Assembly: GCA_030426345.1 (NCBI GenBank)
Contig: JAUHYU010000002.1
Location: 50,075-114,074 of the forward strand
DNA length: 64,000 bases
Source of the DNA: Bacteroidia bacterium
Lineage (GTDB): Bacteria > Bacteroidota > Bacteroidia > Cytophagales > Cyclobacteriaceae
Direction: 5' to 3'
Made by a program: the position numbers and the translations under genes
Notes under the pieces: generated by a model
What the model saw: the letters and a program-made list of their open reading frames with translations, nothing else
The model's database searches: none
What the model was told of the DNA's origin: nothing
Shown here: one piece after another, positions 1 to 64,000 of the stretch
Layout: each line of letters begins with the position of its first letter
How positions within the stretch are numbered: position 1 is the stretch's first letter

Positions 1-1472
1 CCTGATGCATTAATTTTTATGTTGGTACTGTCCCTATTGGGGTCCACTACCCTCCAATTATCTAATTGAAATTGATTAACTTTCACTTGACTTATGACTT
101 CTTTCTCTTGCTCCGATTTACTTCCATTTGCAACATAATATTGTAACTTTTCAAAATCCTGGCCTCGAAGGTCAAGCATAGCATCACATTGCCAATTGCC
201 GTCATCCAATGAAAAATGATATGTCCGCTGTTGTAGCACATCAGCTAGCTGTAGTTTTGGCGTACTAACTAACTTGCTTTTGTCCCCATCTACAGCAAGT
301 GCCAATCGATTTTGTGTAAATGTTCCCATGTAATTAAAGGGCAGTGTATTGGATGTGTTTTCTAGCCAAATGGTATCATTTTTCATAGGCACGGCAAGTA
401 TTACATGGTTGAACTACTGACTTGGGAACTGCTCATTGATCTTAGTATTGTTAGTGCCTGCATGAATCACTGTATAATATGATTCGATGCCCACACTTTT
501 GAGCATTGACTTCATGTAGGTAGTCAATGCCTTGCAGTCGCCATATTTTTTTCGACTAACATAGGATGCAGGATAGCTTTTAAGACCGCCAACATCTATG
601 GCCACGTTGATATAATGGGTATGATCCTGAAGGTAATGATAAAGTTTCTTGACAGTTTCTTTCTTGTCAGCGACGTTTTCTAACAATTTGTGAATCAAAG
701 TCTTCTCTGATAAGGGCAGTTCATCGGTGCCTCTATTCAGATGGTCAAACCAAAGGCCAAAGGAAGACCACGAGTCACAATTTCCCACAACCCCATATTT
801 GATGTTGGCAGGAACTATCGACACTGCAGGCAACAATTCGCTCATTGGAGGTGCATAGATTTCTCTATCGGGCAGATCTATCATGGATGCAGACCATTTC
901 AATTCTTTCCTGTCCTCGATGGCGGTATCTTCAAACGAAAGATTGTCCGTTTGATTTATGTGAATGGCATAATCTGAAGGGGTAGATATGCTCAATGTGG
1001 CCTGAACGGTACTGATTTCAGAGTAATTTACAGGTGTCCAGTGCGTTATGTACAGAAACTCATCTTCTGCAATAGTGTATGAATATTCAACCTGATAGGG
1101 GTATTGGTTCCAATAAAGGTCAAACTCAGTCAATAGATCGTCTTGATAGAATGCTTGATGTGACAAGTCATTTTTGGTGTCCACATCTTTCCTTTTCAGT
1201 TTTCTGAGCTCGTTGCCATGTAAATCAAGAATCTTAGCATAGTTGAGCGAAAACTCCTGTTTTGGGTTGTGGGAAATTTCTATATGTGATAGCCAATTAC
1301 CCTTTTTATCGTTTATCTGAATGAGAAATATCCTTTCTGTTGATTTTCTGTCTTTATCGTCTATGTTGATTTTCGTGTCATAGCGGATTACCTGACCAAA
1401 GGTATTTCTAATTGGAAGTAGCCCAAGAAAAAGTAAAATAAAGACTCTAAAAATCATTGTAATATATGTCAA
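1..1472 (-). pseudogene. DUF3857 / transglutaminase-like protein, interrupted by in-frame TAG (5' part 414..1472; 3' part continues past the window edge)
   Basis: Minus-strand ORF 414..1472 has the DUF3857 pattern (..YSYTIAEDEFLYITHW..) and the transglutaminase KKYGDCKALTTYMKSML motif. After the TAG at 416..414 the same frame stays open to position 1 (FNHVILAVPMKNDTIWLENTSNTLPFNYMGTFTQNR..). Confidence 0.75.
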
Positions 1473-1743
1473 TCCTTTAGTGGATAATCCTAAAAATATT
1501 AAAATATTTGGGGTGATACAAAATTCAAATTTAGGATTATTGGATTAAGTACCAAGTGACCTGTTCAATTTCCGTTGCCAATAATTGATGGGTTCAAATT
1601 GATAGAAACCATGGATTTCTTCTGCTTTTTTATATCATAATTTGGTTCCTTTTGGAAAGTCCTTATGTATGAGTAATTTTGACATTTGCTAAAAATAAAA
1701 ATGACTGTCAGGGGCGATTTGGTTCCGTTCGGAGAATTTAATT

Positions 1744-4700
1744 ATGAATAAATTAAGCTTGGTTTCGCTTTTTGGTATTGCAATTTTGTTGCAAAATTGT
1801 AGCACACCGGTAAATAACTACACAGAAAAAACAATATTGGAGGATTCCATCACTGGACAAAAACGAGCGGTGGAAATCAGGAAAAATACAGCTATTGAGC
1901 TTACGGATGGACTTCAGGTGTCCTTATGGGCTTCCGATTCTTTGGCTCCTGATCCAATAGCATTAGATGTTGATGATTTTGGTAAGGTTTACCTGACAAG
2001 AACTACCCGCCGAAAACACTCAGAAATGGATATTCGGGGTCACCGTGACTGGATGACTGCCTCCATTTCCTTGCAAACAGTTGAAGATCGCAGAGCATTT
2101 CTTAGAGAAACTTTTGCCCCGGAAAAATCCAACGAAAACTCATGGCTTGAAGATTTCAATAACGATGGAAACCATGACTGGCACGATCTCACGGTAGAAA
2201 ATGAAGAAGTTTGGAGATTAGAGGATCAGAACGATGATGGTCTTGCAGATATTTCCACACGGATTTTGGATGATTTTCATGAAGAGGTTTCTGATGTAGC
2301 AGGAGCGTTGCTCGTTCGTCGAAATGACATGTTTGTCGGTGTAGCCCCTGATATGTGGCGAATAACTGATAGCAATAATGATGGAAAATTTGACACAAAA
2401 GTATCTATAAGCCATGGATTTCAGGTGCATATTGGATTTGGGGGTCATAATATGTCGGGTGCTATAGAGGGACCTGACGGTAAGATTTATTGGGGTATTG
2501 GCGACATCGGTGCAAATATTGTATCCAAGGACGGAAAACATTTTAAGTATCCAAATCAGGGCATCTTGGTAAGATCCAATCCTGACGGCAGTGATTTTGA
2601 GGTTTTTGCTGCAGGACTTAGGAACACACATGAATTTGAATTTGATAAATATGGTAATATAATTGGCTCAGACAATGACGGTGATCATCCTGGCGAAAAA
2701 GAACGGTTGATGTACATCGTTGAGGGCTCAGATGCGGGCTGGAGAACTAATTGGCAATTTGGTAAATATACGGACCCAAAAAATAACAGCTATAAGGTTT
2801 GGATGGATGAAAAGTTGTTTGTTCCCAGATGGGAAGGCCAAGCCGCATATATCATTCCTCCTATAACTAATTATCACAGTGGACCGGCAGGGATGGAATA
2901 TAATCCAGGAACTGCGCTTGGATCTAAATGGAAAGATAAGTTTTTCTTGGTGGAATTTGTGGGTAGGCCATCCAGTTCACCTATTTGGTCTTTTAGCCTC
3001 AAGCCCTCAGGAGCCTCTTTTGAATTGGATCAGGAAGAGGTGGTATTTCGTGGCATTCTCCCAACAGGAATTCATTTTGGGCCAGACGGTGCATTATACA
3101 TTGCAGATTGGATCAATGGCTGGGGCACCAAAAATTATGGTCGAGTCTGGAAACTGGATGTTACAGAAGATCAAAATGATTTAGCCGCTGAGCGCGCAAA
3201 AACGAAGGAACTCATGCAGTTAGACTATACAGAGCAATCCATCGATCAGTTGTATGAACTTTTGTTTTATGAGGACATGCGCATTCGCAAGAAAGCACAA
3301 TTTGAATTAGTTGATCGTGGAAGCAAAGGTTTAAAACAGTTTTCAAAAGCTGTGGAACAAAAAGAGTATCAGTTAGCGCGGGTCCATGCGATTTGGGGCA
3401 TCGGTCAGTTGGAACGGAAGGGTATAAAATCTGCGAAAAACTTGGTAACATTGCTTCACGACGGCGACCCTGAGATTGTAGCACAAGCTGCAAAAGTTAT
3501 TGGCGAAGTTCGATATACACAAGCTGGGGAAAAACTGATCCCTTTACTTGAGAATAATAGTGACAGGGTGAAGTTTTTTGCTGCGCAGGCTATCGGAAGA
3601 ATAGAATACAAACCTGCAGTGGCGCCTCTTATCGAAATGATCAGAAAAAATGCAGATGAAGATGTGTATTTGCGGCATGCAGCAGTTTTGGCTCTCTCCA
3701 GAATTGGGGAAGTAGCACCAATAGTAGCGCTAAAAGACAGCCCTGATAAATCACTAAGGATGTCAGCGGTTTTGGTTTTGAGAAGAATGGGTAATGAAAA
3801 TGTTGCCCTTTTCCTCCATGATTCTGACGAATATAACGTAACTGATGCAGCACGTGCCATCAATGACGATTGGTCTATTGAAGCGGCCTTGCCTGAATTG
3901 GCCAAAATGTTACAGCAAACCAAATTTGTTAATGAACCATTGCTGAGGAGGGCGATAAATGCGGCTTCACGTGTAGGGGGAAATAGTGAAATTGATTTGT
4001 TGGTGGACTTTACAAATAGAGAAGATGTGGCTCCCAAATTGCACTCAGAAGCTTTAGAAGTACTAGGTATTTGGGCCAGTCCCTCAGTTTTGGACCGTGT
4101 GGATGGCAGGTTGAGGGGTGAAATATCGAGAGATCCGGCTTATGTCATTTCCAAATTAAAACCAACGCTAGAGAATAAATTATTATCAAAAGAAAATACA
4201 ATCGTTCTTGCTTCCATCAATGCCATTTCAAATTTAAAAATCAAAGATTTCATGGATTTGCAGAGCAATCTTGCTCAACAGCATAACGATCCGGAAGTGC
4301 GTGCCGCCATGATTACATCTCTGTACAAGTTAAAATATCCAAAAATTGTGGATGTGGTAAAAAATGGTATAAATGATCAAGATGAAATCGTGAGAACTAC
4401 TGCGCTTGGGTTGGTCTCTGAACTAGAAATAACCAAGGAAAACCTACCACAACTTGTAGCTCCGGTTTTCAAAAAAGGGTCTGTTAGAGAGCAACAGCAA
4501 TTGCTACATGTATTGGGTGCTTTACCCATTGAAAAAACAGATGGAGTATTTAAAAGCCTGATTGATCAATGGGTAGGAGGCAAGTTAAACCTTGGCATAT
4601 CTCTTGATTTAGTGGAGGCTGTGGACTCAACAAAATCCGATCAACTAATCAAATTGATAGAACCTCATCGTTCCACTGGCAAGTCTCTAGAGGATTATAC

Positions 4701-5130
4701 GGATGTGCTCTATGGCGGAAATGTGAGGAATGGTGCAAAAATATTCTACACCAACTCCACCGCCCAATGTGTTAGATGCCATACCATGGATGATAAACCA
4801 GGGGAAGTGGGCCCCTCATTGAAGGGTATAGCTAACAAGTTGACACGAGAACAAATCCTTCAGGCACTTGTTGATCCAAGTGCTCGTTTGGCACCGGGCT
4901 ACGGAACGGTAAACCTTACCCTGTCTGACGGAAATACAGCTTCAGGTATTCTTATGGAGGAAAATGAATCTGAACTGGTTCTGAAAACCTCTGAAGCCGA
5001 ACCTCTTAGGATTGCTTTGAAACGGATTGCAAAAAGGGAGAATATTCCATCAAGTATGCCAAACATGGGATATATACTAACACGCCGAGAAATCAGGGAT
5101 GTAGTGGCATTTCTAGCTTCGCAGAAATAA
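1744..5130 (+). CDS. PVC-type membrane-bound dehydrogenase-like protein: beta-propeller N-terminus, HEAT repeats, C-terminal cytochrome c (CVRCH) domain
   Basis: 1128 aa, lipoprotein-like N-terminus (LLQNC), propeller motifs (GPDGKIYWGIGD, FGPDGALYIADW), HEAT-like repeats, heme-binding CVRCH with GPSLKGIANK. Confidence 0.85.
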   Translation: MNKLSLVSLFGIAILLQNCSTPVNNYTEKTILEDSITGQKRAVEIRKNTAIELTDGLQVSLWASDSLAPDPIALDVDDFGKVYLTRTTRRKHSEMDIRGHRDWMTASISLQTVEDRRAFLRETFAPEKSNENSWLEDFNNDGNHDWHDLTVENEEVWRLEDQNDDGLADISTRILDDFHEEVSDVAGALLVRRNDMFVGVAPDMWRITDSNNDGKFDTKVSISHGFQVHIGFGGHNMSGAIEGPDGKIYWGIGDIGANIVSKDGKHFKYPNQGILVRSNPDGSDFEVFAAGLRNTHEFEFDKYGNIIGSDNDGDHPGEKERLMYIVEGSDAGWRTNWQFGKYTDPKNNSYKVWMDEKLFVPRWEGQAAYIIPPITNYHSGPAGMEYNPGTALGSKWKDKFFLVEFVGRPSSSPIWSFSLKPSGASFELDQEEVVFRGILPTGIHFGPDGALYIADWINGWGTKNYGRVWKLDVTEDQNDLAAERAKTKELMQLDYTEQSIDQLYELLFYEDMRIRKKAQFELVDRGSKGLKQFSKAVEQKEYQLARVHAIWGIGQLERKGIKSAKNLVTLLHDGDPEIVAQAAKVIGEVRYTQAGEKLIPLLENNSDRVKFFAAQAIGRIEYKPAVAPLIEMIRKNADEDVYLRHAAVLALSRIGEVAPIVALKDSPDKSLRMSAVLVLRRMGNENVALFLHDSDEYNVTDAARAINDDWSIEAALPELAKMLQQTKFVNEPLLRRAINAASRVGGNSEIDLLVDFTNREDVAPKLHSEALEVLGIWASPSVLDRVDGRLRGEISRDPAYVISKLKPTLENKLLSKENTIVLASINAISNLKIKDFMDLQSNLAQQHNDPEVRAAMITSLYKLKYPKIVDVVKNGINDQDEIVRTTALGLVSELEITKENLPQLVAPVFKKGSVREQQQLLHVLGALPIEKTDGVFKSLIDQWVGGKLNLGISLDLVEAVDSTKSDQLIKLIEPHRSTGKSLEDYTDVLYGGNVRNGAKIFYTNSTAQCVRCHTMDDKPGEVGPSLKGIANKLTREQILQALVDPSARLAPGYGTVNLTLSDGNTASGILMEENESELVLKTSEAEPLRIALKRIAKRENIPSSMPNMGYILTRREIRDVVAFLASQK

Positions 5131-5304
5131 GTTATAGTTTTGAGTTAAATAGTTTTGCCAATAAAGCTAGTTGCTTTCTTTGTTATTTTGGCTGTGTTAT
5201 TTTAAATTTTCGTAATTATTTGATGATAAAAATTTCAATCGAAATAGTTGGATAGTTGAGTAATATGAACAAAATTTGAACATTAGTAAATATATTAGTA
5301 TCTG

Positions 5305-6441
5305 TTGATGTTCTGGAAAGAAATCCTTTATAGGAAATTTAATTTCATTTTAGGTCTTATTGGGGTAATTACTGCGGTAATGCTAGTGGTAGTGTTTTAC
5401 ACACTGACTTCTGCTTCCCAAAATGAAACGCGTCGCCTGACAAGGGACATGGGCTTTAACTTGCGCATCGTTCCCAAGGAAACTGATATGAATACATTTT
5501 GGATTTCAGGATATTCCAACATAACCATGCCGGAAACGTATGTCAATCGCTTGATGGAAGAAAAGTCTATTTATTATGCGCATCTGACTACTACACTCCA
5601 TAAAAAAATAACCTGGCGAGATAAAGAGGTTGTCCTGACAGGGATTTCTCCGGATGAACTAGAGCCGGATGGTGGGAATAAATCCAAAATGATTTTTGCC
5701 ATAACCCCCTCAAAGGTATACGTGGGTTTTGAGCTGGCAAAAGCATTGAAAATCCATCAAGGAGATCAGGTTGAAGTGCTGGGGCAGCAATTTGAAGTTG
5801 AAAAAACACTGTCCGAAACAGGAAGTGATGATGATATTCGCATTTATTTTGACTTAAAAACATTGCAAACGCTTCTCAAGATGGAAGGGCGTATTACTGA
5901 AATTATGGCATTGAACTGCATGTGCTCAACAGAAGGTGACGATCCATTGGGACTTTTGCGCGAAAGTTTAGAAAATATATTACCCAATACTAAAGTGATC
6001 ATGAACAAGGCCATTGCTGTTTCACGCGAGCGCCAGCGTAAAATGATGGATAATTATTTCAGTATAGTGCTTCCTATTGTTTTGGCAATATGTGCCTTTT
6101 GGATAGGAGGGATGGCCATGATCAATGTCTCTCAACGACGGCATGAGATAGGCTTATTACGTTCGATTGGTTTTAGTACGACTAAGATATCATTGCTTTT
6201 TTTCCAACGGGTAATTTTAGCAGGGATAGTTGGAGCCATAGTGGGCTTTGCCTTGGGAACTTGGATTTCTCTTGGGTATGGATCTGAGGTGATTAAGGTA
6301 ACTGCAAAGTCCATAAAACCAATTTATAACTTATTGTATTGGGCATTGATTGCGGCACCACTATTTGCAGCTTTATCGGCATTTATTCCCATTATGCACG
6401 CTATTGGCCAGCAGCCGGCACAAATTCTAAAAGAAGATTAA
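5305..6441 (+). CDS. ABC transporter permease, FtsX/MacB-like
   Basis: 378 aa; N-terminal TM, large extracytoplasmic domain, C-terminal 3 TM with 'RRHEIGLLRSIGFSTTKI' FtsX signature. Confidence 0.85.
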   Translation: MMFWKEILYRKFNFILGLIGVITAVMLVVVFYTLTSASQNETRRLTRDMGFNLRIVPKETDMNTFWISGYSNITMPETYVNRLMEEKSIYYAHLTTTLHKKITWRDKEVVLTGISPDELEPDGGNKSKMIFAITPSKVYVGFELAKALKIHQGDQVEVLGQQFEVEKTLSETGSDDDIRIYFDLKTLQTLLKMEGRITEIMALNCMCSTEGDDPLGLLRESLENILPNTKVIMNKAIAVSRERQRKMMDNYFSIVLPIVLAICAFWIGGMAMINVSQRRHEIGLLRSIGFSTTKISLLFFQRVILAGIVGAIVGFALGTWISLGYGSEVIKVTAKSIKPIYNLLYWALIAAPLFAALSAFIPIMHAIGQQPAQILKED

Positions 6442-6443
6442 CC

Positions 6444-7103
6444 TTGATAGTAGAAGCAAAAGGTTTAGTAAAAATATTCAAATCTGGAGGCCGTCAGGTG
6501 ACAGCACTGGACAATATCGATTTGAGAATTGATCAGGGGGAATTTGTTTTGATCAAAGGACCAAGTGGTTGTGGAAAATCCACTTTGCTATTTTCGCTAG
6601 GAGGATTGTTAAAACCAACCAGTGGGGCAGTCAGGATATTGAATAAAGATATCTATGCACTTTCCGAAAATCAAAGGTTGAAATTCCGTTCTCAGGAAAT
6701 CGGATTTGTGTTTCAGTCATATTATCTGGTGCCTTATTTAAATGTCATGGAAAATTTCATGCTTTTGAATAAGGTAAATGGAGCGAGGGTTACTAAGGAT
6801 GATATGAGCAGGATCGCAAAGCGTCTGCATCTGGAACATAGATTGGATCATAAACCATCGGAAATGTCGGTAGGAGAAAAACAACGTGCTAGTTTGGCTC
6901 GGGCATTGGCATTGAAACCCAAGCTGATTTTGGCAGATGAACCAACGGGAAATTTGGATCCTGAAAATGCGGAAGAGGTTTTACGTTACTTAGAAGAATT
7001 CAGAAAGGATGGTGGAACCGTCGTGATGGTAACCCATGGTTCTGATGCAGATAAATATGCTACAAGAAATATTAAAGTCGATAGTGGAAATATTATCGAC
7101 TAA
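6444..7103 (+). CDS. ABC transporter ATP-binding protein, LolD/MacB type (probable TTG start at 6444)
   Basis: Walker A GPSGCGKST, signature MSVGEKQRASLARAL, Walker B LILADEPTGNLD. The listed ORF start (6339) lies inside the permease gene; TTG at 6444 fits the family N-terminus (IVEAKGLVKIF). Confidence 0.85.
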   Translation: MIVEAKGLVKIFKSGGRQVTALDNIDLRIDQGEFVLIKGPSGCGKSTLLFSLGGLLKPTSGAVRILNKDIYALSENQRLKFRSQEIGFVFQSYYLVPYLNVMENFMLLNKVNGARVTKDDMSRIAKRLHLEHRLDHKPSEMSVGEKQRASLARALALKPKLILADEPTGNLDPENAEEVLRYLEEFRKDGGTVVMVTHGSDADKYATRNIKVDSGNIID

Positions 7104-7139
7104 CATAACGAATCTAAAACCTCAAAAGATCATATTATA

Positions 7140-10100
7140 ATGATGTACAAAACGATACTAAACGGAAGCCTTTTATTCTTGCTAATTGCGGGAGTAATGT
7201 CATGTACAGAAAGAACAGCTACTCCTGAAGATTGGCCTCAATTCAAAAGGGATAACTTTCGTAGTAGTGCGTCACCTGTCAATTTAGATCTGTCCAATCT
7301 CGATGAAGCGTGGACTTATCATGCTTCTCAGGAGCCCGTGGCAGCTTGGTATGGCCCGGCTAAAGAAGATGCCTACGCTAAAAGTGGCCCTCTACCCTCT
7401 ATGCGCGATTATGATTTGGCTTACTATCCGGTAATCGTGGGAAATTCCATGTATTATTCTTCCACTTCCGATGATGCCGTGCATTGCATTGATACGAAAA
7501 ATGGAAAAGAAAAATGGAGGTTTACCACCAATGCTCCAATTCGCATTGCTCCGGTATTTTATAAAGGCAATCTGTATTTTGGATCAGATGATGGCTTTGT
7601 ATACAGCATTGATGCTGACGATGGCGATCTGGATTGGAAATATTCGCCAGTTCCAGAAAATGAAAGACTACTCATCCAAAACAGCAGATTAGTTTCTTTC
7701 TGGCCTATCAGAACCGGAGTATTGGTAGAGGATGATCGGGTATACTTTGGAGCATCTCTGTTGCCATGGAAAAAGAGCTATTTTTGCGCCATCAATTCAA
7801 CAAATGGATCACCTGATGGAGAAGGGTGCTATGTTAGAGAAATTGAAAATATGACTTTTGAAGGAGCCATGGCTTCTACGGGCACTATGCTAGTGCAACC
7901 GCAAGGTCGTATCGCCCCTGCCTTTTTCAACAAAGCCACCGGAGAAAATAAAGGTAGCCTCCCCGGGACTGGTGGATGCTTCGTATTGGTAACTGAGGAT
8001 AAACATATTGTCCATCCACAAGCATCTCGTTTCAAAAGCATTCAGGAGTATGTAGATGACAAAGAGCCGGAGTATATGTCATTTAAGGGCGGAAAAGAAA
8101 TGGTAATCAAAGGTGATACCAGTTTTATCCTTACGGATAATTCGCTTTCTGCCTACCACCGCAAAAGTAAAAAGCTGCTGTGGTTGAGAAGGGACTATCA
8201 GGCACATCGATTAATATTGAGTGGAGATGCGTTGTATGTCGGTGCTACAGATACAGTGTATGCTGTCAGTCCGGAAAACGGCCTGCCTCTTTGGAAAGGC
8301 AATGTTGATGGAACTGTCTATGCAATGGCTTCAGCGAATGGTGCATTATACGTTTCTACCAGTGGGGGTGATATCACTTGCTTTAGGTCAGGAAGTAAAG
8401 AAAACCCATGGTATGCAAGAAATATAGATAAGCCGGCAGGGATTGATGAAGAGATTAAGGCCGAAGAAAGTGTAACTGAAAAAGAAACATTAGAATTAAA
8501 GTCCGGACCTTTTGTACAAGCTTTATCTACCAATTCCGTAAGGTTGACTTTTGAAACTGCTGGACCTACTAAAGTTTCAGTCAACTGGTCTGCGAGTGGG
8601 GAAAAGGCAGAAACGTTTAATTCCGATAAAAACACCCAACATTCCATAGATTTGCCAGTCCGAAAGGATTTCATTTATACTTATGAAATTATAACAGAAG
8701 ATGGATCTAAGAGGGTTTACGAGTATGATAATTTTTTTAATTATAAGAGAAATTCCATGGATTTTTCGGCCTTTCAGCCAAAAGAAAACTACCAACAGCA
8801 GATCGAGGGCTTCACAAAAGGAATGGAATATTCTACTGGAATTTGCCTAGTGGTTGGGTTGGATGACGAACAACTTCCTATAGAAATAGCAAGAAATACA
8901 GATTTTGATGTGATGGTGTTGGATGAGTCTTCTAGTAAAATTGAGGATTTTAGAGCGAAATTACAGGCAGGAAATGTGTACGGAAGAAAGATAAATGCAC
9001 TGCAAGTTGCAGACTTGAGCACCCTACCTTTAGCTTCCGAGTTAGCTAATCTTGTTTGGCTAAATACCAAAGCAGGGGGAAGCTCAGATGAAGTTATTCG
9101 ATTAATTGCTCCACGAGGATTGGCCATAGTACAACACGCACCGGAAAACTGGTTGGAAGATTCAAATCTGGATTGGGAGGTAGATGCTAAAAAATTAACG
9201 GATGGTGGGTTAATATTGAAAAAACACAAATTAGAAACCCAAGGCGAATGGACGCACCAATATGCCGAACCAGACAATAGTGCCTTTGGTGGAGAAAGTA
9301 TGTGGGGATCTACTCGGGCAGAAGATTTTGAGATTCAATGGATGGGAAGACCGGGGCCTCGCTTCCAAACTGACAGAAGTGGGAGAAAACCTTCACCATT
9401 GGCTGTGAATGGAAAAATGTTCGTGCAAGGAAATGAGCGTGTGGTTGCCGTAGATGTTTATAATGGAAATGTACTTTGGTCAGAGGATTTTCCAGGAATG
9501 AAACGCATGAATATCCATAGAGATTGTTCGAATTGGGCGGCAGATGAAAACTATATTTATATCGCCATCGGGGCCAATGTGATTAAGGTGGATCAAATGA
9601 CCGGGGCTGTGGTGGAAGTCATTCCCGAAGCCAGTGGCAATCAAGATTGGGGCTTCATCAGCTTAGTAGATGATAAAATCATTGGAACCTCGATTCCAAA
9701 GGGTTCGTCTTTTACAGACTTTTATGGAGGAGTTGGCTGGTATGATGCTAAAAATGGGCCGATGGCCTTTAAGGTCATTAGCAAATTGCTTTTTGCGAGA
9801 GATAAAAAAGAGGATAAAATCCATTGGTCATACAAGCCTCAAGGTGTTATCATCAACCCTACGATTACTATTTACAACCAACAAATCACTTTTGTCGAAT
9901 CTGCTAATGTAAAATTATCAGAAGAAGGTCGGGGAGGGGATGATCTCTTCAGAAACACTTCTTTGGTTGCGTTAGACCAAAATACAGGGAAAGTACTCTG
10001 GAAAAAGAGGATCAAGAATGTGCCAGGAAAGACTATGTACACTATGGCTGGGGGGACAGGCAAATATGTGATTGTTTCTTCCAATGATTGGAAATATGAA

Positions 10101-11519
10101 ATATATGCATATGATGCGTCCAATGGAAATTTGGTTTGGGACAAAGAACAAAAGTGGTTTCACGGGGACCATGGAGGGCACTTGTCCCGACCTGCAATTG
10201 TAAATAACAGATTGGTGGTTAAGCCTGCTTTGTACAATTTGGCGACAGGGGAACAGCAGGTGTATAACGTTCCGAAATCAGGTCATGGATGTGCGAGTTA
10301 TGCACTTACTGAACAATCCATCTTTTACCGTGGAGGCAGTGTAACACAATTCAATTTCGATACCAGGGAATTTTCGCGTTGGGAGCGGTTAAGGCCAGAT
10401 TGTTGGATCAGTACGATCCCGGCTCAGGGTTTGGTGTTGTCGCCCGAAGCAGGCGGAGGCTGTAGTTGTGGCAACTGGTTGGAGACTTCCATGGTTATGG
10501 CACCAATTTCGCGTGCTCCGATCACGATCAATACCGTGGCAGACGATAAGCCAGATTATAAGCAAGAGAACTGGGGAGACTATACACAAAAATATTTACC
10601 CAATGAATTTATAGACTCGGTTAGTATAGAAATAATTGCCAAGCCTGGTGTGCAAGGAACTATCCATTATACTCTGGATGGCACTCAACCTACTGAAAAA
10701 TCCACAAAGTATTCAGGCCCGTTTGTGTTAACCCAAAACGCAACTTTAAAGTCTGCCATATTTATGGAAAAATCAGGAAAAATCAGAAGATTTGAGCGTA
10801 GTAAATCCTTTGTGCGACTTCGTCCGGCTCCTTCCATTGAGAGGAAAAGGGAGATTGTAGATGGAAAAATCAATGTTTTGTTCCATAAAACGGGTACAAC
10901 AGGCAAAGTATATTATACTACAAATGGAGAGAATCCAAATATTAAGTCAGAAAGCGGTGAAAATCCATTGACGATTAGTGGAAAAACTATGGTGAAATCG
11001 CGAACTATTTGGGTGGAAAACGGCAAGGAATATATGAGTGAAATCACCGCGCAAGAAATTGATATTCCGAAATTGGTAGATGGTACTCAAGCCGAAGTAA
11101 ATCCCGGTATTCGCTACGAATACTACGAGGGGATTTGGAAAAAGCTTCCTGATTTCAATCAACTGACGGCATTGAAGAAAGGCATTGAAAAGAATATTGA
11201 CGTATCCCCACGCAAGAATGACTATGGATTTGGATTTCGCTATTCAGGATTTGTAAAAGTGCCTGTTGATGGAATTTATACATTTTATAACACCAGCGAT
11301 GATGCTAGTACCTTGATGCTACATGATAACCTTCTCATAGATAATGATGGAAGTCATAGTGCACGCGAAATGAAACAGGATATTTCTTTGAAGGCAGGTT
11401 TGCATCCAATTTCTGTATTATATTATCAAAATGAAAAGGATCAGGTCTTGTCTGTTGAGATCGAGGGGCCGGGAATGGAGCGCCAGCAGTTGCCGGCAGA
11501 GGTTTTGTTTTACAATTAG
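7140..11519 (+). CDS. Lipoprotein with PQQ-like beta-propeller repeats, CHB_HEX_C-type Ig modules and C-terminal PA14-like domain
   Basis: 1459 aa; lipobox VMSC; PQQ-like repeats (DAVHCIDTKNGKEKWRF, GFVYSIDADDGDLDWKY, LVALDQNTGKVLWKKRI); 'IHYTLDGTQPTEKSTKYSGPF' chitobiase-C-like; 'YYEGIWKKLPDFNQL...GIYTFYNTSDDASTLMLHDNLLIDNDG' PA14-like. Confidence 0.85.
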   Translation: MMYKTILNGSLLFLLIAGVMSCTERTATPEDWPQFKRDNFRSSASPVNLDLSNLDEAWTYHASQEPVAAWYGPAKEDAYAKSGPLPSMRDYDLAYYPVIVGNSMYYSSTSDDAVHCIDTKNGKEKWRFTTNAPIRIAPVFYKGNLYFGSDDGFVYSIDADDGDLDWKYSPVPENERLLIQNSRLVSFWPIRTGVLVEDDRVYFGASLLPWKKSYFCAINSTNGSPDGEGCYVREIENMTFEGAMASTGTMLVQPQGRIAPAFFNKATGENKGSLPGTGGCFVLVTEDKHIVHPQASRFKSIQEYVDDKEPEYMSFKGGKEMVIKGDTSFILTDNSLSAYHRKSKKLLWLRRDYQAHRLILSGDALYVGATDTVYAVSPENGLPLWKGNVDGTVYAMASANGALYVSTSGGDITCFRSGSKENPWYARNIDKPAGIDEEIKAEESVTEKETLELKSGPFVQALSTNSVRLTFETAGPTKVSVNWSASGEKAETFNSDKNTQHSIDLPVRKDFIYTYEIITEDGSKRVYEYDNFFNYKRNSMDFSAFQPKENYQQQIEGFTKGMEYSTGICLVVGLDDEQLPIEIARNTDFDVMVLDESSSKIEDFRAKLQAGNVYGRKINALQVADLSTLPLASELANLVWLNTKAGGSSDEVIRLIAPRGLAIVQHAPENWLEDSNLDWEVDAKKLTDGGLILKKHKLETQGEWTHQYAEPDNSAFGGESMWGSTRAEDFEIQWMGRPGPRFQTDRSGRKPSPLAVNGKMFVQGNERVVAVDVYNGNVLWSEDFPGMKRMNIHRDCSNWAADENYIYIAIGANVIKVDQMTGAVVEVIPEASGNQDWGFISLVDDKIIGTSIPKGSSFTDFYGGVGWYDAKNGPMAFKVISKLLFARDKKEDKIHWSYKPQGVIINPTITIYNQQITFVESANVKLSEEGRGGDDLFRNTSLVALDQNTGKVLWKKRIKNVPGKTMYTMAGGTGKYVIVSSNDWKYEIYAYDASNGNLVWDKEQKWFHGDHGGHLSRPAIVNNRLVVKPALYNLATGEQQVYNVPKSGHGCASYALTEQSIFYRGGSVTQFNFDTREFSRWERLRPDCWISTIPAQGLVLSPEAGGGCSCGNWLETSMVMAPISRAPITINTVADDKPDYKQENWGDYTQKYLPNEFIDSVSIEIIAKPGVQGTIHYTLDGTQPTEKSTKYSGPFVLTQNATLKSAIFMEKSGKIRRFERSKSFVRLRPAPSIERKREIVDGKINVLFHKTGTTGKVYYTTNGENPNIKSESGENPLTISGKTMVKSRTIWVENGKEYMSEITAQEIDIPKLVDGTQAEVNPGIRYEYYEGIWKKLPDFNQLTALKKGIEKNIDVSPRKNDYGFGFRYSGFVKVPVDGIYTFYNTSDDASTLMLHDNLLIDNDGSHSAREMKQDISLKAGLHPISVLYYQNEKDQVLSVEIEGPGMERQQLPAEVLFYN

Positions 11520-11526
11520 AAAGTAG

Positions 11527-12627
11527 ATGCGTAGGATTAGTTTAGCAGTTGTTTTGATTTGTATGGTGATGGAAGTTGCTAACGCTTGCCGTTTTACGGT
11601 ACGCGAAATAGGTTTTTCTACACTTTCAAGAGATATCTATTCGTTGGTTGTAGTAGATCGGAATGCGGACGCTTCAGATGCATATTATCAAAACATGCGC
11701 AAAAGGCTGGAAGATTCCAATATCAATTTGTCTGTATTGAATCCAACAACAGATGCGGATCACCCTTATGTTATTCAAATAAAAGGCAGTAAAATCCATC
11801 TTCCGGCACAGGTTTTAATTTCGCCTGATGGCAGGATGTTGGAGCTTACTACCAATGATAATATCTCAGACGTGGTAGATGAAATACTTGATTCACCAAT
11901 TCGCCAAAGGCTACGAAAGGATTTTTCTGACGTGTTTTCGGTGATTATTCAGGTTGATGGGAAAGTTGAGGAAAAGAACAAAGAGGTAGCAACTCATATT
12001 CAAAATGACTGTCATCGCATTGAGAATATCATGCCTTACATGCCAAAAAAGGTAAAAAACAGTCCTACTTCCATGAGATTATCCGTAGCTGATTTTGAGA
12101 GGGAGAGAATACTTTTGTGGTCGTTAGGAATTGAAGAACAACCAAATGAACCTTTGGCTTTTGTATTATATGGGCGTGGTAGGATCATGGGAGAGGCCGT
12201 TAAAATAGCTGAAGTCGCTGATGGAAAATTGTATAAACTAATGTCTATGATCGGTGCAGATTGTGAATGTGGGTTGGATCGTAAATGGATGCTTGGCAAC
12301 CAGATTCCGTTATATTGGCCTACAGAAAGCCGCCAACAATTAGCCGATGAAGTTGGTTTTGATGTGGATAATCCAATGATATTGGCTGAGATGAGCCGAA
12401 TTCTAGCCAAAGAAACCGAAGCAAATATTGCGGGAGAAGTGGATTATGGTATTGAAGTCATCGATCTAAAATCGGCCTTTAAGAACGATGTGCCAGAAAT
12501 AAGTTATAATAAAGAAGCAGAAACTATAGACCAAAGTAGCAATTCCGTAGTATTTATTGTGTTGGCGGTAGTAGGTATGGTGTTGGCTACCGGGCTTTTC
12601 TTTTTTTATAAGAATAGAAATAATTAA
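11527..12627 (+). CDS. Exported, C-terminally membrane-anchored protein of unknown function
   Basis: 366 aa; N-terminal signal peptide, C-terminal TM 'SVVFIVLAVVGMVLATGLFFFYKNRNN', CECG motif; 7-nt gap to the upstream gene and 22-nt gap to the downstream gene. Confidence 0.75.
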   Translation: MRRISLAVVLICMVMEVANACRFTVREIGFSTLSRDIYSLVVVDRNADASDAYYQNMRKRLEDSNINLSVLNPTTDADHPYVIQIKGSKIHLPAQVLISPDGRMLELTTNDNISDVVDEILDSPIRQRLRKDFSDVFSVIIQVDGKVEEKNKEVATHIQNDCHRIENIMPYMPKKVKNSPTSMRLSVADFERERILLWSLGIEEQPNEPLAFVLYGRGRIMGEAVKIAEVADGKLYKLMSMIGADCECGLDRKWMLGNQIPLYWPTESRQQLADEVGFDVDNPMILAEMSRILAKETEANIAGEVDYGIEVIDLKSAFKNDVPEISYNKEAETIDQSSNSVVFIVLAVVGMVLATGLFFFYKNRNN

Positions 12628-12649
12628 TAACTGAGAAACAAAACCTCCA

Positions 12650-14131
12650 ATGAACTATAAAAAGTGCTTTTTCACAGCTTTTGTATTATTAATAGGTTTA
12701 CAAATATTTAATTCATGTGCTCCTGCATCTGAAAAAGAGGCTTTGGTGTTTTACTGTGCGGCTGGTATGAAACCACCAATAGAAAAGCTAGCAAAAGAAT
12801 ACGAAGAAAAATTCGGAACACGAATCGAAATCCAGTATGGCGGTTCAGGGACCTTATTATCGGGCTTGCGTGTTGCAAAATCAGGGGATTTGTATTTAGC
12901 AGCTGATGAAAGCTACATGGCGGAGGCTGCAAAACAGAATCTAATAGTTGAAACCCAACCTCTGGCCATGCTGACCCCAGTGATTGCAGTGAAAAAGGGA
13001 AATCCAAAGAACATATCGGGAATACAGGGTTTGCTAAAAGAGAATATTTCGTTTGCTCTGGCTAATCCTGGAGCGGCATCCATTGGCAAGCAGACAAAGA
13101 TGATTTTAGAAGAGCATGATTTGTGGGAGCCTGTGAGGGCCGCAGTCACTGTATTGAAGCCAACTGTGAATGAAGTGGCTAATGATATTCATATTGGTTC
13201 TGTGGATGCTGGGATTATTTGGGATGCCACCGCCAATCAATATGAGAATATCGAAATCGTTCCGAACGAACTACTCGAAAAATACAAGAAAAAAGTAACA
13301 GTGGGGGTGCTCAATTCTACAGAAAAGCCAACTGAAGCATTAAAATTTTTAAGGTATCTGAGTTCCAAAGAATTTGGAAACCCGACTTTCCAAGCCATGG
13401 GTTTTGAGGCCATTTCTGGTGATCACTGGGAGGAAAAGCCAACCATTCTTTTATTTAGCGGAGGGGTAAACCGTATGGCGGTTGAAAAAACCATTCAAGA
13501 GTTTGAAATACGGGAAGGAGTAGATGTAGAGCGGGTTTATAATGGTTGTGGTATTCTGGTGTCTCAAATAAATTCAGGCCAACGACCGGATGCCTATCTC
13601 ACTTGTGATATTTCATTTATGGATCAGGTACAAGATAAATTCATGGATATTACTGACATTTCCAATACCAAAATTCTTATTGCCGTAAAGAAGGATAACC
13701 CCAAAGGAATCAAAGACTTAAATGATCTTACTGAAAGTGATATTCGAATAGGTGTTTGCAATCCGGAACAGAGTGCTTTGGGTGCGCTTACAAAAAGATT
13801 GTTGGAACCATCAGGCATTTGGGAAAAAATCCAGCCCAACATATATGTGCAGACTCCCACCGCAGATTTGTTGGTAAATCAGCTGCGAACCGGATCGCTC
13901 GATGCTGTAATTGTTTATGAAGCGAATATTTCGCAAGTGAGGGATAAATTGACGATTATTTCCATAGATGATCCCCATGCCATGGCATTTCAGAATTATG
14001 GCATTGGCGAGAATAGTGAATACTATTGGCTACTGAGCAGGTTGTTAAAATCCATAACTTCAGACGCTTCAAAAGAAAACTTTTTAACTCATGGATTTTC
14101 CTGGGAATATAAAGGAAATGACGACCTTTAA
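12650..14131 (+). CDS. Tandem (two-domain) ModA/TupA-like substrate-binding lipoprotein
   Basis: Two consecutive SBP domains: LVFYCAAGMKPPIEKLAKEYEEKFG..GGSGTLL and ILLFSGGVNRMAVEKTIQEFEIREG..NGCGILVSQI; lipobox FNSC. Confidence 0.85.
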   Translation: MNYKKCFFTAFVLLIGLQIFNSCAPASEKEALVFYCAAGMKPPIEKLAKEYEEKFGTRIEIQYGGSGTLLSGLRVAKSGDLYLAADESYMAEAAKQNLIVETQPLAMLTPVIAVKKGNPKNISGIQGLLKENISFALANPGAASIGKQTKMILEEHDLWEPVRAAVTVLKPTVNEVANDIHIGSVDAGIIWDATANQYENIEIVPNELLEKYKKKVTVGVLNSTEKPTEALKFLRYLSSKEFGNPTFQAMGFEAISGDHWEEKPTILLFSGGVNRMAVEKTIQEFEIREGVDVERVYNGCGILVSQINSGQRPDAYLTCDISFMDQVQDKFMDITDISNTKILIAVKKDNPKGIKDLNDLTESDIRIGVCNPEQSALGALTKRLLEPSGIWEKIQPNIYVQTPTADLLVNQLRTGSLDAVIVYEANISQVRDKLTIISIDDPHAMAFQNYGIGENSEYYWLLSRLLKSITSDASKENFLTHGFSWEYKGNDDL

Positions 14132-14155
14132 ATCTGAATCACAGCATTTCAATTT

Positions 14156-14989
14156 GTGGGAAAGAATCAATTAGAGACAAAAACCTCCTTTAAAGCTAAA
14201 AGCGATTGGCCATTTTTATTGATAATGGGAATCATCGCGGCTACATACGTTATCCTGATTGTCGCCATGATGCTTGCCGACATGACCTTTACATCAACCG
14301 GGCACCTGATAGAGGCGCTAAAGAGTGAAGAAATTCAATACTCAATAAAACTGAGTTTAATTTCATGTACGATCACCATGTTGTTGAGTTTGGTTGTCGC
14401 AATTCCAATGGGTTATTTTATGTCTAGATATGAGTTTCATGGCAAGCGGTTACTCGATTCAATTTTAGATATCCCAATAATATTACCACCTTTGGTGATT
14501 GGGCTTAGTTTGCTTATTCTTTTTCAAACAGCTCCAGGTAGATTTTTAGAAAGTCACGTCCGGATTACCTATACGGTATATAGTGTCGTAATTGCCCAGT
14601 TTATGGTTGCCTGCGCATTTGCAGTGAGGACCATGAATGTGACTTTTTCGCAAATTGATTCCCGTCAAGAGGATGTGGCATTGACCCTTGGATGCAGCAA
14701 GGGACAGGCTTTTTGGATGGTATTGCTTCCTCAAGCCAAGAAGGGAATTTTGACTGCAGGGTCATTAGCTTGGGCTCGTGCTTTGGGGGAATTCGGTCCC
14801 ATATTAATTTTTTCAGGAGCTACAAGAATGCGTACCGAAGTGCTTTCTACCACGGTCTTTTTAGAATTGTCAGTTGGAAATATTGAAGCAGCAGTGGCAG
14901 TTTCTCTCATCATGATATTGGCAGGGTTTGGCGTATTGATGATTGTGCGCTTGTTTGGAGGTATAGGTTTTTTTAAATCTGTAGATTGA
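14156..14989 (+). CDS. Molybdate/tungstate-type ABC transporter permease (ModB-like)
   Basis: 277 aa, multi-TM, EAA-type loop 'DVALTLGCSKGQAFWMVLLPQAKKGILTAGSLAWARALGEFGPILIFSG'. Confidence 0.85.
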   Translation: MGKNQLETKTSFKAKSDWPFLLIMGIIAATYVILIVAMMLADMTFTSTGHLIEALKSEEIQYSIKLSLISCTITMLLSLVVAIPMGYFMSRYEFHGKRLLDSILDIPIILPPLVIGLSLLILFQTAPGRFLESHVRITYTVYSVVIAQFMVACAFAVRTMNVTFSQIDSRQEDVALTLGCSKGQAFWMVLLPQAKKGILTAGSLAWARALGEFGPILIFSGATRMRTEVLSTTVFLELSVGNIEAAVAVSLIMILAGFGVLMIVRLFGGIGFFKSVD

Positions 14990-15624
14990 TGCTCTCGTTA
15001 AAGAACATATCTATTATTCAGGGAAATTTCCAGCTTAGTAATATAAGCTTGGATATTGCAAAAGGCGAATATACAGTGCTAATGGGAAAGACAGGTTGTG
15101 GTAAGACAACTATTCTGGAATCCATTTGTGGGTTGAGGAAAATAAATTCAGGTGCAATTATGCTCAATGATCAGGATATTACTTCCATGAAACCTGCGGA
15201 AAGGTGTATCGGATATGTGCCCCAAGAGGGGACACTATTCTCTTCCATGGACGTAAGAGGCAATTTGAGCTTTTCCTTGCGAATCAGGAAATGGGATAAG
15301 GAAAGGGTTGCTTCTCGGGTTAATGAACTTGGCGAATTGTTGGGGATTGGTCACTTACTCGACAGGAACATTACAGGTTTGAGTGGGGGAGAACGACAGC
15401 GCATTGCTCTAGGTAGAGGATTGGCTTTTTATCCGGAGTTTTTGTGTATGGACGAACCGCTGAGTGCGCTAGACGAACCTACAAGAGACGAGATGTATAG
15501 CCTGCTACAATCTCTTAAAAAAGAGTTAAAAATTACCGCATTGCATATTTCACATTCCATGTCTGATGCGGAAGTTTTAGCAGATAAAGTATTAAAAATG
15601 GAGAATAACCAAATTATTGAATGA
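14986..15624 (+). CDS. ABC transporter ATP-binding protein (ModC-like, no obvious C-terminal TOBE domain)
   Basis: Walker A GKTGCGKTT, LSGGERQRIALGRGL, Walker B FLCMDEPLSALD; 4-nt overlap with the permease gene. Confidence 0.85.
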   Translation: MMLSLKNISIIQGNFQLSNISLDIAKGEYTVLMGKTGCGKTTILESICGLRKINSGAIMLNDQDITSMKPAERCIGYVPQEGTLFSSMDVRGNLSFSLRIRKWDKERVASRVNELGELLGIGHLLDRNITGLSGGERQRIALGRGLAFYPEFLCMDEPLSALDEPTRDEMYSLLQSLKKELKITALHISHSMSDAEVLADKVLKMENNQIIE

Positions 15625-15902
15625 TGCAGATAAACGTTAAATATTTTGCTCAGATTAAAAGCAAAGCCGGTAAATCTTCCGATACTCTGGAGATAGATAA
15701 TGGAATGACACTACACGAATGTATAAAGCAATTGGGAGAAAAGTCAGATGCTTCTATAAACGAGCTACTATTTGATTCTTCTGGTAATTACCTTGATACG
15801 CTGGTATTGGTGCTGAATGGAGAGCAAGTACGATATTCGGATAATCCGGAAATGAACAACAATGATGAGCTCATGATTATGTCACCAATAGCAGGAGGGT
15901 AG
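15621..15902 (+). CDS. MoaD/ThiS family sulfur-carrier (beta-grasp) protein
   Basis: 93 aa, 'VKYFAQIKSKAGKSSDTLEI..', terminates in diglycine MSPIAGG; 4-nt overlap with the ATPase gene. Confidence 0.85.
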   Translation: MMQINVKYFAQIKSKAGKSSDTLEIDNGMTLHECIKQLGEKSDASINELLFDSSGNYLDTLVLVLNGEQVRYSDNPEMNNNDELMIMSPIAGG

Positions 15903-15903
15903 T

Positions 15904-16644
15904 ATGAAAAAATTGACAGATAAGGAACGGGCTGTCTATGAATGGCAGTTGGATGTAGCAGGGTTTGGTGGTGAAGAAGGGCAGGAAAAGCTAAAAAATG
16001 CATCCGTGTTAGTTTCCCGTTGCGGAGGATTAGGGAGTGTTGTAGCTTATGAACTGGCTGCCGCAGGTGTGGGAAAACTGATTCTGGCGCATGGAGGAAA
16101 TGTAAAAGAAAGTGACTTGAACCGCCAATTGCTCATGACCGATGATTGGTTGGGAAAACCACGCATAGAATCTGTAGAGCGCAGGCTAAAGGAACTTAAC
16201 CCTCGGCTAGAGATTATGGCCGTTAACGATAATATCAACGAAGATAATGCCAAAGCCTTGGTTTCAGAAGCTGATGTAATCGTAGATGCCGCGCCACTTT
16301 TTAAAGAGCGCTTCTTAATGAACAGAGAAGCTGTTGCCCAAAACAAAGTTTTGGTCGATTGTGCTATGTATGAGTTAGAAGCACAAATTACCACTATTAT
16401 TCCCGGAGAAACTCCATGCCTAGCTTGCCTGTATCCAAAAGAACCTGTTGCTTGGAAAAGGCGATTTCCAGTATTTGGAGCAGTAAGTGGTACTGTGGCC
16501 TGCATGGGTGCCATGGAAGCGATAAAGGTGATCTCAGGACTTGGAGAGCCACTCAAAAACCGTTTATTTTCCATGGATTTGCGTGATATGACTTTTGCAG
16601 TTACTAATATCAAGCGCAATCCATCTTGCAAGATTTGTGGTTGA
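15904..16644 (+). CDS. ThiF/MoeB/HesA family adenylyltransferase (E1-like)
   Basis: 246 aa; 'RCGGLGSVVAYELAAAGVGKLILAHGGNVKESDLNRQLL', 'CLACLYP', C-terminal 'CKICG' zinc-type cysteines. Confidence 0.88.
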   Translation: MKKLTDKERAVYEWQLDVAGFGGEEGQEKLKNASVLVSRCGGLGSVVAYELAAAGVGKLILAHGGNVKESDLNRQLLMTDDWLGKPRIESVERRLKELNPRLEIMAVNDNINEDNAKALVSEADVIVDAAPLFKERFLMNREAVAQNKVLVDCAMYELEAQITTIIPGETPCLACLYPKEPVAWKRRFPVFGAVSGTVACMGAMEAIKVISGLGEPLKNRLFSMDLRDMTFAVTNIKRNPSCKICG

Positions 16645-16661
16645 TATCTAAATAATACATT

Positions 16662-17702
16662 TTATTGAGACGTTTCTGCAATGAAATGGGAATGTTCAAT
16701 TTCATGGATTTTAGACTGATTTTCTTGCTTTGACTTAGTCGAGGCTTCTTGTTTTTTCTTTTTTTTATTGCCACCAAATAGGTTGAGAATCCAACTATCG
16801 TTGACAATATCGATGGTTTCTTCCAATTCAGCGGTTCGCTCTTTGGCGTTCTCAATAGTTTCATCCAGGTTGTTTGCCATGGTTGTATCGTTGACCAAAC
16901 GGCTCATAGCCCCATTGCCATTATTGAGTTTTCTACTGAAATCATTAATCTGCATTGTCGCTTCGTTCATGTTTGAGCTAGCACTTGACAATGAATCAAT
17001 GATATTGGTCAAGCCGTTGGCTATGGAATTATCATAGATTAGCCTTCCTAGAGTTCCTTCTCCATTAGATATTTTATTGCTCACGTCCTGAAAATTGGCA
17101 GTGGTAGATTCGAGGTTTTTTGCCATTTGGCTAGTGCTTGTCATTACTCTTTCAAACTCATTGACAGCTGTTGAGTCAAAAAGCAACTTTCCTATCAAGC
17201 CCTTTCCAGATGAAATTTCTGCCGTAATTTCTATCAAGTTGGTTGTCAATTTCTCTAAATTTCTACTATTTTCCAGTACGGAATTCATCACATTTTCCAT
17301 GCCTATCGGTTTCAATGAGGCAATTTCGTCGCCATCAACAACTGCATCAGATGAATTAGTACCTGCGATCAACGTGATAAGCTTATTGCCCATCAGACCA
17401 TCAGAATTTATGACTGCCTTAGAATCTTTTGTGATGAAAGGTGCCTGATCATTGTCGATCATTAAGATAATGCTGACGGAAGTGTCATTGACAATTGAGA
17501 TACGCTCTACGGAACCAATATTGATTCCCATAAACCTGACCGAACTTCCCTCTTGCAAGCCTACGGCATCAGTGACTTGTGTTTTCAATGTTATGGTATC
17601 ATCAAATAAATTCTGCCTTGATCCTATTATAAACAAGAATACAATCAATATCAAGAGCCCTCCTGTGAAGAATATTCCGAGCCTTATGTTCTTTTTATTC
17701 AT
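16662..17702 (-). CDS. MlaD/MCE family protein
   Basis: 346 aa; N-terminal TM, MCE domain 'VTDAVGLQEGSSVRFMGINIGSVERI', long helical C-terminus. Confidence 0.88.
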   Translation of the reverse strand: MNKKNIRLGIFFTGGLLILIVFLFIIGSRQNLFDDTITLKTQVTDAVGLQEGSSVRFMGINIGSVERISIVNDTSVSIILMIDNDQAPFITKDSKAVINSDGLMGNKLITLIAGTNSSDAVVDGDEIASLKPIGMENVMNSVLENSRNLEKLTTNLIEITAEISSGKGLIGKLLFDSTAVNEFERVMTSTSQMAKNLESTTANFQDVSNKISNGEGTLGRLIYDNSIANGLTNIIDSLSSASSNMNEATMQINDFSRKLNNGNGAMSRLVNDTTMANNLDETIENAKERTAELEETIDIVNDSWILNLFGGNKKKKKQEASTKSKQENQSKIHEIEHSHFIAETSQ

Positions 17703-17737
17703 ATCTATATTATTTATATTATTTGACTACTATTTAG

Positions 17738-18481
17738 CTATACACTTTCGAAATAAGCCCGTATTGTATTATCATTTGATTTTCTTATTTCATCAAAACT
17801 TCCTTCATTTAATACTTCACCCTTATCTAGAATAATTATTCTGTCTGCGGTTTTGTCCACACAAGAAATATCATGTGTGATGATTATGGACGATATATTG
17901 TATTTCTTCCGCATTTCTAAAATCAAATCACTTATTTCATTGGAAGTTATCACATCCAGCCCTGTGGTAGGTTCGTCGTAAAGCATGATTTTTGGTTTCA
18001 TGATCAGCGTCCGCGCCAATGCAATTCTTTTTTTCATACCACCTGAAAGTTCTGATGGCATTTTATGTTTAGTGTGAGCGAGTTCCACATTCTCCAATAC
18101 TTCGTCTACCAATTCATCGATTTCAGATTCACTGGGAGCATCAGGAAATCGCCTCAATGGGAATTTTAGATTACGCTCTACTGTCATAGAATCGTACAAA
18201 GCACCTCCTTGAAACAAATATCCTACCGTTCGTCTGAGTTCATTCAGCTGATCAGCATCAATATCCATAAGATTGTAGTCCATGACGCTCAGTTCTCCTT
18301 CGTCTGGCACAAGCAAACCAATTATACATTTAATCAAAACAGATTTCCCTGTCCCTGATTTCCCCATGATCACGAGGTTTTCTTCTTTCATTAGATCAAA
18401 ACTCACGTTCTTTATTATGGTATTTTCACCAAAGGATTTTTTTAGATTTCGCGCTTTTATTATTGCTTCAGTTTGCTGCAT
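17738..18481 (-). CDS. ABC transporter ATP-binding protein, MlaF-like
   Basis: Walker A GKSGTGKSV, 'LSGGMKKRIALARTL', 'IMLYDEPTTGLD'; between MlaD- and MlaE-like genes. Confidence 0.88.
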   Translation of the reverse strand: MQQTEAIIKARNLKKSFGENTIIKNVSFDLMKEENLVIMGKSGTGKSVLIKCIIGLLVPDEGELSVMDYNLMDIDADQLNELRRTVGYLFQGGALYDSMTVERNLKFPLRRFPDAPSESEIDELVDEVLENVELAHTKHKMPSELSGGMKKRIALARTLIMKPKIMLYDEPTTGLDVITSNEISDLILEMRKKYNISSIIITHDISCVDKTADRIIILDKGEVLNEGSFDEIRKSNDNTIRAYFESV

Positions 18482-18502
18482 AATTAGTGCTGTGTATTGT
18501 TT

Positions 18503-19351
18503 TTAAAGGAAAAAGCTATTGATTTGAACCATAATTAAATCAATCACAAATATCAAAAATGAGGAAATTACTACTGAGGTATTTGCAGCCCTCCCAACTC
18601 CTTGCGTACCCTGTTCTGCGTGAAATCCCTGATAGCTCGCGACCATACCAATGGCGAAACCGAACATCGCTGATTTTATCAGGGATGGAATTAAATCAAC
18701 ATAGGTAACCACTGATATGGCTTGGTTGAAAAAGAAGTACATGGTAATCTCTTCTTTACTTTGAAATGCAAAATAAGACCCTAGAAAACCCAATGCATCG
18801 GCATAAAGCACCAATAAAGGCACGGCAATCGTAGTAGCACCAACTCTGGATACCACAAGGAAATTCATGGGCTTGGTGCCGGATACACTCATTGCATCTA
18901 TCTGTTCTGTTACTTTCATGGATCCAAGTTCGGCACCAATTCCAGACCCCACTTTTCCTGCAAAAATAAGTGCAGTGATCAGTGGGCCTATTTCCCTGAC
19001 TATAGATAGCGATATCATCGTGGGAATCCATGACTCCGTTCCCAATGATGACATAGTAGGGTAAGATTGCATCGTAAATACCATGCCTACAATAAATGAA
19101 GTGGTACCAATAAAGAAAAGGGATTTATAACCTGAAAAATACACTTGTTTCAATAATTCACGCCACTCAAAAGGTGGTGAAAAAATATTTTTCAAGAAGC
19201 GCAATGTGAAATTTACGATGCTCCCTGTATTCTCCAGATATTGTTTTGCTTGCCCAATCAGTATCTTTTGAATCGTTTCTTTTTTTTCCAATTTCTCCAA
19301 AATAATAAATTTTATTTGTGTGGAATTTTCTCCACACTTTTGTGGAGTCAT
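18503..19351 (-). CDS. MlaE family lipid ABC transporter permease
   Basis: 282 aa; 'REIGPLITALIFAGKVGSGIGAELGSMKVTEQIDAMSVSGTKPMNFLVVSR' is the MlaE signature. True start may be a later in-frame codon. Confidence 0.88.
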   Translation of the reverse strand: MTPQKCGENSTQIKFIILEKLEKKETIQKILIGQAKQYLENTGSIVNFTLRFLKNIFSPPFEWRELLKQVYFSGYKSLFFIGTTSFIVGMVFTMQSYPTMSSLGTESWIPTMISLSIVREIGPLITALIFAGKVGSGIGAELGSMKVTEQIDAMSVSGTKPMNFLVVSRVGATTIAVPLLVLYADALGFLGSYFAFQSKEEITMYFFFNQAISVVTYVDLIPSLIKSAMFGFAIGMVASYQGFHAEQGTQGVGRAANTSVVISSFLIFVIDLIMVQINSFFL

Positions 19352-19460
19352 TATTCAATGAACTATATGAAAACATGCCCTGCATGGTTATTATCATGTT
19401 TTTATAGTTTCATAATCGTCATCATTGATATAATATTCAATATGTATGCCATTGATATAT

Positions 19461-19494
19461 AAAAAAATGAACCAGATCTTGGTTCATTTTTTTT
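19461..19494. terminator. Bidirectional hairpin terminator
   Basis: AAAAAAATGAACCAgatcTTGGTTCATTTTTTTT: stem with A/T tracts on both sides. Confidence 0.7.
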
Positions 19495-19528
19495 ATGTTG
19501 AGGAAGTCTATTTTATTGAAGAATTCAT

Positions 19529-19954
19529 CTAATTTTTAAATGCATCTTGAATGTCATCACCTACTTGGTCAATCTTAACTTTAATGTCTGCAATTCCATC
19601 ATCAACGTTTTCCTTAAATTTCTTCCAATCCTCTGCAGTTTTATCGTCTACCTCATCTTGTTTTTTCTTTAAATCTGCTTTGGTTGCCTTCAGATCATTT
19701 AAGGTTTCGTCCCATTTTGCTTTGGCATCGTCTGAAAAATCTTTGACATTTGCTTCGATTTTAGTGATTTCATTATCAATGCTCGCAATCGCTTCATTCA
19801 ATTCCTTTTTGACCTCTTCTTTTTGTTCCTTCAACTCATTGCTTACCTCAGTGGAGGTGGATGATTGTGTGCTTTGTTTGTTTTCACATTTTGTGAATGC
19901 CAATACTACAAATATGATCATGGACATATTGGCTAATTTTTTAATGAACTTCAT
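19529..19954 (-). CDS. Small helical lipoprotein (coiled-coil, hypothetical)
   Basis: 141 aa, lipobox LAFTKC, strongly K/E/D-rich helical pattern. Confidence 0.7.
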   Translation of the reverse strand: MKFIKKLANMSMIIFVVLAFTKCENKQSTQSSTSTEVSNELKEQKEEVKKELNEAIASIDNEITKIEANVKDFSDDAKAKWDETLNDLKATKADLKKKQDEVDDKTAEDWKKFKENVDDGIADIKVKIDQVGDDIQDAFKN

Positions 19955-20027
19955 TTTTCTAATGTTTAAAATTCCAATTATTAGGTTTCAGCCTGATTTC
20001 GATATCAATTAAATCTGTTTGCTCTGA

Positions 20028-20213
20028 TTACAGATCATTGATTTCTTTAAGAATAGTTTCCTTGGTTTTTCCTGTTGCTATCTCTATTCTGCCGACTAAC
20101 TCATCCATTTTTCCTTCGACAAAAATTGAATCATCATCAATGACAGCGCCATACTTCTGTTTCAACTTGCCTTTAATCTCGTTCCAGTTTCCTTTAATTT
20201 GTAATTGATTCAT
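20028..20213 (-). CDS. CsbD family stress-response protein
   Basis: 61 aa 'MNQLQIKGNWNEIKGKLKQKYGAVIDDD..' matches the CsbD pattern (xxGxWxExKGKxKxKxG). Confidence 0.85.
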   Translation of the reverse strand: MNQLQIKGNWNEIKGKLKQKYGAVIDDDSIFVEGKMDELVGRIEIATGKTKETILKEINDL

Positions 20214-20476
20214 GGTTCTATTCTTTAGTTTATAAATTTATCCATAACCATGTAAATAATATGCCAGATGAGTAGAGCATCCATAGATTCAATTGTTATG
20301 TACACTGAATCAATGGATTATGATGTGAGTACTATGTGAAAGTAAATTTAATAATCTAGTGATTTGGGCAATTATCTCCACAGTATTGGGTACTGAATGT
20401 CCTGTGCTCAATCGGTGCTAAGAAAAAACATTAGATAAGAATTACATGGACTTTAGAGCATTTTTCGGTACACTAA

Positions 20477-20524
20477 TAAAAGAATAATAAGTAACCATGC
20501 TAAAAGAATAATAAGTAACCATGC
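20477..20524. repeat. Perfect 24-bp tandem duplication (x2)
   Basis: taaaagaataataagtaaccatgc at 20477-20500 and again at 20501-20524. Confidence 0.95.
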
Positions 20525-20706
20525 ACCTTAAATTCGAGCGCTATTAGTGCTGATTTGTATTGACGAAGCAAATGGATTACAAAATGCATATTAAAAAAAA
20601 TATTCAAGACAAATTAATGATATTACAATAGATTCTATACTTTAATCAAAGTACTTCAACTTTCTATTAATCTATTAGTTAACACCAAAAATGGCAACAA
20701 TACTAA

Positions 20707-22833
20707 TTACTCTGTTACCACTCCGATCTCAGCAATGGAAATATGGTTTTCACCATTGATTTCCTTGGTGCCGACTAACTTAATATACCTGCCTTGTATG
20801 GCATCAAAAGGTTTGGTCTGCAAAATCGGGTTGTTTTTAATATTGCTGAACTCTCCCTTAGAGACCGGGCTTCCCCAGCTTTTCCCATCTTTGCTCACGT
20901 AAAATTGATATTGAGAAATAGTGCCATCGATGTACCGATGCTGTGATGGCAAGTAGGTAAACCCTGTGAGGGTCAACATCTCCCCGAGATCTATTACAAC
21001 AGATTGCGGCAAATTGGATTTGGTATCGCTTTTCCAAACGCTCCCTTGGTTCGCGTCTACAATTGCCTCAGCTTTGGGATCCTTATCCGCGGAGGGAGAA
21101 ATTACTTTCCATAATGATTTGTTGATATCAAATTCCATGGATTCTGAGGCACTTTGGGCCTTGGATTCTGGGTCATAGGCGATGGCGATGATGTTCCCCT
21201 TGCCTTCAATTTGAATTCCACCGTTATATTTTATTGAGTTAGAGGTAGGTTTGCTACCATCAGTTGTGTAGAATATTTCCAATCCTGTATCTAAAGATTC
21301 CATGGAAATTATACCCTTTTTATCTCTCGAAATGACTGGAGGTTCTAATAGCTTGGGGGCATGGTAAATCTCGATATTCGTGATGGTAGGAGAGGCTTTG
21401 GCATCTACGATAGTAAACCGCAATTTGTTGGAAGTGACATTGTCGAAGCGTAAGGTGCGCTTGTAACCGATGGTTGTTTGTGAAGCTATTTCCTTCCATG
21501 CATTGTCAACAAATGCTTCTAAAGTAAACTTTTTCACGCGCTGCCCCAGTTGAATATATTCCTGCGTGAGGAATCTATTGAAAGTGGTTGCTTTACCAAA
21601 ATCAAATGTGATGGAAGCATTTGTCACGCCATCATCCGTCGCCCAGTAGGTTCCTTTGTTGCCATCCATCACGTTTTTTGCATCGTAAGCATTAGCATTT
21701 CCACGAACATTAGATGCTTCCACATCCAAATTTACCGCAAGGTTAGTTTCGAAATCTTTGTCAATGACATGTTTCATTTTCATTAGTTGCTCCACATCTT
21801 TTTCGTGGATTAACCCGCGTGTATCTACTGGAAAGTTCAGCAAAAAAGAAGCATTTCTGCCAATAGAATTATAATAAATATCCACAAGCGATTTCACCGA
21901 CCGTACCTTGTGGTCTTCAGATTTGTGGTAGTACCAACCCGGTCGGATCGATACATCTACCTCCGCAGGTAGCCAATGCGTGCCATCTTCATGACCATTG
22001 GTCAGTTGCTTATAATTTGGAGACCCGGGCCAAAACTCATCTCGACGCAAGATCGACCAGTTGGTTTCACCTGCCCATCCGGACTCGTTGCCCACCCAAC
22101 GCACATCCGGCCCTGCATCGCTGAACATCATGGCATCTGGCTGATTGTCGCGGACGATCTTGCGCGTTTTTGGCCAGTCATAATATGTTTTCCGATCTAC
22201 CTTACGATCTTCATTGGCTCCTCCATAATATCCTGTTCCTCCATTGGCACCGTCAAACCACACTTCAAAAACTTCACCGTAGTTGGTCATCAATTCTTTC
22301 AACTGGTTTCTGAAATAGGTGATGTATTCGTCTGTGCCGTATTCCGCATGGTTTCTGTCCCACGGAGATAGATACAGCCCAAGCTTCAAACCATATTCTT
22401 CGCAGGCCTCAGCCAATTCCAAAACCACATCTCCTTTCCCATCTTTCCATGGAGAATTTTTCACAGAATGTTCTGTATACTGAGAAGGCCACAGACAGAA
22501 ACCATCGTGGTGCTTTGCTGTAAGAATTATCCCTTTCATACCGGCTTCCTTCGCTACTCTCGCCCACTGACGGGTATCCAGTTCCGTGGGGTTGAAGGTT
22601 TCCGGAGATTCTCCACCAAGACCCCATTCCATGTTGGTAAATGTGTTCATGTTAAAATGTACGAAAGCATAAAATTCTAGCTCGTGCCACTTCAATTGCC
22701 GCGCAGATGGGAGTGGGCCGACTGGTTCGGGTGGTGCTGGAGATTGCTTACAGGATATAACAAGAATGGCAATTATTATAAAGGAAATAGCTCTTTTTTT
22801 CATGGAAAAGGATTTTTTCTTATGAGTTTTCAA
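20707..22833 (-). CDS. Alpha-L-fucosidase (GH29) with F5/8-type C and chitobiase-C-like modules
   Basis: 'MKGIILTAKHHDGFCLWPSQYTEHSVKNSPWKDGKGDVV', 'EVWFDGANG', discoidin-like domains; lipobox VISC. Confidence 0.9.
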   Translation of the reverse strand: MKTHKKKSFSMKKRAISFIIIAILVISCKQSPAPPEPVGPLPSARQLKWHELEFYAFVHFNMNTFTNMEWGLGGESPETFNPTELDTRQWARVAKEAGMKGIILTAKHHDGFCLWPSQYTEHSVKNSPWKDGKGDVVLELAEACEEYGLKLGLYLSPWDRNHAEYGTDEYITYFRNQLKELMTNYGEVFEVWFDGANGGTGYYGGANEDRKVDRKTYYDWPKTRKIVRDNQPDAMMFSDAGPDVRWVGNESGWAGETNWSILRRDEFWPGSPNYKQLTNGHEDGTHWLPAEVDVSIRPGWYYHKSEDHKVRSVKSLVDIYYNSIGRNASFLLNFPVDTRGLIHEKDVEQLMKMKHVIDKDFETNLAVNLDVEASNVRGNANAYDAKNVMDGNKGTYWATDDGVTNASITFDFGKATTFNRFLTQEYIQLGQRVKKFTLEAFVDNAWKEIASQTTIGYKRTLRFDNVTSNKLRFTIVDAKASPTITNIEIYHAPKLLEPPVISRDKKGIISMESLDTGLEIFYTTDGSKPTSNSIKYNGGIQIEGKGNIIAIAYDPESKAQSASESMEFDINKSLWKVISPSADKDPKAEAIVDANQGSVWKSDTKSNLPQSVVIDLGEMLTLTGFTYLPSQHRYIDGTISQYQFYVSKDGKSWGSPVSKGEFSNIKNNPILQTKPFDAIQGRYIKLVGTKEINGENHISIAEIGVVTE

Positions 22834-23085
22834 GATACAAATAAGTGCTAAATTATTAACTGTGCCCTTAAGAAATGTTTAAACTCCATTAAAATAGCAG
22901 GTAAATTCCATGAAAAATGCAATCTTTATTGATGAAACAAAAAACATTCGACCTTCTTTTTTTTATTCACTCGGCCTTAGAACTGATGATTAGGTTTTAT
23001 AAAAACCATATAATTATTAGTTTTAAAAATTGAACTAAATTCTTTTTGATAAGAAACTGATTTTACAACATTAAATAATTATGAA

Positions 23086-24429
23086 ATGGGTACAGATAGG
23101 AGAAATTTTCTAAAAAAAGCTGTGGTTGGCGTCACAGGGGCAACAATTGGAGGAAGTGCTATGGCAAATTCTGCCAAAAGTTATTCAAAAATCATTGGAG
23201 CCAATGACAAATTGAATGTCGCAATCATCGGTTTAGGAAGAAGGCTTGGCGCTTATTATGAGCCAATCAGTAGAAAGGAAAGTAATGTCGAATTGCTATA
23301 TCTCTGCGATGTGATGAAAAGTCAAAGGGAAAAGGCTGCAAGCAAATTCGCAAAGCTCATCAAAAATAAACCCATTCTAGAAAATGACGTCAGAAAAGTA
23401 CTTGAAGATCCAAAAGTAGATGCCATCTTCAATGCCACGCCTGATCACTGGCATACACCGGGCGCTTGTATGGCCATGGAAGCAGGTAAGCACGTGTATT
23501 TGGAAAAACCGTGTAGCCACAATCCTCATGAAGGGGAGTTGGTTGTAGCTTTTCAACAAAAATACAATAAGGTGGTCCAGATGGGAAACCAGCAACGATC
23601 TTCACCAGAGTCAATAGAAATTATCAAAGCCATTCATAATGGAGCAATAGGAAAAGCATATAGGGCCGTGGCATTTTATACAAATGATAGGGGAGAAGTT
23701 CCTGTACCAAAAAAACAGGCACCTCCTGAAGGTTTGGATTGGGACTTGTTTCAGGGGCCTGCTCCGCGAAAAGACTATATGCATGACACTTGGGACTATA
23801 ACTGGCATTGGTACGGTTGGGATTATGGCACAGCTGAAATGGGCAACAATGCAACGCATGAGTTAGACATCGCCCGATGGGCATTGGATGTTGAATATCC
23901 GATGCACGTTGATGTGTTTTCCGGTAAATTTCAATATCCAAATGACGGATGGGAAATGTACGATACAATGGAGGCTTCTTTTCATTTTGATGATAATCGG
24001 GTAATCAACTGGGAAGGACAAAGCAGAAACAAATACGATACATTTGGTGGTGGACGAGGAACGATCATCTATGGTTCTGAAGGATCTGTCTTTGTAAATA
24101 GAGGTGGCTACAGACAATATGACCTTAAGGGGAAATTAGTTAAGGATAGTAAGTCTGCTAGCAATGAAGCTGGAACAGCACTTGGCGGTGGTGGTGATAT
24201 GACTACCAAACATGCGGTTAATTTCTTTGAAACTATCCGTGGAAAAGAAAAATTGACCTCTCCAATCGAGCAAGGTGTAGTGAGTCAATTACTCACGCAC
24301 TATGCCAATATCGCTTCACGGATTGGCAAAGGTTTTGATGTGGACGATACCACCGGGCGCATTTTTGATAGGGAAGCAATGCAACTCTGGAAAAGGGAAT
24401 ACGAGCCCGGCTGGGAACCAAAGATTTAG
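23086..24429 (+). CDS. Gfo/Idh/MocA family oxidoreductase with Tat-type signal
   Basis: 'MGTDRRNFLKKAVVG', 'VAIIGLGRR', 'ATPDHWHTPGACMAMEAGKHVYLEKPCSHNPHEGE'. Confidence 0.9.
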   Translation: MGTDRRNFLKKAVVGVTGATIGGSAMANSAKSYSKIIGANDKLNVAIIGLGRRLGAYYEPISRKESNVELLYLCDVMKSQREKAASKFAKLIKNKPILENDVRKVLEDPKVDAIFNATPDHWHTPGACMAMEAGKHVYLEKPCSHNPHEGELVVAFQQKYNKVVQMGNQQRSSPESIEIIKAIHNGAIGKAYRAVAFYTNDRGEVPVPKKQAPPEGLDWDLFQGPAPRKDYMHDTWDYNWHWYGWDYGTAEMGNNATHELDIARWALDVEYPMHVDVFSGKFQYPNDGWEMYDTMEASFHFDDNRVINWEGQSRNKYDTFGGGRGTIIYGSEGSVFVNRGGYRQYDLKGKLVKDSKSASNEAGTALGGGGDMTTKHAVNFFETIRGKEKLTSPIEQGVVSQLLTHYANIASRIGKGFDVDDTTGRIFDREAMQLWKREYEPGWEPKI

Positions 24430-24451
24430 TATTGCCAGAAAAATTTTCTTG

Positions 24452-24486
24452 AAAGGGGAATGGCACGAGTGCCATTCCCCTTTTTT
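24452..24486 (+). terminator. Rho-independent terminator downstream of the Gfo/Idh/MocA gene
   Basis: AAAGGGGAATGGCACgaGTGCCATTCCCCTTTTTT: perfect 12-bp stem plus T-tract. Confidence 0.85.
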
Positions 24487-24515
24487 GGTTCAGAGAATCT
24501 AAAACTGAGAGAGGA

Positions 24516-25394
24516 TTACATATCTCTCAATTGGTTATTGTAATATTTATTCGCTTTAAAAGCGGTTATCATTTCTAAAGCAGATTGATGTTTTCTTCCG
24601 GTGGCTTTTTCAAAATCCGATTGAACTTGATAAGCACCATGGCGAATTCCTTCATAAATTCCTGCAATTACGGTTCCTATAAATTCACCCAATTCGGCTT
24701 TTCTTTCGGCTGTGTAGGCTTGTACCGAAACCGCATTAAAAACTAAATGGGTGTTGTACACTTGGTTGATGACATTGGCCAATTGAGCCTGGGTGATGGG
24801 CGCACCCATTAAATTATATACTTGGCCGTTGTGTTTTTCTTCCGTCAGCATTTTTGTATAAGCTGCGGCCAACTCAGTTCTGCTGGTGTAGCCGCACGTG
24901 CCATCAGCGGCACAATTTCTAATTTCACCATCTTTTATGTAACTGTCTAGATACTCCAGATCAGGCTCAATGTAGATTCCGTTTCGGCCAATAGCCCAAG
25001 CCAGGTCAGATTCTTGCACGTCTTTTTCGGTCTGGCGATTGCTTTGCACAATGGGACTAAACGCGTTTTTTTCTTCATCGCCAATTATGCTTGTGTATAC
25101 TATTTTTTTTACGCCATTTTGTTTGGCAGCTTCAATTACATTTCGGTGTTGCTGAATTCTTTTTTGTGGCTCGTCCATTCCCGAAACCAACAAAACAGCG
25201 TCAATGCCTTGTAGTGCAAGGTTTAATTCTTCGCGACTGTTGTAATCACCTTTTCTAACTTCAACGCCAAGATGCTGTGCGTTTTTGGGCGTTCGGGCAA
25301 TGCCAATTACGTTTTCCTTTCCAATTTTACTTATCAGCTGCTTGGCTATGGTCGAGCCCAATTTCCCGCTAACGGATGTTACTGCTATTTTCAT
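24516..25394 (-). CDS. NmrA-like SDR family NAD(P)-binding protein
   Basis: 'MKIAVTSVSGKLGSTIAKQLI', 'GDYNSREELNLALQGIDAVLLVSG', QOR2/NmrA-like pattern. Confidence 0.85.
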   Translation of the reverse strand: MKIAVTSVSGKLGSTIAKQLISKIGKENVIGIARTPKNAQHLGVEVRKGDYNSREELNLALQGIDAVLLVSGMDEPQKRIQQHRNVIEAAKQNGVKKIVYTSIIGDEEKNAFSPIVQSNRQTEKDVQESDLAWAIGRNGIYIEPDLEYLDSYIKDGEIRNCAADGTCGYTSRTELAAAYTKMLTEEKHNGQVYNLMGAPITQAQLANVINQVYNTHLVFNAVSVQAYTAERKAELGEFIGTVIAGIYEGIRHGAYQVQSDFEKATGRKHQSALEMITAFKANKYYNNQLRDM

Positions 25395-25407
25395 ATGGAT
25401 GATTTTT

Positions 25408-25608
25408 TTAATTCGATTGCTTTTTGAGTGCCTCCAATTCTAATTCGAGGCTTTCGGCTTTAGCTTTAAATTTCTCCATCGCCTTTTTCAGCTGCCCTAC
25501 TTTTTTGAATACTTCTTCATCTTGAATAGTATGGTAGGTAAGCTCTCCATTTGTTTCTTTAGTTTTTGATTTGCTGCCACAAGTTGGACAATTTGCTACT
25601 TTACTCAT
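25408..25608 (-). CDS. Small zinc-ribbon/coiled-coil hypothetical protein
   Basis: 66 aa 'MSKVANCPTCGSKSKTKE...' CxxC followed by a helix. Confidence 0.6.
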   Translation of the reverse strand: MSKVANCPTCGSKSKTKETNGELTYHTIQDEEVFKKVGQLKKAMEKFKAKAESLELELEALKKQSN

Positions 25609-25650
25609 AATTTTTATTTTTATAAAATCGCTATCAATCCCGTGATTTTG

Positions 25651-27075
25651 TTAAATATTTTTCTCCAATTCATAGGCATAAGAGAGATAGTAGTTTCTCG
25701 CGGGGGCATTGATTTCTTGCGCTGCTAAACCTCTTAACAACTTTATTTTTATCACAATGACTTCTTTTTTTTGGTAATCCGTTTGAAGTAGATAGTCAGC
25801 CAATTGTAATCCCCACTGATAATTCCCTTCGTTAAGGGCAGTATTAAGTTGTTTCTTCACCTTCTGCTCACCACCGGCCAGCGCAATAATATTCTTCGCC
25901 TCCTGCAACCCTGTTAGTGGGTAGAGATTCGTGGGATTCCCGTCGAACCAACCAACATAGTGTAAAAACACCGAACGCACCCCCCAGGCAACCGATCCAT
26001 AGAACTCTTGTAGGTTCGGCCGGGTCGAAAGCGAATCCGCCAACTTAACACTGTCCACGGTTTGTTGCAGGGTATAACCCTTGTTCATGGCATCTATCGT
26101 TTGTTGGTAGACACTTAAAATAGCCGTTGAGTAGTTTTTTAGATTCTGATGGACAAATGATTCTCCCGAGACCGGACGTGTGTGGCCAGGAACGAGGTGC
26201 TTTACCGGAAAAGTGCTCATTTTTTGTATCGATTCACCCCATGATTTGACATCCCTATATTGCGAGCCCCGAATAGCATGAAGATTGGGAAACGATTTGT
26301 AGTAGTTGTCTCCTGTAAACAATGTCTCAAGATCAGGAATCCAAACAAACAGTTCATCATTGGTTTCTCCATCGGCAGCGTACAATTCGAAATCGATGCC
26401 AGCGAGGCTTATGTAAAGGGAATCCTGAAATGTCTTATTAGGTGCGAGGTATCCTTCACCGACGCGGTCCGTAGGCGTGATACCAGGGGCGACACCACGA
26501 TTGATGACATCTTCGGAGGGAAGATCACGCCCGAATTGCCGGGCGTTTCGTTGCTTCAAGATGGATTCTACCGGTGAGTTTTCCTGTAGCTCACTCTTAA
26601 ACCCCACTCTTGCAATTATCTCAACATCGTTGCTATTGCCGGTAAAAGCGGAGGTACCTCCGGTATGATCTAGATGGCCATGGGTATAAATTAATGCCTT
26701 GACAGGCTTGTCGCTGATTTTTTGGAATTCCTCCGCCACCTTTTCCGCAGCACCCAAAGCGCGGAGCGCATCTATAATTACCACGCCGTTTTTTCCAATC
26801 ACCATAGAGGCATTTGAGCCATCATACCCTACCGCTACATATACGTTTTTATTTAACCGGATTATTTCAGGAGTGAATTCAGAAGATTGGCCTTTTAACT
26901 TGGTGATATTTGGATGTTCCTTTTCTTGTTCCCGAGGTGTATTCTGTTCAGGAGGATTTTGACATGCCTGCAACAAAACAATTACCGAGAAAAACACAGT
27001 GCTTTTTAATATTGATTTATACCTTTTTACTTCACGAAAGTATGTTTCTACTGCTTGATTTTTCCTTAGATTCAT
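25651..27075 (-). CDS. MBL-fold hydrolase, alkyl-sulfatase (SdsA-like) family
   Basis: 'YTHGHLDHTGGTSAF', 'VPGHTRPV', C-terminal alkylsulfatase-dimerisation-like 'GSVAWGVRSVFLHYVGWFDGNPTNLYPL'. Confidence 0.85.
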   Translation of the reverse strand: MNLRKNQAVETYFREVKRYKSILKSTVFFSVIVLLQACQNPPEQNTPREQEKEHPNITKLKGQSSEFTPEIIRLNKNVYVAVGYDGSNASMVIGKNGVVIIDALRALGAAEKVAEEFQKISDKPVKALIYTHGHLDHTGGTSAFTGNSNDVEIIARVGFKSELQENSPVESILKQRNARQFGRDLPSEDVINRGVAPGITPTDRVGEGYLAPNKTFQDSLYISLAGIDFELYAADGETNDELFVWIPDLETLFTGDNYYKSFPNLHAIRGSQYRDVKSWGESIQKMSTFPVKHLVPGHTRPVSGESFVHQNLKNYSTAILSVYQQTIDAMNKGYTLQQTVDSVKLADSLSTRPNLQEFYGSVAWGVRSVFLHYVGWFDGNPTNLYPLTGLQEAKNIIALAGGEQKVKKQLNTALNEGNYQWGLQLADYLLQTDYQKKEVIVIKIKLLRGLAAQEINAPARNYYLSYAYELEKNI

Positions 27076-27146
27076 TTCTATGCGATTTTTATTGTTTCCT
27101 TTTATAATAAATATTCGTACGCCTTTTCAAGTGTATAACTCCTCAA

Positions 27147-27776
27147 TTACTTCTTATTCGTAATTAGTACGGATTTTCTTCTAAATAAAGATAGCAACTG
27201 ATACTTAGAATTTTGAGCAACCGTTTTTAAAAACGCCTGAGTTTCTGCCATCTCTGCGTTATCGACATAAATAAATGTACCGTTATGGAAGTTGGATTCA
27301 AGCATTTGGAACAGGGGCAGATATAAATCTTTCCAACCGTCTAACAGCAACAAATCTATGGGTGCATTATGATTTTTTAAGGTTTTCATTGCATCGCCAA
27401 TCCTGACTTCAATGAGGTCGTTTACACCTGCTTTTTTAAAGGTTTCGATGGCCCTTTGCGCTTTGGATTCAATTAATTCTGTGGTGATAATACTACCTCC
27501 AGTTTCCAATACACCTTGCGCTAAAAACAGCGTAGAAATTCCAAATGAAGTTCCAAACTCAACAACATTCTTAAGATTGTTTTCCTTTATCAGCTGCACC
27601 AAACCTTCACCTTGTTCTTTCGAAATGGAGAGATATGCCTCTTTAAAATCACTTGGTTGCATAGGCCTGAACATACTTTTTGCTGCACCTTTTATCATTT
27701 TAAGATGGTCATACTTAGAGTCGTTATACAACTCGTTCAATGTACTTATTATCTTTTCTTGTTGTTGAGATATCAT
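27147..27776 (-). CDS. Class I SAM-dependent O-methyltransferase-like protein
   Basis: 'NVVEFGTSFGISTLFLAQGV', 'IDLLLLDGWKDLYLPLFQMLE'. Confidence 0.85.
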   Translation of the reverse strand: MISQQQEKIISTLNELYNDSKYDHLKMIKGAAKSMFRPMQPSDFKEAYLSISKEQGEGLVQLIKENNLKNVVEFGTSFGISTLFLAQGVLETGGSIITTELIESKAQRAIETFKKAGVNDLIEVRIGDAMKTLKNHNAPIDLLLLDGWKDLYLPLFQMLESNFHNGTFIYVDNAEMAETQAFLKTVAQNSKYQLLSLFRRKSVLITNKK

Positions 27777-27838
27777 GCTTCAGTTTGTTATAGATGGGAA
27801 TATCGGTTTTACCGTATTAATCAATTTTTTTACAATGA

Positions 27839-28801
27839 TTAAAACCAATCAGCTCCAGGATCGCCCTGAAAGAAAGCATCAGGAAGTGACAATAAAAGTC
27901 CGCCCTCCTCATAGTTGGGATATAGCAACTGAAGTTCATCCACAACCTCTTGCTGAGTAGTGGCTGCACCTCCTGCGGAGAGTGTTTGTGTTCCTTTTAT
28001 AAGGCCTTGCGCATTTTGTAGATATTCTATGTTTTCATCGATAACCGTTCCTACATCAGCACGGGAACCATTATGGCCTACAAACACATGATCGTAATCT
28101 GAGAAGTTCGTTTTTAGAACATTTAAACCTGCTACCCAATTATCTATTTCGTCTTTTCCCGTTTTGGGTGTGTATTCTCTCAAATAGGGATGCGAAAGAT
28201 TGTATATAAGGTCTCCAGAGAAAACTACTTTAAGTTCTTCATTATAGAAATAGCCATTTTCCCCTGTTTCAGCGTTAGCTACTTTGTCAAAACTAAATGT
28301 GAGATCTCCTACTTCTTTAGAGCCAGTAACACCTATTACGCTATTGGGGTACAAGCTCGTAAAGTCAGCCGTGTTGTTCAACTGGTCGGCAACGGTGCCT
28401 TCGGCATAAAAATCCAAATCCGTAAAATTTCCCGCACCACCATAATGGTCACCATGGTTATGTGTAATAATTACAGCCCCTGGTTTGTTAATAGCATCTA
28501 CATACGCCTCTAGCTCATCCGCAAAAGCAGGTGCGGGCCCTAAATCAACAAGAACAATATCTTCGGCTGTTTCAACAACGGTTACAGTATATGGTGCCGC
28601 AGCAAAATCGATGGTGTGGTATCTTACCGTATTTTCTGTAATAACGTTTACCACGCCAGTCGTAATCAATGAACTGGATGGTGCATCTCCAAAATCTGCA
28701 ACTACGGTCTCTGGACTACCATCATCACTGTCACATGAACCGAATAAGATTAAAGCAATAATTGCTAAGACCCCAAAATTTAATTTAAAATACTTCATCA
28801 T
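27839..28801 (-). CDS. MBL-fold metallo-hydrolase, secreted/lipoprotein
   Basis: 'VIITHNHGDHYGGAGNF', 'VFVGHNGSRADVGTV', lipobox FGSC. Confidence 0.85.
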   Translation of the reverse strand: MMKYFKLNFGVLAIIALILFGSCDSDDGSPETVVADFGDAPSSSLITTGVVNVITENTVRYHTIDFAAAPYTVTVVETAEDIVLVDLGPAPAFADELEAYVDAINKPGAVIITHNHGDHYGGAGNFTDLDFYAEGTVADQLNNTADFTSLYPNSVIGVTGSKEVGDLTFSFDKVANAETGENGYFYNEELKVVFSGDLIYNLSHPYLREYTPKTGKDEIDNWVAGLNVLKTNFSDYDHVFVGHNGSRADVGTVIDENIEYLQNAQGLIKGTQTLSAGGAATTQQEVVDELQLLYPNYEEGGLLLSLPDAFFQGDPGADWF

Positions 28802-29004
28802 TTCTATTTTTAAATTTTCTATTTATTTAACACTGCAAAATTGGTGGGATTCTACTATGCTATTTTTATTAAAATGATAGTAAAAATGGTTAAAGTGGAA
28901 CCAATGGTTTGAGTTGTCCCCTAAATTTGAATGAGCTAGTGCCTGTGTTTTATTGAATATTCTTGACTATACTGGCTAGGACTTTAAAACCTGTTCTCTA
29001 ACTT

Positions 29005-29112
29005 TTTTCCTTTGCCAGTAGAGAATACACCAAATAACGTTTAACTTCAATAGCTATGGAATCATCAATAAAATGTTTGGCAGTATTGTCGATCAATGTA
29101 GTATTTGAATAA
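29005..29112 (-). pseudogene. Remnant of an AraC-family regulator (part of the HTH region)
   Basis: Minus-strand translation ..SNTTLIDNTAKHFIDDSIAIEVKRYLVYSLLAKEKS.. resembles LNTAKHFIDDFVILEIKRAIAST of the intact AraC at 29871..30734; 28-bp exact identity 29061-29088 = 30026-30053. Confidence 0.75.
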
Positions 29113-29241
29113 CCGATTCAAGTTGGGGTGATTGGATAATGAAGCTATACAGTTCCATTTTTTTCTTAAAAATGCATTTTAGGGATATTGATGTGCTTGG
29201 TAGCCCAGTAGTCTAGTAATTGATATTATATAAAACCAAAA

Positions 29242-29275
29242 AATCTGATGAAGTTTGTGCAACATTCATCAGATT
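29242..29275 (-). terminator. Hairpin terminator downstream of the 29315..29773 gene
   Basis: On minus: AATCTGATGAA-tgttgcacaaac-TTCATCAGATT followed by TTTT. Confidence 0.65.
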
Positions 29276-29314
29276 CAATATTATAAAGAATGATGGGGCG
29301 AAATTAATTCAAAA

Positions 29315-29773
29315 TTATTCAGATATTTTTAAATGATCGATGATTCCGCTCCTAAACACTGTTTTTAACGTTCTTTCAGGCTTGTTTTCGTAACCGATTA
29401 GAATAGAACTGTGTACGATCATTTTGTCAAAATCAAAAACGATGGTTAAATAGTCCTTTTTATCTATTTCGTGCCAATTGATCAAATAGAGATTATCACC
29501 TATTTTACGGGAACGATAAGGAATATCATTGTTTCCGTTTCCTTTAGTTGGTCCGGCGACCCATTCATATTTCGCTTTTCCATTGTAAAATTCCATGTGT
29601 ATAGCAGTGCCGTTTTGATACTGGAAATTCATTGAGTAACCATCTAAGAAATGTTCTGGCTGTCCAAACTGATAATTATTTTCTTCCGATGTTTCGCTTT
29701 GGGCCAAGCTAAGTCCAACACTGAACAGTGCAAGGCAAATACATGTAACTAATTTTGTTTTCATTTTTCTCAT
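29315..29773 (-). CDS. Exported MoaF-related / phenolic-acid-decarboxylase-like calycin protein
   Basis: 152 aa with signal peptide; 'MNFQYQNGTAIHMEFYNGKAKYEWV...YLINWHEIDKKDYLTIVFDFDKMIVHSSIL'. Confidence 0.65.
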   Translation of the reverse strand: MRKMKTKLVTCICLALFSVGLSLAQSETSEENNYQFGQPEHFLDGYSMNFQYQNGTAIHMEFYNGKAKYEWVAGPTKGNGNNDIPYRSRKIGDNLYLINWHEIDKKDYLTIVFDFDKMIVHSSILIGYENKPERTLKTVFRSGIIDHLKISE

Positions 29774-29870
29774 TTTCTTTGATTTAAAGTTTCACACAAA
29801 ATTGGCCCAATACTGAATAATCAGGTAGGTCAATCTTCGGGAAAGAATGGTAAATATGAGAACAAAACCG

Positions 29871-30734
29871 CTACAGCTCGGTTTTGAACTGTTTTGGTGT
29901 AGTGCCAGTATGTTTTTTGAAGAATTTGGTAAAATTTGTTATTTCATCGAAACCCACTGTATATCCGATTTCCTTTAAACTGTTATTTGTGCTTGCAATG
30001 GCTCTTTTTATTTCAAGGATCACAAAATCATCAATAAAATGTTTGGCAGTATTCAACGTAAATTCCCTGACTATTAGATTTAGGTGCTTTGTGGAAACCG
30101 AGAGCATATTCGCATAGTCTTTTACATTACGGGTGGAGGTATGCTTTTCTTCCACCAAATTTCTGAATTCAAAAAATAAAGGATAATGGGGTTGGTTTTG
30201 CTTTGGCCTATCCGTAGTCTGCAAAAGACGTTCTAGTTTTAGAAGATATACCTCAAGCATTGTCGCGATAATGTTCTTTTGGGCGTAGGTGTTTTCCACT
30301 TCCAATTCAATTAAGAACTCTTTAATGAACGCATCATTTAAGCTGCCGCCTTTGACGCATGGCTTGGAAATATGATAATTGTAGAGATGAGAGATAAATT
30401 CAATGGAAGATTTTGAAAAATAACTCAAAACAAATTCCTCGGTAAACAAAATAATGAATCCTTCATAACTTGGATTTTTCTCGAAAGCATGTACTTGTCC
30501 TTTTGCGATTTTTAATACCGTCCCTTTCTTTAAACGATATTTTTTTAAATCGATTAAGTGACTTCCTGTTCCTTCGGTAACTATTAATAAAGCAAAAAAA
30601 CTAACTCTATGCGGTAAGTTGGGGTTATGCCCTAAATCTTCTTTTAGCTTGACAAACAACTTAGATAGATTGAGGAACTCAAATTCCTTTGTGTTATCAC
30701 TGCCTTGGAACGATATATTAGGGATATGGTTCAA
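29871..30734 (-). CDS. AraC family transcriptional regulator
   Basis: C-terminal 'LKEIGYTVGFDEITNFTKFFKKHTGTTPKQFKTEL'; N-terminal cupin-like region. Confidence 0.9.
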   Translation of the reverse strand: MNHIPNISFQGSDNTKEFEFLNLSKLFVKLKEDLGHNPNLPHRVSFFALLIVTEGTGSHLIDLKKYRLKKGTVLKIAKGQVHAFEKNPSYEGFIILFTEEFVLSYFSKSSIEFISHLYNYHISKPCVKGGSLNDAFIKEFLIELEVENTYAQKNIIATMLEVYLLKLERLLQTTDRPKQNQPHYPLFFEFRNLVEEKHTSTRNVKDYANMLSVSTKHLNLIVREFTLNTAKHFIDDFVILEIKRAIASTNNSLKEIGYTVGFDEITNFTKFFKKHTGTTPKQFKTEL

Positions 30735-31017
30735 ATGAGGTTTTTAGCTTGTTGTCAACGATAAGCCGAATGCAAAACACTTTCCGATCAAACTAAAATG
30801 GAACTTGGGCGGCTACTTTGATATTTAATGCTTATACAAAGGACTACGGGTAATTACTTCTAATATTACAAAATAATCATTGAAATACTTCTAACAAGTG
30901 CTACAAGATTAGCTACTGAAAGTAAATCTGATCGAATATTTTTCACTGCACTGCCAGCTCTAAGTTGCAGTTCTGTAGCCATTGCATTTTTCTTTTTCTA
31001 GGTTCATTTGCATTTTT

Positions 31018-31575
31018 TTAGCTTCCGTTTCTAAAATCTTGAACGGCACTACTTGAGACCGACAGATTTTCAATCGTTCCATGACAATTATCCCCGGTAG
31101 GCGCTTGAATACCAAAACCAATAGCCACGGATTGATTCATATCCAATCCAAAAGCTCTCACAAATCTCCAAACTTGTCCATCCATTGAATAGTGCAATCC
31201 AAAAAAATCATTCTTTCTTGTAATTCTTAACCAACAACTATTTCCCTCCAGCAATTCTCCATTGGCATCGTCTGACCAACTATTGGTAATTACCGAAACA
31301 ACGTTATATCGCCGGTCAACGCCTAATTCTACGGCAAGTTTTATCCATTTAGCGTTATCTTGTCGTACCATTAAAAAAGCAGCGTCAAAAGTACAGGATC
31401 CTGTACTTGTAACATTGGCTTTAATCGTAAAATCCCCTACATGGGTTTGATAGTAGAATGATGCACTATCTTTCACATACTCCCCATATTTACAGATAAC
31501 ATCACTATTTGGATTTGCCTTTAATCTAAATGAGTTTTTCTCTTCTATAAGTTCACAACTATTTAACGCTTCCAT
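31018..31575 (-). CDS. DUF1349 (concanavalin-like) protein
   Basis: 185 aa: 'SFYYQTHVGDFTIKANVTSTGSCTFDAAFLMVRQDNAKWIKLAVELG...RITRKNDFFGLHYSMDGQVWRFVRAF'. Confidence 0.85.
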   Translation of the reverse strand: MEALNSCELIEEKNSFRLKANPNSDVICKYGEYVKDSASFYYQTHVGDFTIKANVTSTGSCTFDAAFLMVRQDNAKWIKLAVELGVDRRYNVVSVITNSWSDDANGELLEGNSCWLRITRKNDFFGLHYSMDGQVWRFVRAFGLDMNQSVAIGFGIQAPTGDNCHGTIENLSVSSSAVQDFRNGS

Positions 31576-31924
31576 AAAAATCCTTTGATATCCAGACTAA
31601 ACATCAATTCTAAAAAAATTAAAGCAACTTTGCTCATCTTTTTAGTTTGGTTTCACAATTTGTTATCAAACATAAATTTGAGCATGGCAAAAAAATAGAT
31701 GGATTCTAATTGTCACTAGTTAAATACTTATTTCAGGATTTTATTTTCGCCTTGTGCTCGACACGAAATATACGCAATTGCACATATCTGCTTAAAAACC
31801 ATTATGATCTTCTTATGATAATTCATGGATTTGAGCCGGTTTTGTCCCTTCTATTGGTGTCTTAACAGGAGAAGTAATAAAAAAACCATCAAAAATCTAT
31901 GAACTTAATTTATAGGTTACTTTA

Positions 31925-32351
31925 TTATCAAGATCCCCTAACAAAACTCAGGATGCTATAAAATTGGGTGCTCATCAGGTGGTAATATCGACAGATTAAG
32001 ATGCCATGAATCAAGTTCAGGGTCACTTTGATGTCATAATCGATACTGTGCCCTATGTACAAGACATCAATCCGTATATCAATACGCTGGCAACAAATGG
32101 TACTTTGGTAGTGGTCGGTTAGGGCCATTGGATCCTATGTTAGTGACTGTTCCTATGATTATGGGGCGTAAAACGGTTGCAGGGTCTTTAATTGGAGGCA
32201 TTGCTGAAACACAAGAGCTATTGGATTTTTGCGGTGAGCACGGGATAACCTCAGATGTCGAAACCATTAAGATGCAGGATATCAATTTGCCTATAATCGC
32301 ATATTGAAGAGTGATGTACACTACAGGTTTGTAATCGATATGGCTCACTGA
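31925..32351 (+). pseudogene. 3' remnant of an NAD(P)-dependent zinc-type alcohol dehydrogenase
   Basis: Plus-strand translation: SRSPNKTQDAIKLGAHQVVISTD*DAMNQVQGHFDVIIDTVPYVQDINPYINTLATNGTLVVVG*..GPLDPMLVTVPMIMGRKTVAGSLIGGIAETQELLDFCGEHGITSDVETIKMQDIN..(frameshift)..AYNRILKSDVHYRFVIDMAH*. Confidence 0.88.
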
Positions 32352-32422
32352 AAAGCTAAACCTAAGCCTACCTTGTGAGGCATATAACCTTACTGAGCTG
32401 ACAATTTGATCCTGATTAGGAA

Positions 32423-34483
32423 TCAGGATTTTGTGTTGTGGATCATCTGCTCAACTGCCTCCAGGATGTTCAATTGAGAACAAGTTTCCTTGTAAAACTT
32501 AAAGCTTTGATCCTGTTTGTATATTTTAGAAAATGATAAAGCATCGGCAAACCATGGAAGGTATTGGTCTTGTGGTGCGTCGGTATAGTTGATGTATATC
32601 ATGCCGATCAGATAGCAGTATTCCGGTTCGAATACGTGGATTCTTTCGGTGATGTATTTATTTATCTGATCAATAATCTGCTGTACCGATTTCAACAACA
32701 TTGCACTATCTACGGTTGCATCGCCAAAACCCAGTAATATGATCTTAAGCAGTTCTACATTGGCCTCAACTTCTTGAGGGATCCGTTGGAAGTTGGAAAA
32801 ACTGTTGATGGATCGATGGATGAGATCGTGGGCTTGACTAAAATCATTTTTTACTCGGGAGCAAGTTGCCAAGGCTAAATCCGCCAAGGCAATAAGTACG
32901 GTCTCGTGGTATTTTTCGGCTAGTTCTTTGGCACGGATGGCATCTTCTTCCCCCGATTGGATAGCCTCAGCATGATTTATGCGAAATTTAATCAGTGCTC
33001 TGCGGCTCAGCAGACGGGAAAGTCTGGGCTCATCATGATCGTCTTCAACATCTTTGATGGCATGGTTGATAAATTGAAAGCTTTGTTCGAAAACTCCATA
33101 AACCATCACATAATGTGAATAATAATAGATAATATCTGCAAGCTCCGTTGTGGTTGGCTTAATCTGGAAACTAGTTGTAACACTTTCAGGAAACCCTGAA
33201 AATAAAATGGGGTTGCCCATATATGTTTGGGCCAAGGCTATCAATCCAACATTCTCAGGAGAGGTATTTTGAGCATGGTGCATATTTTGTCGTGCAGGAT
33301 TAGTGAAATAGTTTTCCGCGTCTTTAGGAGATTGGTCGACTGACCAAGTGTTGATGGTGACCCCAGCACTTGCTGCCCGCTCCAATCTGTCTTGAAAATT
33401 GAATACGTAAGAGCGGCCATAGTTCAGTAAAAACCTTGATATTCCCGTGCCCTCGTAATCCTCGCCGCCCCTGTTTTTCCAGGTTTTATCATAAAGAAAC
33501 CTCGCACTGATCTCATCTCCATAAGATTCTGTCAAAACAGTAAGCATATTGATGGCATCCATCGGCTGAAGATTCGCAATTTTACCGGCAAGTTTTTCCT
33601 TAATCGGAATGTGGCCACCTTCCACCTTTGGTAATGGCTCATAACCATTCACGAATTTGTCAGCCAGTTCCTCTAGATATTGAGCGGCATCATATTCGAT
33701 AGACATTGCTTTATCCTTGCCGTGGAAATTGATCAAGTCAGTTATGCTTTGGCGCACCTTGCTTCCCGGAAAGCATAAATAAGTAAATCCCTTTGCTTTA
33801 GGGGCAGCATCTCTAAATCCTAGGTAATTGGGGTTATCATCGAAGTCTTCACCGGAAAATCCCGCAAATATAAATTGATGTCGTTGCAATAGTTTTAGTA
33901 AAGCCTTTCTTAAAGCCTCAGATCTGCCCTTAAGTCGCTGTTTTCTGGTATCGATCATGGAGGCAGGAGAAGCGCAGGTTCCATGTATTTTTATAATTGG
34001 GATCATATTGCCATTATCCGTCACCATAGATTTGAAGCCCTTTTCATCAAAGAAACATTCAAAGGGAACCCCAAGGGCGCTAAAGGCCCGTTCGAAATTC
34101 TGATCAAAGTTAGTGGTAACTACGGCTTTGATCAGGCCTGCTTTGGCAAGCACGGCTGTATAATATTGTACCGCATTGTAGGTTTCGGAGTCGACTGCAC
34201 TCAGTAGTTCAAAATAATTGATGCCCACACGCTCCGCCATCAGTTGAGCCTGATAGTCAGGAGGAAACTTATTATCATTCCGCCGTTTTTTTATTGAGGG
34301 CAAAATTCTTTCACGAAATCCCTTCGTGATCCTATATTCCTCCAATCTGTCCCAAAGCGAATCTAGAATTGCGTCGTTGAGGTCATACCATCCGGGAAGT
34401 GACGATGGAGGCGACATGGAGCAGCCGGCACCGGCAAAGATCACTAGCCCGTCTTTGTCAGTAAAAGGTTGCGTGTTGGTCAT
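32423..34483 (-). CDS. SIR2-like (SIR2_2) NADase-type protein with helical/TPR-like C-terminus
   Basis: 686 aa: 'VIFAGAGCSMSPPSSLPGW', 'AVVTTNFDQNFERAFSALG', 'PIIKIHGTC', 'FIFAGFSGEDFDDNPNYLG'. Confidence 0.85.
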   Translation of the reverse strand: MTNTQPFTDKDGLVIFAGAGCSMSPPSSLPGWYDLNDAILDSLWDRLEEYRITKGFRERILPSIKKRRNDNKFPPDYQAQLMAERVGINYFELLSAVDSETYNAVQYYTAVLAKAGLIKAVVTTNFDQNFERAFSALGVPFECFFDEKGFKSMVTDNGNMIPIIKIHGTCASPASMIDTRKQRLKGRSEALRKALLKLLQRHQFIFAGFSGEDFDDNPNYLGFRDAAPKAKGFTYLCFPGSKVRQSITDLINFHGKDKAMSIEYDAAQYLEELADKFVNGYEPLPKVEGGHIPIKEKLAGKIANLQPMDAINMLTVLTESYGDEISARFLYDKTWKNRGGEDYEGTGISRFLLNYGRSYVFNFQDRLERAASAGVTINTWSVDQSPKDAENYFTNPARQNMHHAQNTSPENVGLIALAQTYMGNPILFSGFPESVTTSFQIKPTTTELADIIYYYSHYVMVYGVFEQSFQFINHAIKDVEDDHDEPRLSRLLSRRALIKFRINHAEAIQSGEEDAIRAKELAEKYHETVLIALADLALATCSRVKNDFSQAHDLIHRSINSFSNFQRIPQEVEANVELLKIILLGFGDATVDSAMLLKSVQQIIDQINKYITERIHVFEPEYCYLIGMIYINYTDAPQDQYLPWFADALSFSKIYKQDQSFKFYKETCSQLNILEAVEQMIHNTKS

Positions 34484-34603
34484 ATTGGATTTTTGCGGGT
34501 GTTACTCTACTTTTTTTTGTCAATTTCTCATCCTTTGCAAAACCATAAAAATCATGGATTTAGAACCGTTTTATAGCAATGCTAAGAGGGATTACGTCAG
34601 TGA

Positions 34604-36055
34604 TCAAAGAGCCAAGGATGGAAATACTGATTTGATGTCTGTGGTATCTTCCATCGATTCTTGCAGTTTCACCAATTCCTTGAAAAGGGTCGCTTTTAAA
34701 CTTTGTAATTCTTCTTTATCATTGAGATCATTCATTTCCATTGGATCATTTTTCAGATCAAACAATAAAGTTGTTTCGGCTTTTGGGTAAACGATCAGCT
34801 TATAGTCATCTTTTCTAATCATCCGTTGAGCATCGGTATAGCAACCATAGATGGCATCGTAATTCCCCTTCTTGGTTTGCCCGTTGGCCAGTCCAATCAA
34901 GCTATTGAACTCCACAAATTCGGGCTTGTTTGCCCCAGCCAATTCCAATGCTGATGCCATCACGTCTTGTAGATAGACATCTTCATGGATTTCTTGTCCT
35001 TTTGGGATATCCGGGCCAATCACCATCATTGGAGGCCTGATACTGTGATCATACATGCTTTGTTTGCCCATCAGCCCATGATTTCCACAAGCAAGGCCAT
35101 GGTCAGCCGTGAAAAATATGTAGGTATTATCCTTCTTGCCTGACTTTTCTAGTGCATCCAGAATGCGCTGGATCTGTGCATCCATGTGGGTAATTAGGGC
35201 GTAGTACTCTTGCCTATTTACCTTAACAGCATATTCAGTTCTGGGGTAGGGTGCAAGCCGTTCATCGCGCAGTTTTTTTCCATATCCGATTTTACCAATG
35301 TATGGATATTCAGGTAAATAACTATTGGGGACTTCAATATGATCCAATGGATATTTATCTACATACTCTTTGGGAGATTGCCTTGGGTCATGTGGCGCAT
35401 TGAAAGCCAGGTAAATAAAGAATGGCTTTTCCTTAGCCGATGCCTCTTCAAGGAATATTTCTGCATCGTCTGCCAACACTTCACTCCAGTGTTTGCCGCC
35501 TTTCCAAAATCCACCAAAAGTAGTATCGTAAGGCGACCACATATCTTCAACTCCCTCTACGGGTCGGTTGTACCCTTCCTTGGATGCTCCGGGCATACCC
35601 GGACGTTGGTGCCTGACATGATTGAAAATACTATCAGGTGATATTTTTACGTGCCATTTTCCGCTAAAGTAAGTTTCATAACCGGCGTCCTCCATCATTT
35701 GGCTCCAGAATTGCCTTTTGTGAGCCAAATCTTTCAGGTTTTTTTCATTTTGGTAAGCGCTCCATACAAACCGACCTGTGTTGAGCATGGTTCGAGAAGC
35801 CACGCATACTGCCCCATGCCACGCACCCATGTTGTAGGCATTGGTAAACGTCATGCCTTCGTGGGTAAGTTTGTCGAGTGCAGGGGTGATTATCTCCTCA
35901 TTGCCCTGTGCATGGATAGTTTGGTAATTTTGGTCATCCGCAAAAATGAACAGGATATTGGGTTTTGCTTTTTCTGTTGGCTTTTTTTCGCCACAGCCTG
36001 TAAAGCACATTACCAGCAATAATATCAACCAAGTTAATTTGCAGGGCATTGTCAA
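34604..36055 (-). CDS. Type I sulfatase
   Basis: Formylglycine motif 'CVASRTMLNTGR', 'NILFIFADDQNY', 'YIFFTADHGLACGNHGLMGKQSMYDHSIRPPMMV'. Confidence 0.92.
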   Translation of the reverse strand: MTMPCKLTWLILLLVMCFTGCGEKKPTEKAKPNILFIFADDQNYQTIHAQGNEEIITPALDKLTHEGMTFTNAYNMGAWHGAVCVASRTMLNTGRFVWSAYQNEKNLKDLAHKRQFWSQMMEDAGYETYFSGKWHVKISPDSIFNHVRHQRPGMPGASKEGYNRPVEGVEDMWSPYDTTFGGFWKGGKHWSEVLADDAEIFLEEASAKEKPFFIYLAFNAPHDPRQSPKEYVDKYPLDHIEVPNSYLPEYPYIGKIGYGKKLRDERLAPYPRTEYAVKVNRQEYYALITHMDAQIQRILDALEKSGKKDNTYIFFTADHGLACGNHGLMGKQSMYDHSIRPPMMVIGPDIPKGQEIHEDVYLQDVMASALELAGANKPEFVEFNSLIGLANGQTKKGNYDAIYGCYTDAQRMIRKDDYKLIVYPKAETTLLFDLKNDPMEMNDLNDKEELQSLKATLFKELVKLQESMEDTTDIKSVFPSLAL

Positions 36056-36081
36056 TTATATTTAGTTATTGGAAATGAAAC

Positions 36082-36585
36082 TTATTTACACTCAGATCCT
36101 CCTGAAATGTAGCCTTCATTATCTACTGATTCTACTAAGCTATAAAATCTTTCACTCGCTATGATCGTCAGCTTGTAGTTGCCTGTAGTCCCTGCACTTG
36201 ATCCTAAATTTCGGCTAACCGAGATTTGATGAACACCATTTTCGATGATTTGCACGTCCACTACAGATTCCGTGACATCCTGTCCTCCACAACTCAACTC
36301 ATTGGTATTGCCGGTAAGCATATTCATTCCACCAATAAGACTGTTGGGGCCATAAACAGCTAGTTGTGCCACAGATGATCCTGTTATTTCACTCACCTGA
36401 ATGGATAACCGCGTTCCTTGCCTAAAGTCTATGTCATATACATCGCGACAAGATTCTCCGGTAGGACTCGTCCAATCCCCAGACTTTTCAAATAATGTCT
36501 GACCGGGGTCAGAATCATCCTTAGAGCATGCCGTAAGAAGAGTGGTTGCAATGATTAGCGTAAATAGCTTTAAGAGAGATTTCAT
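36082..36585 (-). CDS. Lipoprotein of unknown function
   Basis: 167 aa, lipobox LLTAC, beta-rich. Confidence 0.65.
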   Translation of the reverse strand: MKSLLKLFTLIIATTLLTACSKDDSDPGQTLFEKSGDWTSPTGESCRDVYDIDFRQGTRLSIQVSEITGSSVAQLAVYGPNSLIGGMNMLTGNTNELSCGGQDVTESVVDVQIIENGVHQISVSRNLGSSAGTTGNYKLTIIASERFYSLVESVDNEGYISGGSECK

Positions 36586-36611
36586 GATTTAATATTTATT
36601 GGTTGAATTAG

Positions 36612-37340
36612 TTACTTAAATACAATATTACCGTATTTTTTATATTCATGAAAGCTTTTCTCAATGGGTTTCCAGCTCCATTTTACAGGTTTGTTGGTGT
36701 CATGGTCTATTCTGTAAAAATTTGCTTTCCATTCAGTCCCAGAGCTCGGAGGTGTGTTTTTAAAACCACTGAACAATTGATAGGGAAAAAACATCTCAGC
36801 TGTCCATCCAGAAATTTTAGCTCCGGGTTCCGCATTTCCACCATGGATTTTGACCGCTTTTTCCACCTTTCGTATCCCTTCATAGTGCCAAGGTGCCCAA
36901 CCCATAAATGCCCCGTCATTGTTAGGCACCAATAGTACCAATTCGGCATTAAGCTGATTTATTTCATATTCAAAATACACAGAATTCTCCGGGTCTGTCT
37001 GTAAAAATACCTCAAAAACATCCCCTTCCCACAGATCATCTTGATCTTCGGTATATTCCGTATTTATGGTCTTGTCTTCGCAATACCCCAACACATAAAT
37101 TCCCTTTGCAGAATACAGTATTTTAAATTTCGTTTCGTATTCATCTTCAGTTTCATCCAGAATGCCCATTTCATTCCATTTGGCTAAATCCCATTGGGAA
37201 TTATCGCCACTGCCATTAACTTCGAAATCAGCACATTGGGCCACAAGGAGTTTATCAGGTTGGTTTTTATATTCAGGACTCATGGATTTTATAGGGTTTA
37301 TAATCGTGATTATCTGCAAAAAAATATAAAGAGTTGTCAT
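36612..37340 (-). CDS. Carbohydrate-binding family 9-like protein
   Basis: 242 aa; 'DEYETKFKILYSAKGIYVLGYCEDKTI...DLWEGDVFEVFLQTDPENSVYFEYEINQLNAELVL', 'KISGWTAEMFFPYQLF'. Start may be the internal Met 'MSPEYKN'. Confidence 0.82.
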   Translation of the reverse strand: MTTLYIFLQIITIINPIKSMSPEYKNQPDKLLVAQCADFEVNGSGDNSQWDLAKWNEMGILDETEDEYETKFKILYSAKGIYVLGYCEDKTINTEYTEDQDDLWEGDVFEVFLQTDPENSVYFEYEINQLNAELVLLVPNNDGAFMGWAPWHYEGIRKVEKAVKIHGGNAEPGAKISGWTAEMFFPYQLFSGFKNTPPSSGTEWKANFYRIDHDTNKPVKWSWKPIEKSFHEYKKYGNIVFK

Positions 37341-37628
37341 GATGATTCAATATATATGAATATTATAGATCAAAAAAAGTATCATAAGGATTTTACCAAA
37401 AACTTAATCGCCATTTTATGGTTTTGGAAGCAACCTGTTCTGTTTTTTGGTAAAAAAATATCAGACAACGCATAGAACATTTTTCTATCGAAAGAAAAAC
37501 TGGCTTTGTCGATATAACCTAACATAGAATTGATCATAAATTATTTGATTTTACCTTTGGCATCAGAAACTCTGTAGTCAAAATAGGATACTTACAGATG
37601 ACCGAACATAATTATAGGCAAATGAATC

Positions 37629-39158
37629 ATGGGTTTTAAGCGGTTTTGGAACAAACTGAGTAAGATAGGCGTGAGGAGGGATTCAGGCAAATCTTCCTCA
37701 ATGCACATTATGCTGACCAATCGTTTTAGCATTATAGCCGCTCTTACTCTTGGGTTGATCTTAATATTGCTTTTTACGGGCATCCCAACTATTGGATGGA
37801 ATATTAGTCGGGTGGTTATGCTTGTTTGTTCAATCATTTTTTTCTGCGTCCCCTTAGTAAACTATTACGGTAAATACACCCTCGCCAAATGGGTAATTTC
37901 TTGGCTCCCAGCAATTTTGATTATTCTCATTTCAATCATTGATAAAAGCACCGGATTATCCGATGAAACTTTGCGAGGGTTATTTGTATTTAGGTTTTTT
38001 TTAATGGCTACCGCGATCATTCCTGTGTTGATCTTTTCCTCTAAGGAAATAAAGGTAATGATGATAAACCTGATCCCGAGTTTTGTAGGGACGGTATTTT
38101 TTGATGTCATTCATCGGCCATTCGGAGTGGGTATCAATCAGCTAGGATTTGATGAGCCACAAATGTATCTCATGGATACAATGATTGGTCTTGCATATAT
38201 AGGAATGGTTGGTTTTTTACTTCATCAAAGATATATCTCGGATAAGTTTGAATTGAAATTGCACAAGCAACAGGTTCTGCTCAAAGAAAGGAATCGAGAA
38301 CACGAACATAAGAACGCATTTATCAATCAACAAAATTTTCAGATCGTCGCACAATCTGATGAACTGAAAACGACAAATGATGCATTGATTCAAGCCAAAC
38401 AAACCATCGAATTTCAGAATAAAAATCTGGAAGAACAGGTAAAGGAAAAAGCCAAAGACCTCCTCAAGGTGAATGAAGAATTGGTCATTAACAACAATGA
38501 GCTAAGGCAGTTTTCGTACACCTTATCTCATAATTTAAAAGCACCCGTAACCACAATTCAAGGATTGCTGAATCTGATCGAAAAGGATGATCTCAATGAT
38601 GCAAATATTGAAATACTTCAACATATGAGTCGTGCAATAAAGGAAATGCACACGGTGTTTTCAGATATGAATGAAATGCTTGAGCTGAGAAATCAGCTTT
38701 ATTCCTCTACTGAGGATATAAACATACAGCATGAAATTGATAAATTGTGTGGTAGCTTTTACATGGAATTTCGCAGGAATAATATCCAATTTTCATGTGC
38801 ATATTTTGGAGATAAAATACTCGAAACAAATGCGGAAAAGCTGCAAGGAATGTTGTTTCAGTTGTTAAGTAACGCAGTTAAATTCAGGTCAGAAAACCGC
38901 AATCCTGAAATAAAAATTAGCTTTAATGGAAATGGAAACTATCATTCCATTAAGATATGGGACAACGGCAAGGGGATAGACCTAAAGCGTCATGGAGACA
39001 AATTGTTCTTTCCATACCAGCAGTTTCATAAAAATGCATCAGGCAAAGGACTTGGGTTGTATATGGTAAAATTGCAGGCAGAATCTTTAGGCGGTTCTGT
39101 AAAGGTTGACAGCAGGCCTGAAGAATACACAGAAGTGGAGATACTTTTGAAAAAATAG
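37629..39158 (+). CDS. Sensor histidine kinase, N-terminal multi-TM region
   Basis: 'LRQFSYTLSHNLKAPVTTIQGLLNLI' H-box, 'LLSNAVKFRSE' N-box, 'KIWDNGKGIDL', 'GKGLGLYMVK'. Start codon uncertain. Confidence 0.88.
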   Translation: MGFKRFWNKLSKIGVRRDSGKSSSMHIMLTNRFSIIAALTLGLILILLFTGIPTIGWNISRVVMLVCSIIFFCVPLVNYYGKYTLAKWVISWLPAILIILISIIDKSTGLSDETLRGLFVFRFFLMATAIIPVLIFSSKEIKVMMINLIPSFVGTVFFDVIHRPFGVGINQLGFDEPQMYLMDTMIGLAYIGMVGFLLHQRYISDKFELKLHKQQVLLKERNREHEHKNAFINQQNFQIVAQSDELKTTNDALIQAKQTIEFQNKNLEEQVKEKAKDLLKVNEELVINNNELRQFSYTLSHNLKAPVTTIQGLLNLIEKDDLNDANIEILQHMSRAIKEMHTVFSDMNEMLELRNQLYSSTEDINIQHEIDKLCGSFYMEFRRNNIQFSCAYFGDKILETNAEKLQGMLFQLLSNAVKFRSENRNPEIKISFNGNGNYHSIKIWDNGKGIDLKRHGDKLFFPYQQFHKNASGKGLGLYMVKLQAESLGGSVKVDSRPEEYTEVEILLKK

Positions 39159-39240
39159 TTAAGTAAGCAGAGGTAGTCCAACATTTATCTATTTGCTATT
39201 TATTGATTAAGTTTATGCTTGTACAAAATAACCCCAAAAA

Positions 39241-40521
39241 ATGAATAGAAGATCCTTTATCGAAAAGACCTCGCTGAGTACCGCCGCCATGGTTTCTGCC
39301 TTTCATATTTCATCTTTTTCTCAGGACAGAAAGCTAAAAATTGGACTGATTGGTTGTGGCTGGTATGGCATGGTCGACGTCAAAGCTACCTTAAATGCCG
39401 GAGGGGTGGAAGTGATCGGAATTTGTGATATTGATACAGAGCATCTTAAAAACAGCGCTGACGAATTGGAAAAACTCCAGGGAGCGCGTCCCAAGGAATT
39501 TAGTGAGTATCTGGAATTGTTAGATATGAAAGGTATGGATGCTGTATTTATTGGCACTCCGCCTCATTGGCATGCGCTACAATTTATTGCAGCTTGTGAA
39601 AAAGGCTTGGATGTTTATTGTGAAAAGCCACTCTCGTATGATGTAAACGAAGGGCTTGCAATGATAAAAGCGGCAGACAAGGCAGGAAACATTGTTCAAA
39701 TAGGTTTTCAGCGGCGTCAGAGCGATGCCTTTAAAGCAGCCGGGGAGTTTATTTCTGCTGGAAAAGCAGGTAAAATCCATGAAATTGGTGTTCAGATACA
39801 CTACAATCCGGGGATCAATGATACTACTGTGCAAGCGCCACCGCCTTCCCTTGACTGGGAATCTTGGTGCGGACCTGCGCCCAAGTTGGATTATCGCCCC
39901 AGCATTGGTCACAAAGCATGGAGGTTAGAAAAGGAGTATGGCAATGGACATTTGGTAGATTGGGGCATACATAATATTGATATTGCCCGGAAGATCATGG
40001 GGTTTGATATGCCGGTCGCTTTCGAGTCTAATGGAGGTATTTATAAGTTAAAAGGTAAAATAACCACACCTGATACCCTAAATGCTACCATGTTTTTTGA
40101 AGATTGCCCAATCATTTGGCAGCACCGTTTGTGGGGTACAGGTGACTTACATCCGGAGTTCAATAATGGGGTGTTTTTTTATGGAGAAAAAGCGACAGTT
40201 TTTGCAGCGGATAAAAAAATCGTTGTTATGCCTGCCGGGAAAAATCAAAAACAGGAGGTGTTGGATATTCCCGATCCGGGAATGCAGAATAAACATGTAG
40301 CAGAGTTTCTTCAAGCTGTTAAGACGAAAAACAGAAATCTGATCCAATGCCCAATAGAGGAAGCTTTTCAGTCAACAGCCACCGTACAACTGGCAATGAT
40401 CTCGTACTACACAGGATCAAAAATAATTTGGGATGAATCAAAGCATCAAATTATCGACAATAAGGAGGCTTCCAGTTTGTTGGCCAGAGCATATCGTGGG
40501 GCATATAAGCGCCCGGATTGA
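39241..40521 (+). CDS. Gfo/Idh/MocA family oxidoreductase with Tat-type signal
   Basis: 'MNRRSFIEKTSLSTAAM', 'KIGLIGCGWYGMVD', 'GTPPHWHALQFIAACEKGLDVYCEKPLSYDVNEG'. Confidence 0.9.
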   Translation: MNRRSFIEKTSLSTAAMVSAFHISSFSQDRKLKIGLIGCGWYGMVDVKATLNAGGVEVIGICDIDTEHLKNSADELEKLQGARPKEFSEYLELLDMKGMDAVFIGTPPHWHALQFIAACEKGLDVYCEKPLSYDVNEGLAMIKAADKAGNIVQIGFQRRQSDAFKAAGEFISAGKAGKIHEIGVQIHYNPGINDTTVQAPPPSLDWESWCGPAPKLDYRPSIGHKAWRLEKEYGNGHLVDWGIHNIDIARKIMGFDMPVAFESNGGIYKLKGKITTPDTLNATMFFEDCPIIWQHRLWGTGDLHPEFNNGVFFYGEKATVFAADKKIVVMPAGKNQKQEVLDIPDPGMQNKHVAEFLQAVKTKNRNLIQCPIEEAFQSTATVQLAMISYYTGSKIIWDESKHQIIDNKEASSLLARAYRGAYKRPD

Positions 40522-40575
40522 TAAAAAAGCCATATCTGTCCATAAAGAATAGAAGAATTTAACAAACATATTACT

Positions 40576-42090
40576 ATGAAATATTTAGTCATTATTTTTT
40601 GTCTTACTTTTGTATGTTTCTCATGTGATAACAACCAAAAAACTGAGGAGATTGCTACCAAACCAAATATCGTTCTGATATACGCCGATGACCTAGGCTA
40701 TGGAGATTTGAGCTCTTATGGCATGACAAATGTGGCCACGCCAAATATCGACCAAATTGCGAGCGAAGGATTGAAATTTAACAATGCCCACACTTCATCT
40801 GCCACGTGTACACCATCTCGGTTTTCGCTGCTTACAGGGTCGTATGCCTGGCGAAAAAATGGAACTGGAGTTGCTCGCGGAAATGCGGCAATGATCATTG
40901 AGCCAGGTAGGGAAACCATTGCCTCAGTCCTCAAACGTGCCGGATATTACACTGGAGTAGTAGGGAAGTGGCATTTGGGACTTGGCCCGGATGGTGGGCC
41001 TGACTGGAATGGAGACATCAAACCAGGGCCACGCGAAATTGGTTTTGATTATTCTTTTCTCATTCCTGCTACAGGAGACCGTGTTCCTTGTGTATTTGTA
41101 GAAGATTACAAGGTGGTTGGACTCGAGGCTGATGATCCAATCGAAGTGAGCTATGACAAACCAATTGGAGACGAACCAACCGGAAAAGACCATCCGGAGT
41201 TATTGAAAATGAAGCATAGCCACGGACATAATAACACCATCATAAATGGGATTGGTAGAATTGGATATATGACCGGAGGTCATGCTGCTCGCTGGGTAGA
41301 TGAAGATATTGCCGATGTGATTACTGAAAAGGCCAAAAATTTCATACAACAACGAAAAGATGAACCTTTCTTTCTTTATTTTTCTACCCACGACATACAT
41401 GTGCCACGTGTGCCGCATTCCAGATTTGTTGGCAAAAGCGGCATGGGGCCACGAGGAGATGCCCTTGTGCAGTTAGATTGGTGCACCGGTGAAATCATCA
41501 AAGTACTGGACGAACTAGGGCTTTCAGACAATACCTTAATCATCTTTACGAGTGATAATGGGCCTGTGCTGGATGATGGCTATCAGGATGATGCTGTGAC
41601 AAAAGCCAATGGACACAAACCCGCAGGGGTGCTGAGAGGAGGGAAGTACAGCGCATTTGATGCTGGAACCCGCGTACCTTTAATTGTAAAATGGCCGGGG
41701 AAAGTGGCTATTGGTGAATCTGATGCTTTGACAAGTCAGGTGGATTTTTTAGCTTCCTTTGCCACCCTTACGGAACAACGATTTAATAAAGCCGATGCAG
41801 GAGACAGCCGTAATCAATTAGATGTTCTTTTAGGCAAATCAAAAATTGATCGAGATCATGTGGTCGAAAAGGGGCATGCACTGTCTATCATCAAAGGAGA
41901 TTGGAAATACATTGAGCCAAACAATGGATGGAGATATAACAAATTTGTAGATATAGAACTTGGCAACGATACCATTCCCCAGCTCTACAATTTGAAAGAT
42001 GATATAAGCGAGCAAAATAACCTAGCTGGATCTAATCCGGAAAAAACAAATGAGTTGGCTACCCTTCTCAATGAGATTAAAAATAATTAA
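40576..42090 (+). CDS. Arylsulfatase (type I sulfatase)
   Basis: 'NIVLIYADDLGYGDLSSYG', formylglycine motif 'CTPSRFSLLTGSY', 'VVGKWHLGLG'. Confidence 0.92.
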   Translation: MKYLVIIFCLTFVCFSCDNNQKTEEIATKPNIVLIYADDLGYGDLSSYGMTNVATPNIDQIASEGLKFNNAHTSSATCTPSRFSLLTGSYAWRKNGTGVARGNAAMIIEPGRETIASVLKRAGYYTGVVGKWHLGLGPDGGPDWNGDIKPGPREIGFDYSFLIPATGDRVPCVFVEDYKVVGLEADDPIEVSYDKPIGDEPTGKDHPELLKMKHSHGHNNTIINGIGRIGYMTGGHAARWVDEDIADVITEKAKNFIQQRKDEPFFLYFSTHDIHVPRVPHSRFVGKSGMGPRGDALVQLDWCTGEIIKVLDELGLSDNTLIIFTSDNGPVLDDGYQDDAVTKANGHKPAGVLRGGKYSAFDAGTRVPLIVKWPGKVAIGESDALTSQVDFLASFATLTEQRFNKADAGDSRNQLDVLLGKSKIDRDHVVEKGHALSIIKGDWKYIEPNNGWRYNKFVDIELGNDTIPQLYNLKDDISEQNNLAGSNPEKTNELATLLNEIKNN

Positions 42091-42236
42091 TGGATTTTTA
42101 AACCTATAATTGCACTGATGCCTGGCAGCGCAACTTCCTCTCAGCACAGAATACAAGTCTTTTATTTAATCGCAGTGTACACTTTTCGCAGAAAAGAAAG
42201 TTATGTTAAACTGACATATTTTACATTTATGCATAA

Positions 42237-42788
42237 TTGATTGCTGAATTGGACAAGATTTTACACAAAATATCCAAATATGATGATGAAAAAGCGCTAA
42301 AAGAGCTTTTTGATGCTTTCTATGGAAAACTTTTTGAAATGGCAAGATTCTATGTGGCCGATTATGCCGGTGCTCAGGAAGTAGTTTCAGACGTATTTAT
42401 CAAATTGTGGAAAAATCGAGCCAATGCCCACAAAATCGAAAATATCAATTCCTACCTATTTGTTGCCACGAAACGACAATCATTAAATTATATTAGAGAC
42501 AATAAAAAAAGACTTCACGTGCCTCTCGAAGAAAAAGAAACCTACACCTTCGTAGAGGTAATATCACCGGAAAAGGTATTGCTGACAAAGGAATTTGAAG
42601 AAGTACTGAACACCGCCATACAAGGATTGCCCTCCAAATGCCGTCTCGTATATTCCCTTGTTAAAGACGATGGGATGAAATACCAACAAGTAGCGGATAC
42701 TTTGAATATCTCCATCAAAACCGTGGAAATGCACGTTGGAAAGGCTCTAAAGCGCATTAAAATAGCCTTCGAAAAATATCAGAATTAA
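42237..42788 (+). CDS. ECF-type RNA polymerase sigma factor
   Basis: 183 aa; 'AQEVVSDVFIKLWKNR', 'INSYLFVATKRQSLNYIRDNKK', 'YQQVADTLNISIKTVEMHVGKALKRIK'. Confidence 0.88.
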   Translation: MIAELDKILHKISKYDDEKALKELFDAFYGKLFEMARFYVADYAGAQEVVSDVFIKLWKNRANAHKIENINSYLFVATKRQSLNYIRDNKKRLHVPLEEKETYTFVEVISPEKVLLTKEFEEVLNTAIQGLPSKCRLVYSLVKDDGMKYQQVADTLNISIKTVEMHVGKALKRIKIAFEKYQN

Positions 42789-42889
42789 AGGTCAGGTCAT
42801 AATTATGTGGGCTCGGGATTGCTTTTATTTAGGCTTACCTGATATTGGTCACTCAGGTATTGACAATTTACTACGAGTCATGCCCAAAA

Positions 42890-42927
42890 AGGCATGTTAA
42901 ACCCATGGATTTAACATGCTTTTTTTA
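42890..42927 (+). terminator. Terminator hairpin after the ECF sigma gene, with CATGGATTT core
   Basis: GGCATGTTAAACCCATGGATTTAACATGCTTTTTTT. Confidence 0.8.
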
Positions 42928-43173
42928 GGTGATATGGTAGGAGAGGGGCACTTGAACAAATCTGGTTTAACCTCTTTTATACAGGAATTTTATGAATTCA
43001 ATATAGATAGCCAGCATGTCATAACATTTCAACACATCCTTCATTATTAATTTTAATTATAAAAAAGAAACAAAAATATCTTTTAAAAGTGATAATTAAA
43101 TGCAAAATTCGCTGCATAGAAGATATGGGTGTTGTTACCAGACGACGATAAATACAAACCATAATAACCATTC

Positions 43174-44655
43174 ATGATTTTTTCGAAATATGCATTTTTG
43201 GGAATAGTTCTGCCTATCATAATTTTATTTTTTGTTTCTGAAAGTGATGTTCAAACACATCGAAATACAAGTGAAGCATTATCTGAAGTCCAAAATCACG
43301 AAGGAAATTACCAGATGGAGGAAAGCATTCCTTCACAAGAAGGCGTGACTTTTAGTCAGTCAGAAGTCAATATATGGAGAGACCGGGCAATTAATGGCCC
43401 TTATAAGTCTAAGAACGATGCTTTTACAAATAGCCCTGGTATTTGGGATGGTATTGTAAACAAAGCTAACCTACTTACAGCTACACAAAATACGGCTAAT
43501 GATTATTTTAATGGGAATTTCAGTAAAGAATTACCATTCCAAAAACTGGGATTTAAAACAATGATGGCTGCTTTTGTCTATTTGGTCAAAGGAGATAGTA
43601 CAAAAGGGGCATTGGTAAAATCAAAGATATTAGCTCAGGTAAATGCCCCAAACATCCAATGGACTGGACTTCCAGATGCACCTACAGAACCAGTTATGTT
43701 TTCGGCTACATGGGTAGTTCGCTTATTTCATGCCTATGATTACACACGCAATTTGTATTCCAAAGAAGAAAAGGTGACGATAGACGCATGGTTTTTAGCG
43801 GCTGCTACATATTTTCAAACAGGTCTAAACTACGCCCTGACTAAATATGTATTTCCAAACAGAGCAATGGGGGACTATGAAACCAAAAATAATGGCTATA
43901 CACAATCAACCCAACCACCTAACTCGAATACAAGTTATGCTTGGATAGACGCTGAAGGAAACAGGCATAACTTACTGCCGCATATCGGATTCTGGTATAA
44001 CAATAGACGTGCAGTTGTAGCCACATGTATCGGATTGCTTGGAGTTTATTTCAACGACCAGAATATGATTGATGACAGTAAATTGTATTTCAAAGAATGG
44101 ATAAAATATGGCGTATTTCCGGATGGAACACAAGTCGAATACAATAGGAATACTATCAACGCCCCACAGCAAGGTGCGATAGGATATTCCTCGATTAATA
44201 TAGAAGCATGCCTATTAGTGGCAAAATGGTTATCTGATAATAAGTTAGATACAGAATTGTATACCTATTCTACGGTAGATGGTTATAAAGGAACTGAGGT
44301 CGGTGGCACAAATGGAAATGGAAAAGGTCCTAAAAGTCTGTTCAATATACTGCTGACATTTTCTGAACACATAGATGGCTCGGTACTTAGATACCGCAAT
44401 CAAGTAGCAGCAGCTAATTTACAAGACTCTTACTCCGAAAACACAAAACGGTATTACCAACAGGATTTGATATTGTGTTTGGCAAACCTTCACTACAAGT
44501 TCCAACGATTCCAAGATATTTATATGCGCACAGCACCCGGCACCATACCTTATAGCGGCGGGCGATATGGTGAAGGCCCTAATGGATGGACCTGGGGAAA
44601 TGGATTGAGTTTGGTAGGGTACCAATTTCAATACGCCGGATTAGAAAATTATTAA
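43174..44655 (+). CDS. Secreted alginate-lyase-like (all-alpha toroid) protein, one domain copy
   Basis: 493 aa, signal peptide; 'WDGIVNKANLLTATQNTANDYFNGNF...MMAAFVYLVKGDSTKGALVKSKILAQVN...FHAYDYTRNLYSKEEKVTIDAWFLAAATYFQTGLN' alginate-lyase-type pattern. Confidence 0.65.
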   Translation: MIFSKYAFLGIVLPIIILFFVSESDVQTHRNTSEALSEVQNHEGNYQMEESIPSQEGVTFSQSEVNIWRDRAINGPYKSKNDAFTNSPGIWDGIVNKANLLTATQNTANDYFNGNFSKELPFQKLGFKTMMAAFVYLVKGDSTKGALVKSKILAQVNAPNIQWTGLPDAPTEPVMFSATWVVRLFHAYDYTRNLYSKEEKVTIDAWFLAAATYFQTGLNYALTKYVFPNRAMGDYETKNNGYTQSTQPPNSNTSYAWIDAEGNRHNLLPHIGFWYNNRRAVVATCIGLLGVYFNDQNMIDDSKLYFKEWIKYGVFPDGTQVEYNRNTINAPQQGAIGYSSINIEACLLVAKWLSDNKLDTELYTYSTVDGYKGTEVGGTNGNGKGPKSLFNILLTFSEHIDGSVLRYRNQVAAANLQDSYSENTKRYYQQDLILCLANLHYKFQRFQDIYMRTAPGTIPYSGGRYGEGPNGWTWGNGLSLVGYQFQYAGLENY

Positions 44656-44751
44656 GCTTCATAGCATACAGATGGTATGATCTCAAACGCACCGAAAAGT
44701 TGCTCGAGCATACCAAAACGATGGATACTAAGAACATAAAGATTATCGTGA

Positions 44752-44789
44752 AAAGCCTTCAAAATCCATGGATTTTGAAGGCTTTTTTG
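44752..44789 (+). terminator. Rho-independent terminator, palindromic with ATCCATGGAT core
   Basis: GCCTTCAAAATCCatGGATTTTGAAGGCTTTTTT: perfect 13-bp stem. Confidence 0.9.
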
Positions 44790-44960
44790 TATTCATTCGG
44801 CCTAAGTCCAACAATAGTGAGAATCTCAAATAAAAACCATTCAATACATTGTTGCTTAGTCAAAATTTTTAAAAATCTGATTTTGTTCGCAAAATTTACG
44901 ATTTTTTTTTACAATATTCATAATAAAAGTTTTAATAAAAAAACATGAATTATTGGTCAA

Positions 44961-44996
44961 AAACCTTCTTAAATCCATGGATTTAAGAAGGTTTTT
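44961..44996. terminator. Second palindromic terminator with the same core
   Basis: AACCTTCTTAAATCCatGGATTTAAGAAGGTTTTTT: perfect 15-bp stem. Confidence 0.88.
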
Positions 44997-45165
44997 TGTG
45001 AATGATATCAAATAATTGACCTTTAAAAGTGGGAGAGGGTTAAAACCATCAATAAGATACATAAATGGAGAATTTAAACTCCAAGTAAAAAAAATTAAAA
45101 TGGCTTTTAAAGCTTCTAAATAATAACAAACTTGAATCGCGGTTGCATAGTGCTACAAGTCAACC

Positions 45166-48051
45166 ATGACAACAAAACCAAAAAAACCAATAATGATTAT
45201 TTCAAAATATCCATTTTTGAATGTAATTCTCCTGCCTGCTTTGATATTACTTTTTGTCTCTGGAACCTATGAAAAATTGGATCAGAGTGGATTGAAAGAA
45301 TTATCTGAAGGCCAAAATTACAACCCCGATAACTATAATCAAGTCAACATGCCCTCACACGAAGGGATAACTTTTAGTCAGGTAGAAGTTAATTTGTGGA
45401 GAGACCGCGCTGTGAATGGTCCATATAAATCTGATAACGATGCCTTTGCAAACAGTCCCGGTATTTGGGATGGAATTGTAATTAAGGCCAACCTACTTAC
45501 CACAGCACAAAACACTGCAAATGATTATTTTAACGGCAACTTTAGCAATGAGTCAGCATTTCAAAGATTAGGGTTTAGAACTATGATGGCTGCTTTTGTC
45601 TATCTTATTAAAGGGGATGCTACAAAAGGGGCATTGGTAAAATCAAAATTATTAGCTCAAGTAAATGCCCCAAATATCCATTGGACCGGACTGCCGGATG
45701 CACCTACAGAGACAATTATGTTTTCAGCTGCATGGATTATCCGTTTATTTCATGCCTATGATTACACCTATGATTTATATACTGTTCAAGAAAGGGCTAC
45801 AATTGACGCATGGTTTTTAGCAGCAGCTATATATTTTCAAAATGGCCTTAACTACTCCCTGACCAATTATTTATTTCCAAACCGAGCGATAGGGGATTAT
45901 GAGACCAAAAATTACGGTTATACCCATTCCTCCCAGCCTCCTGAATTGAATACAAGTTATGCATGGATCGACTCGGGAGGTAATAGACATAATTTGTACC
46001 CGCATGTCGGATACTGGTATAATAATAAGCGTGGGGTATTAGCTTCTTGTGTAGGATTGCTTGGAGTTTATTTCAACAACCAAACAATGATTGATGACAG
46101 CAAATTGTATTTTAAAGAATGGATGAAATTTGGTGTTTTCCCTGATGGAACTCAAGTGGAATACAACAGAAATACCTCCAGCGCTCCACAACAAGGGTCA
46201 ATAGGGTATGCGTCAATCAATATTGAAGCATGCCTATTGGTGGCAAAGTGGTTAATGGATAATAAGTCAGATACAGAACTTTATACCTATTCTACTACAG
46301 ATGGCTTTAAAGGAACCGAAATTGGTGGTGTAAATGGAAATGGTAGGGGTTCAAAAAGTTTGTTTAATATTCTTTTGACATTTTCAGAACACATGGATGG
46401 TTCAGTTCTTAGATATACAGGCAGTGTGGCTGATGCCAATTTGCAGGACGCCTATTCGGAAAACGCAAACCGATACTACCAACAAGATGTGATATTGAGC
46501 CTGGCAAATATTTACTACCATTCGCAACGTTTCCAAGATATTTATATGCGAACAGCACCCGGCACCATACCTTATAGTGGCGGGCGATATGGTGAAGGCC
46601 CTAATGGATGGACCTGGGGAAATGGATTGAGTTTGGTAGGGTACCAATTTCAATACGCAGGGACTGAGAATATCTCCTCAAACCAAAGAACTGCAGCGGA
46701 TGAAAACCTTTCCTCACGTGAAGGGATAACTTTTGGCCAGATAGATGTTGATGTGTGGAGAGATCGGGCCTTAAATGGTCCATACAAATCTGATAACGAT
46801 GCCTTTGTAAACAGTCCCGGTATTTGGGACGGAATTGTAAATAAAGCCAACCTACTGACCACGGCACAAAACACTGCAAATGATTATTTTAACGGTGATT
46901 TTAGTGATGGACCAACCTTTCAAAAATTAGGGTTTAGGACCATGATGGCTGCCTTTGTTTATCTCGTCAAAGGGGATGCTGCAAAAGGGGCATTGGTAAA
47001 AGCAAAATTATTAGCTCAGGTAAATGCCCCAAATATCCAGTGGACTGATCTCCCTGATTTGCCTACGGAGCCAATGATGTTTTCTGCAGCATGGGTAATC
47101 CGCTTATTTCATGCCTATGATTACACTTATGATTTATATACGGCTGAAGAAAAGGCCTCAATAGACGCATGGTTTTTAGCTGCAGCTACAAGTTTTCAAA
47201 CTGGCTTAAATTATTCATTGAGTAAATATTTATTTCCAAACAGAACAATGGGGGATTATAACACCAAAAATTATGGCTATACTGAATCCACTCAACCACC
47301 AGGATCTAATATAAATTATGCATGGATCGACTCCATGGGCAATAGACATAATTTATATCCACATATCGGGTACTGGTATAACTATAGGCGGGGAACCTTA
47401 GCTACTTGTATGGGATTGCTTGGAATTTATTTCAATGACCAAACAATGATAGATGACAGCAAATTGTATTTTAAGGAATGGATAAAATTTGGAGTTTTCC
47501 CTGATGGAACTCAAGTGGAGTATAACAGAAATACCTCAAGCGCCCCACAACAAGGTTCGGTATACTTTGCCTCGATCAATATAGAAGAATGCCTGTTGGT
47601 AGCTAAATGGTTATCCGATAATAGGTCGGATACAGAGCTTTATGACTATTCCACAGTAGATGGCTATAATGGGACTGAAATTGGTGGTATAAATGGAAAT
47701 GGTAGGGGTTCCAAAAGTTTGTTTAATATTCTTTTGACATTTTCAGAACACATGGACGGTAAAGTGCTTAGATATAGAAGTAGTGTGGCTGATGCGAATT
47801 TGCAAGACGCCTATTCGCAAATAACAAATCGCTACTATCAGAATGATTTGATTTTATGTTTGGCAAATCTTCACTTCAAGTACCAGAGATTCCAGGATAT
47901 TTATATGCGAGCGGCACCGGGTACAATACCTTATAGCGGTGGGCAATATGCTGCTGGCCAAAATGGATGGACATGGGGCAATGGATTAAGTTTGGTTGGT
48001 TATCAATTTCAGTATGCGGGGAGAGAGGAGATTACAAATCTATACGAGTGA
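45166..48051 (+). CDS. Secreted alginate-lyase-like protein with two tandem copies of the same domain
   Basis: 961 aa; copies start at 'SHEGITFSQVEVNLWRDRAVNGPYKSDNDAF' and 'SREGITFGQIDVDVWRDRALNGPYKSDNDAF', both ending '..NGWTWGNGLSLVGYQFQYAG'; homologous to 43174..44655. Confidence 0.7.
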   Translation: MTTKPKKPIMIISKYPFLNVILLPALILLFVSGTYEKLDQSGLKELSEGQNYNPDNYNQVNMPSHEGITFSQVEVNLWRDRAVNGPYKSDNDAFANSPGIWDGIVIKANLLTTAQNTANDYFNGNFSNESAFQRLGFRTMMAAFVYLIKGDATKGALVKSKLLAQVNAPNIHWTGLPDAPTETIMFSAAWIIRLFHAYDYTYDLYTVQERATIDAWFLAAAIYFQNGLNYSLTNYLFPNRAIGDYETKNYGYTHSSQPPELNTSYAWIDSGGNRHNLYPHVGYWYNNKRGVLASCVGLLGVYFNNQTMIDDSKLYFKEWMKFGVFPDGTQVEYNRNTSSAPQQGSIGYASINIEACLLVAKWLMDNKSDTELYTYSTTDGFKGTEIGGVNGNGRGSKSLFNILLTFSEHMDGSVLRYTGSVADANLQDAYSENANRYYQQDVILSLANIYYHSQRFQDIYMRTAPGTIPYSGGRYGEGPNGWTWGNGLSLVGYQFQYAGTENISSNQRTAADENLSSREGITFGQIDVDVWRDRALNGPYKSDNDAFVNSPGIWDGIVNKANLLTTAQNTANDYFNGDFSDGPTFQKLGFRTMMAAFVYLVKGDAAKGALVKAKLLAQVNAPNIQWTDLPDLPTEPMMFSAAWVIRLFHAYDYTYDLYTAEEKASIDAWFLAAATSFQTGLNYSLSKYLFPNRTMGDYNTKNYGYTESTQPPGSNINYAWIDSMGNRHNLYPHIGYWYNYRRGTLATCMGLLGIYFNDQTMIDDSKLYFKEWIKFGVFPDGTQVEYNRNTSSAPQQGSVYFASINIEECLLVAKWLSDNRSDTELYDYSTVDGYNGTEIGGINGNGRGSKSLFNILLTFSEHMDGKVLRYRSSVADANLQDAYSQITNRYYQNDLILCLANLHFKYQRFQDIYMRAAPGTIPYSGGQYAAGQNGWTWGNGLSLVGYQFQYAGREEITNLYE

Positions 48052-48094
48052 GTCAATGTGATAGGCGCATAATTGTTCTATTTAACATAATATT

Positions 48095-48240
48095 AATTAT
48101 ATAACATTATTAGCATTTTACGGCCAGGCCGCCAGGCATGGTCAATATAAGATCAGTTATCGAATCTTCAGTTCGATAACGTTACCGATCTTATGTTAAA
48201 GTAAAATGCGGCCTCATCATTCTGCAGCTGTTATATAATT
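48095..48240. repeat. Large nested imperfect inverted repeat (attC-like or IR element)
   Basis: Outer arms AATTATATAAC / GTTATATAATT; inner arms GCATTTTACGGCC / GTAAAATGCGGCC-type, ATAAGATC / GATCTTAT and GTTATCGAAtcttcagTTCGATAAC. Confidence 0.8.
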
Positions 48241-48777
48241 AGACGTTATTTTAAATAGCCGCTCGGCCAGCGCACAAACCCTGCGCTCTGCCGTGCCCTG
48301 ACCAAGCGCCTATTAATAGTTTCCCAACGCTCTTTCAGGCTAAGGCCTGATCACCAGCCCAAATGCAAGAGAATCTCAGGCAAAGCTTGTCGTTCAAAAT
48401 TTCGTTATTTGGATAATTGTTCAGTTCGTTTTCAAATACATCATTCTCAGCGATTGGGAATTTGCCTGTGATACACTTGCTTGCCAACGCTTTGTTTCGG
48501 CACAGCTCACCACCAGTACGTCATTCCGGAAGCAGCGCAGCGGATATTCGGAATCTCTTTAGAGTTCTAACCAGAATCTGAATGGCTCACAGGTTAGTCA
48601 TATTCCATCTGTGTTCGCTTTGTCGCTCAAGCCGCTAGGCTCATACTTTTTTCATTGATAAAAAAGTAAACAAAAAATCTAGACAGAAAAATGCTTCCGC
48701 CCACAGGCCAATACCAACCCCGCTTTTCTGTCAGGCCAGCCCGCCCAGAGGTTGATGAGATTCTACTTAACATAATA

Positions 48778-49926
48778 TTAGAGGCCTATTGATGCGGACT
48801 TTTTTTCTGTTATGTTCAACTTAAGTCCTTCCTCTGAAATCCAGTTGCTCTTACTCTCATTTAGTTTAAAAACGTAGAATAATTTGGTTGCATCGAGCGC
48901 ATTTTCTAGAATACACAATCGGTAATTTAGTTGTGTAGAATGCTTATACTCATTTGGTGTTAATTCAATACTACCTAGCGCATTTGATAACCCCTTTACC
49001 TCTAACAGCAATCTGGTATTGTCATGTGATGCCTCAAGATCCCATCCTACATTATTCTTGCTAACATCTTCAATAAGAAAGCCTCTCTTTTCAAAATATT
49101 CAGCGGTTGCATCCATCGCAGTTAGTTCAACCTTTTTTCTTTTTTCTACATCAGGTTGCCAAGAACGTGATGATTTCTTTCTTCCAAGAGTTGTCTTTGG
49201 CAATTTGTTAAGCTTAATGTATTCCCAAATTGAATGGTTAATTTGATGATAAGGCTCACCCATGAAATACCAATGATTTGTTTGCCCTGGCTTATGATTA
49301 GGATCATTTGGAATTCTAAATACTCTTTGATCAGGTGGCAACAATACAGCGTTCTTGAAATTTGATTCGCATATGAATTCTGGTCTATTTCCTCTCATTT
49401 TACCATTTAGCTTTTGAAGCTTTCTGTAAAAAATTGCAATATGATACCACCCAATTATAAATTGACCTCCTGTATTTGGGTTTTTTGAAATGAAAATTAT
49501 TGTGACCTTATCAATTGAATTATCACTCTCATTAGCACCCAAGTGCTCAATTTTATAGTTACGATCCTTTTGATTTCGAGCATAGCCATAAAGCTTTCCA
49601 TTGATGTTTTTGAAATTGTATGCTTCTCCTCCATCCTTATTTTCAGTCACATATGAACCCGCCCCAGTTGGAATATCATCTTTATTTGAACCCTCATATT
49701 TATTCATCCAAGCGACTCTTAGAACTATAATTCTTTTATTGTAAATCGTCCAATTTGAACGTTTTGAAGGTTGATATGCTCCTGTAAATTCTGCAGGGTT
49801 TGATCTAATAATATTCCTTAGGATCAATCCTTTTTGAGACTTTTCATTTCTTTCAATTACTCCCTGTTTTACCAAAATATCCTCGGCTTCATTTGGAGTC
49901 AAAGAAAATATGCCATTTTGCGACAA
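48778..49926 (-). CDS. DUF3883-type protein (predicted PD-(D/E)XK-like C-terminus) with a distinct N-terminal domain
   Basis: C-terminal 'GFLIEDVSKNNVGWDLEASHDNTRLLLEVKGLSNALGSIELTPNEYKHS' DUF3883-like; N-terminal 'YGYARNQKDRNYKIEHLG...GGQFIIGWYHIAIFYRKLQ'. Confidence 0.75.
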   Translation of the reverse strand: MSQNGIFSLTPNEAEDILVKQGVIERNEKSQKGLILRNIIRSNPAEFTGAYQPSKRSNWTIYNKRIIVLRVAWMNKYEGSNKDDIPTGAGSYVTENKDGGEAYNFKNINGKLYGYARNQKDRNYKIEHLGANESDNSIDKVTIIFISKNPNTGGQFIIGWYHIAIFYRKLQKLNGKMRGNRPEFICESNFKNAVLLPPDQRVFRIPNDPNHKPGQTNHWYFMGEPYHQINHSIWEYIKLNKLPKTTLGRKKSSRSWQPDVEKRKKVELTAMDATAEYFEKRGFLIEDVSKNNVGWDLEASHDNTRLLLEVKGLSNALGSIELTPNEYKHSTQLNYRLCILENALDATKLFYVFKLNESKSNWISEEGLKLNITEKKSASIGL

Positions 49927-49966
49927 ATATTGCTGTAGGAAATCCGAACATTTTTTAGGTCACTCA

Positions 49967-50422
49967 TCAGAGAGTTTTAATAATCTTTTCAAAGGCATAA
50001 TTCTCAACAAACTCCTTCATAGTCTGCGTATTAAGATTGATTCCATACTCTGGATTCTTGACTGCTGAGTCTGTGAATAGCTGATTTGGTTCATTCCAAA
50101 CTGTACTTGGAAACAGATATTTAGTCGGTTTCTGACCATCTACAAACAGAACTAAACCAATCCCGAGATCATCTCTTAAACCTTGTTCTAATTCTTTTTT
50201 GGAAATAAAGGTGTAATTGGTTTTTTCAATGTTGATTTGACCGCAAAGAACATCAAATTCAGACTCCCCTACTCGATTTAGCACCCTAAAATTTGCTCCT
50301 TTATGATTCAAATAGCTCTGAATAACATGATGGTTTTCGGAAAGTATAAAGGCAGTTTTTATTATGGTCTGTGCTAGCTGATCTAGTTTGGAAATTGGAC
50401 GGAGTTTTGACCATTGATTCAA
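49967..50422 (-). CDS. Orphan small protein in the methylase/helicase operon
   Basis: 151 aa, 6 nt downstream of the methylase gene, same strand; no motif confidently recognised. Confidence 0.7.
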   Translation of the reverse strand: MNQWSKLRPISKLDQLAQTIIKTAFILSENHHVIQSYLNHKGANFRVLNRVGESEFDVLCGQINIEKTNYTFISKKELEQGLRDDLGIGLVLFVDGQKPTKYLFPSTVWNEPNQLFTDSAVKNPEYGINLNTQTMKEFVENYAFEKIIKTL

Positions 50423-50428
50423 ATCAGA

Positions 50429-51388
50429 TTATTTTCGTTCTGGATTAATCTTATTTTCACGTAATTCCTTCTTAGTCAATCTTAATGGATTTTTTTTAGT
50501 TACAAGTGCTTGGTCATAGTATTGATTGGTCCATACAACCTCATTACGTTCAAAACTATTACCATTACTTCCTTTTGTTATCGTATTTATAGTTTTTTTA
50601 GACCAACCTTTTGACTCTGGAAGCATTTCATTATATAAATCATTATCGTAACCACTTATAAAAATCATGCATTTACATTTTCTAGCCACTTTTAACAGAT
50701 CTATATGGAACTGCTCCTCATATTGATCATTGTTATATCCTTTTGTTCTTTTCGCAAAATATGGTGGATCAAGGTAAACGAGAGTGGCAGGTCTCCTATT
50801 AAACATTTGTAACAATTCAGATGCCTCTTTTCTTTCAACTCTTACATCTTTTAATCTACTGACAACTTTAGACAGCCTTTCAGGTAAATTATTCCATCTA
50901 TTGACTCTTGCTTCTTTTCCATTTCTTGAATAGGATTGAGAATATGAAAACCCTCCTTTAACTTCTCCAAAAACACCATTGATTGCCATCATAGATTGAA
51001 CCAAAAATTTACGAGCTCGTTCTAATTCACTATCTTCAATATTGCAAATTCTAGCATTTTCCAATTCTACTCTAGAATAAGGAGTAAGCTCAACTAATCT
51101 TATTAATTCAGCCTCATTATTGCGCAGCTGCTTAAATAAATTAATTATATCGTAATCAATATCATTAATTATCTCAATTAAAGCTGGTGGTTTTGCTAGA
51201 GTCAATGCTGCTGATCCGCAGAAGGCTTCTACCCAGCAATTATGTGGAGGTAGCTGTTGTGCAAGTTGAAATGCTATTTTGTTTTTTGATCCAAAATAAC
51301 CAAATGGAGTATTTACCTTCTTATATTTTAAATCTTTGGCATTTTCAAACGCTTGTACTTCTCTTTGCTTTGCTACCCCAACATCCAT
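50429..51388 (-). CDS. DNA adenine methylase (D12/Dam class)
   Basis: 'TPFGYFGSKNKIAFQLAQQLPPHNCWVEAFCGSAAL' and catalytic 'LVYLDPPYF'. Confidence 0.92.
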   Translation of the reverse strand: MDVGVAKQREVQAFENAKDLKYKKVNTPFGYFGSKNKIAFQLAQQLPPHNCWVEAFCGSAALTLAKPPALIEIINDIDYDIINLFKQLRNNEAELIRLVELTPYSRVELENARICNIEDSELERARKFLVQSMMAINGVFGEVKGGFSYSQSYSRNGKEARVNRWNNLPERLSKVVSRLKDVRVERKEASELLQMFNRRPATLVYLDPPYFAKRTKGYNNDQYEEQFHIDLLKVARKCKCMIFISGYDNDLYNEMLPESKGWSKKTINTITKGSNGNSFERNEVVWTNQYYDQALVTKKNPLRLTKKELRENKINPERK

Positions 51389-51390
51389 GA

Positions 51391-52398
51391 CTATTTTTTT
51401 TGCTTCAATTTACCTTTAAATTTTCCTTCTACAATGAATCCATTAGGACTTGTTTTCAATCGCAAGTCTTTCTCCAAATTCAAGGCAGGGTTATGGAACA
51501 TTATCGGTTCAAATTTCGTGGTTTGATTTTTAACATCAACCCCACCTTGATAATAAATCCAATATTTTTCTCCTAATTCTTTTGCTATGGCAAGTTCATT
51601 CGGAGTCCAAAAGAATCTGACGTCTTGTCCCTTTGAGCCCTTAACTTCAACAAATCTATCAAATTTCATGTTTTTAGCCTTTCCATTAAATGATTCTAAA
51701 TCATAACCGGCATTAACCCGCAATTTAGCAATCATACGCACACACTTTGATTCTGGAAGAAGTCCCTTACTTAATAATCTCTCACGTTCAAAATCCAAGA
51801 CTAATTTTTCAGCTAAATCTCCTAGTTCCTTTTTCTCTTTAAGCCACTCCAAATATTGATTCTCAGTCCATCCTTTGGGTTCATTAATAAATTCGGCAAT
51901 TGTTTCTAAATAAGTTATATTAACTTCATACCCAAAATCAGTTCTATTAAAAACTCCTAACTGCCTCATATGGTCAGCAACCCAATGATATTCACCCATG
52001 GGTGTACCATCAAACTCATTCCAAATTAGCGTATTCTTAGTTTCTATAAATGATTCCAAACACTTTCTTAAGGATGATCTTATCGGACCATCCATGTAGC
52101 ATTTCCTTAATAGGTAAGATTTTTGTGAATCAGACAAATTAAAAAGCTCTTCAGGGTTTAACTCAATAAAATCTATTCCATCACTAGTTAATTTGACTTT
52201 ATTTTTCCCTGGACTATAATCTAATAGACCAGCCATAACGGCATAATCAATACTCAATTCATGGTCTGGAATTCTCGCATCAATTGTAATATTTTTACAT
52301 TGATCAATAAGGCTACTAACTGATATCGCTGAATCACTTGAAAGTGTCTTTGCAAAAAGTAGAACTCTATTTAACTCTGATATACTATCAATTTCCAT
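51391..52398 (-). CDS. DUF3883-type / restriction-endonuclease-like protein
   Basis: 335 aa; 'LGDLAEKLVLDFERERL...NAGYDLESFNGKAKNMKFDRFVEVKGSKGQDVRFFWTPNELAIAKELGEKYWIYY'. Confidence 0.82.
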   Translation of the reverse strand: MEIDSISELNRVLLFAKTLSSDSAISVSSLIDQCKNITIDARIPDHELSIDYAVMAGLLDYSPGKNKVKLTSDGIDFIELNPEELFNLSDSQKSYLLRKCYMDGPIRSSLRKCLESFIETKNTLIWNEFDGTPMGEYHWVADHMRQLGVFNRTDFGYEVNITYLETIAEFINEPKGWTENQYLEWLKEKKELGDLAEKLVLDFERERLLSKGLLPESKCVRMIAKLRVNAGYDLESFNGKAKNMKFDRFVEVKGSKGQDVRFFWTPNELAIAKELGEKYWIYYQGGVDVKNQTTKFEPIMFHNPALNLEKDLRLKTSPNGFIVEGKFKGKLKQKK

Positions 52399-54274
52399 AA
52401 AGTCTTCTCAGTTGATCAATTACTCTATTGAAATCTGCTTCTTCCTCGCTAGCTTCGCTCATATCATGAATTGATGAATCAAGATTTAATAATGCAAAGT
52501 CATCTTCAAGAATTTCAAACATCCGCTTTTGTTTCTCTTTAAGTCGATCATCAATGACATCATCAATTGAATCTTTCGCCATTAAAAAGTAGTAATGAAT
52601 TTGCTCGTCAGGGTCTAATCCGATTCTATGTATTCGATCGAGAGATTGTGTAAACTGGGCGCAATTAAATGTTCTGTCTACATAAATTGCGTGATGACAT
52701 ACCTTATGTAACGAGACAGATTCTGCGCATGCACTAGGATTCGCAATTAGAAGATTAAATTTATTTGATTCCTTAAATTCCCTTATCATTTTTTCTCTGT
52801 TATGAAATTCATCTTCATTGTCATCTTTAGGAATTTCACCATACACTAATCGTGGCTTGTATTCTGCGAATAAATTTTCTAACGTTTTTATGTTATGAAC
52901 AAAAGATGTCCATATAAGTACCTTTTCACCTCTATCTAAAATCTCTTTAGCTAACTTCATGGTTAATTCCAATTTTGGAGGTGTTTCAAAATTTGGATAA
53001 TTCTCAATCAATTCCGTAACACTTAGTCCAGTAGAGTTCATTGGAGGCACTTCAAATTCATAAGAAAATTGGGCCAATAATCCTGGATTTGACGCAATTT
53101 GCAACAACCTTATAGTTCTGGCTCGTCTCCAGTTTCTTAATCTTTGCCTTTCAACTGGAACCCTTTCCAATTCACTTAATACTTTGACAGCTATAGCATC
53201 GTAAATTGCCTTTTGTACAGGCTTCATTTTTACAGGAATCCTATGAATTTTAGGAGTTCTTAATTTGAGCTTACTTTTAGGTATTCTCCAAAATAATGGT
53301 CTAAGTTCGTCTCTTATACTACTCTGTGCATCTTTATCACTATTAATTCTATCCTTATAGGAATCAGAAGTGCCTAGTATATCTGTGTTAGGCCAAAGAA
53401 AGTTTATTTGAGACCATAAATCTTCTAACGAATTGGGTACAGGTGTACCTGTTAGAATGATTCTCCTTGTTGCAAACGGTGCTAGGGAAATTAATGTTGA
53501 AGACCATGCTCCCCCTTGTAATCTTTTTATGTAATGTGATTCATCAAGAATTAGTAAAACTTTATTCGATGTTAAAAACTTTGCTACCCATTCCTTATCA
53601 TTTGTGACCATTTGATAACTCATGATAATGAAATCTGCATTTTCAGCTTCTTTATGCAGTTTTTTTCTTTCTTTTATAGGGCCACTTATTCTAACTGAAA
53701 CTGGTACTTTACCGAAACATCCATTATATTCTTCCTCCCAAGACATAAAAGCAGCTCTAGGTGCTACAATCATAATCTTATTCACTTCATCTCGATCTTT
53801 CAATATTGAATATGCAGCAAGAGTAATAGTCGTTTTACCGCTTCCAGGAACAGAAAAATTAGCAGAGTTGCCTATTCCTACCATATGTGCAACTGCAGGA
53901 ATTTGATATGGTTTTAATGTGCGTGTAAAACCAGGAATATCTAGTTCTAAAGCTGGAGAATTCTTTAGCCTAATTCCCGCTTCAATTGATAATTCAAGAT
54001 CTCTTTCTTTACTTTCCTGCTTCGCGATTAATTCTTTTAGTTCACCTTTTACATCAATGTCTTGATGCTTTGATATAAAGTAATCTAAAACCTCTGATGA
54101 AACTTTGGATATTTCATCAATACTTGAGATTAATATTAATTGCCCATCTTCGTTTTCTTCAAATCCCAAAATATTCTCAAGGTAGATTGAATCTCTTCCA
54201 TCAAAACCTTCATCCGAAGATGTAATAAGCTTTAGTTCACTTCCGTCTAGAGAAATTGAATATTTAATTTCCAT
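52388..54274 (-). CDS. SNF2-family DNA helicase/translocase
   Basis: Walker A 'FSVPGSGKTTITLAAY', motif II 'LLILDESHYIK', 'RRIILTGTPVPNSLEDLWSQINFLWP', 'QSLDRIHRIG'. Confidence 0.92.
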   Translation of the reverse strand: MEIKYSISLDGSELKLITSSDEGFDGRDSIYLENILGFEENEDGQLILISSIDEISKVSSEVLDYFISKHQDIDVKGELKELIAKQESKERDLELSIEAGIRLKNSPALELDIPGFTRTLKPYQIPAVAHMVGIGNSANFSVPGSGKTTITLAAYSILKDRDEVNKIMIVAPRAAFMSWEEEYNGCFGKVPVSVRISGPIKERKKLHKEAENADFIIMSYQMVTNDKEWVAKFLTSNKVLLILDESHYIKRLQGGAWSSTLISLAPFATRRIILTGTPVPNSLEDLWSQINFLWPNTDILGTSDSYKDRINSDKDAQSSIRDELRPLFWRIPKSKLKLRTPKIHRIPVKMKPVQKAIYDAIAVKVLSELERVPVERQRLRNWRRARTIRLLQIASNPGLLAQFSYEFEVPPMNSTGLSVTELIENYPNFETPPKLELTMKLAKEILDRGEKVLIWTSFVHNIKTLENLFAEYKPRLVYGEIPKDDNEDEFHNREKMIREFKESNKFNLLIANPSACAESVSLHKVCHHAIYVDRTFNCAQFTQSLDRIHRIGLDPDEQIHYYFLMAKDSIDDVIDDRLKEKQKRMFEILEDDFALLNLDSSIHDMSEASEEEADFNRVIDQLRRLYGN

Positions 54275-54282
54275 ACCCTTCT

Positions 54283-55500
54283 CTATTTGGTGGAATCAAT
54301 TATTTTCTTGAGAATCTCATTTATTTCTTTTAATTCTTTTTGGGCTTTTTCCTCTTTTAAAATCGGAGATTTCTCATCAACCCCATCAAGTGCAGATTTA
54401 GCCCTACTCAGTAGCCTCAATGGTTTATCTCTATCTTCTTGCGCATCTACAACCTCTTTAGCGCTTGTAAAGGCCTCTTTAAGTTGTTCCCCATCTGGTT
54501 CTTTAACAATTATTGGTTTTGAATCACTTTGTTCAGTTTTTTCATCTTGCGTAGGTGTTTCTTGAACAAGTGATGATTTAAGTTGATTAGCAGCTTTAGG
54601 AATCGTTGCAATTTTTCGAAGCTCTCTTATGTCCCAATGACTGACATCCGTTTTTTCAATTAACCCAAAAGCAACCTCTGTGAGAGTTGCAATTTCTTTA
54701 CCATCTATACCATGTTTCTTTTTAAGTGGTTTAATAACATTTGAATAAAGGCTGTTAAATTTTTCTAACGAACGGTGTTCAACTATTAAATTGTATTGTC
54801 CTTTTTTATTAATAAACTTGAGATAGCTATCAATCAATTTTAATGTATCTAATTTATCCCTGACAGTCTTTACTGTATATCTTCCTGCTAAAGCTATCGA
54901 AATCTCTTTATCACTTAATTTTTGTCTTTCACCTTCTCTCAGTTTGATAAGCTCGTTGACCCCACCATATTCAAGTCTATAATCCCTTCCAAATTGTAAT
55001 CCTGCTTCAATTTTCCATAGGTCTTTTTCACCCACATCCGAAGGTAAACGGGCAACTAAAAGATATTCATATTTTGAATCCTTTGTCTCTTCAAAAAGCT
55101 CATGCAGAATTGCCATTCTTCTATTTGCATTTATTACAGCTCCGTCATGTGTAATAATTCCTGGGTCCAGTTGTCCATTTTTAATGAGATCAGCTTTAAG
55201 AACTTCCGTTTCAGATCTTTTTTGTTCCAACAATAATTGTCTGAATATTGGTTTATCTTTTTCATCAGAAGCATCAAGTTTTTTATTTAGTTCTGATTGT
55301 TTTTCCAATAGTTCAGACCTAAAACGTCCATTCATAATATTATGAATCAGATACTTCGTAGGTATTTTATAAACTGGATGTCTATGTAAAACACCTTTAT
55401 ATGATATGGTCATTCGAGATTTATCCATTTCTTCATCATCTTGAACATGAGTTGCAAGGTATGCGTCAATAAGCTTGGACCTTTCTGTACTTAGCATCAT
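54283..55500 (-). CDS. ParB/Srx-like domain protein
   Basis: 405 aa; 'HPVYKIPTKYLIHNIMNGRF...LKADLIKNGQLDPGIITHDGAVINANRRMAILHEL' ParB N-terminal-like. Confidence 0.75.
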   Translation of the reverse strand: MMLSTERSKLIDAYLATHVQDDEEMDKSRMTISYKGVLHRHPVYKIPTKYLIHNIMNGRFRSELLEKQSELNKKLDASDEKDKPIFRQLLLEQKRSETEVLKADLIKNGQLDPGIITHDGAVINANRRMAILHELFEETKDSKYEYLLVARLPSDVGEKDLWKIEAGLQFGRDYRLEYGGVNELIKLREGERQKLSDKEISIALAGRYTVKTVRDKLDTLKLIDSYLKFINKKGQYNLIVEHRSLEKFNSLYSNVIKPLKKKHGIDGKEIATLTEVAFGLIEKTDVSHWDIRELRKIATIPKAANQLKSSLVQETPTQDEKTEQSDSKPIIVKEPDGEQLKEAFTSAKEVVDAQEDRDKPLRLLSRAKSALDGVDEKSPILKEEKAQKELKEINEILKKIIDSTK

Positions 55501-55885
55501 TTATGAGATTAACCTAATTGATTTAATGTCTGGAAAATACTTAAAAAATAGATAAAATTTAATTTTATATTATAAAACCCACATTCATTCGCACACATTT
55601 GCCATTTCCCTTTCTCCTCTCCCTTTCAGAAAATGTCAAAAGAGTGCTTAATTCACGATAACGATAAGACTTAGAGATATTTATAAAGAAAAGCCCTCTC
55701 TCAAACTGTTAATGCCAACGCTGAACCCCAAGCTGAGTAACATAACGCAGTACATTATATAACAACAATAGTGATTTGCGGAAATGGTTAATTCTTTCTT
55801 CTGTGTTTCCCAGAACGGAAAACACGGAAGAAAAAATTGATTCAACATATTATTTGTAACTTCAACATCTCAAAAAAACATAACT

Positions 55886-56437
55886 ATGAAAAAGAAAATA
55901 TTTATTGGAATCGGAGTAGCATTTCTATTATTTATTCTATGGGTTGTTTATGGATTATTTATAGCAACACCTGTCAGTCCTCCAACGACTGTTAAGTACA
56001 ACGAAGGAGGATTAGAAATCGCTGTTGACTATAGTCAACCATCAAAAAAAGGCAGACTTATATTTGGTGAGGAAAAAGATGGTGCGCTTCTACCCTATGG
56101 TAAATACTGGAGACTGGGCGCGAATGCAGCTACAGAAATCACTTTTAACAAGGATGTCACCTTCGGTGGTGCTCCAATAAAAGCAGGAGCATACAGGATG
56201 TATGCCGTTCCTGGGCCTAATGCATTTAAGGTCACCTTAAACAGTGAAACTGGTGTATTCTTCGGAGTAGCCGAACCAGATCCTGAGTTGGATATTGTGA
56301 CTGTCGATGCCCAGGTTCAAAAAACGGCATCTGAAGTGGAGACATTTACTATTGGCTTTAGTAAGAATGACGCCGGCGTTACCATTAACTTTAGCTGGGA
56401 TCAAACGATGTTTACTATTCCTATTGCCGTACAATAA
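55886..56437 (+). CDS. DUF2911 domain protein
   Basis: 'GRLIFGEEKDGALLPYGKYWRLGANAATEITFNKDVTFGGAPIKAGAYRMYAVP'. Confidence 0.88.
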   Translation: MKKKIFIGIGVAFLLFILWVVYGLFIATPVSPPTTVKYNEGGLEIAVDYSQPSKKGRLIFGEEKDGALLPYGKYWRLGANAATEITFNKDVTFGGAPIKAGAYRMYAVPGPNAFKVTLNSETGVFFGVAEPDPELDIVTVDAQVQKTASEVETFTIGFSKNDAGVTINFSWDQTMFTIPIAVQ

Positions 56438-56440
56438 CAA

Positions 56441-57574
56441 ATGGCATTCTCTAAAACGAAATGGGTGCTTCTACCCATTTCAATTTTACTATTGCTAGGT
56501 ATAACTTATTGGTTGATAGGTAAAATACAATATCGACTTCAAGTAATGGATGTAGAGGTATATGAGCCCATCTCTACGCTCAAAGTCCAGGAGCACCTGC
56601 TTACCAAGGCCAAATTCCCTTTCATTGATGTTCATAACCATCAAATTACCATGCCTGTCCAAAATCTGGATAAGTTGGTAAAGGACATGGATGATCTGAA
56701 CATGGCTGTAATGGTCAATTTGAGCGGTTTTAGAGGAAAATATCTAGAATGGTCTCTTGACAATGTCAATGAAAAGTACAGCGATAGATTCGTTCTTTTT
56801 ATGAATATCGATTTTGAACAACTGGATGATGAAGGTTGGCCAAATGAAACGCTGAGTATGATGGAAGAGGCTGTGCAGCAAGGTGTGAAAGGCCTCAAAG
56901 TATATAAAAACTTGGGTCTTACCGAAACTGATAATGAAGGAAATAGAATAAAAGTCGATGATCCACGATTGGACCCTATCTGGGCTAAATGTGGTGAGCT
57001 GGGAATTCCGGTTTTGATACATACGGGTGAACCCGCTGCTTTCTGGTTGCCCAAAGATAAACACAATGAGCGATGGTTAGAGCTCAAGCAGTACCCTAGC
57101 AGATACAAAGACCCTGAAAAGAACCCCTCTTTCGAGGAAGTAATAGGCGAACAGCATAACGTCTTTAGGAAACATCCGGAAACTAAATTTATCGCAGCTC
57201 ATTTGGGTTGGTTTGGCAATGACTTGGCTCGACTTGGGAAGTTGCTGGATGAAATGCCGAATGTATATACTGAATTAGGAGCAGTATTAGCGGAATTAGG
57301 ACGACAACCTGTTACGGCCAGAGCATGGTTGATCAACTATCAGGATCGGGTGATGATGGGAAAAGATACCTATAACAAGGAGGAGTATTATACCTATTTC
57401 CGAGTGCTGGAGACCAACGATGAGTATTTCGATTATTATAGAAAGCGACATGCGCATTGGAAAATGTATGGCTTGGCCCTCCCCGATTCTGTCTTGCAGA
57501 AAATCTACTATAAAAACGCTCTACATGTGATTCCGGGTATTGATAAGGCGGCGTTTGACGGGGATCATTACTAG
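56441..57574 (+). CDS. Amidohydrolase-family (TIM-barrel) protein
   Basis: 'FIDVHNHQI', 'GIPVLIHTGEPAAFW', 'FIAAHLGWFGNDLARLGKLLDEMPNVYTELGAVLAELGRQP'. Confidence 0.85.
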   Translation: MAFSKTKWVLLPISILLLLGITYWLIGKIQYRLQVMDVEVYEPISTLKVQEHLLTKAKFPFIDVHNHQITMPVQNLDKLVKDMDDLNMAVMVNLSGFRGKYLEWSLDNVNEKYSDRFVLFMNIDFEQLDDEGWPNETLSMMEEAVQQGVKGLKVYKNLGLTETDNEGNRIKVDDPRLDPIWAKCGELGIPVLIHTGEPAAFWLPKDKHNERWLELKQYPSRYKDPEKNPSFEEVIGEQHNVFRKHPETKFIAAHLGWFGNDLARLGKLLDEMPNVYTELGAVLAELGRQPVTARAWLINYQDRVMMGKDTYNKEEYYTYFRVLETNDEYFDYYRKRHAHWKMYGLALPDSVLQKIYYKNALHVIPGIDKAAFDGDHY

Positions 57575-57776
57575 CACGTCATCGAGCCTGTCCCGAATTT
57601 GATTTGGAAAGAAAGCTTTGCAGAGCATTGGTGAGGTGGAAATCTCCACAATAATTACAGCCATTGTTTCCGAAGCGTACACTTTTTTTGAAAAACTATT
57701 TTAAGCATCGTTTATTCAGGAATTTGGAGTACAGCGGAAAACATTATTATCTTTAACTTATAGAGTTAAGACAAGC

Positions 57777-58352
57777 ATGATTTATATTTTTGAAGGTATG
57801 GATAACTGTTTGAAAGATACCTTAATTCAGTTGCTTAGATCACACCTGCCTCCACAGACACAAATTCTAAAATTCAGTAATCCACCGAAAAATATAGATT
57901 CACCAGAAGATTGGCAAAAAGCTCATTTTAAAGATATGTTCGATTTAATAAAATTGAATGTGGCTAATTGTCCTCGTAATCTGATTCTAAATCGCGCACA
58001 TCTTGGAGAATATGTGTATTCCCCTATTTATAGAGGTTATGAAGGCAATTGGATTTTTGATTTAGAAGAGTCATTTCTTAATGTTTCCAAGGAGCATATA
58101 AAAATACTCAAATTATTTGTTCTATATGACTCAGATAACTTTCAACTTAATTCACGAGAAGACGGTAAGAGTTTAAGCGAGAGTGACAATCAAAAAATGG
58201 ATCTTGAAAGAGAAAGGTTCATAAAAGCTTTTGAAAAAAGTAAAATTCCTTGTAAAAGGATATTTGATGTTTCTAAGTATCTTTTAGATGGAGCTGATAA
58301 ACCGAAACAAGTTGACATAAATTTGATTCTTAAATTGATGCTTGACCTATAA
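57777..58352 (+). CDS. Deoxynucleotide kinase-like (thymidylate-kinase-like, phage-type) protein
   Basis: 191 aa; 'IYIFEGMDNCLKDTLIQLLRSHLP' (divergent P-loop), 'NLILNRAHLGEYVYSPIYRGYEG' dNMP-kinase-like DR/LID-type motif. Confidence 0.7.
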   Translation: MIYIFEGMDNCLKDTLIQLLRSHLPPQTQILKFSNPPKNIDSPEDWQKAHFKDMFDLIKLNVANCPRNLILNRAHLGEYVYSPIYRGYEGNWIFDLEESFLNVSKEHIKILKLFVLYDSDNFQLNSREDGKSLSESDNQKMDLERERFIKAFEKSKIPCKRIFDVSKYLLDGADKPKQVDINLILKLMLDL

Positions 58353-58439
58353 TTAGCATTATTTTTTCAATGAGTGATTTTGAATATATTGTAGTCGTTA
58401 TTGAAGCAAAAAATAAATATTTTATGTAAAATCTTCCAA

Positions 58440-59378
58440 ATGTTAAACAAACCAACCGAATTTATTTCACTAGACGATTTGTTACATGCCACTTATAGTG
58501 ATATCCTTAGTAAGGGTGTCGATATTGAGGGTAAACGTGGTAATTTCAAGGAGTTAATAAATTATTCTGCTACTCTTAATAACCCTAGGGTTCGAACATC
58601 TATGTCTTTGCACAGAAAGCTTGTACAAAGCAAATTTGCTGAGTTTGCCTGGTATTTGTCCAAAGATGGTGATAGAGATTATATCGAACCATATATTTCT
58701 GCTTACGGCCATGAAGAACAAGAAAACAACAGAATATTAGGAGCTTATGGATCAAAAATATTTAACTCTGAGAACGGTCAAAAGTCACAATATGAAAGAG
58801 TTATTGAGCAAATATTAAATAGAAAAATTACCAAACACGCATATTTGTGTATAAGTGAAAAAGCGGATTATAAATTTCGTCACAAAAAGCACGACAGTCC
58901 ACCTTGCACAATTGGTTTACATTTTTATGTCAGAGAATCCAAATTAAATCTAACCTGTTATATGAGAAGTAATGATGCATTTTTGGGTTTACCTCATGAT
59001 TTATTTTGCTTCACAATGCTGCAGGAATTGATTTCTCTTAGATCTAATATTCCAATTGGAAACTATACACACTGTTCTACTTCAATGCATATTTATGACA
59101 AACATTATAGTTCGGCTGATCAGTATCTTTCTGAAGGTAAGCAGGAACCAATTGAGATACCTAGAATAAAAGAATGTAGTTGTGAAACACTTAATTTGGT
59201 CTCCAAAGAATTTGACACAAAAATATCGAAATCATATATGAATCACCTAGATGATTATTGGAAGGATTACGTATTATTCTCAAAGAGCTATTTAAATGAG
59301 AGTTCTGATTTTGAATCTTGGTTAGGTAAATTTAGTAATGCGGAAATGCGAAAGATTGCCCGAAATAGTATAAGTTAA
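58440..59378 (+). CDS. Thymidylate-synthase-superfamily protein, 'GLPHD' subfamily (candidate pyrimidine C5-methylase/hydroxymethylase); ORF open from 58401
   Basis: 'GNFKELINYSATLNNPRVRTSMSLHRKLVQSKFAEFAWYLSKDGDRDYIEPYISAYG...ILGAYGSKIF...SPPCTIGLHFYVRESKLNLTCYMRSNDAFLGLPHDLFCFTMLQELI...GNYTHCSTSMHIYDKH' tracks ThyA motifs including the PPC nucleophile region. Confidence 0.82.
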   Translation: MLNKPTEFISLDDLLHATYSDILSKGVDIEGKRGNFKELINYSATLNNPRVRTSMSLHRKLVQSKFAEFAWYLSKDGDRDYIEPYISAYGHEEQENNRILGAYGSKIFNSENGQKSQYERVIEQILNRKITKHAYLCISEKADYKFRHKKHDSPPCTIGLHFYVRESKLNLTCYMRSNDAFLGLPHDLFCFTMLQELISLRSNIPIGNYTHCSTSMHIYDKHYSSADQYLSEGKQEPIEIPRIKECSCETLNLVSKEFDTKISKSYMNHLDDYWKDYVLFSKSYLNESSDFESWLGKFSNAEMRKIARNSIS

Positions 59379-59380
59379 TT

Positions 59381-60250
59381 ATGAAAATTAGTGAATTAGA
59401 AATATTATGGAATAAAGCACTAATTGAGGTACTCGATAAACAAATTGATGGTAATGAATTAAATATATTGGCAGCACAGACTTTTGACAGTATTAGAAGA
59501 ATTCAAATCTATGATACATATAGACTTAAATCTCAACAAGCCGTCCAAGCTAAAGAGACTTTTATACATACTTCAAATCCGTTTGTTTTAGCCCAGAGAT
59601 CAGATTTAAATCTTCTCAATAGGACATGGATAATATACTTAGCTACCTATTTTGGTAAAAGCAATAAATCTCATTGGGAATTATTCAACCGAGCTAGCTT
59701 TCGTCAAGATCAATCCCTAATTAAGTTTGACGAAATTCAAGCAGATTTAGATAACTATTTTAACTACTTATTGAGTTTTGAGTTTTTCGATAGTTGTTCT
59801 TATTCGAATCACCGAAAATATACTGCTAAAAGATTAACGGGTGATAAAGGACTGTTTAGAAGTATGGAGTACTTTGTAAATAATATTTATAATTATTCAA
59901 CTGGCAATAAAATGGAATTTCACGAGATGTATGTTCTATCTCAAAAAATACCAAATTTTGGAAGATTGGGAGGCTTTGATTTCACCAGTGCACTCGTGAA
60001 ATGTAGACTTAACGTTAAAGAGCCTAAGTCTATGTATGCAAACCATAGTACCGGGCCACTTCAAGGACTTGAATTACTGCTGAAATTGACTAATAATAAT
60101 GCATCCAAATCATCACAAATTCAATTAAGCTTTGATTTAATGGACTGGTTTTTCAAAAACAGCAAAATATTTATGGTAGGTCAAGTGTTAGAGGATGCCA
60201 TCTGTAATTGGCAAAAAAACACTAAAAGATATATTAGATACATTGGATAA
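59381..60250 (+). CDS. Unknown helical protein, possibly alpha-glutamyl/putrescinyl thymine pyrophosphorylase-like (base-hypermodification family)
   Basis: 289 aa; 'NLLNRTWIIYLATYFGKSNKSHWELF' and 'IPNFGRLGGFDFTSALVKCRLNVKEPKSMYANHSTGPLQGLELLLKL'; starts 2 nt after the ThyA-like stop. Confidence 0.5.
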   Translation: MKISELEILWNKALIEVLDKQIDGNELNILAAQTFDSIRRIQIYDTYRLKSQQAVQAKETFIHTSNPFVLAQRSDLNLLNRTWIIYLATYFGKSNKSHWELFNRASFRQDQSLIKFDEIQADLDNYFNYLLSFEFFDSCSYSNHRKYTAKRLTGDKGLFRSMEYFVNNIYNYSTGNKMEFHEMYVLSQKIPNFGRLGGFDFTSALVKCRLNVKEPKSMYANHSTGPLQGLELLLKLTNNNASKSSQIQLSFDLMDWFFKNSKIFMVGQVLEDAICNWQKNTKRYIRYIG

Positions 60251-60251
60251 T

Positions 60252-61316
60252 CTATGTAAACTCAACCTTTCTATAAACCTTCCTATACCAGCTGTATGGG
60301 GCTAATTTTTCCCGATGTATTTGTGCAACAATAAGTGAAGCAGAAATATCATACTTTACGGCAAGGGATAAAATATCATTATAAGAATTACATTTTCTGA
60401 TATGACGTTTTATATCTTCTGGAAACAAAAGAGACTCTACATAATTATTTGCTTCTTCTTCTTCATAGATATTATTTGTTTTCAGAGATGCTAGTTGGAA
60501 TTCATCGTCAGAGTAATGTATCAAAGGAAACCTAAGACTATGTAAAATACAATGAGATAATTCATGAAGAAAAGTAAACCAAAACGCAGCGTTATTTTTA
60601 TATCTATCTGTTATAACAATTAATCGATAATCTTTCAGAAGTCGTTTAGTAAAGCCTGATACACCATATCCAGATTGACTAGATTTAAACAAAACTACTA
60701 CACCGCTATTAACACAGATTTCTTGAATTTTATCTAAAATATTATGTATTCTGTTGACTTTGGTATAAGAAACAATACTTAGTAACGAATCATTCAACGA
60801 TTCAGCCGAAAAGGTTTTCACTCTACCCTCATATATAAGTTTTTCAGCTTCTTTCTCACAATCTCTAATCCAATTTGCAATTTTAACAGGAGATGGTTCA
60901 AATCTTTGAGTTTTACTATATAAAATGACAGGATTTTCAAAGTAATCCAAAACAAGATGTTCTAATGATGAATATTGGAAATCGCTAAGTAAGTTGTTAA
61001 GATCAGTTTTTCTTGAGATGCATAGTTCATCAAGTGTTATTTTATGTGCCGAATAAACCTGTTGATTTGATTTAGTTATTTCTTCAAGATAGTCTTTATA
61101 CCGATTTACCCAAAACACTTCAGAACCACCTAAAATCTGAGAGAACTGATAGGCTAGTTTCTCACTCAATTTTAATTGGTCATGTATTAATTTACCAAAC
61201 TCTTCAACTGTGAGATTTAATATTTCTCTGAATTTTTTTATATCTATATTTAATTCCGATACTCTTCTAAGTATTGTTGTGCTAGGTGGTGAAACAATCT
61301 GGTAATCGAAGTCCAT
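60252..61316 (-). CDS. XRE-like N-terminus + ImmA/IrrE metallopeptidase-like protein (HigA-type antitoxin/regulator)
   Basis: 'FREILNLTVEEFGKLIHDQLKLSEKLAYQFSQILGGSEVFWVNRYKDYLEEI' HTH-like; 'FTFLHELSHCILH' HExxH; 'EEEANNYVESLLFP'. Confidence 0.85.
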   Translation of the reverse strand: MDFDYQIVSPPSTTILRRVSELNIDIKKFREILNLTVEEFGKLIHDQLKLSEKLAYQFSQILGGSEVFWVNRYKDYLEEITKSNQQVYSAHKITLDELCISRKTDLNNLLSDFQYSSLEHLVLDYFENPVILYSKTQRFEPSPVKIANWIRDCEKEAEKLIYEGRVKTFSAESLNDSLLSIVSYTKVNRIHNILDKIQEICVNSGVVVLFKSSQSGYGVSGFTKRLLKDYRLIVITDRYKNNAAFWFTFLHELSHCILHSLRFPLIHYSDDEFQLASLKTNNIYEEEEANNYVESLLFPEDIKRHIRKCNSYNDILSLAVKYDISASLIVAQIHREKLAPYSWYRKVYRKVEFT

Positions 61317-61322
61317 TTAATT

Positions 61323-61661
61323 CTACTTATAATTATGGCTATTAATTAAATCACTTTGCAAACCAACATTTAAGATCTTTACAATCTTTATTCGATCAAT
61401 CTGATTATCAGTTAGCTTATTGTATTTACTAATTATTTTGCTGATTATTTTAAAAGAACCATAGTTTATTTCTAGGATTTCTTCTTCACTATTACGAACA
61501 TATTTCAAAGGAGAATCATTTAATTTAGGTGCTGCTTTTAAGTCAGCAATAATAGCTCGAATTTCTTTAATTTCATCACTAGAAAAACTTGAATTCAAAG
61601 AAGCTGGCCTCAATAACAGGCAACATTCTCTGATTTCATCATTTTCATATGATATAAACAT
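61323..61661 (-). CDS. Small protein paired with the XRE/ImmA protein (candidate HigB-like toxin)
   Basis: 112 aa, adjacent upstream on the same strand with a 6-nt gap; size and order fit a toxin partner, family not firmly recognised. Confidence 0.5.
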   Translation of the reverse strand: MFISYENDEIRECCLLLRPASLNSSFSSDEIKEIRAIIADLKAAPKLNDSPLKYVRNSEEEILEINYGSFKIISKIISKYNKLTDNQIDRIKIVKILNVGLQSDLINSHNYK

Positions 61662-62028
61662 GTTATAAAGTTATAATTTTGAACTAAAACATCACTATTA
61701 TTTTATAATGATAAATGGTAGATTTTTTTTAATTTCCCACACATTCCCTTTCCCTTCTGCCCTTGTCGTGATTTCCGCCGCTATCCCTAACTCAAAAAAC
61801 CTAGCCGAGGTATCTGCACATATTCCAAAGTTATATAACCCTCCGCACAAAATATTTTTTTGTAAAAAGTGTATCTGCTAAGCCCAAAAAATCCTCTTAC
61901 CTAAAAAACTTGATCTTTCCCTACCCTTAAGCTGTATTAACATAACAAAGAACATTATAGAAGGGATTTGCTCACAGGTGTGCAGGCCACTATATAACAA
62001 TATCTGTTGTCAGCTTGCTGATTAATGG

Positions 62029-62712
62029 TCAATCTTCCTCCAAAATACCTAAATCTGCCAGGGCTTTGCCTTTCACCAGCCAACTTACTCCGAAAAAGAG
62101 CAGATCTATAATCTCGACCCAAAGGATTAAGCGCGGCCATTTATCGCCAAGGTTTAAAACAAAAAGCATGATCCCCGCCACACCCAGCGTAACCCACATC
62201 CCATAACCGCAGATCCTATACATGCGATTGCGTTTGATTTTATTTTCGGAGAAGGGCTTATCTCCTCTTGTAAAGTTAAAAATGGATAGATAACCCATGA
62301 GCACTAAGAATATCGCAGCGCAACCAAAATGGATGCCTCCCAAAAGGGCATTAGCATGGCAGATAGGTGTCGGGCAGTCACCACTGTCGAAATATTTATA
62401 CTGCGCCGGAATGGCTACAGCTATGAGGAGGAGAATGCCCGCGATCCATGTAATGATGTTATCGCTGATTTTTTCGTCCTTTTTCTGATAGCCCCTGTAG
62501 GATATCAAAAAAACGCCGCATAGTATTAACATACCTGTAAACAGTACGTTTGCTCGGGTGTAGTAATAGGCGCTCAACGAATTTTCATACGACCAAGCTG
62601 TTGCCCAAACGCTCCAAGGCAATAATAAAGCGATCCAGCCAATTATCTTGCGAAGGGTGAAATAGGAAAGATTCGTATTTACACCTCTCAAATCTTCTTT
62701 ATTTGTCTCCAT
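62029..62712 (-). CDS. Multi-pass membrane protein of unknown function
   Basis: 227 aa with about six hydrophobic segments. Confidence 0.7.
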   Translation of the reverse strand: METNKEDLRGVNTNLSYFTLRKIIGWIALLLPWSVWATAWSYENSLSAYYYTRANVLFTGMLILCGVFLISYRGYQKKDEKISDNIITWIAGILLLIAVAIPAQYKYFDSGDCPTPICHANALLGGIHFGCAAIFLVLMGYLSIFNFTRGDKPFSENKIKRNRMYRICGYGMWVTLGVAGIMLFVLNLGDKWPRLILWVEIIDLLFFGVSWLVKGKALADLGILEED

Positions 62713-62899
62713 AAGTTGATATCCAAAAATAATCCAATCAGGTATTTTTTAAAAATACATAAAACCCCGAGATAATGAAGCCTCAGCCTTCACGCTAATC
62801 ACAGCAAAATCTCCTCAATGAAGACCTCCTTACGGTGTATAGACAATTTCATGGATTTTAGGGGCTTTTAGGCTTTTAAAAGTATGAGACTATTTTACC

Positions 62900-63017
62900 C
62901 GTCATCCCTGAATTTTCACAGTGAAGCGAAGAAAATATCAGGAATCTTGTTGAAAGTAAGTTCCCGTTGTAGCAATGGGATTCCCGATCTCCGCGAGGCT
63001 ACGTCGGGAATGACGAC
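62900..63017. repeat. REP-like palindromic intergenic element
   Basis: Ends CGTCATCCCTGA / TCGGGAATGACG (inverted, 10/12), inner GGGATTCCCGATCTCCGCGAGGCTACGTCGGGAATGACG hairpin. Confidence 0.75.
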
Positions 63018-63149
63018 GTCTTTTTTAAGAACCGTTCATGGATTTTAGGGGCTTTTAGCTTTCAAAATCAACACTTTCCTACCAAGGCATTATGTGAAAG
63101 ATCATAAGTAGCACTTTGAAATACGTGCGCAATCACGTACGTTTGTGTT

Positions 63150-63392
63150 ATGAAAACATTGACAACAACAGAAGCACGTAAAAACATTTACAAGCTGATA
63201 GATCAGGCCAATGAGACTCATGAGCCAATTCAGATCACTGGTAAAAAAAGCAATGCCGTGTTGGTGGGTGAGGAAGACTGGCGCAACATACAAGAGACCT
63301 TGTATTTGACTTCAATTCCCGGCATGAGGGCATCGATTGTAGATGGCATGAAAACTCCTGTTTCGGATACTTCTAAGGATTTGGATTGGTGA
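63150..63392 (+). CDS. Type II antitoxin, Phd/YefM family
   Basis: 'MKTLTTTEARKNIYKLIDQANETHEPIQITGKKSNAVLVGEEDWRNIQETLYLTSIPGM'. Confidence 0.92.
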   Translation: MKTLTTTEARKNIYKLIDQANETHEPIQITGKKSNAVLVGEEDWRNIQETLYLTSIPGMRASIVDGMKTPVSDTSKDLDW

Positions 63393-63655
63393 GCCACTAC
63401 ACGCTGGTTTATACAAAACAGGCTCAAAAGGATGCTAAAAAAATCGCTGCTTCAGGATTAAAACCTAAAGTTCAGAACTTGCTGACTATTGTGGAGCAAG
63501 ACCCATTTCAAGCGTACCCACCTTATGAAAAACTCCTTGGTGATCTGCTGGGAGCTTATTCACGTAGAATAAACATCCAACATCGGCTGGTTTATCAGGT
63601 ATTGGAAGAAGAAAAAATCGTCAAGGTAATTAGGATGTGGACACATTATGAATAG
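63386..63655 (+). CDS. Txe/YoeB family toxin
   Basis: 'YTLVYTKQAQKDAKKIAASGLKPKVQNLLTIVEQDPFQAYPPYEKLLGDLLGAYSRRINIQHRLVYQV'; 7-nt overlap with the antitoxin gene. Confidence 0.92.
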   Translation: MVSHYTLVYTKQAQKDAKKIAASGLKPKVQNLLTIVEQDPFQAYPPYEKLLGDLLGAYSRRINIQHRLVYQVLEEEKIVKVIRMWTHYE

Positions 63656-63734
63656 CTGTGTAGCCAATTCCGCTGGGTTCTGCTCCCCTACTCCGTTCTA
63701 TCAATAACATTTCATGGATTTTAGAGGCTTTTTG

Positions 63735-63822
63735 ATGCTGGCTACTAGCCGTTGGCTGATAAAGGAAGTGTAAGGGTTTACAGCAAGTGATGATAATCTT
63801 GCGGCCAGTAGCTAAAAGCCAT
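63735..63822. repeat. Imperfect inverted-repeat element
   Basis: GCTGGCTACTAGCCG ... CGGCCAGTAGCTAAA, about 12/15 complementary. Confidence 0.6.
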
Positions 63823-63841
63823 TGTGGGACAGACGCAGGGT

Positions 63842-63933
63842 CAATGTCGTTCAGTTAAGAATTTAAAAATCATCCTCTCCCTTATTCCCTCTCCACGAGA
63901 GGGACAAATTGAGCTTAACTAAACGACATTGGT
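63842..63933. mobile_element. MITE-like element with 18-bp terminal inverted repeats and flanking direct repeat
   Basis: CAATGTCGTTCAGTTAAG (63842-63859) / CTTAACTAAACGACATTG (63914-63931), 17/18 complementary; flanked by CGCAGGGT at 63834-63841 and 63934-63941. Confidence 0.75.
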
Positions 63934-64000
63934 CGCAGGGTTTTATATAACAATATTTGAAGTCAAGCTTCCAATGGTGCCCAATAGGTACACGAACCTA

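Follow-up and report, generated by a model that had tools for sequence, protein, structure and literature searches.

The window analysed here, a stretch of 64,000 nucleotides from a Bacteroidia bacterium, carries one copy of a conserved cassette that joins relatives of phage base-hypermodification enzymes to a toxin-antitoxin-like gene pair. The conserved order is a thymidylate synthase (TS)-like gene, then, in 20 of 57 genome loci, a gene for a TDG/UDG-like glycosylase, and then a gene of the aGPT-Pplase family (aGPT), facing an XRE-ImmA gene and a HigB-like gene on the opposite strand. The cassette is a rare, horizontally mobile unit residing on prophages, plasmids and defence islands. The TS-like protein is predicted to hydroxymethylate cytosine, and a role in defence is proposed.

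Layout, conservation and mobility of the cassette

The original prediction described three colinear plus-strand genes, the last two separated by 2 nt, and all the open reading frames were recovered. The motifs GLPHD in gene B and FGRLGGFDFTSALVKCRL...STGPLQGLELL in gene C were also verified in the window. The features of the locus are as follows.

Gene A, 57777-58352, plus strand: 191 aa, phage-type thymidylate-kinase-like; accessory, outside the conserved core
Gene B, 58440-59378, plus strand: core; TS superfamily, predicted dCMP 5-hydroxymethylase, 312 aa from the ATG
Gene C, 59381-60250, plus strand: core; 289 aa, aGPT-Pplase3/ADDT family, predicted to transfer an amino acid or polyamine to a hydroxymethylated pyrimidine
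Gene D, 60252-61316, minus strand: core; 354 aa, XRE-ImmA (M78 HEXXH metallopeptidase), convergent with C, likely toxin or sensor
Gene E, 61323-61661, minus strand: core; 112 aa, HigB-like, directly upstream of D and likely its partner (antitoxin or toxin)
Mobile block, 58438-61705 (strand not applicable): shared at 83% DNA identity with Pleomorphovibrio marinus (L013), where it has other neighbours

Gene B probably starts at the ATG at 58440 (312 aa) rather than at the TTG at 58401, which would give 325 aa, because its closest relative, in L013, starts there; the spacing between A and B is therefore 87 nt. The stop codons of C and D lie one nucleotide apart. The G+C content of the cassette genes is 27–33%, against 40–44% in the flanking genes of the window. 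The defence-rich character attributed earlier to the surroundings was borne out, and the window contains an RM-like operon and a SIR2 gene elsewhere.

A scan of 85,462 species genomes with the aGPT profile revealed 58 loci, and the same scan of IMG/VR revealed 15. Counts are given for 57 genome loci, with L052 excluded as lying on the contig of L008, and the neighbours were scored by HMM. Since the aGPT protein alone served as the search query, the neighbours constitute independent evidence. In the viral contigs, the single C protein of the window retrieved nothing as a query, and an alignment query retrieved the 15 contigs. The first relative found, in Balneolaceae (L005/L009), has genes for TS, a 271-aa protein and aGPT, opposed by a HigB-like gene and an XRE-ImmA gene. 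A TS gene is present in 55 of the 56 assessable genome loci, upstream of aGPT in 53 and slightly further off in two (L043 and L045). A convergent XRE-ImmA gene was detected in 53 of 55 assessable loci, abutting in 51 and separated by an insert in two, and a HigB-like gene of the same HMM family lies upstream of ImmA in 50 of 51. All 15 loci of the viral collection encode both ImmA and HigB. Except for the two loci with inserts, the stop codons of aGPT and ImmA are from −29 to +46 nt apart, a 4-nt overlap being the commonest arrangement (20 loci). This architecture is kept at protein identities of 20–30%.

These results redraw the unit that had been proposed, namely a kinase, a ThyA variant and a helical protein bounded by an opposite-strand ImmA/XRE pair. 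The gene-neighbourhood survey confirmed that TS and aGPT co-occur widely, and their conserved partners are XRE-ImmA and HigB, so the supposed boundary belongs to the unit itself. Outside the window, an intact kinase gene stands near the cassette only in L059, with a kinase remnant in L013; with the kinase intact in two loci, the window included, the survey rules it out as a core component.

Pairwise protein distances are correlated between the cassette members, with r = 0.913 for aGPT and ImmA, 0.883 for TS and ImmA, 0.844 for TS and aGPT, and 0.791 for ImmA and HigB. The Mantel p value was 0.0005 for each, which is the floor of 2,000 permutations, and the aGPT–ImmA correlation remained at 0.876 among pairs more than 50% divergent. 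Transfer of the genes as a block explains such co-evolution, and in turn speaks for a unit. The identity and architecture of the cassette can be regarded as highly probable.

The cassette occurs in six or more bacterial groups, with loci from Bacteroidota, Pseudomonadota, Actinomycetota, Verrucomicrobiota and Balneolaceae. Plasmid copies include those on a plasmid of Leptospira, on a conjugative plasmid of Arthrobacter and on a Pantoea plasmid that also carries ddrA and phage head genes; further carriers are a P1-like phage-plasmid, conjugative plasmids and prophages. In E. coli, a chromosomal cassette is present in 230 of 5,426 complete genomes (about 4%), nearly all copies showing at least 99% identity. 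In the two E. coli copies examined, the neighbours are a type I restriction system and a MazG-like gene, joined in one of them by a dGTPase gene. A NUDIX gene stands beside the cassette in six loci. In the relative G747, the DNA resembles the window as far as about 57544, shortly before the amidohydrolase gene ends, and beyond this point there is no cassette; the block 58438-61705, by contrast, recurs in Pleomorphovibrio in different surroundings. A tblastn search of 50,697 phage genomes with C of the window or of L009 found no relative, lytic phages included.

Predicted functions of genes A, B and C

Gene B matches the TS family of Pfam (PF00303, E 3e-22). When a profile of 63 B relatives was compared with the PDB, the best match was the CMP 5-hydroxymethylase MilA (5jnh, E 3e-70), and the next, an ordinary TS, followed about 41 orders of magnitude behind (E 1.5e-28). 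The 63 sequences show no variation at nine residues (C156, R176, S177, N178, D179, H186, D187, H217 and Y219), among them the catalytic Cys (C156) and the Asp (D187) that replaces the base-reading Asn of TS. D187 aligns with Asp186 of MilA and Asp179 of the T4 dCMP hydroxymethylase, the determinant of cytosine over uracil, and S177 aligns with the Ser of the deoxyribose enzymes, where MilA has Ala176 (PMC5175136, PMC6400193). Three positions ahead of the catalytic Cys, every one of the 63 relatives carries a polar residue (Glu, Asp, Ser, Asn or Gln); its T4 equivalent is the water-activating Asp145 (PMC5175136, PMC6400193). At the position of MilA Lys133, where deoxyribose enzymes have Arg, 54 of the 63 relatives have Arg and nine have Lys, the subgroup of the window belonging to the Lys set, as does MilA, which itself prefers CMP.

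Given Asp187, Ser177 and the relationship to MilA, dCMP is the likeliest substrate of B and 5-hydroxymethyl-dCMP the likeliest product. There is some doubt about the sugar, because MilA prefers CMP and the subgroup of the window carries Lys at the Arg position. We consider cytosine hydroxymethylation by B itself to be probable. In view of the fully conserved Asp and the kinship with MilA, a thymine or uracil product (hmdUMP) is rejected as the leading chemistry. The earlier reading of B as a ThyA variant with a distinctive GLPHD motif holds insofar as B is a specialised paralogue with hydroxymethylase-type residues, and needs correction in that GLPHD points to cytosine, not thymine or uracil, chemistry. 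Against the dTMP-synthase equivalog model B scored 69.6 bits, with a cut-off of 327, and it carries LPHD instead of LPFN. As the same genome encodes a separate full-length ThyA elsewhere (G000:C86, 425 bits), B is not the housekeeping enzyme. PADLOC contains no model matching B or C.

Gene C matches two Pfam families, aGPT-Pplase3 (PF18746; 104.5 bits against a cut-off of 25, E 8.7e-30, profile positions 2–278 of 279) and ADDT (PF18724; about 86 bits against a cut-off of 26.2, E 4.3e-24). A sequence search of the PDB matched no chain to it. Its AlphaFold2 model has a mean pLDDT of 95.4, and the best PDB fold was 8z2n, the phage 5-PmdU glycinyltransferase PUGT (probability 0.97, E 0.07). Three PUGT entries head the ranking (probability 0.92–0.97, E 0.07–0.33, TM about 0.42), with OGG1 far behind. 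Among the predicted viral folds of BFVD, C resembles ADDT, aGPT clade 1 and the helical domain of the 5-hmdU kinase (probability 1.00, E 0.003–0.012). The modelled relation to base-hypermodification transferases is a remote one (TM about 0.4–0.5). Both family matches and the likeness to the PUGT and ADDT folds agree with the suggestion, made from the sequence, that the third protein belongs to the helical enzymes of base hypermodification. Across 66 sequences of the family, 16 columns show no variation, including H144-R145, R195, D200, E271-D272 and C275-NWQK.

PUGT is described as a 5-phosphomethyl-dU glycinyltransferase of phage DNA, and we take DNA to be its substrate. No 5-hmdU DNA kinase of the HMUDK type was recognised by Pfam in the five locus proteins, and a search of the same genome, run without a positive control, was empty. 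This counts against the proposed pathway, in which the hydroxymethyl group would have to be activated for C.

For gene A, the proposed resemblance to phage dNMP kinases is upheld as to phage kinship and is otherwise faint. Similarity to the Pfam thymidylate kinase is below the cut-off (E 0.019), while PHROG 761 matches at E 7e-8. Homologues occur in eight phage records, jumbo phages among them, and in no other of 398 genomes of the phylum. The Walker A segment of A, GMDNCLKD, also found in L059, departs from the GxxxxGK[ST] pattern of an intact dNMP kinase, and a phage homologue reads GPDRAGKG. The P-loop is thus degenerate, which makes catalysis doubtful, though A could phosphorylate hmdCMP. 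Near the cassette, the gene is intact only in the window and L059, and is broken in L013. A plausibly came from a phage together with a hydroxymethylase, because an uncultured jumbo phage has a kinase gene of the same family immediately upstream of a TS-like gene whose motif, GLPTD, has the cytosine-type Asp.

The convergent pair and the optional glycosylase

The gene D product matches Pfam PF06114 at the cut-off and the PADLOC model PD-Lambda-2_B (PDLC03982) at 1.6e-13, and its L009 counterpart matches the latter at 1.6e-24. The HExxH motif and E286/E288 are invariant in all 26 family members compared. For E, no Pfam family and no PADLOC match were found. In the system PD-λ-2, the XRE-peptidase is toxic alone and is neutralised by the HigB-like protein, so that the two have exchanged the roles expected of them (Vassallo et al. 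2022, PMC9519451). By analogy, D may be toxic and E may neutralise it. Like PD-λ-2, the cassette places a gene for an XRE-ImmA peptidase fusion after a HigB-like one, but it differs from PD-λ-2 in that the third gene, PD-λ-2C, is absent, E does not match the PADLOC model of the first PD-λ-2 gene, and the pair faces a base-modification operon.

The HigB–ImmA pair also occurs without TS and aGPT, in some cases within a type I restriction operon or next to one (L121, L125). Hence it is not exclusive to the cassette but serves DNA-modification systems as a portable partner. Transcripts of C and D are likely to overlap, because the tail-to-tail stop codons leave no room for a terminator. Terminator-like sites lie 30–65 nt beyond the end of C, within D, in numbers no greater than expected by chance.

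The extra protein of 271 aa encoded between TS and aGPT in some relatives has no Pfam match, and a PDB sequence search gave nothing useful. Its model (pLDDT 93.6) is most similar in fold to human TDG (E 4.9e-5, probability 1.00), followed by SMUG1, UdgX and family 4 UDG. The copy in the window lacks this gene, and a search of the remainder of its genome, made without a positive control, found none. Glycosylases of the UDG superfamily have been shown to act as anti-phage effectors on modified cytosine: Brig1 excises glucosyl-hmC (PMC11078745) and Brig3 excises hmC (PMC13160076). The cassette shares the UDG-superfamily theme with Brig1, Brig2 and Brig3 at the level of fold class; the Brig enzymes remove modified bases that belong to the phage, whereas the cassette would make its own.

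Proposed mechanism and relation to known systems

We infer from genomic context and precedent that the cassette serves in defence against phages or competing elements, which seems reasonably probable. The complete anti-phage mechanism, a cytosine-hypermodification arm coupled to a toxin arm of the PD-λ-2 kind, has in our estimation slightly better than even chances. The first arm would comprise B, C, often the glycosylase and rarely a phage-type kinase, and would make and elaborate 5-hydroxymethylated cytosine. B would transfer CH2OH from methylene-tetrahydrofolate onto dCMP; host kinases, perhaps aided by A in the window, would raise hydroxymethyl-dCMP to the triphosphate, which would enter DNA during replication. 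C would then swap the activated hydroxyl for an amino acid or an amine, and the glycosylase, where present, would excise one state of the modified cytosine. In the second arm, formed by E and D, the toxicity of the metallopeptidase-repressor would be held by its small partner, and this arm would regulate the first and/or abort the infection once the first arm or the cell is disturbed. The gene families, the conserved layout, the co-evolution, the mobility and the substrate-specifying residues are observations, whereas the reactions, the placing of the modification in DNA rather than in nucleotides and the defence role are predictions. A more specific scheme, in which a bacterial immune system on infection feeds self-made hydroxymethyl-dCMP into fast-replicating phage DNA, where it is elaborated by the transferase-like enzyme, in some versions excised by the TDG-like glycosylase, and guarded by the metallopeptidase toxin, is rather improbable. 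If true, it would mean that the base-hypermodification trick of phages has been turned into a weapon.

The modification might instead shield the carrier element or the host from restriction, with HigB/ImmA as an addiction module stabilising the cassette. The carriers, which include prophages, a P1-like phage-plasmid and conjugative plasmids, the homology of the cassette enzymes to phage self-protection enzymes, and the lack of an encoded nuclease in the window cassette (Pfam, PADLOC) would all suit such marking. We nevertheless consider it unlikely: phages are the usual home of such protection, and the tblastn search of their genomes found no relative of C; in about one third of the loci there is also a glycosylase, which would harm the modified DNA; and the co-evolution of XRE-ImmA with C is closer than that of TS with C, which exceeds the needs of simple addiction.

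It is quite unlikely that the product of B and C acts at the nucleotide level, where it would poison replication, starve the cell of dCTP or be a ligand of XRE-ImmA, with no modification of DNA by C. Such a role would fit the action of the B family on monophosphates and the nucleotide-pool genes adjoining some copies (dGTPase and MazG in E. coli, NUDIX in six loci, the kinase in the window). The solved relative of C, PUGT, is however described as a glycinyltransferase for 5-phosphomethyl-dU of phage DNA, and a glycosylase partner implies a DNA-borne base. That the operon is a spare, degenerating phage-derived TS operon without present function is very improbable, since, although the kinase P-loop is degenerate in the window, the kinase gene is broken in L013 and the host has its own ThyA, genes B to E are full length, their catalytic residues are invariant across very divergent copies, the architecture survives at 20–30% identity, and purifying selection on B–E is already implied.

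The two-arm cassette shares with phage thymine hypermodification (aGPT-Pplase, ADDT and 5-hmdU DNA kinase, PUGT) the family and fold of C, and a TS-superfamily hydroxymethylase would feed both pathways. It differs in having no recognised 5-hmdU DNA kinase at the locus, cytosine-type residues in B, a bacterial setting and a toxin-antitoxin-like arm. With the CMP hydroxymethylases MilA and BcmA and the T4 dCMP hydroxymethylase (gp42), B shares the cytosine Asp and the polar residue before the Cys; MilA, its closest solved relative, has Ala where B has the deoxyribose-type Ser. Those enzymes belong to antibiotic biosynthesis and T-even phage, whereas B stands in a defence-like cassette.

In the DefensePredictor study (Science 2026, PMC13092281), a validated E. 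coli defence system has a thymidylate synthase domain, and the legend also names a dNMP kinase and a 5-hmdU kinase. The same paper lists aGPT-Pplase among eight predicted defence systems, stated to be untested, and the legend to its Fig. 6F adds UDG and HTH. The cassette may well be this predicted aGPT-Pplase system. ImmA and HigB are absent from the main text of that paper. Compared with that main text, the cytosine assignment, the convergent and co-evolving HigB/ImmA arm and the distribution, including E. coli, are additions of the present analysis, as are the TDG-like option and the demotion of the kinase.

If the proposed pathway is true, hypermodified cytosine would be made outside phages, in bacteria and mobile elements, and would be wired to a toxin-antitoxin-like guard. 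It would also give a function to aGPT-Pplase clade 3, which was named from computation and has no assigned activity in the literature examined. The cassette would then connect the nucleotide-modification defence genes, the anti-phage glycosylases of the UDG family and the HigB/XRE-ImmA systems. The E. coli copy makes it readily testable in laboratory strains. The HigB-like ORF is unannotated in the E. coli copies examined, and in four plasmid copies examined and some E. coli records C is labelled 'hypothetical protein' and B 'thymidylate synthase'.

Partners of the TS-like and aGPT genes

In a Microbacteriaceae genome (L048, 7966-9873), the thymidylate-synthase-like (TS) and aGPT-Pplase3/ADDT-family (aGPT) proteins are fused in a single ORF of 635 aa, which is further evidence that the two act together. 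In the jumbo phage LR756500 (L140, 4869-6370), a gene of the phage-type thymidylate-kinase-like family is located directly 5′ of a TS-like gene with a GLPTD motif. This arrangement suggests a pair composed of a predicted phage dNMP kinase and a predicted cytosine hydroxymethylase.

Two other genes recur as accessory neighbours of the cassette, at loci including L020, L030, L042, L055, L058, L079, L036, L040, L051, L043, L045 and L023: a NUDIX-cluster gene at six loci and a DUF4031-cluster gene at seven. Some of these loci also contain a small HTH gene.

The E. coli cassette (L135) includes an ORF unannotated in RefSeq, overlapping the start of the XRE gene by 4 nt:

L135 13161-13487, HigB-like ORF, 108 aa

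Orphan aGPT3 gene

An aGPT3 gene lacking both TS and ImmA neighbours was found around 10313-11224 of L008 (contig L052). It is flanked by a methylase-like ORF and a 1057-aa ORF, presumably Z1-like, and more methyltransferase-like ORFs are located close by.

Defence and toxin-antitoxin genes in the window

Pfam and PADLOC annotation revealed a restriction-modification (RM)-like operon, and further defence-type and toxin-antitoxin genes were detected:

32423-34483, minus strand, SIR2_2-domain protein, 686 aa, resembling PADLOC's defence-associated SIR2 proteins
48778-55500, minus strand, RM-like operon
63150-63655, YefM-YoeB type II toxin-antitoxin pair, shortly downstream of the cassette

The RM-like operon (G+C 33.8%) encodes a D12 adenine methyltransferase, two NO VEIN C-terminal (NOV_C) proteins and an SNF2-type helicase, ZorD/DpdE-like by PADLOC. 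Its products also include a 405-aa protein with no match in Pfam and a 151-aa protein matched by neither PADLOC nor Pfam.
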